This document shows, in pieces, positions 1 through 64,000 of a DNA stretch of 64,000 bases (its first letter is position 1; every line of letters begins with the position of its first letter). The notes under the pieces were generated by a model that was given only the letters and a program-made list of their open reading frames with translations, made no database searches and had not been told where the DNA came from. Position numbers and translations under genes: made by a program. Source of the stretch: Clavelina lepadiformis (Eukaryota; Chordata; Ascidiacea; Aplousobranchia; Clavelinidae). The stretch is taken from assembly GCF_947623445.1 (NCBI RefSeq), contig NC_135244.1:23064860-23128859 (forward strand). Direction: 5' to 3'.

Positions 1-1887
1 CACCAGGACAAGAATGCCATATAAGGCAACCTGGACCGCCACGTCCCAAGCACGCCTTCACAGGAAATGACGACATAACTTCGTGCAGTTTACAATGTTG
101 TTAGGTCATAATCTACTTACTCGACGTGGTGACTTCGCATGAACATCAATTGTGGCTTGACGACATAGTTGCCAGTGTTTGATATTTCTATGGCGACCAT
201 AGTGACGCAATATATTCGATGTGGGACGTTGTATAGGACAGTCTCAAGCATGAGGAACCTTCAAGGAAATAGTTTGAGTGAAATTGACAAGATTTTGCAA
301 CAAATCTTTCCACAAACCTCGTGTATCCGTCAATCCAGCCGAAGCGTCTCATATAATGAACTTGGTCACGTGTTTCGTTGGCTAATTTTGAAATTGTGAC
401 GTAATACCCCCCTGGATTGTAGAAGAGCGCGAGATCACCGATGTAACTACTCAGCCATGACGTATTCGCCGTCGAATACTTCCAACAACTGCATCGTGAC
501 GTCATTAAATATAAGCGTTAGGTAAAGTAACTACCACTTTTCAAAAGAATCTGCACCGCTGCGTTGCCATAGTTACCTTTCATAGACGTCATGTGAGGGC
601 TTTGTTGCGTGCGTAGGAGGCTTGGACCAGGTGGGTCCATGAGTCCTCTTTTCTTGGAACTGATTTTCGTAGTGAAGTTTACACTGGTTCGTGTCGGACA
701 AACCGTATTTAAATGCTGAATCGCTGTGAACACAAGACGTACCTGCAAAGTAAAGGTTCAGAATTCAAAATCAGTCTAAAGCGTTTCCACATAAATTATC
801 AAGAAAATATAATTCTTGTGGGAACAAACCTTTAATTACTCGCTTCTGACGTAATGTTGGGGGCGTCAGAATCACCAATTGGTTGTCAGGGAAATGCGTC
901 AGGCGACCAATCGAGAACTTGTCAGCCAATGAAAACTCGACCCAGTTATATACGTCATTAGCCGACGACATCTGAGAACATATTGTCATGAAATGTGGCA
1001 TTTGGAACAAACTCGTCATAAATGATGTAATTATGAGCTAATAATCAACCTTTCTGTGTCCATCCAACAACATGTTCTGCACAGTTTTTCCAAATTGAAA
1101 CGAATTCCTGTCCGTTTGTCCAAACGTCACAATAAACAAGAGCACCAAAAATATTAGGTGAAGCGATATGTTCTGTGACGTAACAATAGAATATATCGTC
1201 ATATTCAGCTTCATAAATTTATTCCATGAAACTCACTTTTATCTTTCTTTTTGTTCTTATTTTTTCCTCGATATCCTGGAGCGTGATTTCAAGTCTTAGC
1301 TGAGAAGGAGGACGATAAATCCGATTCCTTGACCGCTCCTCGTCCTGTCTCCTCTTTATTGCGTCACAATCACCGCTGTGAGATCTCGGCGTCACTTTAT
1401 TAAAAAAATAAATCATCAAAAAGAATCAAAATGGTGCTAAATCATAGTTGTGAAATGAACCTGAAGGGGGCAAAGGTGGAATCCAGTCGCGAAGATCGAG
1501 TTTTGGGTTATTCACCACCTTGACGTAGGCAATCAAGACTTCTTTTAGAGGCTCCAGAATTATGACACTTTGAAGGAAAGCAACCGATACAGAAACCAAC
1601 CTGGAAATCAAGTTTCAACAACTGTTATTACGTAGTCTTCATTTGACATTATGATGCGACAATGTCTTACCATTCTTTGCAAGTTTCTATGCCATATGAC
1701 ATTCCATACAAGGCGCAAAGCACAGTCGATGTGAGGACAGTTGCAACCAGTAATATCCAGGCAATGTATATGAAGAAGTGAGGAAGAACGCGGGAATCCC
1801 CTGCGTTGGGATCATTCTCGACGAAAGCAATCCCTCGATGAGGACCAGTACCTGACACTGCCACCCGCTGACCAGCAAAGTGTGACC
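1..1887 (-). other. Polycystin channel module: TM4 to TOP domain and next helix
   Basis: Exons 1887-1680 (L-P-H-F-F-I-Y-I-A-W then a hydrophobic helix and L-Y-G-M-S-Y-G), 1601-1435 (F-L-Q-S-V-I-I-L-E-P-L-K), 1400-1225, about 1019-771 (P-T-L-R-Q-K-R-V), 734-583, 498-318 (G-G-Y-Y-V and W-I-D-G-Y-T-R) and 258-121 (L-Y-N and I-E-I-S-N-T-G) follow the polycystin TOP domain in order. Exon 55-1 begins the following hydrophobic segment. Joining 318 to 258 keeps the frame across the conserved TR/F-L-M-L-E. The channel pore helices lie off the window. Confidence 0.8.
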
Positions 1888-4800
1888 TGGAAACACAAAC
1901 AACTTAAATCTATGAACTAAGACAATTTTAATGTAAACAACTACCTGGCAGAAGGAGTCACTTGCTCAGTAACAAATGACAATGTAGATGGCTCTTGTGA
2001 TGATGTCATACCAACAAATGATGATGTAGATGGATCTTGGGATGATGTAGATGGCTCTTGCGATGATGTGATAGCAATAGATGGTGACCTAGGTGGCATT
2101 GATAAATATGTCTCAAAAGATGCTGATGATGTACTTGGTTGATCTTTGTCGCGAACAATGGATGATAAAAATATTTTCCTCATTGGAGGTTTCAAATCAT
2201 CTGAACTTTCCTCTTCAAATCTAACTCTTCCACTGGAAGGTTGAGGCTGGGAGATGGCATCATGTTTACTGTGACCTTCACTTGAAACATGTCGTGTAGT
2301 TTTAGTGACGATAATGGAATGTTTACGGCCACGTTTCCCTGTTTGATGACTCTTCCGGTGAAAATTATCACTCTCACCCCGATGGTGTTTATTAAGAAAC
2401 TCTTTCTTCAGCTTTCGTCTCTCTCTTTTATCCATCTTGTCACTCGCTTCTTTGCGTTGATGATGATGAACTCGACGGTCTACAATCAAATCATGTCGTG
2501 AAGTATCAGCAACTTCAAAAGCAGGATTTGCACCATGCGGTTTTACTCCCTGATGACTTTTAGGACTTTTTTCGCCACGATGTTGTTTCTTGAGAAATTC
2601 TTTTACCAACTTTTGTCTTGGTTTATGATCCATCTCATCACTTGCCTCTTTGCGTTGATGATGATTTACTCGACGCTCTTCACTCAAAACATGTCGTGAA
2701 GTATCAGCAACTTCAATGGCAGGGGCTTCACCATGATGTTTCACTTTAGAGATGATTTTGCTCTCACCACGATAATCTTTCTCGGGAGATTCTTTATTCA
2801 GCTTTCGTCTCACTTTTTGATCCAGCTCGTTGTTTGTTTCTTTGCGTTGATGATGATGCACTTGATGCTTTTCACTCAAAAGACGCTGTGAAGTATGAGC
2901 AACTGTGTTGGCAGGAGTTTCACCATGCGGCTTTACTCCCCAATGACTTTTGTTCTCATCATGATGGTCTTCATGGAGGAGAAGTTCTATCATCCACTTT
3001 AGCCTCTCTTTTTGATCCAGCCCATCATTCATTTCTTTGTTTTGATGATGAATTACCTGATGCTTTCCACTCAAAACACGCTGTGAAGTATGAGCAACTG
3101 TGTTGGCAGGAGTTTCACCATGCGGCTTTACACCCCGATGACTTTTGTTCTCATCATGATGGTCTTCATGGAGGAGAAGTTCTATCATCCACTTTAGCCT
3201 CTCTTTTTGATCCAGCCCATCATTCGTTTCTTTGTTTTGATGATGAATTACTTGATGCTTTTCACTCAAAACACGCTGTGAAGTATGAGCAACTGTGTTG
3301 ACAGGATTTTCACCATGCAGCTTTACACACCGATGACTTTTCCTCTCGCCACGATGATCTTTCTTGGGAGATTCTCTCTTCAGATTTCTTCTCTCTTTTT
3401 TATCCATCTTGTCATTCGCTTCTTTGCGTTGATGATGATGAACCTGACGGTCTTCAATCAAATCATGTCGTGAAGTTTCAGCAACTTCAAAAGCAGGATT
3501 TTCACCATGCGGTTTTACTCCCTGATGACTTTTATGACTTTTTTCGCCACGATGTTGTTTCTTGAGAAATTCTTTTACCAGCTTTTGTCTTGGTTTATGA
3601 TCCATCTCATCACTTGCCTCTTTGCGTTGATGATGATTTACTCGACGCTCTTCACTCAAAACATGTCGTGAAGTATCAGCAACTTCAATGACAGGGGCTT
3701 CACCATGATGTTTCACTTTAGAAAGGATTTTGCTCTCACCACGATGATCTTTCTCGGGAGATTCTTTATTCAGCTTTCGTCTCACTTTTTGATCCATCTC
3801 ATTGTTTGATTCTTTGCGTTGATGATGATGTACTTGATGCTTTTCGCTCAAAACTTGTTGTGAAGTCCCAGAAACTTCAATGACAGGGTTTTCACCATGC
3901 GGTTTTACTCCCCGATAACTTTTGCTCTCACCACGATGTTGTTTTTGGAGGAGTTCTTTCACCCACTTTAGTCTCTCCTTGTGGTGGATTTTGCTCTCGC
4001 CATGATGCTGTTTCTTGGGAGATTCTTTATTCAGTTTTCGTCTTTCTTTTTGATCCAGCTCGTTGTTTGATTCTTTGCGTCGGTGATGATGTACTCGATG
4101 CTCTTCATTCAAAACTTGTTGTGAAGTCCCAGCTACTTCAAAGGCACGGCTTTTATCATAAGGTTTCACTCTATGGTGGATTTTGCTCTCGTTATGATGC
4201 TCTGTCTTGGGAGATTCTTTCTTCAGTTTTCGTCTTTCATTTTGATTCATCTTGCCAGTTGCTTCTTTGCGTTGATGATGATGAACTCGACGGTCTTCAC
4301 TCATAACATGTTGCGAAGTCTCAGCAACTTCAACGAAACTAGTTTCTCGATTAGGTTTTACTCTGAGACGAGTTTTATTCTCAACTGGAAGTTGTTGATG
4401 AAAAAGTTCCAATTTCAGATTTTCCTCTTTGCTTCCATCTGCTACACTTGGATGATGTGAGACCGGATTTTGTTCATTATTTACATTACTTTCTTCGTCA
4501 TCGATACTTTTTGAGTCAGTTAGCAATGATTTATGCGGCCGTTGCGATCGGCGAAACATTGTTGTTATGAGAAACGTTGCTGGAGATGACAACAGAGCAC
4601 TCTCGATTCCTTTGTTACAAATCAAAAGAATACGACGATTAATTTAATAAATAACAATCTCAACCATGTCTGTCAAAACCGATGTCAACTGAACTCACCG
4701 ACAGCCACGTGCCACCACTGAAAAGTGTAATTACCGACGGCTAAGAGCAGTCCCTGCTGCGCGTGGTTGTTCCCGTGGAACATCAACGCGGTCAGCATGA

Positions 4801-7800
4801 TCATCAAGGTTATCATGAGACAACACGATAACATTTCTATCCTGCCCATCACGTGACGTTGCCACGGGCGCATTCCATAGAATGCGTACCAAAGATATCT
4901 GCAGTATTGTGGAATTATATGTTAATAATCCGGTACAATTGTGAGATATAAATTATCTCAAACTTTACCTGTCTCTGAGGTGATTTTCCAACCTCAAGGG
5001 GAACAATGTCCTGGTGTTGTGCAGGTCTTTGGTGCGTGCAGCAGGGACCACGTGGTCTATGACATGCTTGAACCAGCGGTTGCAGAGGAAGAACCAGCAA
5101 TGATTTTTCTCCAGGTCTCTTACCACAACCCTCTGGAGGAACCTAACGTAAAAGTTACATTTAATAATTCCTACACTTCCTGTTGAGTTGTTGCTACTTC
5201 ATACCACTCTGGGCTGTGTCCGCCATTATCGTGCCACAAGCGAATCGCAGTGATGTCTCCAAGACACTCTGACGTGGTGATAAGGAACGATTTCACACTT
5301 CCCCTGTTCAAAATCTTTGTGTGGTGCTGTAAAAAAGCATTCATTATCAGTTTATGACTTAATCAAATGCATTTCAATACATTATGACGTCACAATACCT
5401 GAATGACATGAGCACTACTGGTGGCCATATTTCCAACGAGTCGGAGGCAGACTATAGCAGAAGTTCCAGAATTTCGTCGACTTCCGGTAAAAATCGTCAC
5501 GATGTAACGATATTTATCGAAAGGACTATTGTCCGGGACTTCCACACACAGATCCTTGAAAATAATTGCTTTTTAATTTTGATTGATCACTTTCACATAT
5601 GACAGTAGCACTCCATCACAGTTACACAACAATAGACACGATGTTTAAAGAATCTCAAGCATGTCTTCATATTCAAGCGGATATTCAAATATTTTCACCT
5701 CAGCCTCCACTTGCCGGTCTTTTGATCTCGCCCAGATTAGTCCGAGTCCATACAAGGAATAGAGCACAAATAACATGGAGAAGACAATCGGATTTTCTAA
5801 GAAGCGCTGCCACATGTTGGAGGAGATCTGAACATGATTTCATCATTTGAAAGTGATACCTTCTGTTACATCATAAACATTCTTACCTCATTGTAGTCGA
5901 GTTTGTTGGGGAAAACCAACAATTTCGACGCGAGCAGCGATGGCGCCCTTGTAAAATCATCCGTGCTTCTTTTATGACCCTGGGTCCAGACCACCCTTGT
6001 AACAGGGTAGTGACCACATTGGCACATTACCGAGCCGGAAACCGTGTCCTCATGAGCCTGGTAAAGACATAAGATGATGTTAGCTGCTCATATCACAGAA
6101 TAATCCACAAAGCATTCAATTAAATAAAAATGCTAAATTCATATAAATTTTCACTTTTCTGCCTTCAATATCTCACCTTGCAGAGGCTGTCTTTCCAGCC
6201 ATTGTTGGCATCAAACCAGTGAAGACACTGCAAGGCCCAAACAGAGAACACGGCCGATGTAATGGTTCCGGCACGGTAGTAGCCTGGACCCAGGTCAGCA
6301 CGAATGGTAACATTGTAGGATCCAAATCCTACAAAGGGCGCCTTTGTCGTCCATCGATAATGTGTTGCTGAAATATAATGACAATATTTTGAGAACCAAA
6401 GACTCTGACAATTAAATCTACTCCACAGTTACCTTTCTACAGAACAAAAGTGAAAAACAGTATGATGTTACACTCACTGCAACTCATGCACAGTAATTCA
6501 CTGCAAATTCTCACAGACGCTCATACCAACCTTCCTTGTCAAACTCCTTTCTAGCCATGGTTATTACTTGGCCTACAAGGGTCAGGAACATTTTAAGCTT
6601 TTTAACTCTGCCTTCATAGTTTCCCACAACAATGTTTAGCATCGTTGCTTCCATCGCACCACTCGAATCTCCCTCAACATCTATGAAGGCAGAGCCAATG
6701 GCAGTGCTATGGCATGCTGAGCCGTCACATTCACTTTTAACCCTCAGCCATATCTTGCTCTTATCGGGCTGTTGAGGCAGGCTGAACTCTAACTTTAGAT
6801 TCTTTGCTATTTCTTTACTGATGGGGAGCTCGTCCCTCCAACCTGTCGTTATGCAGACTGACGTCACAGAATCAACTTTTAGATCAAATGGACTGAAGTT
6901 GGCTGAGGTTGAGTTATAGCGAAAAATCTAAATTTTTACAAAACATTCTTCTGAATATCATCGCAATATAATGTAAGTGATTAAACAAAGCACAATTATT
7001 ACCTCGACATTGATGACATCATCAGTTATATGCGACTGCAAGTTAGAAAGTTGTACGAACGAGGTGTTAGCATCGAAAGGATCTGAAAATATTTCATTGT
7101 GGTCATAAACAAAGTATTGAAACCTATATGAAGAGTTACACCTCACACATGAGAATGTTGCTACCACTGTGCACTGTATGTGTGTGAACAACATGTGTGC
7201 ATCAGATGTACGTGACTTATAAATTGAAACACTTCTTCCTTACTCGTGACATGACTGTTCAACTTGAACATTCTTCCTTCAACAGATTCAGTTTCAAAGG
7301 ATATCGCCTCCTCACCAGGAGTCAATGATGCCATGAGCAACTTTCCCAGACGATTCATTCTCAAATTTTCTTCATTCTTCGATAAAAGTCGTTGTTAGTT
7401 GAATAATCAGATGCTACATTATTGAACAGGTTAACTTGGTTACCTTGAAAGGATAAAATCGAACAAGTCTCATCAATTGTGATGTTGTAGTCATACATGA
7501 CCTCACAATGGAGTTTACATCTTCATATCGACTGGCAGAAAATGGAACAAAGCTCTCTACTCGATCCAGGATATCCTGCACATCTTGCTGTAATACAAAG
7601 TAACTTTCTTCTACTCAGTCTATATTACGGATAAATATGTGGACTCTAAATGCAAGTTTGTGTAATTTCAAACTTTACCAATTGAGTTTCTTCAAGGAGT
7701 TTAGGATTGTTTGTTACATGGCCTATTACATCGGCAACTTGTTTCACCGGCTCCAACGACAACATGGGATATTCCGCCATTTTGGAAACTATTTCCTTTC

Positions 7801-10800
7801 TCTGTTTCAGCAAAAATTTGTCTTTCAAATATAAAACTTTGACAGAAAATATAAAGTTAATACGTCACAAACTGACCTTTGATTGGTTGAGTTTGTTGGT
7901 TGACGATAAGACGAGAACAAACTGAGCAATCTTCTGCAGATTGTTACTTAACAATGCTGCATCCAGTTCATTTATTACATCATCGTTAACGTCATAATTA
8001 TCAACCACAGTGACGGAGAGATTTTCCTCAACACAAGATTGGTCGGGAGTGCATATTTCTATGACAATCGTGACGTCATTAGATGAACGTCCAGGTGGAA
8101 GTATGATGTCATAGAGAACTGGATCAAATCCATATTGTAGAAGATATCGATGGCCTGGGAAGGATATTTATTTTTTAGAAGGATTTATGACTTTGTCGGA
8201 ATTAATTCTGCTCTATTTCCACCTGACACTTTATTCACCTTTCTCTTGGAGGAAAAACTTGTACATCAGTTGGTATTTGCCTTCTATGTAACCAGCACAT
8301 GTGACATTAAACTTGGTGGTATACGCACTTCCCATGCTAGGTAAAACAATGCAGCTACCACCACCATGAGAAGATAGAGTATTGAGGAAAATGGTCACTG
8401 AGGAGTTCTCTCCGTGAATATTGTAACCTGCACATGGAGGTCAGGTTTAAATTTGTGACTGAATTAGCACAATATAAAGGGGATTCACCTGTTCCTGTGA
8501 CATTTGATGATGGAATAAGTAACGAAGCACTTAGTTTGCAAAACTCCTGATCATCACACAATGGCAGTTGATGTCCAGGATTTGGCGACAATGTCCATTT
8601 ACGACGTAAACAATCATCGCACTCTAATTGTAGAATGATTGACAGGTGAGGAGAAAAGTACTTCCCACAGTTGGACCAACATCTGTGATTGATGGAAAGA
8701 AAATTAAATGAAATGTTTTTAGTTAGTTTGGGCAATTTTATCCAATGCTCACTTCAAATCAACAATCGGGGCTCGTCTTGGTTGAACAACAACTTTCTGA
8801 TCTGCCAAAGTTGCATCGTAATGGGGTCCAGATATGATTAATCGAATGTAATAATGTTCACTTTGTCTGAGTTCATTCATGGATATTTCCATCACATGAC
8901 CACTGGTCACCCAGAGAGTGTGCCAATCAAAGCAGGAATCTTAAACATGAGAAAAACAATTAAATCTTGAACAAAATGAGATTTGAAAAAAACTTTGAAA
9001 CCTTTTCTCTGTATTTTCCCCATCACTATCCTTGTTGGAAGCTCTTCTTGCTTGATGGAGCAAAACCAGTTGTAGCCGATGTGTCGATGATATTTGTTGT
9101 AATCAATTGAAGATTCAAATCTTAGGACTGTCATGTTGTTGTCTATGCAGAGAAATCATAAGATATTAAAAATATGGTCCGATGTGGTCAACAATTAAAA
9201 TTTAATTCATGAAAATATTTTATGAAGCCACATAGAAATCTGATAATAGCCCACTCACCAGTCTGAAGCACATTTCCTCCTAAGATCACAAAATGTAGCT
9301 TTTTCTTGGTAATTTCAATCAAAGTATAATCTTTGAGCTTTCCCTCCAACACATCACTTGTCACATTCTCACTGGTAACTTTAACCTTTACCACATACAA
9401 GCCGGGTGACAATGAATCGGCTCTGATGATAAGTTCTGGTTCAAATGACTCCTTCTCATATTCAACTTCATACGTATATGTTGCCATGTCCATGTCTGTT
9501 GCCACTGGGAACACCAACCATTTATATCTGACCTCAGACATATTCTTGCACGTGAATTTAAAATCCACGCTGAAGGTCAAATAATCAAAGACTTTCAATG
9601 GTTTTTCAAACCCTCCTTGATAGTTCCCATCTCGAATTCTCAGATTCTCCAAGCACGATGACGTCTCCAACACGTCAACCCATCCCACGAAAGGAAATGA
9701 TTGTTTTGAATTCCTGATAAAACCAGTGACCTGCTGCATTCCAATGTGGTATAAAACTCGTTCAACTTTGATCAATTTGTAAAATTTGGCATCAAATGGG
9801 AGACTGGGCAGATCTTTGTGATCATATTCCAACTTGGAAATGGTGAAACTGTGGTTCTCTGGTCTTCCTTGTAAGTATATCGTCATCATGTAATCACCAA
9901 TGTCACCTCTGACAAATGCATACACGTAATTTCTGCTGTAGCTAGGGATTGGCTTCAGTGACGAAATATACACGTTGTATATCTGTGGTAATGTTTCTAT
10001 GAGTGCCCATGACGATGATTGAGAGACCTTGTTTTTAACTGTTGCTTCAATTTTGTATATTCCTGGTTGTGATAAATTTGTCTTGATCACCATTGAGTGA
10101 CAATCTTGAGGGCAGAATAGAGAACCATTGAAGTGTGACAAGTTGCTTTCGATCGATTTGATTTGGATTGAAAGACTTATTGGGGCTCCTTGACTCACCG
10201 TCGCATTTATTATGAAATAATGGGGATGAAAACCAACGTATTCTTTTACTGCAATATAAAAACCTTTGATTTCTTCGTTCAAAATAACTGGTGTGGTATA
10301 TATCATAAAAGAGACATTGTTTTGTAACAATAACATGGCATCATGTATTCCTGGTCCAATTAATAGTTGCTTGGTTGAGTTTACTTTAAAACTGACTTCT
10401 TCAAACACCTTCAACATAAATTTTGCCTCATCCAGAACCTGCTTTGTCTGTTGTTGTGCTATAATGACATCACCCAACAATAGGGAGTATGAAATAGGAA
10501 AACAATATCGGTGACGGAATACAAGTTCAACCGGGTTCAAGAATGTCTTGTCCATATCTTTGTGGGATATTTCTAATGTTGAAGGTGACAAGCCACATTC
10601 CACGTAAAGATTAACGTGTTCTGTTCTAAAAACAGCATTCTCCCTTAGAATGTCACATCTTGCATATATTAAATAGTTTCCAGGGTATTGATATATATGT
10701 TGTGCTGTAAAGGTTGATGTTGAAAGATTCGTCTCCGTTTGAGTGGAAGCTCGATTATGCTTCAGCAAACAACCAAGATATCCCTTCAAGCTGTCCCCAC

Positions 10801-11601
10801 CACGTAGTACTGAAACAAATTGAACAACCTCCCCAGGCTGTACATAATGGCTGTTCATTGTAAGATGAAAGTCTGTAAAGTATGACAAATAAATGGTTTC
10901 GAAAGTACGATGGCATTACATATGTCAATTATTGACTAAAAATCTCACTATCATCAGTTCAGAGTTTTCATTTGTATGATTTGTGAAAAAACATGTTGTG
11001 CTTACTCACCAAATCGAAAATAATTAAAGGACATCTTAGCTAAACTGCAGTTCTTGGCATATCTTTGAATAAAAACAAAAACTGTTTCTTTGAAAAGGTA
11101 GTTTCCAGGATTACCAGGTCCACAAATTCTGGCCTCTGGCTTACTTGTTTTAAGAATCAGTAATCCACCAGAGCAACTACATGAACACAAAAACTATAGT
11201 TACTAAATCAACAAAAGACAGCAATTTCACTGCTAAACAGAATTAGAGTAGGCTATTTCATAACAATCAGAATTAAGAGATTCAGATTTCATTGTTCAGG
11301 TTTTCACAGAAGTGTGTCTAAGTAAAGCATAGGCCTACCAAAATTCTCAAGTTTCTCTGCTTTTGTTCAATTGTTATCATTTACCAAAGCAAGATTAAAA
11401 CATAACGCAAAAACATTTATTAAACATAACAATTGCTACATCATAATTATTTCCTGATAAACGATTTCCCAAACCGCAAATATACAAATTCTCCCTCCCT
11501 CAGTGGAATTTCCCACTCCCTAGTACCAGGCAACACAGTGCTGTTATCACATTCCTCTGTGACTGTTCCACTTGCATTTCTAAGAACCATACTGAAGCCT
11601 G
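1..11601 (-). CDS. Polycystin-1-like receptor, s-Themis-like (3' partial)
   Basis: Large transmembrane receptor of the polycystin-1/receptor-for-egg-jelly family. Exons seen, 5' to 3': 11601-11477 (tentative), 11176-11010, 10872-9259 (PKD-like folds and start of REJ), about 9139-9001, 8941-8752, 8683-8490, 8430-8240 and 8160-7880 (rest of REJ), about 7830-6520 in several exons (GAIN), 6367-6177 and 6057-5887 (GPS), about 5820-5700 (TM1), 5513-5400, 5325-5182 and 5144-4970 (PLAT), about 4895-4693 (TM2), 4609-1945 (TM3 and giant loop), 1887-1680 (TM4), 1601-1435, 1400-1225, about 1019-771, 734-583, 498-318, 258-121 and 55-1 (TOP domain and next membrane segment). The intron 317-259 is only 59 bp. 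The fibrinogen gene beginning at 11646 on the other strand lies between these exons and an exon 1 I could not find. This head-to-head pair is the organisation reported for Ciona s-Themis/v-Themis; the name is an inference from that synteny, while the polycystin assignment itself is firm. The pore lies beyond the left edge. Confidence 0.85.
1945..4609 (-). repeat. Giant exon: TM3 plus His-rich tandem-repeat cytoplasmic loop
   Basis: One 2665-bp exon (after AAAG, before AG|GTAGTT). It opens with the conserved TM3 segment (GIESALL...P...LITTMFRR), then runs about 850 residues to the exon coding TM4. The loop holds about ten copies of a 64-66 residue unit with the core H-H-H-Q-R-K-E, a V-K-P-H-G-E start and an E-R-R-K-L-x-K-E charged helix. 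Three consecutive units in the first half closely match three in the second half, so there is a higher-order duplication of five units. Unit 2 carries an extra 20-residue insert. After the repeats come an R-V-R-F motif and a short S-S-Q-E-P-S-T repeat. Polycystin topology places this loop in the cytoplasm. The frame has no stop over 888 codons, which argues for selection. Several apparent reading frames on the other strand are shadows of these repeats. Confidence 0.85.
5887..6367 (-). other. GAIN/GPS exons with non-consensus cleavage site
   Basis: Two exons, 6367-6177 and 6057-5887, code the GPS. The first ends with C-L-H-W-F-D and G-W-K-D-S-L-C-K, the second contains V-M-C-Q-C-G-H-Y-P. The spacing of the four cysteines and two tryptophans fits the GPS. 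The normal autoproteolysis triad His-Leu-Ser/Thr is instead His-Tyr-Pro. From knowledge of the family I infer that self-cleavage is unlikely. The following segment ends F-P-N-K-L-D, the usual polycystin lead-in to the first membrane helix. Confidence 0.8.
9259..10872 (-). other. Receptor ectodomain exon: PKD-like folds and REJ start
   Basis: A 1.6-kb exon of about 537 codons, open throughout. The first two thirds carry repeated beta-sandwich patterns typical of PKD repeats (for example PGIYKIEATVKNKVS). The last third begins the REJ module, with a conserved cysteine, an R-Y-K-W segment and an L-x-P-G-L-Y turn. The exon starts after TTTACAG and ends at CTG|GTGAGT. In the Themis family the N-terminal ectodomain carries the polymorphic recognition region, so this exon and the two before it are where allele differences would be expected. 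Many N-x-S/T sites are present, as expected of a secreted or surface domain. Confidence 0.8.
11477..11601 (-). CDS. Tentative upstream receptor exon
   Basis: After an acceptor TTTTCAG the minus strand reads G-F-S-M-V-L-R-N-A-S-G-T-V-T-E-E-C and then E-I-P-L-R-E-G-E-F-V-Y-L-R. If the weak donor CG|GTTTGG at 11477/11476 is used, the phase matches the next receptor exon at 11176. If not, the frame runs on to a TAA at about 11452, followed by AATAAA near 11420, and this would be a short terminal exon of something else. I favour the receptor reading because of its position between the fibrinogen gene and the receptor exons. Confidence 0.4.
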
Positions 11602-11645
11602 AAAAGTACAGAGAAGGAAATTAGTAAAGTCAGCAGCAACAGTTA

Positions 11646-13784
11646 ATGATAATCAGAAAAAAGTTATCACTTAAAATGTTATATCTAAAAAAAACATTGT
11701 TAGAGCAAAGTTGGTTTTATTATTACTTTCTATTGTTGCCTTTTTATTTACGGCATTGCCAAGCAACTGACAGTAAACCTGGCAACTTATTAATGCGAGT
11801 TACCAAGAGTCTAAAAAACGCACATTTAACTACAAAAATCTTTCAACAACTGCAAAACTATCAAAATCAACAAGTAGCAGCCAAAGAATTTGTTGAATTT
11901 ACAACAAGCCTGACTAATTTTGGTGGTTCACAGGCTAGATTAGACAAAGGTAAGGAACAAGTAAGCTTTATGAGTATTTTTGCATTGCATTGAAAATCAA
12001 ACTATCTATTTCTTCAGATTGTACAAGCATCTACGCAAGTGGTTCAAGAACAAGTGGTATCTACCCGATATGGCTCAAGGAACGATTCCAGTTCACCTAC
12101 GTCTACTGTGATATGGAGCTCGTTTCAACTAAGAAGGGCTGGACAACAATACAAAGAAGAATGAACGGGGAGATCAACTTTGAAAGGGGATGGGATGATT
12201 ATGTCAGAGGGTTTGGAAACCCTAGCAGTGAACACTGGTTTGGATTGGAAAATATTTATCGTTTGTCAAGACAAACTGCTTATTCAACCAACAACTTAGG
12301 AACGATCTACATAAAAACACCAGAAGTGGGTTTTGATCTTGAAGATTGGGATGGTGTGAAAGGATTTCTTCAATATAAGGTACCTGTACCGAATAAGGCC
12401 CGGTCCCTAATAAGGCCCATTGCTCATATTTCGCAAACCCGTGCAAATAAATGAAAGATTTTGTCCCTACATAAAAACTAATATAAATTCATGATGGTTT
12501 ACCAGATTTCATCCTTGTCACGTGATCAACCGATTCGCTAGAGCACAACAAAAATTTGATATTTGCAGTTAAGGTGGTTTTGTTAATTTAGAAAAAAAGT
12601 AAGTGAGAATTTGGCCGATTAAATGAACTGTTGTCAGCCGGCTGAAGTTTTCATGTAACAACCAACTTAGTATTGAAAAGGATAATGCACTTTTTTTTGC
12701 TAAAATTTTTCTGATGATAAAAATGTTACATTTTTTTCGTGGATTCCACATGCGCCTAATAAGGCCCATACAAGATGCTTGGCTAATTTATGTCCAGACT
12801 TCAAGAGTGGTTCCAGTCATCAGTTGGCAAATTGTTGCAGTTACTTTGATGCGCCTAGTGGAATCTTTTTAAATGTTTGTACAACTTAAAATGTGAAATT
12901 TCTAATAAAGTTATATGTTGTCTATTACTATGTTTTGAATCAAAATACTCACAAAATTGGTGGGCCTTATTAGGAGCCTATGCTCCTAATAAGGCCCATT
13001 TTTTGGAATTTTTAATTTCTTTATAAAAATTTTTTGGTGGGTAGTCAGGTATTGTGGTTTTAATATGTTGTAGTCATATACCCTCACTAATAGAATACGA
13101 TTTTTCAGTCTATTCTTATTTATGGTTCTTGAGTTATTTTCAAAAAAGTGTTAGGTGGGCCTTATTCGGTACAGGTACCTTAGTCATTTTCAGCTCGAAT
13201 CAAAAAAAATAAAATACTGGTTAGATATAAACAGTTTGAGTGGGATTTTTAATGATAGTTACACCAAAGCCCCAATAACTAGCAGTTACTTCAGTACACC
13301 AGATGAAGACAATGACAACGATGACGAACAACATTGTGCCAGTAACTACAAGTCAGGTTGGTGGTTTTACGACTGTTTAGAAACACACTTAAATGGTCCA
13401 TATCCGAAGTACAAGCAAAAAATGAGAAGAAATACTATTTTTTGGGGAGGTTGGCATGAATTTAATGATAAAAATACCGCTTTGCGCTTTGTATCTATGA
13501 AGTTGCACCATGGCATGGCTAAGCCGTAAGCATGTGTATATTAAATTACTGCAATGTGTGTTTTTTGAAATTTAAAAATTTTGTCTATATTTATGAAATA
13601 GGTTTGATAACATATTTTTTTGTGTTTTAGTAAAGAAGCACACAACCAAATGACATCACAATTTGGTTCGCAAAGTTCTAGCACACAAATACATCACGCG
13701 GCTGTGCATTTCTGTACTAGACAACTTTTTGCCTTGCAAAATAGTACTTTAATTATTGATAGGGGTAATAAGTTCGTTGTATAG
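11646..13784 (+). CDS. Fibrinogen-related protein, v-Themis-like
   Basis: Secreted or membrane-anchored fibrinogen-domain protein. Exon 1, 11646-11949, has a hydrophobic leader (W-F-Y-Y-Y-F-L-L-L-P-F) after a basic start and a short helical stalk; an in-frame start 30 bases downstream is an alternative. Exon 2, 12018-12379, begins the fibrinogen domain (D-C-T-S-I-Y, Y-C-D-M-E, W-T-T-I-Q-R-R). Exon 3, 13194-13525, holds the calcium loop (D-E-D-N-D), C-A-S-N-Y, W-W-F-Y-D-C and L-N-G. A further 50-codon exon 13631-13784 joins in frame through AAGCC|GTAAGC; otherwise the protein ends at 13529. The gap between exons 2 and 3 is a transposon (12378-13180). The gene lies head to head with the polycystin-like receptor, as v-Themis does with s-Themis in Ciona, where it is the egg-coat ligand. 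If the insertion is not spliced, reading stops at 12454 and the calcium-binding half is lost. Confidence 0.8.
12378..13180. mobile_element. Mariner/Tc1-style MITE inside the fibrinogen exon
   Basis: An 803-bp element with perfect 24-bp terminal inverted repeats beginning AGGTACCTGTACCG and ending in AATAAGGCCC. It is flanked by TA on both sides (12376-12377 and 13181-13182), the target duplication of Tc1/mariner-type elements. The motif TAATAAGGCCCA recurs inside near both ends, in both orientations. No transposase frame is present, so it is non-autonomous. Removing the element with one TA restores an unbroken fibrinogen reading frame, showing that it landed in coding sequence. Confidence 0.85.
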
Positions 13785-15380
13785 GCTATGACTGTAATTA
13801 AATATTGTTTTTGTTATAGTGCTAAAAGTGGTGATATGTGGCAAATATAAGACACTATTTAACAGAAGTGGTTCATCTATAAGCGCCCTCCGTTTTTAAG
13901 TATGATCTTGAGAGTGATGCTCTTTTTTCAATGTAGAAATGGAACCATTAGCATGCAACTTTTTAAAGGGTATTCGCTCGCTGCATTTTTTTGCACAAAC
14001 AGTACTATGAATGCACAAAATGGATACAAATGATCAATTTAAAAATAATTTATTTCAACTGCTCTAAGACTATAATTTTATGTAGCGAATGAAAAATGAC
14101 TGACTTTGAAATTTATTTCCCGCAAAATTTTCACTCTTTAAAGATAATTTAAAAAAATAAACAATAGGCTACAATACACAATAATAAGCACGTCAGAACC
14201 ATGTCATGGCGGTTCAATATAATCGCTTTGTTTTTTAAGCTGGCAACAATGAGCCGAGTTGTCATCCTGGTGTTGTAATTTGTTTCACGTTGCCGTTACT
14301 TTTATAACATAACCAATAAAAGTTGTCGGTTGGCATCAGGCCACTATAAACAATTGCGTGACTAATTATAACATCAAAGAAATGTGGTCTTTAGCTACAC
14401 ACAGAGCGCGACAGCAGTTCGAAGAAGTACCTAAACTGGAAGGACCTACTTGGAAAGCTGAAAGACTTCTATTCTTGTCTATTATTTCTTGGAATATCAA
14501 TGCATTCGTTCTGGTGGTACCGCTATTAAACAAAACTTGTTTTATTGTTAGAGTTTTCTGGTGTCCAATACAGGCCTGACCCTGTGTTACCTGGGAAGGA
14601 CATGCCTTTTTAACTTCAGAATTGGAGCCAGGTTGTTGTATAATCAAGCTGCGACTAACGTTAGCTTAGTGTTAGTGTGCAGAAAGCATACTGATTAACC
14701 AGAAACCCCACATATGCTTTGAAAGTATAAAATATTAAAATGTTGAACATTGGCATCTACAATCGTAGAAGCTTCTTAATACTCTAGCCTACTCGTCTAT
14801 TAATCATTTGTGGCAGCTGTCTTCAAAAGAAAACTCTTAAACATAGGATTTCAAAAAATTTTCTATAACGTTTACATCAAATAATGATAAGAATTTACAG
14901 TTGCAGTTGGACAGACGTTTTACAATGTAAACTTGCACCATATCAATGCAATTGGTGTTCAAAATGGCGCCGGAATAAAACCATTTCTAATTGCTTAAAA
15001 GAGGGTGAACAGCAAAACAAGCGCCCTTTTCTTCATGGAAGAGCGTGTGACAATTACGTCATGAGTCATGGGTTGGTTTGTAAATGCTAAAATTTTATTT
15101 TGGGATCTTGCGATTTAATTGCTGACCAAGCTTAAATTCTCCTTAATGACGTTTAGATAAATTACCTCGCTTTAACTGGTGTGCCATATAAATACTATTG
15201 TAATGCTTGTAATCTCTCCTTTTCTTTCTATCACTTGTTACGACTGCGCAATGCAACAGAAGTAAGCTTTGCCCAAAGGCGTAGGCCTTTGTAACTGACA
15301 ATAAATAAAAATGGGAACTTTATCATTTACTAATATGTATAGACAGAATTATGCAAATAACAGCATAGTCAGCATGCCGT
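13785..15380. other. Stretch without recognised gene
   Basis: AT-rich. Possible poly(A) signal for the fibrinogen gene near 14156. A short open stretch at 14358-14579 resembles nothing I can name. The missing first exon of the receptor may lie here or further right on the minus strand, but no convincing signal-peptide exon with a donor was seen. Confidence 0.4.
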
Positions 15381-18300
15381 TTGAGGAATGGGAACTCATA
15401 CCATCGAAGCAGAAACAAAACAAGTTATCAACCATCAATCATCCTCGCTCATATTCTAAGAATAGCCGCCAGTGAATCCGGTCTTTATGACAAATGTGTT
15501 TGTTGTGTAATACTTCACAAAAGTAACAAGGCCAGAACTGTTGCATGCAAATTGAGTTTGACAACCTTGACAAGTTTGAGTTTGACGACAAAAATAATAC
15601 AGATTATCAACGTATATGCCCCAAACGTTCAAGTAAGACACTACCTGAAAAATAATGAATTTTTTCATAAGCTTTATAGTTACGCCAACCCCAACGTCCC
15701 TTTAATAATAGGGGGCGATTTCAACATCGTGGACGATCCAGAGCGAGATCGTTTCCCTCCCCACAAAAAGCGAAGTAGTAGAACGAAAATAGAACTTCAA
15801 AACTTCACCGAAGCCTTTGATCTCAACGATCACTATGATCCCCCCCAACACGGCGATGTAGGTTTTACTTGGCAAAGCGGTTCATCAAAATCTAGAATTG
15901 ATCGCTTTTATGTTTCTCAACAAATAAAAGTTAACGGACTCCAAACGATGGAAAGTCCCCATTCTAACCACAAAATGTTACTGGCAAATTGCGTTTCTTT
16001 CACCCTAGGGAAAAGAGGCCGCGGAGTTTGGAAAAATAATGTAAACGTGTTTCAAAATGTAAAATTTCGCAAAGAACTTGAAGAAAGATGGCCCCACTGG
16101 CGCACCTTATATCCCTCACTCATTCCAAACTTATCCGCATGGTGGGTGGAAATTAAAAACAGGATTAAAGACCTGATAATCAAAATCACAGGAGAAATCG
16201 CGCAAGAAAATAGGGAAGAAGAAACTCGCCTCGAAAACGATTATAAATTGGTTTGTGAACGATTACCCCAAGCAAAATGTAATTACGACGATTACCTAGC
16301 CGCCAAAAAATCACTGGCTGAATTCCAACGCAAAGATGCTGATAAGAAATTGCATAAAAATTTGCAAAGAAACTTGGATACACCAACCAAGAAATTTTTT
16401 CAAAGATTCATGCAAGATAGGAAGTCAACCCGAATAACCGAGGTCATCGACTCGGGAGGCGTAAAGCACATTTCGTCCCCATCGATTTTAAAAGAAACCC
16501 GTAAATTTTACAATAATCTATACTCGAAAGAAGTAACGTCTGAGGAGAGACAACGCTCTTTTTTGAAACATTTAAACGCTCATTTATCGCCCTCCGAAAG
16601 AGAGACGTTAAACGCTGAACTTAGCGATCAAGAAATATTCACCGCAGTAACACAAATGAAAAAAGGCAAAACACCTGGCCCAGATGGTCTCAGCATTGAG
16701 TTTTACGTCCAATGTTGGGACATCATAGGAGGTGGCTTCTTCGAAGTAATCAAAACGTGGTTCAGGGACGCAAGTACGACTAAGGAAAACAAAGAAGGTG
16801 TTATAACCTTAATCCATAAGAAAGGACCTACGAATGACCTTACCAATTACCGCCCAATATCGCTGTTAAACTGCGATCTAAAACTTTACACGAAAATATT
16901 AACTAACCGTTTAAAAGGCAAACTAAACAGTATTACGCACCAGAACCAATTTGCAAAACCCCACAAATCGATTCACGACGCCATCATCAAGATTCGCGAT
17001 CTGTATGAAAAAAGTAGAAATGAAAACCAAAACCATTTGTTCATACCGATTGACTTCTTAAAAGCCTTCGATTCAATCAACCACGCATGGCTTTTTAAGG
17101 TGCTTGAACGAATGCATTTTCCTTCTCGCTTCCTACTTGCCGTTAAAAATTTGTATTCTGACGCGAAATCCAGGATAATCAACAACGGTTTTTTATCTAA
17201 ACCCTTTGATTTACCAATAGGGGTCAGACAAGGAGACCCGCTAAGTTTATATCTCTTCATATTGGCAGTGGAACCGCTAATATGCGCAATTAATAGCTCG
17301 GTCGAAATAGACGGTTTGGGTCCCACCCCAGAGTACTGTACGAAATGCGTCGCGTATGCAGACGACACCACCTTCACCCTCAAAGATGCGTACTCCGCCG
17401 AAAAGACGTTTAACCTACTGGATGATTTCAGCGAAGCCTCTGGCCTAAAAATCAATATCTCAAAAACCAAAGGCATTACCCCAGAAATCAAACCAAATAC
17501 CACGACGCAACTGCCACCAATACAGTGGACAAACTCTCACCTCCAACTATTAGGAACAACAATACGAAATTACGACCCTACCATAAGTTGGTCACGGCCG
17601 TTAGAAAACCTGAAAAAAGAAGCGACCCGCCTTAATAAAGTACATTCCACCTTTGATGCCAAGTGCATATTGGTTCGAAGTAAATTACTCCCTTTAATTT
17701 CATACAACGCCTTCAGCCAGCCCATAACGACCAAGACAGCCGAGACCATAAACAGGACAATTGAAAGGTACATTTTGACGAGTAATAATACGTTCGCAGA
17801 CATCGAAGTTCTACAAAGACCCAGAAATTACGGCGTTTATGACATACTCAATATTCCCGTGTATGCGCATTTGTTTTATTTAAAACCTTTGACCCCATTT
17901 TGCAGGGACAAAATAGAAAACAAGGTTCTGTCGTTGGAAAACCGCACAATAGAAAACCAAATCGGTCACCAACTGTCCAACCTCCTCGGCGTCCAGATTG
18001 ATAACTGTACACCGCATGTCACCTCCCCATCGATTTATTATGAGCATATGCTCGAAATAATCAGGAAGCACCGTATCTCACTGAAAGAGATCTTAAGCGG
18101 AAAGGTTAAAAAAATATACCAGCGTATCATACGCGAATGTGCCCCGCAGTTTTATTTGACTCCACCAGAGCGGTCGACATGGCCCAGAGTACACAACGCA
18201 ATTCTCTCCAACGCCCAAAAAGCTTTCAACTACAGAGTAATATGGAATGATTTACCTACTCGAGGTGATATGACCAACTTTGTTCCCTACACGGAAACAG

Positions 18301-18659
18301 CATGTCGTTTTTGCGCCAACGGCCCCAACTCAGTGTTGTACACGATGGTAAAATGTAAAAAAATAAGCACTATTTGGGAATGTGCTTCCGGCGTTGCGCA
18401 AATTTTAACTGGTAGTGACGACATTAACTTCGAACCAACCACAATAACCAACTTCGATGGAATAGGTGGCCCAGATTTCGAGTCCGAAGACATGTTAACC
18501 TATTGGCTAACAGTGGTAAAACAAAAAATTTGGAAACATAGGAACGCGATTTTGTTTGAAAACCAAACTTTTAACCCTGACGAAATTATCCGGTCTAAGT
18601 TATTAAGAGGACCGTGTATGCTAGACGCACATGGGACCGGCGAAATGAAGGCCCTATAA
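15381..18659 (+). mobile_element. LINE (L1/Tx1-like) ORF2: endonuclease-reverse transcriptase
   Basis: Open frame of 1092 codons. Residues about 65-205 are the C-terminal part of an AP endonuclease domain (G-G-D-F-N near 110, S-R-I-D-R-F near 170, S-N-H near 195). Residues about 420-720 are a reverse transcriptase: G-K-T-P-G-P-D-G, R-P-I-S-L-L-N, P-I-D-F-L-K-A-F-D, G-V-R-Q-G-D-P-L-S and the catalytic Y-A-D-D near 660. A cysteine cluster (C-R-F-C) near the end fits the usual C-terminal zinc knuckle, but its histidine is not evident. The endonuclease start is missing, so the copy is 5' truncated. The last endonuclease motif is S-N-H where S-D-H is expected. No poly(A) tail or clear target duplication was seen. 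If the receptor's first exon lies further right, this LINE sits in its intron. Confidence 0.9.
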
Positions 18660-19090
18660 ACAGCAGATTGAAAAACTGTGTGCAGCAATGCAAAAGTATT
18701 TCACGCCACCTCTATCATAGCTTTTGATGGAAAATGACCACGCTAGTCCCGTTGCTTGGACGTCATTATCAAACTGTTTATGAATTAGAACCTGTGTAAA
18801 TTCTAGATAAACTTTGTTGTAATTGTTACTTGCGATGTACAACCTTTATCATACCTGCTATGTACGCTCTGCTTACAATTTACAGATGTGTCATTACTAA
18901 GATTTCGCGACCTGTGTTATTGTCATTTGTTTAAATCCATTACCATCACCGGCATGTTCAATTAAAGTATTTTGCAAGTCGATTTTGGAAAAGTTTTCCT
19001 TGTACATATTTTCTCTTTCTGTGCTATTTTTCCGCAATAAAATATCGCCTTTTACTAAAGATTTCCGTGTTTGGGAGCAATACAATGAGT
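18660..19090. other. Stretch without recognised gene
   Basis: AT-rich sequence between the LINE stop and the kinesin 3' end. Short frames on both strands match no family I recognise. Confidence 0.4.
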
Positions 19091-19137
19091 TTAGTTTATT
19101 TTTCTACCTCGCTCAGGCGAGGCAATATTCTTCATTA

Positions 19138-22100
19138 TCAAATTCTTAAGCTTTCCAGTATATCGTCGTATTGCGTTACAATGTCATTGATGGAATTTGC
19201 AAAGCATTGTTGTTGTGCTGTAGCCTGTTTAGTAATGTCTTCATATACGACGCTTGCACGTATTTATCGAATGATGATGAATTGAGAAATTCTCCCCAAA
19301 TTTGCACGTTTCCGATAATTATTGGACCGTGACTACAGCGGTTTCATCTCACTCAGACGGCGGTGACCAGCCCTGTGGGAGATTTTAATCTCAACTGGTT
19401 GATTGTTTCTTACTTAGAACAATAAAAACAGTTTGTTGATTATTAGAGCTGTTGAACTAAGATATGAATTACACCTTACCCTAACGACGTCATCATATCA
19501 CGAAATTTACGATGTGACAACATTATTAAACCTACGTCATGCGGGAAAGACGACTGTGATCATGCATGAGATGGTTGTATTTCGGGTCAGGTCTCACTCA
19601 AAACTGAACAACCACGTGCTGAGAGTTACAGGTTTTATGAGACATTTGCGTTTTGATCTTTATTATACAACTTTCCATCAAATTCGCAAAACATTACAAC
19701 TATAATATCGAAAACTCTAGAACATAATTCGCTTCATCTGCGGGCCGCATGTTCGTCATCTTTGATCTAAACTTTGTGAAGTCTTGTGTTTCGTCATTGT
19801 TTTGCTAATGATAACATCATTTTCTTCCTTGTACCAGGAAGAATCAAATTCAATAACAAAAAACTTGCTATATGGGTAACGTAGTTTTACATCTTCATTT
19901 TATGCATTAAGATTTTGGAAATGACATCAGTGAGCAAATTTAAATAATAACCTGCATCCTTTTGCTTTACCAGTTTCTGGGTTTCTTGAAGCTTGCTTTC
20001 AAGATTCGCAATTATTTGGTTTAGGTTTTGCACCTTCTCCGCATTTTCTTTGGAAGTAGTCTAGTGTATCAAAAACACTGGTTTGAAACCTAAAATTTCA
20101 GGAGTATAAAGTGTAACTGAAGACGATTAAGCCAAATTAACCGAAAATGCATTAGGTAGGAAAGGATCGATTCTTTTAAATAATTCTTCCTCTCCTGCTT
20201 CATTTCGTTTTGTGCTTCTTTCATGCTCTTAACAGTATGGTCAGTGTAAAAAAAGTTAGTTTAATAAGTCAAATATTTTATACATACATTCATCAATTTC
20301 TCTATCTCCGCCTCCTTTTGTTTAAGTGCTTGTTTCATTTCTTTTAGTTGTTGAAGCTGTTCCTTTATTACTTCACGCCCTGAAATAATCAGTGAGACTT
20401 CAAGAAATTAACTCTGCAATACAGAAAAATAAAATTAGGTAGCACGAAGCAAACAGTAATAACACAATAAAAGACGCGGCCTATTTCACCCACCATCTTC
20501 ATGTTCTTTGTGCAAAGTTTCGTATTTTCGCACTTTCAACAAACTGTCAGCTTTACTCTTTTCCAAATCTTTAATGTCTGCAAGTCGATAAAATATACTG
20601 ATGTTTCAAGTAATGGTCATAATTGAAATTGTTTTACTTGTTTGTATGCTGCACTGTTTTCCGATTACAAAATTGAAATTGTAGCTGCTGAAGCATTCAG
20701 TAACCGTTAAACTGTGATTAACTTTAAAAAGGAATGCCTGCACGAGTGAGACCAAACAAACTACGCAGCAAAAGTTAAAAGTTTAAAGTGAAGATGAGAT
20801 TTCAATCTTGAGATCTAGTTAAAAACAATTTTGTTTGCTCTATAACGCTAGTTTCCCAAATACCAGAAAGTTATCTGTTCCGTTACTCATTAGTCATTAC
20901 AAAACAGAATTCCAGAAAAGAAAGTATTCCAACATTAACTACATTAAGAACATGGACCATAGCTAATATAGCTTTACATGTAAAAAGACATGGAAATGAA
21001 ATATATTTGCCATTAAAAACCGGTGCAGCAACGAATGACGGCAACGCTATGGTGCAGGCTTATTATTCTCAAAATGCGAAAAACACTGCATGGTGTGATA
21101 TACGTTACTGTTAAAATAAAAATTTTGTCATTGTAAAACTTGTTTTGCTAATGGTAACATCATTTTCTTCCTTGTACCATGAAGAATCAAATTCAATAAC
21201 AAAAAACTTGCTGTATGGGTAACGTAGATTTACATCTTCATTTTATAGATTAAGATTTTGGAAATGACATCAGTGAGCAAATTTAAATAATAACCTGCAT
21301 CCTTTTGCTTTACCAGTTCCTGGGTTTCTTGAAGCTTGCTTTCAAGATTCGCAATTATTTGGTTTAGGTTTTTCACCTTCTCCGCATGTTCTTTGAAAGT
21401 AGTCTAGTGTATCAAAAAATCTGGTTTAAAACCTAAAATTTCAGAAGTATAAAGTGTAACTGAAGACAATTAAGCCAAATTAACCGCTAATACATTAGGT
21501 AGCAAAGAGTACAGCCATAAAGAAGATGACATGCAAAAAAATTTTTCTGGGAAGGACAAAAATAGGACGGCGATTTAAATAATCTGATTTCATCGATCGA
21601 TAAGCCAACTCACTTGCAATTTTTCATCCAGCTCGTCTTCCTCAAGAAGAAGTTTGGTCGAGTATAAGTACTGTAAAACATCTTGTCGGCGTTCCAATCT
21701 TGCCCTTAAACATAAAGAAATATGTTGATCCTATGTTAAACAAAATGGTAATCGCTTGGGTTGACGATAAATATAAGCCGATGTATTACTTACACCTTCC
21801 TTTCAATATTCACCACTTGATGATTCATCTGCTGTAACAGTTCACGCAGATTCGTCTCAGTTATATAAACCTTTGCTTTTTCTTCTTTTAAAGAATTTTG
21901 CAAGTGATCGACGACACCAACCAATTTGTTCTGCATAAAGATAAAAATATTTTTAGGTGTCAGCAAAATAAATATTTAATTGCAAAGAGTTGCATGGACA
22001 TCATATAGAAGATATGAAAGGTGTCGCCAGTTTTTTTAAATTTCTCACCTCCCTTTTTTTTCCAGGAAGCATAATCATGCTGTTTATCACTGGTGTCTTC

Positions 22101-23033
22101 TTCCTGATCAGAATCATCAGCAGATTCTACTACAAGAACAAGTAAACACAACAACTGCAGTGCAGACTTTCACGTAACTACATCTGAAACTATAGCAGGA
22201 ACGTCACAAAAAATGTATTTAGCTCCTATCACTTGATCAAGGCTAAAAAACAGTTATTCTAATAACCAATTGTTTAGGACACTTCACCTTCAATTACAGT
22301 AAATTTGTTACAATAACTTTTATTAAGTGTTTTGTGCTCTAAATAAATCATCCACTAATACACTCATTCAAGCTATTGAAAATAGTTGTAGCTTATCCTT
22401 CTATTAAAATAACAAAAATTACGTAAAAAATAACACACAAACTTTACCTCAACTGCAATAGCAGTGAATTTCATTACACTGAAATTTTCGTCAAAAACTG
22501 ACGAACATTTATTCACGTTTACAATCATGCACGCTCTCCCATACCCCATCAAGAAGCTTTGAAATAACCGAGTCAAGCGTGAGTCACGGTACGGCACAAC
22601 ACGAACATTGTCTGCAAATTATTTACAGAAATGGAAACCATGTTTTTGTCAGTCATATTGCAATTCAAAACATTGTACATATAAATGAGGAGATAAGACT
22701 AAGTTTTAAAAAGATGCTCATGTACCTGGGTGTTGCTGATTGTGACGCAGTGTCTCGATGCATTTTCCGAGTGTTAACAAGGACGTGTTAATTTTTCCAG
22801 CCTCCTTTAACCTCTCAACATAACCGTCGGTCTTTGCCCACCGTTCAGAGCCGGCCAAGTCACAAAATGACAATCTAAAAGAAGTTATCGAACAGTTACG
22901 TTTTTCCTGCATTTTACCTGCATTTTACCTGTTGCTGGATTGCTGGACAATAATGAGACACTTACTGTGTAACTCTGGCTTTCTCAGGGTTGTCTGTTTC
23001 ATTTATGCCGACTGTCTTTATGGAAAAGATGCA
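19138..23033 (-). CDS. KIF20-like kinesin, 5'-truncated gene or pseudogene
   Basis: Exons in order on the minus strand: 23033-22967 (S-H-C-I-F-S-I-K), about 22885-22745 (L-S-F-C-D-L-A-G-S-E-R, G-K-I-N-T-S-L), about 22597-22450 (P-Y-R-D-S-R-L-T-R-L-F-Q and M-I-V-N-V-N-K-C, F-D-E-N-F-S-V-M-K-F), then an acidic exon near 22140-22050. Coiled-coil exons follow near 21930-21815, 21715-21615, 21400-21300, 20580-20505, 20380-20290, 20235-20190 and 20055-19970. A possible last exon ends with TGA at 19140-19138 and an AATAAA at 19100-19095. These are switch II and the C-terminal half of a motor domain plus a coiled-coil stalk; the F-D-E-x-F-S-V-M-K-F segment favours KIF20A/B. The P-loop and switch I exons are not upstream, where a transposon and repeats lie instead, so the gene is either split by a long intron leaving the visible area or dead. 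Confidence 0.65.
19801..21500. repeat. Tandem duplication with a kinesin coiled-coil exon
   Basis: About 330 bases at 19801-20130 recur nearly unchanged at 21149-21490 in the same orientation. Each copy holds one coiled-coil exon (on the minus strand T-T-x-K-E-x-A-E-K-V-x-N-L-N-Q-I-I). The copies differ by scattered substitutions. The intervening 1 kb holds other stalk exons, so this is an internal exon duplication. Confidence 0.75.
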
Positions 23034-23726
23034 ATGGCTAAATAAATGCATTGGATTAAGTTGCCATATAGTTTCTTAATTATCTTAAATTTAGTTGAAT
23101 ATTTTCTTATACTACATTTCGCAAAAAATATAATCCTTTCAAAAATTGTTTCTATGTTCATGAAATACAGTAGAATTCGTCTTATTCGACACCTTTGGGA
23201 GATTAACCCTAGAATGCATGACAGAGGTCAGAATGACCCAAACGCTGCTACTCATGATTGCTTGACACATATTGGCAACTCCTGGATTTGCTTGACTTTA
23301 CTTGGTGAGAAAATAGTCTCTGTAAAATTTTACCTGATAAGAAAAATGCATTTTCCTTAAATATCCCGGGAGTGCGTAACAGGGGTCATTTCGACCCCGC
23401 AGGAAAGTGACATAGAAAATATATTGTTTATGGCTGTGAAGTGCTGCTACAATTTACGGAGTTATAATATTCGCATTTTAGCAGGTTTGATGAAAAATAA
23501 TAGTAAAATAGTAAACACAATAATATCGCAAGTGTTTTGCATTCTAGGGTTAAGACAAAGTGTCGAATCAGGGAAACTACCAAATTATGGAAACACATGA
23601 TAATACACGTTCGTACATTTAAAACAAGTTCATGCATCCCTTGTACAGTATGAAAACATGTTCATTCACGCAATTAATATAACAATATAATAACAATAAA
23701 ATATAATATAATAATAATAATAACAA

Positions 23727-25680
23727 TGCTAATTTGCGTAAAAAATAAAAATAAAATGCGTAGAGGTTGATTTGTGTCGCCGGCCAATTTGTTGCCGGTT
23801 AGTTGACCACGACCAATTGTCGCCGGTGAATTTGTTCACGGTCAATTGACGTGATCTCAGACTAGTACTTGTCATCAGAGCTCAGTATCAGACGCATGTA
23901 TATATCGTTTTTGGAAAAGTACTTTCCAGATGAATACCTTCAGGTTCAAGCTGGGACAGAACCAGAATCTGTACAATGCCCTGTTAGACACAGGGCATAC
24001 TTTAACTATTTTAAAGATATTTTTAACTACGGATTTGGAAGGCCACGATCTGATGTTGCGCGATACAAACTGAAAAACATCCAGCAACGCCAAGAAAATT
24101 CCAATCAGTTTTGACTCCACAAACTCAATGCTAAGTGTTTTTATGACAAGCTGAAAAGCTGACTCTGCTTCGGCGGAAGACGATCCAGAAACGGAGACAC
24201 TAGCTATCGACTTTCAACAAAACATAACTTTTCCTCAGCTTCCTGTCGGAGAAATTTTTTACATGCCGCAAATTTGGCTGCATAACTGTTGTGTGTACAG
24301 TGCAAAAACGAACACATCTACGATGTAAATGCGGCAAGAAACTGTTGCAAAGCGAGTAGTTTCGTGCCTTCATCATTATCTCCAAAACAAAGTTTTACCC
24401 GGAGTCAAAAAGGTAAACGTTTATTCTGACGGTTGCAGGGGCCAAAACCATAACCACACTACAGTTCAGGTTTTTCCTACACTGGTCAAAAACGGATATT
24501 TTGATGCTATTGATAATAATCTGCCAATTATGGGTCACAGTTTTCTGCCAAGTGACCGGCATTTTGCTACGACTTAGAAAATGAAGCGGCAGAGAGAGAA
24601 GATGGAATGGTATGATGGATGGATCAACATGGTTGAAGAACAGTTTGAAGTGGTTCGAATTACCCAAGATTTGATAAAAGACAACATCGAAGCCGCAGAG
24701 TTGCTACTGACTCGGCACAACTTCATCTACGTTCTATCTGGTGTGTTTGTTGATGAGGCCCTTGAAAAGTTCTTTGGTCAAGCCAGACAACGCAGTGGAG
24801 GTAATTTCTATATTGACATTATAGATATCAAGGCAGCTGCAAAAACCTCCATGCACTGAAGACCTAGTGCAATCTAATATCTTGCGTATCAAAACTCAAA
24901 ATGACGACGACCATCGGATCAATTCGGAGTTTCTCACAAACTTAAATATAGGTGGACTAACTGTACCTCTACTCTCAACAGTACATTTCATACATTCAGC
25001 TTATAAACTGTTTGGTAAGTGCAACTTGCATTGCTGCCGAGCTCATCTCAGTCATGCTTTGCGTCGTATCGATAGTTCAATGATTGTAATTCAAGGAGCA
25101 TGTCTTACTTCATCAAACATTCTGTTGAAAGCATTTGTGCTTGACAACAGTGACAAAGAAAGACAGCTCGGCTGTTTGAAAAGAAAAGAAAAACTCTCTA
25201 CTAAAAACTGAACAAGTATCTTTACTATGCCACAAGTAGTTTGGTTACTCATTTCTACAAATTTCATTGCGATGTGTCCCTTGAAATAACACTGTTCTAG
25301 CAATTTTTACTTAAACATGTTTAATATATATTGTAGAAAAATTAACTTTCAATTATCTTATTTCAAGAATAACTAAATTGTTCGTCTTAGACGTGTTTCT
25401 GTTGAACTATACAGGCTAAACGGTTCCACGACAATTAACCGTGGGAAATAGACCGCGAACAAACTCACCGGGGACAACTGACCATGACGTAAATTTACCT
25501 AGAACCAACTGACCTTGAATCATATAATTTGAATAAACAACAATGCTAATTTGCGTAAAAATTAAAAATAAAATGCGTAGCGGTTGATTTGTGTCGTCGG
25601 CCTATTTGTTGCCGGTTAGTTGACCACGACAAATTGTCGCCGGTGAATTTGTTCACGGTCAATTGACGTGATCCCAGGCT
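23727..25680 (+). mobile_element. Decayed DNA transposon with complex terminal repeats
   Basis: A block of about 135 bases at 23727-23862 (core GTCGCCGGTGAATTTGTTC) recurs in direct orientation at 25541-25678, and in diverged inverted orientation at about 25420-25520. Between them lie broken plus-strand frames. One at 24329-24859 is broken by a single TAG at 24578-24580; others are 23869-24114 and 24867-25211. The first parts read R-P-R-S-D and Y-S-D-G-C-R-G-Q-N-H-N, a signature I know from uncharacterised transposon-like proteins. The later part reads E-K-F-F-G-Q-A-R-Q-R-S-G-G-N, as in P-element/THAP9-type transposases. The family is uncertain; two elements may be nested. Confidence 0.55.
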
Positions 25681-26960
25681 AAACTGTCCATGTATAAGAT
25701 TTTAATTCAGTTACAGGGGAACATACTGTGTGTTTCAGTTGTTTAAGTGAGAAAATATGCAGTATTTTGAGTGATTTTACGCTATTTTTATGTGAGATGA
25801 CCTTGTAGAAGGTTAAAAGTAGGAAGAAGCAATTCCTCACCCTTCAAAACACCCCAAAAGACACCAGAATGAAGGTTTACTATGTATTTAACACAAATTA
25901 TGATGGGACCAAAGTTCCAGATACCGAGCATAGAGGATACCAGTCCTTCTATTTAAGGTTTCTATGAATAGAATAATCCATCCTTATAACTACCTCTGTT
26001 TTCCAGTGATGTTGAAAAGCTTAATGCTTGACAAGAAGCATCTTGATAATGCCACCAGGGAAACACAAATAAACCTGTTCCTATTGGCTTAGATGACAAG
26101 GAGTGCTACAACTGGGCTGTGCAAAAAAAGACAATAAGCAAAAAACAAAAGGCAATCGTCTTCATTGGTATGCACACTTAAACGTTTTCAAATTTCAACC
26201 AAGATGATATACACTTCACCAGATAGTTACACAAAATGTCTGTTCGCCAATTAACAACTCAACACTCCAACACTCACCTTTCCACAAGGTAGTCTACAAA
26301 GTTACTTAAACCTGCCAAAGGCGACCAAGGTACAATCCAACCTTTCAAAAGCGTTAATAAATGTCTTTCCAACCGGATTCCAATCGTGCCGACCAGCAAC
26401 CAATAATGGAGGAAAGTTGTGAAACATATTCAATTTAATATCGCCAACATGGCAGCAAACCAGTATACTGTGACGTGGATTTAAAACTATGTAAAACCTT
26501 CCAGTCAATAGCGATTGCAATATCTGTAATCGATATTTGCAATATATTGCATACAAGAGATATGGAATTTAAAATCATGATCTATTCTATATGATTGATT
26601 TGTGGAAAATACCCATGCTGTCTCATCCCGGGATTAACACTAGGCAAGGCTTCTGATAAACTCGTGTGCATCAATGTTTGATCACAACATAAAAGTGATG
26701 AAATTCTCTGCTATTGCATACGAGGTATAAAATGAGAATCAATGTGCGTGCATGATTGTTAACGTAAATAAATGTGCGTCAGTTTTTGACGAAAATTTCA
26801 GTGTCATGAAGTTCACTGCTATTGCAGTTGAGGTAAAGTTTGTGTGTTAGTTTATACGTAATTTATCTCATTTTAATAGAAGGATAAGCTACAACTATTT
26901 TCAATACCTTGAATGAGTGTAGTAGTGGACGATTTATTTAGAGCACAAAACACTTAATAA
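25230..26960. repeat. Segmental block also present at about 33150-34440
   Basis: The two blocks share long near-identical runs in the same orientation, including the text around 26010-26160 and 33463-33610. The 33-kb copy lacks about 400 bases (25380-25780) that hold the transposon end repeats. Both contain the dispersed repeat and the kinesin-derived exon described separately. Confidence 0.75.
26280..26560 (-). repeat. Dispersed repeat, copy 1 of 3
   Basis: A unit of about 260 bases, also at 33735-34010 and, more diverged, at 35760-36065. It can be read as an 84-codon minus-strand frame in the first two copies, but the third copy is broken and I recognise no protein. Treated as an interspersed repeat. 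Confidence 0.5.
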
Positions 26961-27680
26961 AAGTTATTGTAACAAAGTTATGAATGAATATGAAAATATC
27001 TGTAACTTTATGCAGAACAAGTTGGTTGGTGTCATCGATCACTTGCAAAATGCTTTAAAAGAAGAAAAAGCAAAGGTTTATATAACTGAGAGGAATCTGC
27101 GTGATGAAGTGTTACAGCAGATGAATAATCAAGTGGTGAATATTGAAAGGAAGGTGTAAGTACTACATCGGTTTATATTTATCGTCAACCCAAGCGATTA
27201 CCATTTTGTTTAACATAGTGTCAACATATTTCTTTATGTTTAAGGGCAAGATTGGAACGTCGAGAAAACGTTTTACAGGAATTGTACTCGACCAAAATTC
27301 CTCTTGAGGAAGACGAGCTGGATGAAAAATTGCAAGTGAGTTGGCTTATCGATCGATGAAATCAGATTATTTAAATCGCCGTCCTATTTTTGTCCTTCCC
27401 AGAAAAACTTGTTTTTTGCATGTCATCTTCTTTATGGCTGTACTCTTTGCTACCTAATGCATTTTCGATTAATTTGGCTTAATTGTCTTCAGTTACACTT
27501 TATACTCCTGAAATTTTAGGTTTTAAACCAGTGTTTTTTAGTTGGTTTAGTGTAAACCAGTTGATACACTAGACTACTTTCAAAGAACATGCGGAGAAGG
27601 TGCAAAACCTAAACCAAATAATTGTGAATCTCGAAAGCAAGTTTCAAGAAACCGAGGAACTGGTAAAAAAAGGCTACAGT
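26640..27680 (+). pseudogene. Inverted copy of KIF20-like kinesin exons
   Basis: On the plus strand, pieces of the minus-strand kinesin recur in order: the M-I-V-N-V-N-K-C exon near 26750-26850, the stalk exon near 26991-27160, the next stalk exon near 27245-27340 and the T-T-F-K-E-H-A-E-K exon near 27570-27665. Intron sequence is copied too, so this is a DNA duplication, not a retrocopy. A second related motor end (F-D-H-N-I-K-V-M-K-F-S-A-I-A) lies just upstream near 26680. No start or P-loop is present. A further short piece of the same motor exon and its intron recurs at 27710-27900. Confidence 0.75.
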
Positions 27681-28949
27681 ACGCAATGCAGTGATTTAAT
27701 TGATTAAGTGATTTAATGAAATTCACGGCTATTGCAGTTGAGGCAAAGTTTGTGTGTTTTTTTGTTATTTTAATAGAAGGATAAGTCATAAATATTTTCA
27801 ATAACTTGAATGAGTGTAGTAGTGGACGATTTATTTAGAGCACAAAACACTTTATAAAAGTTATTGTAACAAAGTTACTATAATTGAAGGTGAAGTCGCA
27901 AAGCCAAGCCATGATTTCATAAGGTTAGCCACAAAAACTGGCTAAGAATGCAACCAAAACAATTGGTAATTACAATAACTGTTTTTAGCCTTGATCAAGT
28001 GATAGGAGCTTAATTAAAAGTTATTGTAACAAAGTTACTGTAACAAAACGGCAGGTGCGGGCTCTTGAAAGGATGAACGCCTAGTGCTACCTTATATGCA
28101 AAAGAAAGGTCCAAATCCACGCTTTGAAACGTGTTATCGAAGGCAAATAAATTTGTTGTATGATTAACAGAATGGTACTAGAACTAGTACTTGTCATCAG
28201 AGCTGTTCAAAACTTACTTGTTCAAAACCTATATTTAGGTGATTATCAAACCATTGGTTACACCAGTCTTTCGACGATTTTTTTGCCACCTCCTTGTTTA
28301 TCAACAAAACTAAATCGCACGCTAATTTTTAATGATCGTCTATAGTAAAGTCAGTGTTGGAAAATAACTTTCACCAGCTCTCAGCTTCATTTACAAATTT
28401 CTTTAATTTAGACTATGACTTTAACGAAAATCCGATTTCGAAAGCAACTCGAAAAACGAAATCAACTACTTCGTGCAAAAATGTAGCTTCAGCTGAGGAC
28501 GTTGAGAGAAAAGTTGGTTAACCTTAAACCCAAGCTCAAATTGCTTAACCTTTCAACACGAGACGAGTTGAGTTGTGGTTTCAAACTTTAGCTTTGTTTT
28601 ACTTCCTAGGCCAAACCGAGGGAAAAAGAACGAACGCTTAAAAACAACAAACAACAAACAACAAAAACCTGTTTCCTTTTATGCTTTTGTCTTAATTTAC
28701 TTGTTGTGTTGCAGCTTAGCTAAGTTCTTGTTTATTAAAGCTGTTTAATTAAAGGATACAATTATTTGTAATTGTCTGTTCAGTTCATACGTTGCAAGAT
28801 TTGTTCTATAAACCCCAGCGCATGGTGGATAGATTCCAAGTGCAGATTAAAAAATATAGTAGTCGATTTCACAAAAGAACCCCATGTTTAAAGAAAAAAG
28901 TATGAAGAATGCTTGTTGACTAATTTTAAATCCGCTGAAATTCGACTTT

Positions 28950-29530
28950 GTGATAACTCGGCGCACTACCATGAGTACGTTGAAGCCAAACGAGCATTAA
29001 GAAACTATAGAAGAGAACAAATTTATGCAACTATTTCAAAAAATAGAGAAAATTAGGAAAAGATCGGCTCACGTGAATTTTTTTGCGTATTTTTAACAAA
29101 AAACGATCGCAAACTTTTAGTGAAGATGTATATCACGAAAACACTTTACCCATCAGCATACCAAAAGAAATGCTGACGGCTACCAAATATTACTGCGCCA
29201 AACGCAAGTCGTCTATGAAGACAGATGTAAAAACACAACTTGTTCATATCGAGTAACCTGCAAATCTGCAACATGTTTGACAGGAAAATACCTTAAAAAT
29301 GGATTGTGAGATAAGCAATGATGAAACCAAAAATGTTGTGCAGAATCTCGCAAAGGGTAAATCACCTGGGCCAGACGGAATAAGAGGAGAATTTCGCAAG
29401 GAAATAAATAAAGGCGCCATCACCCTGATCTATAAGAAATGCGATGATGCAGATTTAGATAATTAACGAGCAATTACTCTGTTAAATCAAGATTACAAAT
29501 TTACACAAAGACAGTGGCTAATACAACAAG
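28950..29530 (+). pseudogene. Decayed LINE reverse-transcriptase fragment
   Basis: Broken plus-strand frames with LINE RT landmarks: an E-A-K-R-A-L-R-N-Y helix near 28985, G-K-S-P-G-P-D-G-I near 29357 and A-I-T-L-I-Y-K-K followed by a stop and I-T-L-L-N-Q-D near 29410-29490. It differs from the intact LINE at 15381, so it is a separate copy or family. The surrounding 28050-28950 holds no recognised gene. Confidence 0.6.
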
Positions 29531-29879
29531 GGAAACCCTGAATGAAGTCATACACAAGCTTTATTACACCAGAAAAGACAAACAACTCTAGTACTATTCC
29601 AACAACCAATCGTATAACAGGAAAGATATTAACAGGTTAGAAACAAACTTTAAAAATTACATCTGAAACAATTAAACACAACCAGCAATGCAATGTAAGT
29701 TATGGCTAAATTTGTTGCAAATAATTCATAAAATTTGCCTTGCGTATGTTGCAATGTTAATAAATGTATAAATGTTTACTTGTTTTTTAAGGTTGGCTCA
29801 AAAGCTTGGACCCTTGAGCAATGAACCACCACATAAAAAGCAAAAGTTGCCTCAGTTTGTGTCATATTGACATGAAATT

Positions 29880-30240
29880 TCACTTTTAAAAGCTGATATT
29901 TCCTTGCTCAATCTGAACGTTTCTGGGATTGAGGATAAGTTGGACTCCTTAATGTCACTTTCTTTGTTACAAAAGAATGAAGAGCCACCAATATTTTTAG
30001 CAGCAGAAACGGAAGAAGAACTTCAAGAAATTATTGAGCAAGTAAGGGTAATGATTTGGGTTAATTTACTGTAATTGTTGTACGTAAAACTGGCAGCAAC
30101 TTCCAGGAATGCAATATCAGTCAATTGAGACATTTTGCAATGTAAATAGGATGTCAAGGAAATTGCCACACGAGTAGAACATGCTGACGTGGTGGCAACG
30201 ACAAGAAATTTTATAAAGCTCTTCATGAAAAAGAAGGTGG
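29880..30240 (+). other. Unrecognised exon pair or remnant
   Basis: Open plus-strand stretch from about 29880 to a possible donor (CAA|GTAAGG, near 30047), then a second open stretch after TAAATAG near 30150. The first reads F-L-A-A-E-T-E-E-E-L-Q-E-I-I-E-Q. It has helical character and no family I can name with confidence; a domain of transposon-associated proteins is possible. Confidence 0.25.
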
Positions 30241-30503
30241 CAATGACATACTTCTGACAAGATTGGGCTATGGGAGGAAGAAATTGAAAAAGTCATTTGT
30301 AGAGATCAAGCTATATCAACTTCTTCTGAGTAAGTCCGAGTTAAAAGTTTTCATATGGTTACCCATATGAAAATGGAAAATGGTAACGACTTATAGTCAA
30401 TTCAATAAATTTAACAAACAATTCAGTATTGTGTGAAACTAAATACTTTAGCCTTAAGACTATGAAAACCACTAAAGTTGCTAAATCTCGGTTGTGAAGT
30501 TAC

Positions 30504-30897
30504 CTTTATTAATTTCGAATTCGAACATCGTTCTATCTGGGCAAGAACTCATGTGCATTTGTAGTTCTGGCTTTGGAACAATGTGTCGTGCATTAAATGA
30601 ACACACATCCTGCAATGTATATATTGTATGCATAAAACCAAATTAGTGGGTTAATAAAATACATGCTAATAAAGCATTTATTCACTTCTTAATTAAAAGT
30701 TTACAATTGATTTGTAAAACAGAAATGAAACATGTTAGAATAACCTTATCTGCACCAGGGTGGTTCTTCTTGCATTTCATGATGTGGCCAACATATCTCT
30801 TGGCAGAAATTCGATGCACCGGATCATATGGACATACAAACAGTTCATCACTATCTGACTGCCGCATAGACTGTTGATTCCCTGATATACTGGCCAT
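30504..30897 (-). pseudogene. Truncated GTSF1-like duplicate
   Basis: Two exons, 30897-30745 and 30609-30504, match the first two exons of the complete gene at 42318-39423 almost base for base, with the same splice sites. The copied block covers about 30392-31043 and stops inside intron 2, so all later exons are missing. The second finger starts C-S-F-N instead of the family's C-P-F-N. An LTR element begins about 10 bases beyond the 5' edge of the block. Confidence 0.8.
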
Positions 30898-31052
30898 TGT
30901 TTAATTTGAACCAACTAAAAAACAAAAGAAACTGAAAACTGTACAACTAGTCTTCTTGTTACCAATGAAATTTTCAGATAAAACAAAAATGAAAGGTAGA
31001 CAATGATAAATTTAAAACTCTGGAACAGAAAAATCATTTTCAGCTGTGACAT

Positions 31053-32437
31053 TGTAGCGGCCGTTGGATACTTATTGGTTTGTCGCTGGTTGTTGCCCTC
31101 GTGATGTTCCCAGCACGTGTGTATTTTCGCATTGCTCGTTCACTTTACCTGCCCATTCGTTTTTGCACTGCCTGCGCGCAGGACATCAGTTTGAGTAAAG
31201 TCTTAAATTAAGAATGCCGTGTGATTTTATTTTAATATATGAGCGAAGGAGACAGAGAACAGCGATAGCAACCTTCTGAGACAAGGAGTCAACAACGCAG
31301 CATCGTGACAGCAACGCAACAACGTACAAGCGCTACCTTCGCCATATATTCTGGTGACCCCGACGTGATGTTTGAAGATAGGTCGTATCTACCACCTATG
31401 CAAGGTTTTGGCGTGTCTGAGCCACCGCAGGCCGATAGTGTGGTTGATGATACTTTAATTGACCCCGAATGCGAGGATGACGGCGAAACATCGCACGCTG
31501 AACAATTCACCACACGTGGAAGGCCAGTCAAGAAACCTGCGCGGTATTCGGACACTCCGTGCTGATTTTGTTTATGCGTTTCTTTAATTATAACGTTTCC
31601 ATTTTGTTGTACGTTTTTTCCCTCAAGCCTACAAAAGGTAACTTGAGTTTTACGTTTAACCTATAGCCTTACACTTCATGAGTCGTGTACTATCGCATAA
31701 ATTTAAATTCTAACTAGTTCGACCTAGTCTCTTTTTGCCCAGTTGTCAATTTGTCGTGCCTGTCAAAGGTTTATTATAACCTTTGACAATTATCGCTCAC
31801 AACCTGGTGTTACGTGTAATAGCGTTATATTGCCGATTGTGCTTATCTTAACGGCCCTAAATGCCATGCTCTCTGACGGCGAACTCCTGCCGTGGAGAAT
31901 TATTCCTTTGCGTTCTTTTGTTATGGTGTACACTGTACATTAGTAGCTGTTTTTGGAAAGGTGATGACTTACCCGCTGCTGACGCTACTACACTTGTCCT
32001 TGTTTTTTGCACGATACTTTGACACAATGGCGCTGAGATAATCTCAAATTTGTAATATGTAAATTGTGCTTTGATAGTTCACATTATGTTGTTCTTCATC
32101 GCTTCCCACCCCTTTTTCATTCTTGCCGGGAAGGAAAGATGTATGTAGCGGCCGTTGGATACTTATTGGTTTGTCGCTGGTTGTCACCCTCGTGATGTTC
32201 CCAGTACGTGTGTATTTTCGCATTGCTCGTTCACTTTACCTGCCCATTCGTTTTTGCACTGCCTGCGCGCAGGACATCAGTTTGAGTAAAGTCTTAAATT
32301 AAGAATGCCGTGTTCTTTTCAGTTAATATATGAGCGAAGGAGACAGAGAACAGCGATAGCAACCTTCTGAGACAAGGAGTCAACAACGCAGCATCGTAAC
32401 AGCAACGCAACAACGTACAAGCGCTACCTTCGCCATA
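31053..32437 (+). mobile_element. Non-autonomous Ty3/gypsy LTR element (tRNA-Trp primed)
   Basis: Two 294-bp direct repeats at 31053-31346 and 32144-32437 start TGTAGCGGCC. Right after the first comes a primer-binding site at 31352-31368, TGGTGACCCCGACGTGA, complementary to the 3' end of animal tRNA-Trp, as in the CsRn1 group. A purine-rich tract precedes the second LTR. The interior is only about 800 bases. Its one frame, ending at 31565, finishes with R-G-R-P-V-K-K-P-A-R-Y-S-D, typical of the tail of gypsy polyproteins. Gag, protease, RT and most of integrase are deleted. The LTRs differ at several sites, so insertion is not very recent. Confidence 0.85.
31352..31368 (+). promoter_or_regulatory. 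tRNA-Trp primer-binding site
   Basis: The 17 bases match the complement of the tRNA-Trp 3' end including CCA. It lies 5 bases after the end of the repeat shared by both LTRs. Confidence 0.8.
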
Positions 32438-32864
32438 ACTGCAAGATTTCAAATATTTCAGCACACAACTTTTCATGAACTCTTTTTAGGCCAACAACCT
32501 TCGGATAATTTTTCATCGATTCTCATTGAAATTCGGCCAATCATTATGTATGAAGCCAACCTTGCTCATTTATCACGCTTCAATGTTTTTACACATTTTT
32601 CAAGTTATTGTAGTGCCTCTTTCACTATGATTATTATATCTTTACTTTAAATTGTGTGGTACAGCTGTGCGTAAAGTAATAAAAAATTGTCACGGCTGTG
32701 ACGTAGAGTTTGGCATGACTCTGTAAAATGTTCTTCACTCGAAAACCTTATAGATTGCCCAAGGACTCAAGGAAAACTTACAAGGCTACAAACCTTACAA
32801 ACAAGAAAACAATACTGAGTAGCCTATCGGGAAGACTATATTTTTGATGGAAAAACTTGCGCTG

Positions 32865-33040
32865 AGTGATTTTGCCACCGATGTGCTAGTTGGCTTCGTT
32901 GACCTTTCTGATAAAAGTGATCAATTAATTATCTGAATTTGAATCTGAACATACATAGGATACTTTGCATAACTTTTATGTCAACAGACATGGCTGCAAA
33001 CCTTGCCTACTACAAAACTCATTCTTTGGTGCTTTTGCCT
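32865..33040. repeat. Duplicated block shared with 42690-42848
   Basis: About 160 bases starting near GATATGCTAGTTGGC recur in the same orientation 9.8 kb away, downstream of the complete GTSF1 gene's 5' end. With the GTSF1 duplicate this shows that more than one piece of the 42-kb region was copied to 30-33 kb. Confidence 0.7.
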
Positions 33041-33053
33041 ACCACATTTTGTT

Positions 33054-33165
33054 TCAGAAGAATTTGAAAATTTTCTGATAGAGTATGGAATCAATCATGT
33101 GAAGACTACACCATTGTGGCCTCAAGCAAACAGAGAGGTGGAACGACAGAACCACACACACAAGT
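33054..33165 (+). pseudogene. Retroelement integrase fragment
   Basis: A short plus-strand frame reads E-E-F-E-N-F-L-I-E-Y-G-I-N-H-V and T-T-P-L-W-P-Q-A-N-R-E-V-E-R-Q-N, the end of a gypsy-type integrase core. The usual G after A-N is R. Nothing else of the element remains. Confidence 0.7.
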
Positions 33166-34079
33166 AGTTTGATTACTCATTTCTACAAATTTCATTGCGA
33201 TGTGTCCCTTGAAATAACTTTGTTCTAGCTATTTTTACTTAAACATGTTAAATATATATTGTAGAAAAATAAACTTTCAATTAATTTTATGTGAGATAAC
33301 CTTGTAGAAGGTTAAAAGTAGGAAGTAATTCCTCACCTATTTTAACACAAATACTGATGGGACCCAAGTTCCAGATACCGAGCATAGAGGATACCAGTCC
33401 TTCTATTTAAGGTTTCTATGAATAGAATACTCCATCCTTATAACTACCTCTGTTTTCCAGTGATGTTGAAAAGCTTAATGCTTGACAAGAAGCATCTTGA
33501 TAATGCCACCAGGGAAACACAAATAAACCTGTTCCTATTGGCTTAGATGACAAGGAGTGCTACAACTGGGCTGTGCAAAAAAAGACAATAAGCAAAAAAC
33601 AAAAGGTAATCGCCTTCATTGGTAGGCACACTTAAACTTTTTCAAATTTCAACCAAGATGACATACACTTCACCAGATAGTTACACAAAATGTCTGTTCG
33701 CCAATTAACAACTCAACACTCCAACACTCACCTTTCCACAAGGTAGTCAACAAAGTTACTTAAACCTGCCAAAGGCGACCAAGGTACAATCCAACCTTTC
33801 AAAAGCGTTAATAAATATCTTTCCAACTGGATTCCAATCGTGCCGACCAGCAGCCAACAATGGAGGAAAGTTATGAAACATATTCAATTTAATATCGCCA
33901 ACATGGCAGCAAACCAGTATGCTGTGATCTGGATTTAAAACTATGTAAAACCTTCTCGTCAATAGCGATTGCAATATCTGTAATCGATATTTGCAATGTA
34001 TTGCATACAAGAGATATGGAATTTAAAAGCATGATCTATTCTACATGATTGATTTGTGGAAAATACTTATGCTGTCTCA

Positions 34080-34540
34080 TCCCGGGATTAACACTAGGCA
34101 AGGCTTCTGATAAACTCGTGTGCATCAATGTTTGATCACAAAATGAAAGTGATAAAATTCTCTGCTATTGCATACGAGGTATACAATGTGAATCAATGTG
34201 CGTGCATGATTGTTAACGTAAATAAATGTACGTTAGTTTTTGACGAAAATTTCAGTGTCATGAAGTTCACTGCTATTGCAGTTCAGGTAAAGTTTGTGTG
34301 TTCATTTTAATAGAAGGATAAGCTGCAACTATTTTCAATAGCTTGAATGAGTGTATTAGTGGATGATTTATTTAGAGCACAAAACACTTAAGTAATTAGA
34401 AGTTATTGTAACAAAGTTACTGTCATTGAAGGTAAAGTCAAAAAGCCAAGCTACAAAACTGTTTTTCAGCCTTGATCAAGTGATAGGAGCTAAATACACT
34501 TTTTGTAATGTGGTTCGAGTTACCCAAGACTTGATAAAAG
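34080..34540 (+). pseudogene. Third copy of kinesin motor exon plus transposase scrap
   Basis: Positions 34200-34290 repeat the M-I-V-N-V-N-K-C...V-M-K-F-T-A-I-A exon, with flanking intron as in the 26.7-kb copy. At 34508-34545 follows a piece matching the transposase-like frame near 24648-24690 (V-V-R-V-T-Q-D-L-I-K). This composite shows deletion or template switching between repeats. Confidence 0.65.
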
Positions 34541-34949
34541 AGACTATCGTGAACACTTCGCTGAATATTTCAAGACATCGACGAAATGGGGAACTGAGAA
34601 GTATCTCGTGTTGGAATATAAAAGCTTCCGTTTCAGGAAGAAGCATTCGTTTGAAATTGACGTTTCAAAGAATAGGATGGGACTCGTTCGAACTAAATTT
34701 CGGATCCTTAAGCCTGACGTTCTTCCTACCTTAGAAGCTAGTTAGTGCTATACCAGCCAAGTACCGATTATGGCTGCGAAGAAGCAAGATGTTATCAAAC
34801 TGAAAACATGCTTCCGCCAAAAAACAAAATAAATGATAGACCAACTCGTTACAACGGAAGATGCATTATTTCATGGAAAAAACTCAGACTACGAAAACTA
34901 AAGAGACACATTTTACACAAACTGCTTTTACCTTACGCAAGGAACTGAA

Positions 34950-37900
34950 AAATTGATTTTACTGTACATAACAAAAGTGTCAGATTTCTTTCATGATGTT
35001 GTTTGTTTCAGGTTTCTTTCATGATTTCACTAAAAACTTGTTTTTCAAAACAAAAAAGTCTTCCACCTCGTGAGGGGGCCCTTAAACGTGGGGCTCTTTA
35101 GGTGCGGGCCCCTGCAGCGACTGCAGGTATTGCAAGGGGGGTTCCTATGCCAGTGGGCAAGGTGCTATCTATCAATTTATCCAAGCAAAGCGCAGTGCAT
35201 TAGGCTACAAATTTGTGAGGTCCTGAATATAATAAGGGCCCAAATCCAGTGAGTTGGACGATCTGCACCGCATAAAGTATAACGCACAGCAACACACAAT
35301 ACAGCTTTGGTGTTTTCCCATGAGTAACTACCCACATTAACCAGGCTTTGATAACTTTAACAACAAAAAATTGTGAAGTTTTTTTTTGATTTTCTCGAAA
35401 TAGTATCACTTGGAGTTTCAAGTATTCAATTGGTTGGAAGCCGGTAGCAATTCCTATCAAGGGTAACTACGATGAAGGTGATTTGTCTGCCTTAACCCAG
35501 TTTTTAACATGATAGGAACTAAATGCTGTTGTTGTGATGTTGTCTAACATGGTTTCAGATTTTAGCAATTACTGTAACTAGGTTGCTGTAACAAAATGGC
35601 CAGTGAGGCGAACGAAAACAATGTCAAAAAACAGCAACATGGTGTAAACTCATCCTTTAATTATGACGACAATTGTTTCCAACCAAGAAATACTCTTCGA
35701 CAAGGTAGAAACAAAAAATGTAAATGTCTGTTTCGAATGAACGCCAATTAATTAACGTACTCCGACACGCCATTCCACAAAGTATTGAACAAAACATAAG
35801 CCTGCCGAAGGCGACCAAGGTACAATTCAAGCAAGGAAAACGTTAAAAATATGTTTTCAACCGGTTTCCAATCCTGCCGACCGGCAGCCATCAATGGAGA
35901 AAAGTTAAAAGAAAATCAAACTCTCTCCGACAACATGACAAACCAGTAAGCCTACTATGAGCTGGATTAAAAACTGTGACGTCCGCCAAGCAGGATTATA
36001 AGCTGATTTAAAACCATGTAAACCTCTCCAGCCAATAGAATTGCCAATAGCGCTGGGTGGGTTTTACAGGATCGGGATAAAGCCACAATTTTTTCACACA
36101 TTTCTGCTTCGTTACCCTCTCGTGTATCCAGACGTCAATGTACAAACTGAGATTTCTTTACAAAATTGCCCGGACTCAAATGCATGAAATAAAGAAGCGG
36201 AACGATTTGAAACCGTGGCTACTTACAGCCGTTATTCCAATCAACTAAAAAGCGCAGCAACGAGGCACACTATAAGTTAGATTACGTCATAATTACGATG
36301 GCGCGTGCGTTTTTAAAGGTGATTGTCCATAAACATAAATTAGTTAGGCATAGCTGCAATGTCGCAGCTAGAATTTCACTTTATGTTAACTGGTTAATGT
36401 TAGAACCTAAGAATAGGACACAATAGATTGATTGGGTAATTGGGCCTACCGCTATTGATTTTATGATTATTATATATTAGCCGACCTCTACCAGAGCTCA
36501 ATAAGGTTATATTTTGGTAGTTGTCGTTGTTGCCTAATTCAAAAAATCATGAGAAGCACATAAAGACAACAAATACCTGTATAACAAAGATTATAACATA
36601 TCGCACAATACAGTAGCTCGGAAGTTTATTTGAATACTTGCAACAGAAGAATAATCAAAAATATCCCAGTCAAAACCGCTCTTATTCAGCAACCTCAGTT
36701 TAATTTTAGCAAGTCTAATAGTACGGCACCTTTCAATATGGCCAAAATTTCTAATGCAATTTCTAATTTTAACTTTCAAATGCATGGTTTCGTTTACATG
36801 TTGTTCTGCAATAAAATTCTGCAATAAAGAATTCATACATGTTCCGGGATCGCTCAGCAGAACGACGTAAAACACTTGATAAGTACGGCATTTTTTAGGT
36901 TTTGGAGTAATTATCGCTGTCGCGTTTTTGTAAATTTCGGAACTTTTCGTTCTATATGGATCCATTTCAAGGTCACCATCGTGAAGAGGAGGAAATCTTT
37001 TTTAAGATTCTGATAAGGTCTTTTTTTCTTATGTCCATTTTTACGTCATACATTCAAATTGTTTTTAATTGTGACGAAGCAGTACAAGTGTACAAATTTC
37101 ATAACTCTTAAAACTCGTTTTGTGAGTATACTTTGTTGCTTTTGTGTTTTTTTTTTGTTCTGTTACAATCATTATTTTAAAATGCTTTTTGAAAATGCTT
37201 TTTTTGGCTGATTGGAAACGTTAAACTTTTTTTTTTTTGATAAAAAGCTCCTTTATTTTGTTTTTGAAAATTTGGAGTCGGAAAACTTTTGTTCGTTTGG
37301 GTAGTATGATTTTGCAAGGATTTTGCCACAATGACAGTGGTTTAAATACGGTGTCATTGTCGATTTGGTGGGAGTTGGTTCGAGTAATCTCATGACGTCA
37401 TGTCTTGAATTAATCGCAAGTTTGCTTGAGGATGCGCCACTCGAAAATTCAATTTAAACACAAGCTATGAGCTCACAGTTATAACTCGACTGAGTTACTT
37501 GCCTTATTAGGTCGCTTTTGTTCCGCCTTCTTCCAGCTTTGAAGTCATTGCCCTTATTTAAATGTCATTTCTATTCTGACATAGTTGGCCATCATCAACG
37601 AAATTATTGTGAATGAATGACTTGAACGGCGAGAGACAGTCAAGGTTCTTTTAAAATAAGCTCGAGTACCTCGACGATAAACAACGATGTCCGGAAGTGG
37701 AGCAAAGTCGTAACGTCATTTGCCAGGGTCAACTAAAAGGAAGCAGAGGAACGGTACGTCAACCAAGTCAAATCTTACGAAGGAATTTTTACGCATAAGC
37801 TGAAATTTAAGCGCACGAAGCTATTCTACATTTAAAATACTCTATCGTAAATTTCCTACGATTATGGATAACGGATGGGTTTTCATAATATTTATTGTGT

Positions 37901-38840
37901 ATCACAGAAACTTCATGTTTTCTTGTTTGACTTGGCCCTTGTTTTAACCGGAATAATCTATAGTTTAAAGTAGGCTAGACTTTGTAGTAAAAAAAACTGT
38001 AATCTTAACTAAAATGTTTTGGCAATTGACAATTTTTTAGTCTTTATTAAACAGTATTGCTCAATACAAATGCCCAAGCTCTCAAATTTTTCCTAAAAGT
38101 TTGAATCCATCGACAAGTTTCTATTTTTAACTGCCTTGTTTTACGGTCTTATGTTTCTATGGTGTAGGTATATCGATGTGTTTCCGTTATGAAATGATGC
38201 CAATACAACTGCAGTTTTGTTGTTGTTTAAGCTAACTAGGCCTGCCTTGCTTTTGCTTAGCCAACATAAGAATCTTCTGACCGCAAGTAATTCATGGAAT
38301 TGTCTCACCTTATAAATAATATTTATGTAAGTTGGATATTGATACCTAAACGTACAAATAGCCTATGCTTTCTATTTAAATGAAGAATTTTTGAATTCTA
38401 AAGGCCAGTGCTTTCAAATGATCTATTTCCGAAGAAAACAATGAATTCAGTCGGTTTCAATGTTTCAAATTTCTTCAATGTTTTTCTTCAGCACTACTGT
38501 ATAAAACAAGTTTCCAGTAGGCAGCTGGATGCAGCAGCTACAAAATGTGCAGCTGGATCTGTGAACATTCAATCGGAAATGTAAACGAACTCAAGAAAAA
38601 TTTACTCGCATTTCATCTGATATCACTGTTTTGCGATAAACCTGTGCAATGATCGTGACAAGCGATTATTATAGATAAATCATATATTCATTAGGTTGCT
38701 GGAGACTTATCGCGTACTTCGGTAAAAAACAGCAGTGGCAAGTTTTCAACATTTGGTTTCCTTGGTTATTGACGAAATCTATTGTTTGACTTATGTGCTG
38801 TGTTATTGTGTACTCTCTACACAATTCGGCTTTTGATGTA
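34950..38840. other. Long stretch without recognised gene
   Basis: AT-rich, with the third copy of the dispersed repeat at 35760-36065. A 124-codon minus frame at 36591-36965 matches no family I know, has no clear splice context and is probably chance. T-rich runs lie at 37150-37260. Confidence 0.4.
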
Positions 38841-39422
38841 TTTTTATAATTGGCTGCTGAAGAAAGGGTGCACATTTTTATTTTGAATCGAAAAGAGCTC
38901 ACGAAAGTAAATAAAACAAGACTTGGTCATTACAGTGAAATGTGACAAAGCTGCACCAAAATAATTAAACGTACCCACTGAGACGTAAAAGCAACATGGG
39001 GGGCGACGTGAAGACAATGAAAAACGCAAAAAGCTGTAATAAAAATGTAGATAAAAGTCGCACTTGCTTTTACGCGAAGTCACAGGAGCGTACCGGTTTA
39101 TACTTAACACAATGTACAACGTGGACAGCTTTCCCATTTCTGGTGAAACGCCAACTTGAGACCATCGGTACCAAAATTAAATCTCACAATGGTATAAGGC
39201 AAAACGCAACAAATGGTATTAAATACACGGTCATGGATCTGCGAATTTTTAAGGCACTGTTTTCCCAAAGCACAGGCTAAAATATCGTTAAAAAGTATGA
39301 GCGTTATTCAAGATAAAAGGATAAAAAACGGCAGCACACAGAATAAACAAAGATACGCGTTGGCAGTAGAAAAGGCGTAAGGGAGTAGGTTTAAGCAAAC
39401 TCGATGGTCGCAACATAACGAG

Positions 39423-42318
39423 CTATTTCTCCAGTTTGAGTTGTTGGTTTATTTCTGCAATTCTTCTCTCAATTTCTGGCTTTTTTCTCAACTTTATCAG
39501 TTGTTCGACGTTCAGTTGAGCTCCGCTCTGGGACTCTTGATCGAGTTTGTTGATCTGTAAATTTAAAGCAAATTGCTCATTTATACTAAACAAGGTTTTC
39601 GAAAGTTACTGTCTATATTGCGTATGTGGGCTTATTATGCATTAACTTCTGTAACAAAACGTGGGTTCATATTCATTTTGACGGAAATTTAATGGCAACA
39701 AACCTGGCGAATCATTTTGACTAATTTCCTTTTTTCCTTTGCAAGTGCTTCTTCTCTGGACGACTGACTGTCTGTTTGATGAAAAAAGTAAAAAAAATCA
39801 TTGACATTGTTTTGCTTACAACGTTTTTAATATAACGACATTTTCCAATAGGCTACAGCGATTTTAGCATGGCACGTCGCCACTGGCCAGTACACGTGCA
39901 CGGTAAAACTGGCAAAAGTAACACTTCCCATAACGGCAACTACTAAATTCCTAATTAGACACATTGCATTAAAGACATGAACTTTCCGGTATCCGCTATC
40001 GAAACGGCCCGCGTTTCGGCTTCCAATAATCGTTCTTTCTCCTCAGCCATTTCACGGGTGGCAACAACCACATCATTAACTACCGATCTCGGGGCGTTGA
40101 TTGAGATCCTTCCTCGACCTAGTAAAACAAGCAAAGTCTGTTGATTTGCAGAAGCAAGGGTCGACATTGGTGGGTATACTGTATTTAATTAGGTATTTCC
40201 TCATAGTCTATTTTTGCTGAAAAATTTTTCCAGGATGGGAACAAAAGTAAATTGTATTTTAAACAATATTTTAGCAAAGTACACAACCCTAAAAAGTTCA
40301 TTTACCTTTTGGTTGATGGGATGGTCTACCAGCTGGTTTAGTTGGTTTGACTGAAAAGTTAGCGGCAAGCGACGGCATGGTCGTCGGCTCACTAGACCTT
40401 AATTGACTGTTAAATGAAATGCTGAAATCATGCTGTACGATAAAAATCATGCACATAGTGACCCTTTGTAATAATCATAAAGACCTGTTTTCCTTGGACG
40501 GCTTTTGTTCGGGCCGATTTAAGTTTCTTCCCCTGGCCATACTCACAAATCCTGAACGAAGCTGAGGCTCAGTCAGGGGTCTTCTTTCCATGGGGAAGGG
40601 CTGCAAAGTTTGAGATGGACGAAGCTCAGAGGGAGTGGCTTGCAATCTGTTGTCAAAGAAAATTGCATTTTTTAAGTGTAAGTGAAGTATTTAGAAATAA
40701 TAACTTTCTTGCCCAATTAGAGTCAAAATGATAACCTTGCTAACAAGTACAAAATTAAAATTTAATAAAATATGTATGTACAGTATAAGCAAGGTTTTCC
40801 TTACAAGCATACAGCATGCAATACAACTCGAAAGAATTTTCTTTCTACCGATCAAGGAATATTCTAATTCTAATTAACATATTCTACCATCTATAAAAGA
40901 ACAATTATATTCTCGAAAACACTCTTTGTTTGTAATTAATGGTAAGAACAACCAAGAAATTAAAACAAAAAAACGTAATGAATGGACTACATAAACTTGA
41001 ATTTGAATAAAATTAAAAAGTAATTTACTGTTGTTCTTCCACATTTACTTCCATACGCCATCGTGTGCTGGTTGGGTTTGGTCGGTAATTTGGCCTCCGT
41101 TGTTTCTCCTCTTCCGAAACCTATTATAGTTTTCATAAGCACAGACAATATTTAGAAGAAGATTTAGAAATATAAGGTCAGAATATTAAAAATTTTACCA
41201 AGTATTTTTAACAGAAATGAAACTGTCTACTGCATCAAAGGAGGAGTGCAGTTAATCTAGCAGCTGTAAATTATTGCAATTTGCAAAACAATTTTTGGTT
41301 TTAGTAATGCCCAATACCATGTTGAAAGAAAATTTCTCAGGTAAGTTAATCCATGGACCTAGAGATGTATAATGAATATAACCTAATACAACGAAATTCG
41401 TGACCAACAATTATGTCTGAAACCTCTAAATCCCAATCTTCATCGTCGCCAAAATCTAAATCTTGAGAAGGGAGAGGGGGAGGTAGAGATGTACAACCCT
41501 TGACTTCATCTCCGTCATCAGAAAGCCGTTCTGCAAAATCATTGGTAAGGGTAAGTTCCAAAAATTAACACCAAATATTACCAAAAATAATACACTTATT
41601 AGTGACACATTTCATGGAACTTTGTCATTATTATTGACATTCAAAGACAAAACTGGCAGCTTATATTTGTTTCCTTTTAATTAAACTTTTGTCAACCTTA
41701 GTATTCATTGTTTTGGTTCATTATAAATATAATGCTTTTGTGCTTTTAAACGAAAACGCGGCGCGAAAATGAAAAAAGTTTCATTTTGCATTGTGTTTTT
41801 TTTTAATTCCTTGTAGTCAATTCAATATATTTAACAAATAATTCAGTAATGTGTGAAACTAAATACTTTAGCCTTAAGACTATGAAAATCACTAAAGTTG
41901 CTAAATCTCGGTTGTGGAGTTACCTTTATTGATTTCGAATTCGAACATCGATCTATCTGGGCAAGTACTCATGTGCATCTGTAGTTCTGGCTTTGGAACA
42001 ATGTGTCGTGCATTAAATGGACACACATCCTGCAATGTATATATTGTATGCATAAAACTAAATTAATGGGTTGATAGAGGTACATGTTAACAAAGCATTT
42101 GTTTACTCCTTAATTAAAAGTTTACAATTGATTTGTTAAACAGAAATGAAACATGTTAGAATAACCTTATCTGCACCAGGGTGGTTCTTCTTGCATTTCG
42201 TGATGTGGCCAACATATCTCTTGGCAGAAATTCGATGCACCGGATCATATGGACATACAAATAGTTCATCACTATCTGACTGCCGCATAGACTGTTGATT
42301 CCCTGATATACTGGCCAT
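39423..42318 (-). CDS. GTSF1-like CHHC zinc-finger protein with long C-terminal extension
   Basis: Nine exons: 42318-42166, 42029-41924, 41530-41424, 41120-41029, 40646-40485, 40406-40306, 40118-39983, 39767-39704 and 39554-39423. Together they make 1053 bases, exactly 351 codons with the stop, and every junction keeps phase. Exons 1 and 2 code two CHHC fingers (C-P-Y-D-P-V-H...H...C and C-P-F-N-A-R-H...H...C). Exon 3 holds the acidic D-D-E-D-W-D segment seen in vertebrate GTSF1, where the Trp-containing region contacts PIWI proteins. Known members are about 160-170 residues; this one is about 350. The added part is Pro/Arg-rich, has an S-M-A-R-G-R and a G-R-G-R segment, and ends in a charged helical hairpin (exons 7-9) resembling the C-termini of PYM or eIF2A; that resemblance is tentative. 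Family role: cofactor of PIWI in transposon silencing in germ cells. Confidence 0.85.
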
Positions 42319-42377
42319 GGTTTAATTTGTAGTAATTTGAAGCAATGAAAAACAAAAGAAACTGAAAAGTGAAAACT

Positions 42378-42480
42378 AACACAACTAGTCTTCTTGTTAC
42401 CAATGAAATTTTCAGATAAAACAAAAATGAAAGGTAGACAATGATAAATTTAAAACTCTGGAACAGAAAAATCATTTTCA
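42378..42480. repeat. 5' edge of the GTSF1 duplicated block
   Basis: This non-coding sequence upstream of the start codon is also found at about 30935-31040, marking how much upstream DNA was copied. Homology ends at 42480, after CATTTTCA. Confidence 0.7.
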
Positions 42481-42965
42481 TCATCGGCGAGCCGCAATTT
42501 TGCCCACCTTTGATCTATTAGAACAAAGACGAGTTTGTAATACTGTCTATCTGAAGCTAGCTACAAATTCTTTTTATTAATACGCAATTTTTTCTGGTGT
42601 TATAGGCTACTTGTATTTTCACGCAAGATAACGATCAACTAGTAGGCCTAACTATTATCAATATGGCGCTTATTATTATTTGGCCTTTTACTTCGCCGAT
42701 ATGCTAGTTGGCTTAGTTGGCCTTTCTGATAAAAGTGATCGTTACCTGAATTTGACAAAAACATACATAGGATACTTTGCATAACTTGTATGTCAACAGA
42801 CATGGCTGCAAACCTAGCCTACTACAAAACTCATTCTTTGGTGCTGCTAGATAAGTTTTTTTACCAAATAACTTTCAACGCTAACTTATCTGGTATGTTA
42901 GGGTAACGATGCATGCACTGTGAAAATGGTTGAAAGACATAAATGTTTTAGTCGTCTGACGTAGC

Positions 42966-43178
42966 CTAAGTTTCAACATGTACGTCTATTGCAACACCTG
43001 TGACAAAACCATGCCTTCCGTAACTTTTTGTCAGGGTATCGCGATGTTGACCGATGATTTCATTTACTTCATTGTCAACACAGTTGTCTTCTGCTAAGAA
43101 ACTCAATGAAAACAACCAAATAGTAATGTAAACCAGAGATATCAGTTTGGCGGTTAACCTACCGACGTCAACTGCCAT
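42966..43178 (-). CDS. Possible small secreted peptide or first exon
   Basis: Seventy codons from an ATG with a convincing hydrophobic leader (L-I-S-L-V-Y-I-T-I-W-L-F-S-L-S-F-L-A, then E-D-N-C). The rest matches no family I recognise. It lies upstream of the GTSF1 gene on the same strand. It could be a chance frame. Confidence 0.25.
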   Translation of the reverse strand: MAVDVGRLTAKLISLVYITIWLFSLSFLAEDNCVDNEVNEIIGQHRDTLTKSYGRHGFVTGVAIDVHVET

Positions 43179-43394
43179 TTGGCCACTTTACTTTAAAAGC
43201 GTTTGTCACATTTTTCACATACCGCTAATTGCCTGATTCAGCGTTGGCCTTCAGGCTTTACGTTTATTAAACGCGTACGTTTTGTGTTGGTAGTCATCCA
43301 GTTCATTTGGTTCAATTTGTTTTACTTTACTTAAATATAACGTTTTCAACGGTTTTCATTTCGTGGGCAACATCGGTCTACAATTACATGTTTG

Positions 43395-43833
43395 TGGCAA
43401 GTCATACTGGACAAAAATGATAACCGTTACGTACAAGGTGTTAAGTTGAGTTGAGTTCACCAAGTGGCACAACAACAAGTAATGTTTGGTTATGCGATAA
43501 CAAAACCTGGAGTGGTAGCTTAGTATGGCAAGCCATACAGAACGAAAGAGAAAATCGTCAGGGATAAGGTATAAGGCATAAGGTATATAAGAGTGTGACC
43601 GTGGGTTGAGATCTTTGCTGGTCAAAGTTGACCAAAACCTTATTGCAAGTGCAAGCCGTACTTTTTTATTCCTATAACGTACGTGATGTTTTAGTCCAGA
43701 TTGGCCAACAACGATCCCAACCCAACACTCCACTCTTTGTTATCGCGTAACCGTCCACGATCCCGCGTTTTTTGTCCCACTTGGCCAACCCTATACTTTA
43801 GCGGTATTTACTTTTGTCCGGTATGGCTTGCCA
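43395..43833. mobile_element. MITE with imperfect inverted repeats
   Basis: The left end TGGCAAGTCATACTGGACAA and the inverted right end TGGCAAGCCATACCGGACAA pair over about 30 bases with several mismatches. The interior contains a second inverted pair around CCAAGTGG/CCACTTGG-like text. About 439 bp, no coding capacity. Target duplication unclear. Confidence 0.65.
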
Positions 43834-44099
43834 ACATACCTGCTAGGCGAGAAGAGCATGAAGCTTTTAGAAGAGTTAGGTTATCTCGGAGTAAACGGGA
43901 CTGTCTTTAATCTACTACTTGTTCTCTCCTTAAGGGACATATGGGCAAAGGGAAATAAGGTGATGTTCCGCGTCTTCCAGGTAGCTTCTCAGTGAGCTTT
44001 AACCCTACACTTTCATGAGCGTATCTAGAGGGTGCCTGGCAAGTTCCGTTCCGTCGTTTGCCATCAAGACAAGCTGTCTGCATCGATTCTAACACAGAA

Positions 44100-46400
44100 C
44101 ATTATCATCTCATTGCCCCAAGCCGTCTCAGTTACGTTGCTGCCACCTTTAGGTCCGTGATATAAAAATGTACAATTTCAAACACAAAGCACAAATGAAG
44201 TTTTTCATAGGGTTACCGACCTTTTTTCCGCAAGATTTTAACGGTTTTTTGCCAGATTTCGCATCATGTATAGGCCTCCAATGTTTGGTGTATTTTTTCT
44301 GTTACCCTACTTTTCAGTGGAAAATTCTTTGCCATTTTTGGTTCTGTTACTGTTCCTTACACGCCTCACCGTGGACAAGCTCTTACCTTTTTTCCACTTT
44401 TCCAACTCCATCAAAATTCCTTGAAAGGCACTGATCACGTGGTATATCTCGCAATTTTTTTGTATCTTTTTTCCTCCAAGTTACAATTTTGTAATTTCTA
44501 TTGCCATTGTAATAGTCTGGGTAAAGTTAATTGTTTGATGATTAAAACCAGAAAAGCCGCAACCTCAATGCAAGTCTACAGTCTACACATCAAACAAACC
44601 ATTTTTTTCTAAAACATTCTTTTTACACTAAGTTGTATTAAAACCAAATGTAGTGTAGTCTGTAATCTGCATGCAAGCTAACTGTTCCATATACAGTATT
44701 CCGAACTTACCTGCAAGATTTACCCGGCATTGCGTAAAAAAGTTCAGGGCGTAATTAAGTTTTTTTTTGCTTCCCAACTGTTGGAGTTAATGCGTACTTT
44801 GTCTCTCTCACAATAACCTGGTTAATGAAAATGTTTTCTTTCACTGCCGATTGATGCCTCTTCCGCTTTCTCTGGAAAACAAAAAAATTAAAATTTAACT
44901 TGGTTATTTGTTAAGTTCATTCAAGTAACTTCTGATGTGATGTACACTTTGGTTTCTCATATATAGCCTACTAGTATTGTTCTATACAATTAATTTTATA
45001 TTATACATATCACAAATGGTCCTCACGTTGAAGAAGAAATAATGGCTTGCAACAAATCAAAGCTTTGCCTGGCGTGGTTCTTGTAGACTTTTCCACACAA
45101 AACGGCAACGTGCAACGCTATGTCAGAATGGTTCTTGCTGCTTTCATCTCGTCTGGTTTGTAAAATATTTCGTCTCTGGCATGGTGATTTCTAAGCCTGT
45201 AACGAATGTTTTGCATCTGCAGACGACAGCACATTTGAAACGCCGGTTGAAGACAATGCATTTAATTGGCATGACAGCTGGAATTTGCTGGACGAGCCAT
45301 TTTATACAAACATAAATAGCTAATTTGTGTACATCTAAATGTGAGATTTACGATTTATCTCGATGCGTTATAAAGCCGTACTTGAGGCAAAAAAATCAAA
45401 ATTTTTGCACTTTGTGCATCATGGGTGATTATTATTAATTCCAGGTGAGCAAATGCTGAAATTATAGACTCAGCTTTCATAAACGTTTGGTTGCCCTTTG
45501 GCTGAAGCGAAATCCTAAATACGCTACTGATGACGGAGCTTACAATTTTTCTGAAAGCAAAAGTGAGGATTCGGACAAAAAAGTTTGATAAACACTAGTT
45601 TACACAATAAGGTATTTGTATTAACACCACAAGCAGATTTAGTGGTTCCCTGCCACCTGTCGTTGTCCGAATCTGGCTCAAGCATTGTACAAGTTTGCCC
45701 ACCATTGGTCTAGTTACTTTAGCACCGCATCGACAGAGCGTTTAATTACATTGGCCAAAAAGGACTGTTAATTAATCGATTTCGTGCGTAAGATACAAAT
45801 AATAGCCTATGAGCAAATTTTGCGTATTTATAAAGTGGAATGTTAACAGAAAAACATGCTATGAAAAAAATGTTTGATTATATTGTAGTGTATTGAAGTA
45901 CTATCGAATATTAAGTATTGAAGTACTATCAATTACTGAGCAGTAAACAATAACAGGGAGCTATTTGAAACAGTAGGCTGCTGTACAACAGTAACACTAG
46001 TTTTTTTTGGTTATTACACAGCTTCTCTAAATCACTATTCAGCAACTACATGACGTCACCAATAGCATGTTGCTACTCAAAAACAGCTAAAATTGGTGAC
46101 ATCATGAGAATATTTTAGCATGTGTTCAGTCAAAACTGCTATTGCTAGGACGAGCCTATTTTACCGAAGTGGCGGAAGTTTTTTTGCCAACTTGGATCAG
46201 GCAATCAGGTGGGTTGTCAGGTGGTTGACGGGTTAGGCCTAGCCTATAATATAGCGAATGCGCATGTGCTTAACGGAAAGTTACGTCTTACCTAGGTAGG
46301 AAACGTCACGTTACTATTTGCAGACAGTGCAGCTGACTGTGTTTGCTATAAATTAAGCAGTAATCTCTGAACGTACTGCTTACCGCTATCAGCTTACAAT
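44100..46400. other. Stretch without recognised gene
   Basis: AT-rich sequence with a short local repeat (GTATTGAAGTACTATC twice, 45892-45932). No frame with family features on either strand. Confidence 0.4.
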
Positions 46401-46800
46401 AGAATTATGCTGCGCTCACAGCTTGCTCCGTACTGCCGTAATGTAACAGATTTGAAAATTTGCTGGAAGTATGTTAAAAGTTACCAAGTTGCACTAAAAT
46501 TGCAGTTTTTAAAATTAGCCTTGGCAAAAGGGGCCATGCATGCAATAGCGACTAGCGGTGCTAGCCTAACGGAAATGTTTGATGAAATTTGCCATAATAA
46601 AAATTTAAGAAGGTATTGGGCTAATTCATTTTGTTATTTGATCTGAATCTGCAAACATCCCAGGCAGACTATGGTTTCGGAATATGCTATATCATAACTC
46701 GCGCATTGATGTTTTAGTTTTAGATTGAGACACTGTACTGTGTTTTTTAATGGCATCCACTGTCCCCCTGTGCTTATTGTTCAAAAGCTAATCTGTATAT

Positions 46801-47782
46801 ATGAATCAGGAACAAGGTGCTCTTAAAGAAGCCGCCCAAAAGGCTGCAAGTAACTTGGATTATAAAGGAAATAGTCAGGCAGAACCGTGTCAAACAGATG
46901 AGATGAATGACAACACTGTACAGGTAAGGAATAGTAACTCTGTAGCTTATTGCTTTGACAACATATCATATACTGGTAGAAAAGCTTGCACTACATTAAA
47001 TTAGACACATGGTGCTCAAGGAAAACTTTCTTTTTCAAAAATCCGTGCAACAACTGACAATGGCAAGGAGTCTTCCAGGAAGATATCAGTAAAGTACGAG
47101 GATATGAGGGTTACTAAAAAACCGTCAAAGAATAAAAAGCAGAACAAAGTAATGGCGCACGAAGTGCAGAAGAAGATAAACCGTTGCAAGGAAATGCAAG
47201 AAAAAATGCTGGATTTAAGCAAACTAGATTTGGTGGCATTGCCCACCACAATAAAAGACATGCCTCAACTTACTGAGCTTTACTTATACAAGAACAAACT
47301 AACTAAAGTACCAGATGAACTGGGCTCGTTAATTCATTTACAAACTTTGGCTTTAAACAAAAATCATCTTATGAATTTACCATTTTCATTACAAAATTTA
47401 AAGCAAATAAAAATGCTTGATTTCAGGTGCATCACTGAAGAATAATGCAGTAATTTTTGCTAATTTTAAAGCTAAACTAAAAGCTGAAAATGTTCCAAAA
47501 ATATTTATATTACATTTCACATATATGTATTGGCAAAGGTTTTCATGGCATAAGGTGTGATTTGTTTTCAACATTTAAAAACGGTTAATATGAATATTGA
47601 ATTTTGCAGACACGATAAATTGCGAGAAGTACCAAGTGTTGTTTACCAGCTAAAGTCTCTTCAGATGCTATATTTAAGATTTAATAAAATCACCACTATT
47701 AATTCATCACTAGAAAGCATGAGCAATTTAACACAACTCATCATTCGTGACAATAAAGTCAAGGAAATCCCTTCCGAAATAG
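46801..47782 (+). CDS. SHOC2-like leucine-rich-repeat protein, 5' exons only
   Basis: Three exons in phase: 46801-46923, 47005-47426 and 47610-47782. After a lysine-rich N-terminus they code L-D-L-S-K and leucine-rich repeats of the SHOC2 type. T-E-L-Y-L-Y-K-N-K-L and M-L-D-F-R-H-D-K-L-R-E-V-P-S-V-V-Y (across the 47426/47610 junction) track vertebrate SHOC2 closely. SHOC2 scaffolds RAS-RAF signalling with PP1 and has about 20 repeats. Only about four to five are present; the last exon ends at a donor AG|GTACAC, but no further repeats follow in the next 15 kb on this strand. The copy is truncated or the rest is beyond the window. Confidence 0.75.
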
Positions 47783-47845
47783 GTACACACTATAGGCCTA
47801 CTGTGATTTTTAAACTTAAATGTATGAAGCTTGTATAGAGTACAG

Positions 47846-47864
47846 TATATATATATATATATAT
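47846..47864. repeat. TA microsatellite
   Basis: About nine TA units immediately after the last SHOC2-like exon. Confidence 0.9.
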
Positions 47865-50110
47865 CCAGGATTATGTTAGTAACTGGGTTAGTTGTGAAAT
47901 GTTATGAGTCAAGACAAAAGAATTCTTGATTTCTTGTACCGAAACTAGTATGAAAAAGCGTACCGAGATTGCTTTGCACTGACGTCATTGATAATAATCG
48001 CTAGTTACAATCATGGCAAGGAGATGCGGTTATCTTGCACTTTCATGGATGAGTGGAGCTTTGAGTTTTATTTATGATTGAATACAGGAAACTTTGTATT
48101 TGTGGTACCTTTTAAACTAGTAGCGGTGAGGCAGCCGCTACAATAAGTTCGAAATATTCGTTTGATGGTTTGATGAACCCGTAAAACATTTAGAGACCAA
48201 ATATAAAGCAAACGATCGCATTTATAAGTGAAATTGTTTGTTTGTTTTGAGATCTAGCCTATAGTTCCAGCGAGAAAGTTAAACTATTTTCCACCTTGAC
48301 CGCGATGTGCGATGTTTACGCTCCTTTTGTATTGACCCTGTGGCAGTTGGCGTTACGCCACCAAAAGATTACACTACCTATAATGACATCACACAGATGT
48401 AACGTCACACGCAACAGAGAAGCGACGCTTTAGTTGCAGTGAAAAATACTTTATGGCGGAAACAACTTTGTGCTGGGCTGTTGTCTTTTTATTCACAATA
48501 GGCAGAGAAACAATTGTTTGGTGTTAGACTAATACTGTATGTGCGAAGTTACAAAATAATATATTTAGGCTGAAATCAGATTGCTCCAAAGTCTAACTCT
48601 TACACCGATCCCCACTGGCGATCCCGAAACACGTGATCCAGTAGTAAGCCTACCCCATATTAGTGACCACGACTCGCTACGAACTCTACATGCTTTACTC
48701 TGTGTATGCTCAAGTAAAGACGCTTCATGATTTCTTATTGTCTTTTATGGGGTATTTTCGTTGTGGTGCTTTTTAGCATTGACCCATTTGTGAAGTTTAG
48801 CGAACCATGATACAGTACCTAGTCGGTCAAAGCTTGGTCAGGTCTTCAACAGACTCTTTGTACTGTGGTATCAGTTACTTCGTACGTCACTAAACATCAC
48901 ACACCTGAACAGCAAAGGAATTAGTTCATTTAGGGACGACAATAGCGTGACGAAGGCATCTTTTGTAAACGAAATATTTTCTATTCTTTATCACGGCCTG
49001 TTGTAATCAGTTGTTGAGGCTGTAGGTTGTCTCCGGATGAAGGTTTTCTTGTAAATATTTGAAACATCAAACTATGTCAAGTTGAACTGTTTGATTGTTT
49101 GTCTCGTAAGATTTAGACATTTGTAGGTTAGATTTAAATATCAGTTTTTTCCTGCTCAGCTTGTTAAATTGTCTACGTCATCGCAACAACATGGCATCAC
49201 CATCGGTAAGTGAAATTATGACGTCATTAACATTTTCATAGCGCGTACGCACTTTTTAATTTGATGATGTCACGAAGATTGATATGGCTTCGCGAAATTT
49301 GTATTCTTGAAATTTTGAATAGGTGTGAATTTAGTTACTTATAAATCATTTTAATTCTTTGTTAATTGGTTGTCACTTTTTAATTTGTTTGCTTGATTAT
49401 TATTGTTTATTATTGCTTAGTTCTTGAATATTATTATAGACTTACCATTTATTATGGCAGTTTTAAATTTTAAACTTTGAGCAACTTTAACAAAGTTTTT
49501 TAACTGCTGCTGATGTATTCAAGAAATGTCGGCCACAACACACAAATAATTTCGATAATAGCGAGGTAGATGGATTGTCCTTTATAAAAGATTTCCTGTT
49601 ATTGTGCTTGTGTGTCCGGTTCAATTCGGCACCGGTTCAACTTACACCGCTTAACTAATTTCTATTGTTTACAACTTCCTTTTGATTCTGTTCATTGAAA
49701 AGTTCGACATTTTCATTACGAGTAACTTCGTTGTGACGTATGAATACCTCTTGTCCTTTTGGGAATCATTTGGTCGGTTAAGATTTCAATGAATTGTTAA
49801 GGTCATTAAGATATTTAGTAAATAATTTCGATAAATCGTTGCTGGTTCGTTGAGAAATGCGGCCAAACCATCTTGATTCGCATATTATTGTGGGGATTTG
49901 GTTGTTTATAACCTTCATATTTTCTATGCAACATCATATCACAAACTTTTACGTTTGTTTTCTTAGTTAATTCGTGACGTACACGAACCTTCAACCCAAG
50001 CAAGAAAAAAGTAAAAAACATATCCTTACATAAGCATTGGGCTGTCATTGGGAATAGCGTTAAAATTTGATTTTCTTTGTAGTAGAAATCTTGTCTTTGT
50101 AGACTTCCAG
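47865..50110. other. Stretch without recognised gene
   Basis: No frame with family features. At 49191 an ATG with four more codons runs into GTAAGT; it could be the first coding exon of the TIR-kelch gene. It would splice in phase to CACATC at 50121, though the more usual-looking acceptor at 50110 is out of phase with it. Confidence 0.35.
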
Positions 50111-50120
50111 CCCAAGCAAG

Positions 50121-53100
50121 CACATCATGATCAGCTACAACTGGATTGACTCGAAGGTGTTGGCGCATAAGGTGGGTTGTGCCCAGTTATGTTGCGATGT
50201 CTTGAAAATTTATATTAACTGTTGCTTGATGAATCTTTTTTCGAGTGGAGCCATATTTTATTTAATCATCTGCGTGGAGTCGCTTTGCTTTTTATACATT
50301 TCATTAATATCATTGCCCAGTGACCCAGTGATATCTAAGTGAAAGGCAAATTCAAAAACAAACTTGTTTTAAATCAAGTATTAGTTGTGAGTAAATATAC
50401 TGTTGAAAGGATTTGTGCTGATATACTGTAGTGATTAAGCAGTTATTGCCACAAATCAATGGTAAACACCGCCTAGTTCTTGCTTATTGTGACGTAGATG
50501 GCGGCCATTATAGTATTACGTCACAATGAAAAAATCAACGGGTATAACTGAGATATTTAAATCAAGTATCAACAGAATATTTTATGTTACTGACAAACAA
50601 AATAAGGCATCATAATAGATTGCTTTGTAACAGGAATGTTTTGCGTGATATAAGGCGAAGCGAACTTAATCTTCATTTTTGTTGCTACCCTAGTCCAGTA
50701 GCGATAACTGTGGTGTGGTCACATTATGATGTGATCAGCGAAACATGCGACGTGAAATGCGTAAACGTTTGCGTGGTATCTACGCAACATTACAAAAGGA
50801 ATTTAATTTCATTTCAAAAAAATATAAAATACGAGACCAGTAGTAAATATAAACTGAATCGTTTTTTACACGCGCCACAGATAACATGCAAACCTTTACT
50901 CATTTGACGTCGCATGCTTCGCTGATCATGCAGACGTCATATCGAACTAGCCCAGTGCGTAGGATTTAAAGCATAAAAACATACAAACTGGGAAAACGTT
51001 TTTCAATACTTTCGGCACGACCTGCTTCACAGAACGCTTGTACACTTGTATAAAAAGAATAAAAGCAGCAGGACAATTAGCATTGATACGTAAACGCCAT
51101 TGAAAACATATTTACATTCAAACCTTAACTCGGTGAGAGTCTGGTCCGTTCATTACGCTTTAGCTAGCCTAGCACTACTATAGTATACCACACTTAATTG
51201 AAACCCTATTCATGAAGCATACATCCGCCTTCTCCATCATACCAGTAGGCCGAAATTGCGATATAAATTTGGCAATAACTGCTCAACTACTACGTATTAT
51301 TGAATATTCTTTCTGCAGCATTCTTACCGACAACTATTCACCCTTTCCCAAATACCGTCGAAGAGGCAAAATATTTTCGATCGCTTATACTTAACGATGA
51401 AAATTATCAACTCGCTTTGATTCATTTTTAAGTTGTAAGCGTTTTTGGATTCGGACTGTAAAGATTAAGCTGCCCAGTTGGGCAGCATATGCATTCATAT
51501 ACAGGACGAAAAAAATATTGAAAATATGCTGTTTAGTTTTTATTTCACAGTAGTTTAAATCTTACGTACTGGGCAAGTTCGATACGAAGTCACGTTACGT
51601 GGTCAGCAAAGCACGTGAAGTGAATACGTAAGAGATTTGTTACTTCATCAACTTGACATGGATTGTTCTAGATCCATGATCGTTTGTCTGATGCTGGGTA
51701 CCAGGTTTGGATCGACAAGGGACAGATGAAAGGAAATATCTATGAGAAAATGGGGCAAGCAGTCGAGAATGCTCACGTGGTTCTGATGTTCCTTTCTCCT
51801 AACTACGAGACCAGCGAAAATTGTATAAGAGAATCTTCACTCACAACTGATTTGGCAAAAAGGATCGTCCCAATTCGAGTCCTTTCTGATGAATACCAGC
51901 TTATAACCAGGCTTCGTGAGTATGATAATCTACGATATATGTAGATCTATAATCTATGATAATCTATAGGAATATCATCAATCGTAATAAGCTGCCTGAA
52001 CCTGTCCATCTAAGCAATAAATTCTTGCCTTTTTTTCTACATAACTAAAGATGGCGTTTAATTGTTCTAATATTTTTTATTTTGTTCCCTTGTTGACCTC
52101 ATTTCTGAGGAGAAATTAATGTGGTCGCCTTTTATTAGGAGTTAGTTATCCCTAAAGTTTTTGGTCAGCTTTTTCTTGTTAGTTTTATGATTGCAGCGTT
52201 GCCATAAGTTGTTCATTTCAACATTTTGCTGTTATACCAATGTTGATAATTGCAGGTTTGCTGACACAAGGCTTGACCTACTACAACTTCAACAATGGAT
52301 CCTTTGATGACAATTTCAACCAACTTCTTCATGAGATAGGTGAGTTTTGCCTTGAAATATTACTTTCTTCAATTTTCCCAGATACTTTGTCCATATTGCC
52401 AACTGAAAACCCCAACTTCTTGTGGCTTTATTTAAATTGTATATGGAGGACACTACGACCTAAACTGTAAACGGTCTTTGTAGATTAATCAATCATCGAC
52501 TCGGTATAGATGTTGATAATAGCAGAATAATAATATTTGTGCATGTGTATACTATTATTTGATGATCAGTGGATGACTACTTCAATCAGTATATGCTTGA
52601 AAATATACATCAACTACTTTGGTTAAGATTTGTTTTTATTTTTTGTTTTGTTTTAGAATCCATTCCTGGTATAGAAATGACAAGAAAAGTGGAAACTAAA
52701 CTTCGTAAAATGAAAATTGCAGAAGTTTCCGGTAATAAGTTATTTTTTAACCTGGTAACAACAGTTTAAATTAATACTTCTGTTAACAACTAAATAACTA
52801 AAACTCAAACTGATTCACCAACAAATACAAACAAAACCCTTTATCACTTGTGAATAGATTTCATTGATATCTCAAGTCAAAGGTGAATATTCATTCTACA
52901 TCTTAATTGCTGAACCCAGAGAGTAAAATCTAAATCATTTCCCAAACTTGTCAATCCAGATAAAAAAGTTGGATAATAATTGACTAAAATACTCCCAGGT
53001 TTTTTCTAAACGGTTTAATGCAGATTACTTGTTTGGGCTACATTAGTATTCATTAAACACATTTCTATCAAACTCTTTTTTTGCGTTTTTCTTCATTTAA

Positions 53101-56100
53101 ATTGAATTATTTTGGTTTCCTTTCAACTTCAACCAGTACATAGCTGCTGGTTGTTGTAAAATAGATTGTTAACTTTGCGCAAGATTTTTTTAGCTTTGTT
53201 ACGATGCAAGAATATAAAATCAATCACGAATCTATAAAAGGAAATGAGTTGTTTAATCTACCTCCTTCTTGTCAAGCTTTGTGTTGATGACGCAATGAAG
53301 GAAGCTTAATTTAACACAAATATCGCTTCGATAAAAGTTAATCAAATTCGAGTTCATGACAGGGACAGATGACAGCCAAGTTAATGAGATTTTAACGTCT
53401 GCTGTTTTTTCTTTAACAGGTCAGTCTGATGAGATACTTATGATTGGTGGATTGGATTGTAAACAAAGTGGTGTCAAGTTCAACACCAAGACAAAGCAGT
53501 GGAGTGACATGCCGGTATGTTTGCTTTATCAATTCTTTAACTTAGAACAAGCGAAGTCTTTATACTGTCATAGACATACGTCGTCTTGCTACAGCATTGT
53601 GGTACACACAAAAATGTTAAAAGCCAACAATGTTCATCTGTTTGGTCGTGACCAATTCTAACCTTAGAATAGGCCGCGTATTTTTGTCAAAAGCACCTGG
53701 CTCAGACAGACGTCCCCAACAGGAATTAAAACTAAAATAAAGCTATTTTCCAAGGATGAGTTGATGAAGTGCAAAATAAATCTTGTATCAATAATTTGTG
53801 GTTGTAGAACAAAGCAGTCAATTTCACAACTGATGAAAAACAAGAAAAGCGGCGAAACTTGTCGAATTTAAAAGCAAAGGTCCAAGTGAAACGACTGTGT
53901 GGGGGCAAACCCATGTTGCTGTATGCTCTAGATCCCTTGACCTCCACATGCCACTATGGCATTTTCACTTAACTTTAAGTTTTTTTATCATCTTCACCAT
54001 TTCACTTCTTACTAGGTCAGCTATGTCCAACCGAAGTACCTTAGTGGCCCAAAAATTTCGTCACTAGTTCAATTGGACACCATAAATAACTTACAATTCT
54101 AACCACACAAACACAGCACTAATAACACGCACAATAACGGACGTTATGACGCTCAAGCAAATTGTACATGAATGAAACAATAATCAACGGCAAACTTTCA
54201 TACACAGATACACTTTTGTACACATTTCATACACATCTATTTAATACACATACACACATCACTTCACATATAATACAACGATGCCAACGGCACACTTTCA
54301 TACATATTTCATAAACATACACTTCACAAACAATAGAAGGATACCAACACCAGGGCCGCACCAAACCTTCAAAAGGACCGCATGCGGCCTGCAGTTAGGA
54401 CAAAATCTTCGGGCTGGACACAACAGTACTTGGTGGTTCTTTCAATGCAAATGTTAATTGCTTCTGAGTGTGTTGAATGAATGTCGTTTTTTCCTTTTTT
54501 TCTTTTTAAATGAAGTGATTTGAAATGAGCAATGATGTTATTATGCCATAGACATATACTTATTGACAATAAGTATTGTGACACTAGGAAATGAGTTGAA
54601 AAAATATATTTTGTTTCCATGTGTCTGTTTGTTCATGGTCCAGTGTGACTCAAGATAAGATCATTATGTTTGCAGTCAGTAACAATTGGCTCGGACAGAT
54701 TTCTCTCATAACTAAAAAAAACTAAACTTTTATTCAAGAGATGAACAGATGAAGTTCGAACTGAAATATTTTTTCAATTTGTTGTGGTTGCAGAGCAAAG
54801 TAATCAAAGCAATTAAATAATGCAATTATTAGAACAGTTAAAGCAAAGCAATTACTACGCAAATGATTAAAAACGTGAAAAGCGGCGAGAATGATCGAAT
54901 TTAAAAGAAAAGTGTCCAAGTGAAACGACTGTGTTGAGACAAAACCTTGTTGCTGCTTGCACTAGATCAGCGGTCTCCAATTTTTTTATACCACGGACCT
55001 GTTTCATGCTAACTAATTGTTGCGCGGACCGACAAAGCTGGTTTAAACATGTAACAATGAAACGGACACAAATTTGTTGATACGCTAACTCAAGTACATC
55101 CTTATACGGTGTTATTTGGAAGTTACCAGAAAATTTTCACCCGACGTAACTGTCTACTTTTAACAACGTTCTTTGCCTTCTTAACAAACACTCAGGTTTT
55201 TGTTGAAAAACACAGCATTAAAAATTACCGAAATTGTTGAAATGGCTGAAAACGCAGAATCGAAAACCGCCGAAATGCACTCAGAGAAAGCAAAACTCCA
55301 TCAAGGCTGCTCAAGTCTATTGTAACAAGTACTAATAATCGACCGTTGGTGCCAGGCATTATCCTCATGCATGTTCGAATTTTATCTCTTTACGCGAGTA
55401 TTAACTTAATTGGGGCAAAATAGAATTGATGGAGAAACAACAATATATTGCCACGTTAAAGTGTTTTAATTATCGCGATAATTTTTTTTTTGAATTGGCA
55501 AGCTGCTAAGACAGGGGCGGGCAACTTCTTCGGTCGGCGGGCCTGATATGAGAAAATGAAGTACTTGGCGGGCCGGATTCCTGAATCGATACATTAATCG
55601 TGTATTTTATCTTTATGTGACATCACCATTCAGATTGTTACACTTCTTCTTAAAGAATAACTAACAATCACTATATTTGACGTAGTAAGCAAGTAGTGAG
55701 GGATTGCGGCAGAGTGTGGCCGCAGGCCACATTATCATGTAAGACCGGAAACTGTCTGCGGGCCGCTCAAAATCCCGTCGCGGGCCGGGTCCGGCCCGCG
55801 GGCCGTATGTTGCCCGCCCCTGTGCTAAGAAGAGTGAAAGTTAAAGTTATGAGCTAACAAACATTCCTTGCTATCGTGGAATGTCGTGTATTGTTGTTTC
55901 TTGATTGAATCGGTTGTTATGAATTGTCGCCTGTGGAAAGTTTATACCTGTGTTATTATATGCCACTGTACAATCCTCTCAACCACATACCTTTCTTGAC
56001 CATGTCCATGGGCCATGATTTATTCATATTGTATTGTTACCTGCAGATAGTTTTTGTACATAGGTCTGGTCAAATCATCTCCATTAATAACATCATATGC

Positions 56101-59100
56101 AGTATTTTGTTGATATTGTTAGTAAATTCACTTTAATTGATGTTGACTTTATGCAATGATTTTTATCATACAGGATACAAACATTGCTCGGGAACGTCCA
56201 TCTGCTGTAAATTACAATCAACAAATTTTATTGATGGGTGGTTATGAATGTGGCTCCTTTAACGCCCTTAACTCTGCTGAGATGTTAGACTTGAATGATG
56301 AGAATCCAAAGTGGGATAGCAACTTGCCTTCTATGGGAGAAAAGCGATATGGATTTGCATCAGCTTTATTGGATGGTAAGTTATTATGATGTCATAATAA
56401 TGCAAGAGCAAAATTAATGCATACTCTTTGTATTATAAACCTTCCTTTGTGGGTCATAATGACGCATAAACATAATTATTAATGTGATGACAATACAAGT
56501 TGTCATGACCTTGGAGCTCAGATATAAAATCAACAGTAACTAAGGCTTTATTAAAACAGAATTGCTAGTCCTAAATTAAACATAATTAGTTACGTAAAAC
56601 GTGACTGTAAACTATATAACACTTATATAGAAAAACTCTTAGCATTAAGCAGCCGACCCGCCCACACTACGCTTACTACTGAATAACGTCGTACAGATGA
56701 AACCCAACTCAAGAACCAATTAAGGCGGCGTGATTATGCGCGAGGCAGAAAAGGAAGACAAAGGAATGTCACCACATTCTCCCCCGGTTAAATAATTATT
56801 AACTAATAATAACAATAAGTAATTTCAATGTCGAAAATTATAAACTCCTGTCGCCATATCTTTGTGGAGGTCTTCTCTCTCTCGTGGGGTTTGTGAATCA
56901 GCCTCTCCTGAAAACGTTTGCTGCTGTCCATCTTTTTGAATGTCAGTCTCTTTTTTGCGCATTGTCACTAGTGCCTGTAGACAAAGGTAATTCTGGTTGA
57001 CATAATGGGGAAGTGACGTCCGACGTTGCGGCTTGCTCAATTTCATCGTTAGCTGGGTTTACTTGTGGGTAAGGTGCAAGGTCGGAAGTTGATACCGCAC
57101 TCTGCCTTCCATTTGGATATTTAACTAGATCGAAAGTGGAGTTCCCCATCATTATTTCAATAGGATCGCAGACTGGATCGCCTTTGCTTCGCACAAATCG
57201 ACGTAGCAATACGGTTCCTTTATTTACTAACCACGTAGGCATTGAGCTTCTCAAAGTTGCCCGTCTTGGAAAATAAAACATTCTTTCATGTGGAGTTTCG
57301 TTAGTGGCCGTACAAACAACGACCTAATTCCGTGTAGGGCTTGAGTGAAAACACGTTCCCAATGTTCTTCTGAGATTTTTATAGGAGGATAAAAGCAGTT
57401 TTATGGTTCTCCAAATTGTTTGATTGGTTTTTTCGCATTGCGAGTTCCCTTGCGGATGATACGGAGTAGAATAACTCGTCGCAATTCCTCGAGCCATGAA
57501 GAAATCTTTAAGTTTCCGACTCATGAAGCTTGATCCTCGAGCACTATGTATCTATGCCGGAAAACCAAACAAGCAAAAATGGTCGACAATCGAAAAAGGT
57601 GTCTGAAAACATCTTCTTGCAAGGATAAACAAAAGGATAACGACTAAATTCATCAAGAATTACTAATAGATAAGGTTTCGTAGGCTTACCATACGTCCCG
57701 TTTTAGCCAGGACAGTCCCGTTTTTTAAGGCTTTGTCCCGGCGTCCCGGTCAGTCAACCAAAAGTTCCGCTTTGGCATTTAGTCAGCCAGCATTGCCCCA
57801 CACTAAACGAATATTAGCACATTGTGATAGGTCTGTTTAGCCAACACTACACGAATATTAGCATGCTGCGATTGGTTTGTTTAGCCAACTTGCTGAAGAG
57901 CAATGCTCGATGCGTGTTATTGTTTTGTTGTGTTAAATGTGAAAGTAATTGTAACGTCATTTAGCGGGTAATTGGTCCAGTAGTGAGTTGATTGTTGACG
58001 CATTCGCTGGTTCAGTAATAGTAGGCTAGAAGGAGGAAGTGATCTTTTTGCGGTTAGGTTATTCAAAGAGCCTATTTCGTACCGGTACTTGTTTGCATTT
58101 CCTTCTGCAAAAACCATTTGAATGTGAAAGCCCTTATCACCTGCAAAATTAACACTGAATTTTCCTGCTGTGATTTTTATGAGAAAATAAAGTCGAATAA
58201 AGACTTCATGAAGAAAGTATTGTCTACAGAAAAGTATGATTGGACGATTATGTAAATTTACAAATGCTTGAACATTGTTTTGTTTCCTAGTAAAATGCAT
58301 TATTTTAGTTTTTCTTGGTGTCTTACTACTTTAGTTGTCCCTGACGATAGCAATCCAAAATAGTTTCATACTCCTAGTAAAATATGAACCACATTTATCT
58401 GAGGCTCGTTGTTCTGAAGCGTCCCGGTTTTCAATCACAAAAATATGGTATGCCTAAGGGAATCATGAAGCGATAACAAGTCTTTTAGGCAATCCACCGT
58501 GACACAAACTCTTGAGACGTCGTCGGGGACAACATTTTCCTTTCCTGACCTGTGGCGAATTTCATAGTGGAAAAGAATCAGTTCTAGACGCCAAATCAGT
58601 ATTTTGTAGTTTTTGAATTTTCCTTTGTTGGTTTTACTGAACATAAAGGAAACCGATCTTTGGTCCTTTATTAATGTGAAAGTTCTCCCTTTAAGGTAGT
58701 GGTCCCATTTACGGACCGCTTCTATGATAGCAGTAGCTTCCTTCACAGTAGAAGGATAATGTCATTCACATTTACTGAGTGTCCGAGACATGAACGCCAT
58801 TGGACGCCCTCCTTGTGACAAAGTGGCTGCAACAGCGTAGTCGGACGCATCGCATTCAACCTCGAACGGCAGATCTTCACAGATACTACTGAGACTAGCT
58901 TTAACAATTTCTTCTTTTAGCTCTGCAAAAGCATTTGACGTCTTAGCGTTAAAAGGGAACTCGGTGGCTTTAAAGAGGGGGCCAGCTTTTCCGAAAAATT
59001 CTCGATCCATTTGGAGTAGTATGCAAACATGCCACAAATTGGTCATGTTCTTCAATCGTCGCACCAGTAACTTTTAAGTCGTCCAATTTAGCAAATACCT

Positions 59101-62100
59101 TTTTTTAGGTTATGGCGTCCAATGAAATCATCAATCACTCTTTGAAAAGCGGCTACAACGTTTGTAACACCAAAGGGAAGTTTTTTGTATTGATAGAGGC
59201 TTCAAAGCCCAAAGCTTCAAACGCGGAGAATGTTCCTCTGCTCGAATCGGTAGCTGGTGGTGGGCCGACCGTAGATCGCGTGAGCTATAGTATTTATCCT
59301 TTCCAACTCTGTTGACAATGTCCTCGATGCGTGGAAGCGAGTAAGCATCGAGCAAAGTGAAGCGATTGACAGTTTGCGAGTAGTCAACCACTAAACGACA
59401 TTTTTCTCGGGTTCGCACCACTAGTAATTGAGCTTTCCACGGCGATTTCGACGGCTCAATGATGTCATCGGAAGGTAATCTGTTAACTTCGGTTTTCATG
59501 AAGGCAGAGTCTTCGCTCGAGTAGGAACGAGTGCGAGAAGCGACAGGGTAGTAGTCCTTTTGCATAAATTCGAACAAGTTGGGTGGGTCAACATCGGCTG
59601 CCCGCTACCGCGAAAACCTTTTCCGAAGCAGCAGACATAACAAGGGGATTTTCAGCTCCACCAAAGTCGAAAGTAACCGCATCATGTCTTTTTAGAAGCT
59701 TCTGCCCCAAGATAATATCGGGAAGAGAGTTATGCATTACGTTTAGAGTAGCTCCGGCCATGCAGTTGAATGGTTATTTTAGCAAGACCTTGTGTTTCTA
59801 ACTGCAGTTTAGTGGAAGCCATGGTTGTATGACACACACTTTTCCTTCCGGTTTTAACTTGATCTTTTTGGCTAAAAAGCTATCGATAAAATTTTCGGAA
59901 GCGCCGGAGTAAAACAAGGCTTTAATGGGTCGGGCTTTAATGACAGCGTTTACGACTGTTTAATTGACGACGACACGGCTGGAGGCAGCCGGGAGTCCCC
60001 GCAAGAATAATGGTCCCAGATGATTTAGCGGCGATGTCAAAAAACCGTTCTGAAAATCCACTTGATTCCTCACAACAGGCCGGAGAAAAAGTTTTTAGGA
60101 AAGAGCGATTACTGCGGCAGACATTTGAAAAATGGCCTCTTTTTCCACAATTGTGACATTCTCGATCACGGGCGGGACAGTGATTACGACTATGAAGCAC
60201 ACCGCCACAGTAGAAGCAAGTCTTCTGAGTCTTCAAATTACGCACCTTCGGAGCGACAGCTAATGATCCTCCAGTTTGTAGTGTACTTTCTCTAGGTGTC
60301 ACAGTGAGCAACGTTGATTGGGCCGAAGCCACCAGGCGAGGGACGCTCCTACCAGCGCCCAATGAGCTCGATTGCAATTGAGCTTGCTCTAAGTTTTTGG
60401 CTAAATCGGCCGCACGTTGTAGGTCGACATTATCTATATCTATCTCCAACAGGCGTTGACGTATGAGCGAAGAACTCACCCCATTAATGAAAGAGTCCCG
60501 TGTAAGTTCGTCGCGGTGCTTACTCGCTGTGACTGCTTCAAAAGTACAATCCTTAGCGAGTACCTACCAATCCAGCGTGAACATCGCAAATCGACACACA
60601 TCTTTTCCGGTGTTTCTTACTTGGTAATTTCAAATGTTTTCAAGCCCCCCCCCCCCCACCATAACCTTGCACGTAACATAAAATACATTGTAGTGTCACA
60701 ATGAAATTTATATAGTAAATTTAACTTGGAAACAAAATTCTAACGAACGAAAATGCGCCCAAAACCTTAAAGAAAAGATTAAATTTCTTTTCCAAACAAA
60801 GACACGTTTAGCCTAGATTTAAAAATGCAATCACTGCGTTAGTGGTTTAGCGGGTAGATAAATTCTATTATTAAAACAATGTGGTCGTAGAAGCAATAAA
60901 ACTGAAGTCCTCCCCATTTCCTTCATTGCTCCGTTGCATTGAATTTCTTTCCGAAGTTTAAATCTCTCCGTTGATGCAGGTAGACATAACATCACAAACC
61001 TAACCTCTCTCAAGTACATACAGTATATACAGAAAACCTTCTATAAACAGAGTTAAGGTGATTCGTGTTTCCTAATATGTAAGTTAATTAATTGTTAGAA
61101 TTTTTGATAATCAAATTTAATAATTGATTACTGGATTGTTTAGTTACCAAAGATATGGTGATCGGTTGGTTATTCAATTTTAAGGTTAAGTATCTTTATG
61201 TTTGACACAGCTGCTAATAAAAAGTTATGTTGGTCACACCGTCAAAGTAATAATAGTAATGTAATTTAACACTAGTCCACCAAGACTGTGAAAAATTAAA
61301 TAAAACAAGTTATTTAAGTCTTACTCGATTATTTGGTAGGCGTATAGTTGTCCCAAGTGACAAAAAAACGGTTACACATAAAAACTTTATTTTTTCTAAT
61401 GGTCTCGCAGTCGTCTTGGGATCTGTGATCTGTGATCACGGATCCCTGATAGACTGCGATCAACTGGTTGGGCACTCCTGCTGCAGAGGTTATAATTCAA
61501 ACAATTTAAATGCGCTTCCTAAAGTCGCTCTCCTTTAGCCACGATTCACCCGAAATCTGAGTTCCTAATTTTAGTTCTGTAATTACCGGTGTGCATTTTT
61601 AAATGAAAGTGACTATTTCCCCATAAGTAGATCACACAGCCCGTTGTTTAAGATAGGCAATTAGGTTAGGACATTGCTTCTCAATACCTGGATTGCGATC
61701 TCAAGCAATTTGGCTATATCACCATGTAAGATTTGTAAGTCGTGTTTCATGGGTTAGAATTATTACAGCTTTTAGCGTAACACACGTTACGTAAAACTTT
61801 ATCATCATATCACATTAATTTTGGTGTTCTGAAGTTTAATTATTACGTAACAATAGGATGTGTCACACGCAGTAATCGTTGGACACTTGCCAATTAAAAA
61901 CCTAAGTAATTTGTGGAAAACACAACAAAAGAATAATAGCACAGTAGTAGAACAGAATAAGTGGGCTTATAGGTGTGTAGATGAGTATAGGTTTATAGCT
62001 GTATTTCTAGGACAAATTTCCAGACTTGCGTTTATTCATTCGAAGCACTGTAGTATGTAAGAATTGTGCACGGTAGAAATAGGTGCGGCGTATAAGCCCA

Positions 62101-63011
62101 CAGCTGCTTTTTGGGCTTGCATAAGTGGGCTTATATATGTGCAGTACTATTGTGGCTTTCCAACAACAAAGTTAAAATATCTGCTGCTGAGTACTGGGTT
62201 ATTCAGGACTTAAGATTTTTTTAGTTGAATTAAATTGCATTTTCTTAACATTGTTGCAACTCACTAGATAGGAAACGTTTAGATTCGAATTTCTGGAATT
62301 GCTATCTCTATTCTCGAAACCATTATGATTCTACTTTGACCAACCCTAGTAAGGAGAATGGGTATTTTAGTTATTTAGCAATTACTTGAGGGTAGGTTTA
62401 GGGTTCTATGTTATACAATTAAGCTAGATTACCAAGAAACTTTAAAAATAACTTCTAACATACGATTGTTCCCGATGAAACAGTGAAATTCATTTTAAAA
62501 TTACGCACAGCTTTAGTTCCTTTCTCGTTTATAACAACACAATAACAAGGTAGATTTAAATTAGGCGACGATCCGCCACTGTTTTTACCCAATTCACTCA
62601 GTTTGTCTTTTTACATTTTCTAATTGATTTATTTTTATTTTGAGTTTTGTTTGATTTTATCCGGATTTGGAACTTTTCAACGAGCGAATCTGTGCTTTAA
62701 CCACTCACTAATGTTGTGATGTTATCAAAAAAGTGTTTGAAACAAAAAACACAGTAGGCTTACGTCACCGTAAGCTCCGTTTAGACATCATTAATACAAT
62801 AATTATGATGTCATAGTAGGATGTAACCAAAACCTTCTTGCATAAATATTCACCTGAATGTGTTTTGTAGGTCTTGTTTATTGTGCTGGTGGTGAGGATG
62901 CCACTGGTCATCTATCTTCATGTGACAGTTACAATCCTGAAGAGAGGAAATGGTCTTCGATAACAAACATGAATGAAACGCGAAGTTTATTTACGATGGT
63001 CAGTGCACGAG
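50121..63011 (+). CDS. TIR-kelch fusion protein (both ends incomplete)
   Basis: Exons: about 50121-50171, 51672-51915, 52256-52339 (TIR domain), 52657-52731 (linker helix), 53420-53514, 56172-56375 and 62871-63011 (kelch repeats). The TIR opens H-I-M-I-S-Y-N-W, continues G-Y-Q-V-W-I-D and E-K-M-G-Q-A-V-E-N-A, and has L-S-P-N-Y-E-T-S-E-N-C; a Glu sits in the A-V-E segment. Each kelch blade has the G-G pair, a Tyr/Leu and a W (L-M-I-G-G...W-S-D-M-P; L-L-M-G-G...W-D-S; Y-C-A-G-G...W-S-S). All joins checked keep phase. The protein is probably intracellular: TIRs assemble or cleave NAD, and kelch propellers bind protein partners. The 6.5-kb intron 56376-62870 carries a gypsy element; intron 53515-56171 carries a hAT MITE. 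More blades should follow to the right. Confidence 0.8.
53735..53945. repeat. Short interspersed repeat, copy A
   Basis: Related in the same orientation to 54725-54970; both contain AAAAGCGGCGA, TCGAATTTAAAAG and CCAAGTGAAACGACTGTGT. Two diverged copies about 1 kb apart within one intron of the TIR-kelch gene. No coding capacity. Confidence 0.65.
54180..54350. repeat. Degenerate minisatellite
   Basis: Irregular repeats of ACACATACAC/TTTCATACA-type units with AACGGCA-CTTTCATACA recurring. Intronic. Confidence 0.6.
54969..55060. mobile_element. hAT-type element end (fragment)
   Basis: Begins CAGCGGTCTCCAA and continues ACCACGGACC and GCGCGGACCG, text typical of hAT MITE ends in animals. No matching right end was found, so it is a fragment. 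Confidence 0.5.
55512..55822. mobile_element. hAT-type MITE with 8-bp target duplication
   Basis: 311-bp element with ends CAGGGGCGGGCAAC and GTTGCCCGCCCCTG, flanked on both sides by TGCTAAGA. It contains GC-rich GCGGGCCG stretches against an AT-rich background. No transposase. Confidence 0.9.
56497..56776 (-). repeat. Presumed 3' LTR of the gypsy element
   Basis: Defined by the preceding purine-rich tract and the TG start. The other end is uncertain because the partner LTR is missing. Confidence 0.55.
57681..58456. mobile_element. MITE-like insertion inside the gypsy element
   Basis: About 776 bases with inverted ends TAGGCTTACCATA and TAGGCATACCATA (the second read on the minus strand), and GTCCCG-rich text close to both ends. 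It lies exactly between the RNase H and integrase coding parts, so it is younger than the gypsy copy. Target duplication not clear. The 127-codon minus frame inside it (57917-58300) matches nothing I know. Confidence 0.65.
60601..62870. other. Intron sequence without recognised gene
   Basis: Remainder of the long TIR-kelch intron. Contains a poly-C run (60645-60657) and short repeats of TAAGTGGGCTTATA in both orientations near 61950-62140. No coding features. Confidence 0.5.
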
Positions 63012-64000
63012 GTGAGTTTGTTATTTTGATGTTTGAAGTAAACTTTTGTCAGAGTTGTCGAAGTAAATTGAGAGATGCCAATCACCAATCGTTCGCTTCC
63101 ACATTGATAAAATCATACTGGCACCTGGTACGGGACTGCAATATACGTGAAGCAGATACTCGCGTTTTTATTTGCATATTTCACTTGATATCGTTCATTG
63201 TTACGTCACAAGTCGACTTTACAACGCAATAAAGTGCACATCGTTGCTGTTTTCTTATTCTTATTCATGTGCAGTGCATTCTCTCTAGGGATCTCTCCAG
63301 GGCTAACTCACAACATAAAAGACCATCAACTAAACATTTAAAATACATTTATTATACAAACTCACACATTCAAACAATTAAAATGCGTTGATCGCGTAAG
63401 CTCTCTCATGTCGTTGAGTATTTATGCTGATGTTTAAGCATAGTTCATGACAAAATTTGACAAACAAAATGTTTGTTGGAGTAAAATAAAACTTCCGAGC
63501 TAATCGAATTACGCAAAGCTGAATAAAACGAACTAGAAAACATGAAAATATTCACAATTCTGGGATCGACAAAAATGAATTAATGAATTAAACAGAGACG
63601 AATTACATAAATTCCTCTGTATTACAATAATGCTGTATTTACCTTAATATTGAGTTTATTTTCGGAAAAAGTTCGTTTTTCTCAAAACTTCAAATTCCAG
63701 GTTCATCACTTATACCTAGAACTTGGGTTTTGAAGTTTCGTCCCAAATTGGAAAAACTAAAAAACATTCAGCTTAAAAAAGCGATTTCCGCGTCTGTCTG
63801 GTTGCTTTCTTGAGAAAAAATTGTGGCGTTTAGGAATTTAGGAAATTTATTTTACGTGAGGCCCAGACGATGGTCCAGTGTTGTTCCTGAACTTTGAAAA
63901 ACTTTTCAACTTACCAGGAATTAACTCATGTAAATAAATATCAAAGCGAGTAGAAATATTTACTCGCACGCGACACGCGTCGCTGACTTAACTCGACTCA
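63012..64000. other. Intron sequence, right edge
   Basis: Starts at the donor GAG|GTGAGT of the last visible kelch exon. No exon or repeat recognised. Confidence 0.5.

Follow-up and report, generated by a model that had tools for sequence, protein, structure and literature searches.

The window, a 64,000-nucleotide stretch of contig C5 (NC_135244.1) in the 209 Mb Clavelina lepadiformis genome that was searched, carries two adjoining genes that run in opposite directions (Table 1). The plus-strand gene has two exons, the second extending from 12018 to 13529, and encodes a leader followed by a fibrinogen C-terminal domain, whose profile matches are angiopoietin and ficolin structures. The start codon and frame of exon 1 are also present in the paralog L009, and the leaders are alike in six other paralogs inspected. 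The stop codon at 13527-13529 falls at the place where the paralogs stop. The minus-strand gene is polycystin-like, with REJ and PLAT domains; its first exon was not located. An open frame of 900 codons with degenerate H/K/E-rich repeats (1941-4643, minus strand) is apparently its C-terminal tail. For Ciona, PMC7018956 describes three s/v-Themis pairs, in which v-Themis is fibrinogen-like and adjoins, in the opposite direction, a polycystin-1-like gene that carries REJ and LH2/PLAT domains. The arrangement in Clavelina resembles the one in that account, with a fibrinogen-like gene placed against, and opposite to, a polycystin-1-like REJ and LH2/PLAT gene. It differs from the three Ciona pairs described there in that the Clavelina genome has about 30 v-Themis-like exons, and in that the egg-coat location and role are putative here. 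We refer to the gene as v-Themis-like: it appears to be of the egg-coat fibrinogen-like type that partners polycystin-like s-Themis sperm proteins, and its role is putative. A literature search returned no paper on Clavelina Themis or its expansion.

Table 1 Coordinates of the features at the v-Themis-like locus, in positions of the window.
Feature	Position	Strand	Remarks
s-Themis-like exon, start of PLAT/LH2 domain	5399..5554	-	PLAT 2.6e-20, three exons joined by eye
s-Themis-like exon	9191..10915	-	REJ 8.3e-7; weaker PKD 6.4e-6
Exon 1, v-Themis-like gene	11676..11949	+	ATG, hydrophobic leader, 91 codons, phase 1 end; open frame
Intron, v-Themis-like gene	11950..12017	+	GT...AG, read directly; splice sites conserved in paralogs inspected
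Fibrinogen C-terminal-domain exon, 5' part including left TA	12018..12377	+	Pfam Fibrinogen_C 7.7e-25
Target site duplication TA	left 12376..12377, right 13181..13182	.	
Proposed donor AAG/GTACCT	12377..12385	+	constant of the family's ends
Non-coding DNA transposon (MITE)	12378..13180	+	803 bp; 34% G+C; longest stop-free stretch 81 codons, six frames
Left terminal inverted repeat, 24 bp	12378..12401	+	
Right terminal inverted repeat, 24 bp	13157..13180	-	
Fibrinogen-domain exon, 3' part	13183..13529	+	Pfam Fibrinogen_C 3.5e-17
Proposed acceptor TTTTCAG, exonic	13187..13193	+	codes part of HFQ in the empty allele

The fibrinogen-domain exon is interrupted by an 803-bp element. Direct reading confirmed the description in the first-pass annotation, in which the element has perfect inverted ends of 24 bp, is flanked by a duplicated TA and splits a fibrinogen codon; the inverted repeats are exact and extend to 26 bp when the flanking TA is counted. 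As was also claimed there, deletion of the element together with one TA restores the open frame ...GFLQYSHFQLESKK... We assign the element to a young, non-autonomous family of TA-target MITEs. When the genome was searched for the element's end plus TA with at most two mismatches, 188 + 158 = 346 matches were found, well beyond chance, compared to 0 + 0 for the reversed control, and 97 left ends (58 + 39) are exact. We fetched 65 distinct copies, 57 of which have kept both ends; L040, L059, L068, L069, L077, L086, L092 and L099 had no good right end within the scan and were dropped. The family statistics are those of the 57 copies, a sample that takes in all but 40 of the 97 places with an exact left end. 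The flanks are TA/TA in 54 copies and TA/TT in 3. Divergence from the majority sequence is 1.05% on average (median 0.87%), which implies a young, non-autonomous DNA transposon. The window copy deviates from the majority at 8 bases, 4 of which are altered in no other of the 57 copies. The family resembles TA-target MITEs of the Tc1/mariner type in being short and non-coding, with terminal inverted repeats, a TA duplication and many near-identical copies; its placement in that superfamily, made from the TA alone, is a guess. No paper on the 803-bp element was found in the literature search. The probability that the insertion is a joining error, an artefact of assembly or haplotype, is close to nil: the searched assembly carries one haplotype only, but the exact TA duplication, the intact ends and the family-typical length of 803 bp are marks of a true insertion.

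No autonomous partner or transposase source was found among the copies read. The sole longer copy, L099 (2.1 kb), was rejected as an autonomous parent, as it is a family copy carrying a nested insert. In L099 (C3:15191400-15193728) the insert that splits the family copy is 1.3 kb long, and the sequences at the junction overlap by 9 bp. The insert contains an open frame that gave no match above cut-off in a Pfam search but appears to resemble MULE-type transposases.

A protein search of the genome yielded 29 further full-length, stop-free exons of the v-Themis-like family (L009-L037), and matches at 36% identity or less begin only after them. These exons are clustered on five chromosomes (C2, C3, C4, C5 and C9), and 9 of the 29 loci have an s-Themis-like frame no more than 1.5 kb away on the other strand. 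All 29 are uninterrupted at the insertion site. An old intron at this position is thereby rejected for the paralogs, and the ancient intron in relatives that the first-pass annotation had named as counter-evidence is excluded among them. The nearest paralog, L009, which lies on the same contig at a distance of 283 kb, has an empty site. It is 95.5% identical to the window over 3,710 aligned positions with the element left out, and the two agree at every base of codons 117-147, which surround the site. Since the site is empty in this near-copy, the insertion occurred after the duplication. The pair has a dN of 0.028 and a dS of 0.161, which implies that both copies were constrained at the protein level before the insertion. 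Counted by hand, the changes on the two branches are similar, 6 non-synonymous and 6 synonymous on the window branch and 6 and 8, respectively, on the L009 branch, with 7 codons not polarised. Judged by these sequence comparisons the insertion in the v-Themis-like exon is recent, and it may be polymorphic in the species. The expansion to about 30 v-Themis-like members may be a more interesting finding than the insertion itself.

A young TA-duplicating MITE has inserted into the final coding exon of one of these roughly 30 v-Themis-like genes, and we consider it quite probable that this copy is now broken. If the element is retained, the frame reaches a stop at 12452-12454, 145 codons from 12017, and the broken allele ending at 12454, which was listed only as an alternative in the first-pass annotation, is the better-supported reading. 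Transcripts would retain the element or be mis-spliced at various sites within it. The main product would end at 12454 and consist of half a fibrinogen domain plus 25 element-coded residues, making the copy null or nearly so. As no coding exon follows the one with this stop, exon-junction-dependent decay would probably spare the mRNA. Both exon halves are still open in the window copy, but this is also expected of a broken copy because the insertion is so young, and with so little divergence a test for decay of the two halves with age would have next to no power.

A different outcome was proposed in the first-pass annotation, in which the element has apparently become an intron. According to that proposal, intron gain is in progress through use of AAG/GTACCT at the element end and TTTTCAG/CTC in the exon, leaving a v-Themis in which K stands where SHFQ was. 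We regard this as unlikely, although the arithmetic of the proposal is correct: a splice from 12379 to 13194 stays in frame and exchanges SHFQ for a K, giving 232 codons compared to 235. The acceptor is moreover the sole in-frame AG within the first 90 exonic bases past the element. Published introners (PMC9860276) can borrow one site from a neighboring exon and add or remove codons. However, the acceptor TTTTCAG is ordinary coding sequence that predates the element and is identical in the empty paralog L009. Judged by this comparison, the splice sites are used, if at all, without adaptation.

We scored the sites with small matrices for which 15 donors and 15 acceptors were chosen by eye on the s-Themis strand, plus the v-Themis sites, after one non-matching acceptor had been dropped; the ranks are rough for this reason. 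Among the sites in exon and element, the proposed donor ranks 17th of 93 GT sites with either small matrix, and the proposed acceptor ranks 9th or 19th of 84 AG sites depending on the matrix. Better-scoring decoys lie inside the element, for example the donor at 12599 and the acceptor at 12797. In a leave-one-out comparison 4 of the 15 native donors and 5 of the 15 native acceptors score below the proposed sites, which fall in the lower third and are thus usable but poor. Their scores nevertheless fall inside the native range, and the native donors of the gene pair, as picked by eye, are tolerant at +4 to +6. Enumeration of frame-keeping, stop-free donor/acceptor pairs gave 132, with the proposed pair in 8th place; those that rank higher would cost the protein 21 to 93 residues. 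The 30 exons contain 1270 TA sites, and when insertion was simulated at each of them, 187 had an exonic AG within 15 bases that was in frame and stop-free, and at 41 of the 1270 the acceptor score is at least equal to that of the proposed one. The splice geometry is therefore what chance provides at roughly 3-15% of TA sites, a fairly common coincidence.

The predicted protein also speaks against the splice. The SHFQ stretch shows zero length change in all 29 paralogs and aligns gap-free to human-type angiopoietin-2 (1z3u), and for these reasons its shortening by three residues would probably harm the fold. In an AlphaFold model of L009 (alignment A1, 22 of the 29 paralogs), to which we give no weight as its mean pLDDT of 42.6 is too poor, residues 115-126 including SHFQ lie in a strand. 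With low-scoring, non-adapted sites, a shortened stretch of otherwise invariant length and a geometry expected by chance, the claim that the element became an intron is not supported. What survives of the original interpretation is a recent cut-and-paste-type DNA element inserted at a TA in a coding exon of a fertilization-type gene. The furthest-reaching version of the proposal, that a spliceosomal intron is seen at birth in a chordate self-recognition gene, with a 5' site borne by the terminal inverted repeat and a borrowed exonic CAG, and that the v-Themis ligand is altered by four residues and possibly in recognition specificity too, we find distinctly unlikely.

Splicing could also be leaky or mixed, so that a minority of transcripts lose the element through several site pairs and the allele is hypomorphic. 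Exonic insertions of Tc1 and of maize Ds/dSpm are partly removed by splicing, as shown with RNA. The Clavelina insertion, likewise exonic, resembles them in that cryptic sites occur within the ends of the element and close to them, but differs in that splicing was demonstrated at the RNA level in those systems while the present case is known from its sequence alone. On paper, the 132 frame-keeping, stop-free pairs and the better-scoring sites within the element would allow such an outcome. Most of these pairs, however, would strip a conserved domain of 20 to 90 residues, and we judge a hypomorphic allele of this kind to be quite improbable.

Introners are reportedly the subject of Huff et al. 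2016. As defined by Gozashti et al. 2022 (PMC9860276), an introner family comprises at least four similar introns, and few such families are known in animals according to the same paper. The Clavelina family is similar to the introners described there in that a DNA transposon lies in a coding exon with a GT at its end and an AG that can be borrowed from the exon. It differs from them in that there is no shared acceptor geometry, in that its own ends give a 10-base frameshift, and in that all that we know of it comes from genomic sequence. That the family is an introner, i.e. a transposon selected for being spliced out wherever it inserts, is in our view extremely improbable. As the ends are identical inverted repeats, the donor AAG/GTACCT is present at every insertion, and every copy brings TAAG/GTACCT in both orientations. 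In addition, the exonic copy L058 has a well-scoring in-frame acceptor (score 7.8) 77 bases into the exon, but its use would cost 25 residues net. When flanks are joined, 2, perhaps 3, of the 57 copies interrupt a long open frame; the raw open-frame lengths in joined 300-base flanks are 199 codons for the window, 200 for L058, 144 for L075 and 114 for the next copy. In-frame acceptors are located at +11 in the window, at +29, +44 and +77 in L058, and at +32, with a low score, as the first one in L075. The three exonic copies compared thus have no common geometry, and no splice pattern is consistent relative to the element ends or the duplication. Use of the acceptor at the right end of the element itself always leaves 10 extra bases and therefore shifts the frame; in the window, a splice between the two ends of the element (12379 to 13175) would lead to a stop after 123 codons. 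From these sequences the family does not appear to act like an intron by design. Rescue of one individual copy is possible, since the introners in PMC9860276 include some that borrow exonic sites or change codons. We found no tunicate introner paper on this element in the literature search.

L058 (C3:22685930-22689129) is an exonic insertion in an LRR gene (LRR_8 3.5e-29, sub-threshold TIR 0.0087), apparently a Toll-like-receptor-like gene split in what looks like a membrane-spanning segment. L075 (C5:21525035-21528235), located in an open frame of 256 codons for which Pfam gave no match, may be a third insertion of the exonic kind.

Exonic transposon insertions are ordinary. The v-Themis-like case is clean and datable, with an undisturbed near-copy on the same chromosome, and it concerns a type of gene that decides between self and non-self at fertilization in a relative. 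If the element is partly spliced, the locus offers a natural test of how donors borne by terminal inverted repeats seed animal introns; if the copy is null, it represents gene loss within a greatly expanded Themis family. The window holds further traces of mobile elements. Downstream of the v-Themis-like gene, at 15369-18656 on the plus strand, lies a LINE-like open frame of 1096 codons with endonuclease and reverse transcriptase domains, and open frames at 56943-60563 on the minus strand, read by eye, are like pieces of a Gypsy-type retrotransposon.
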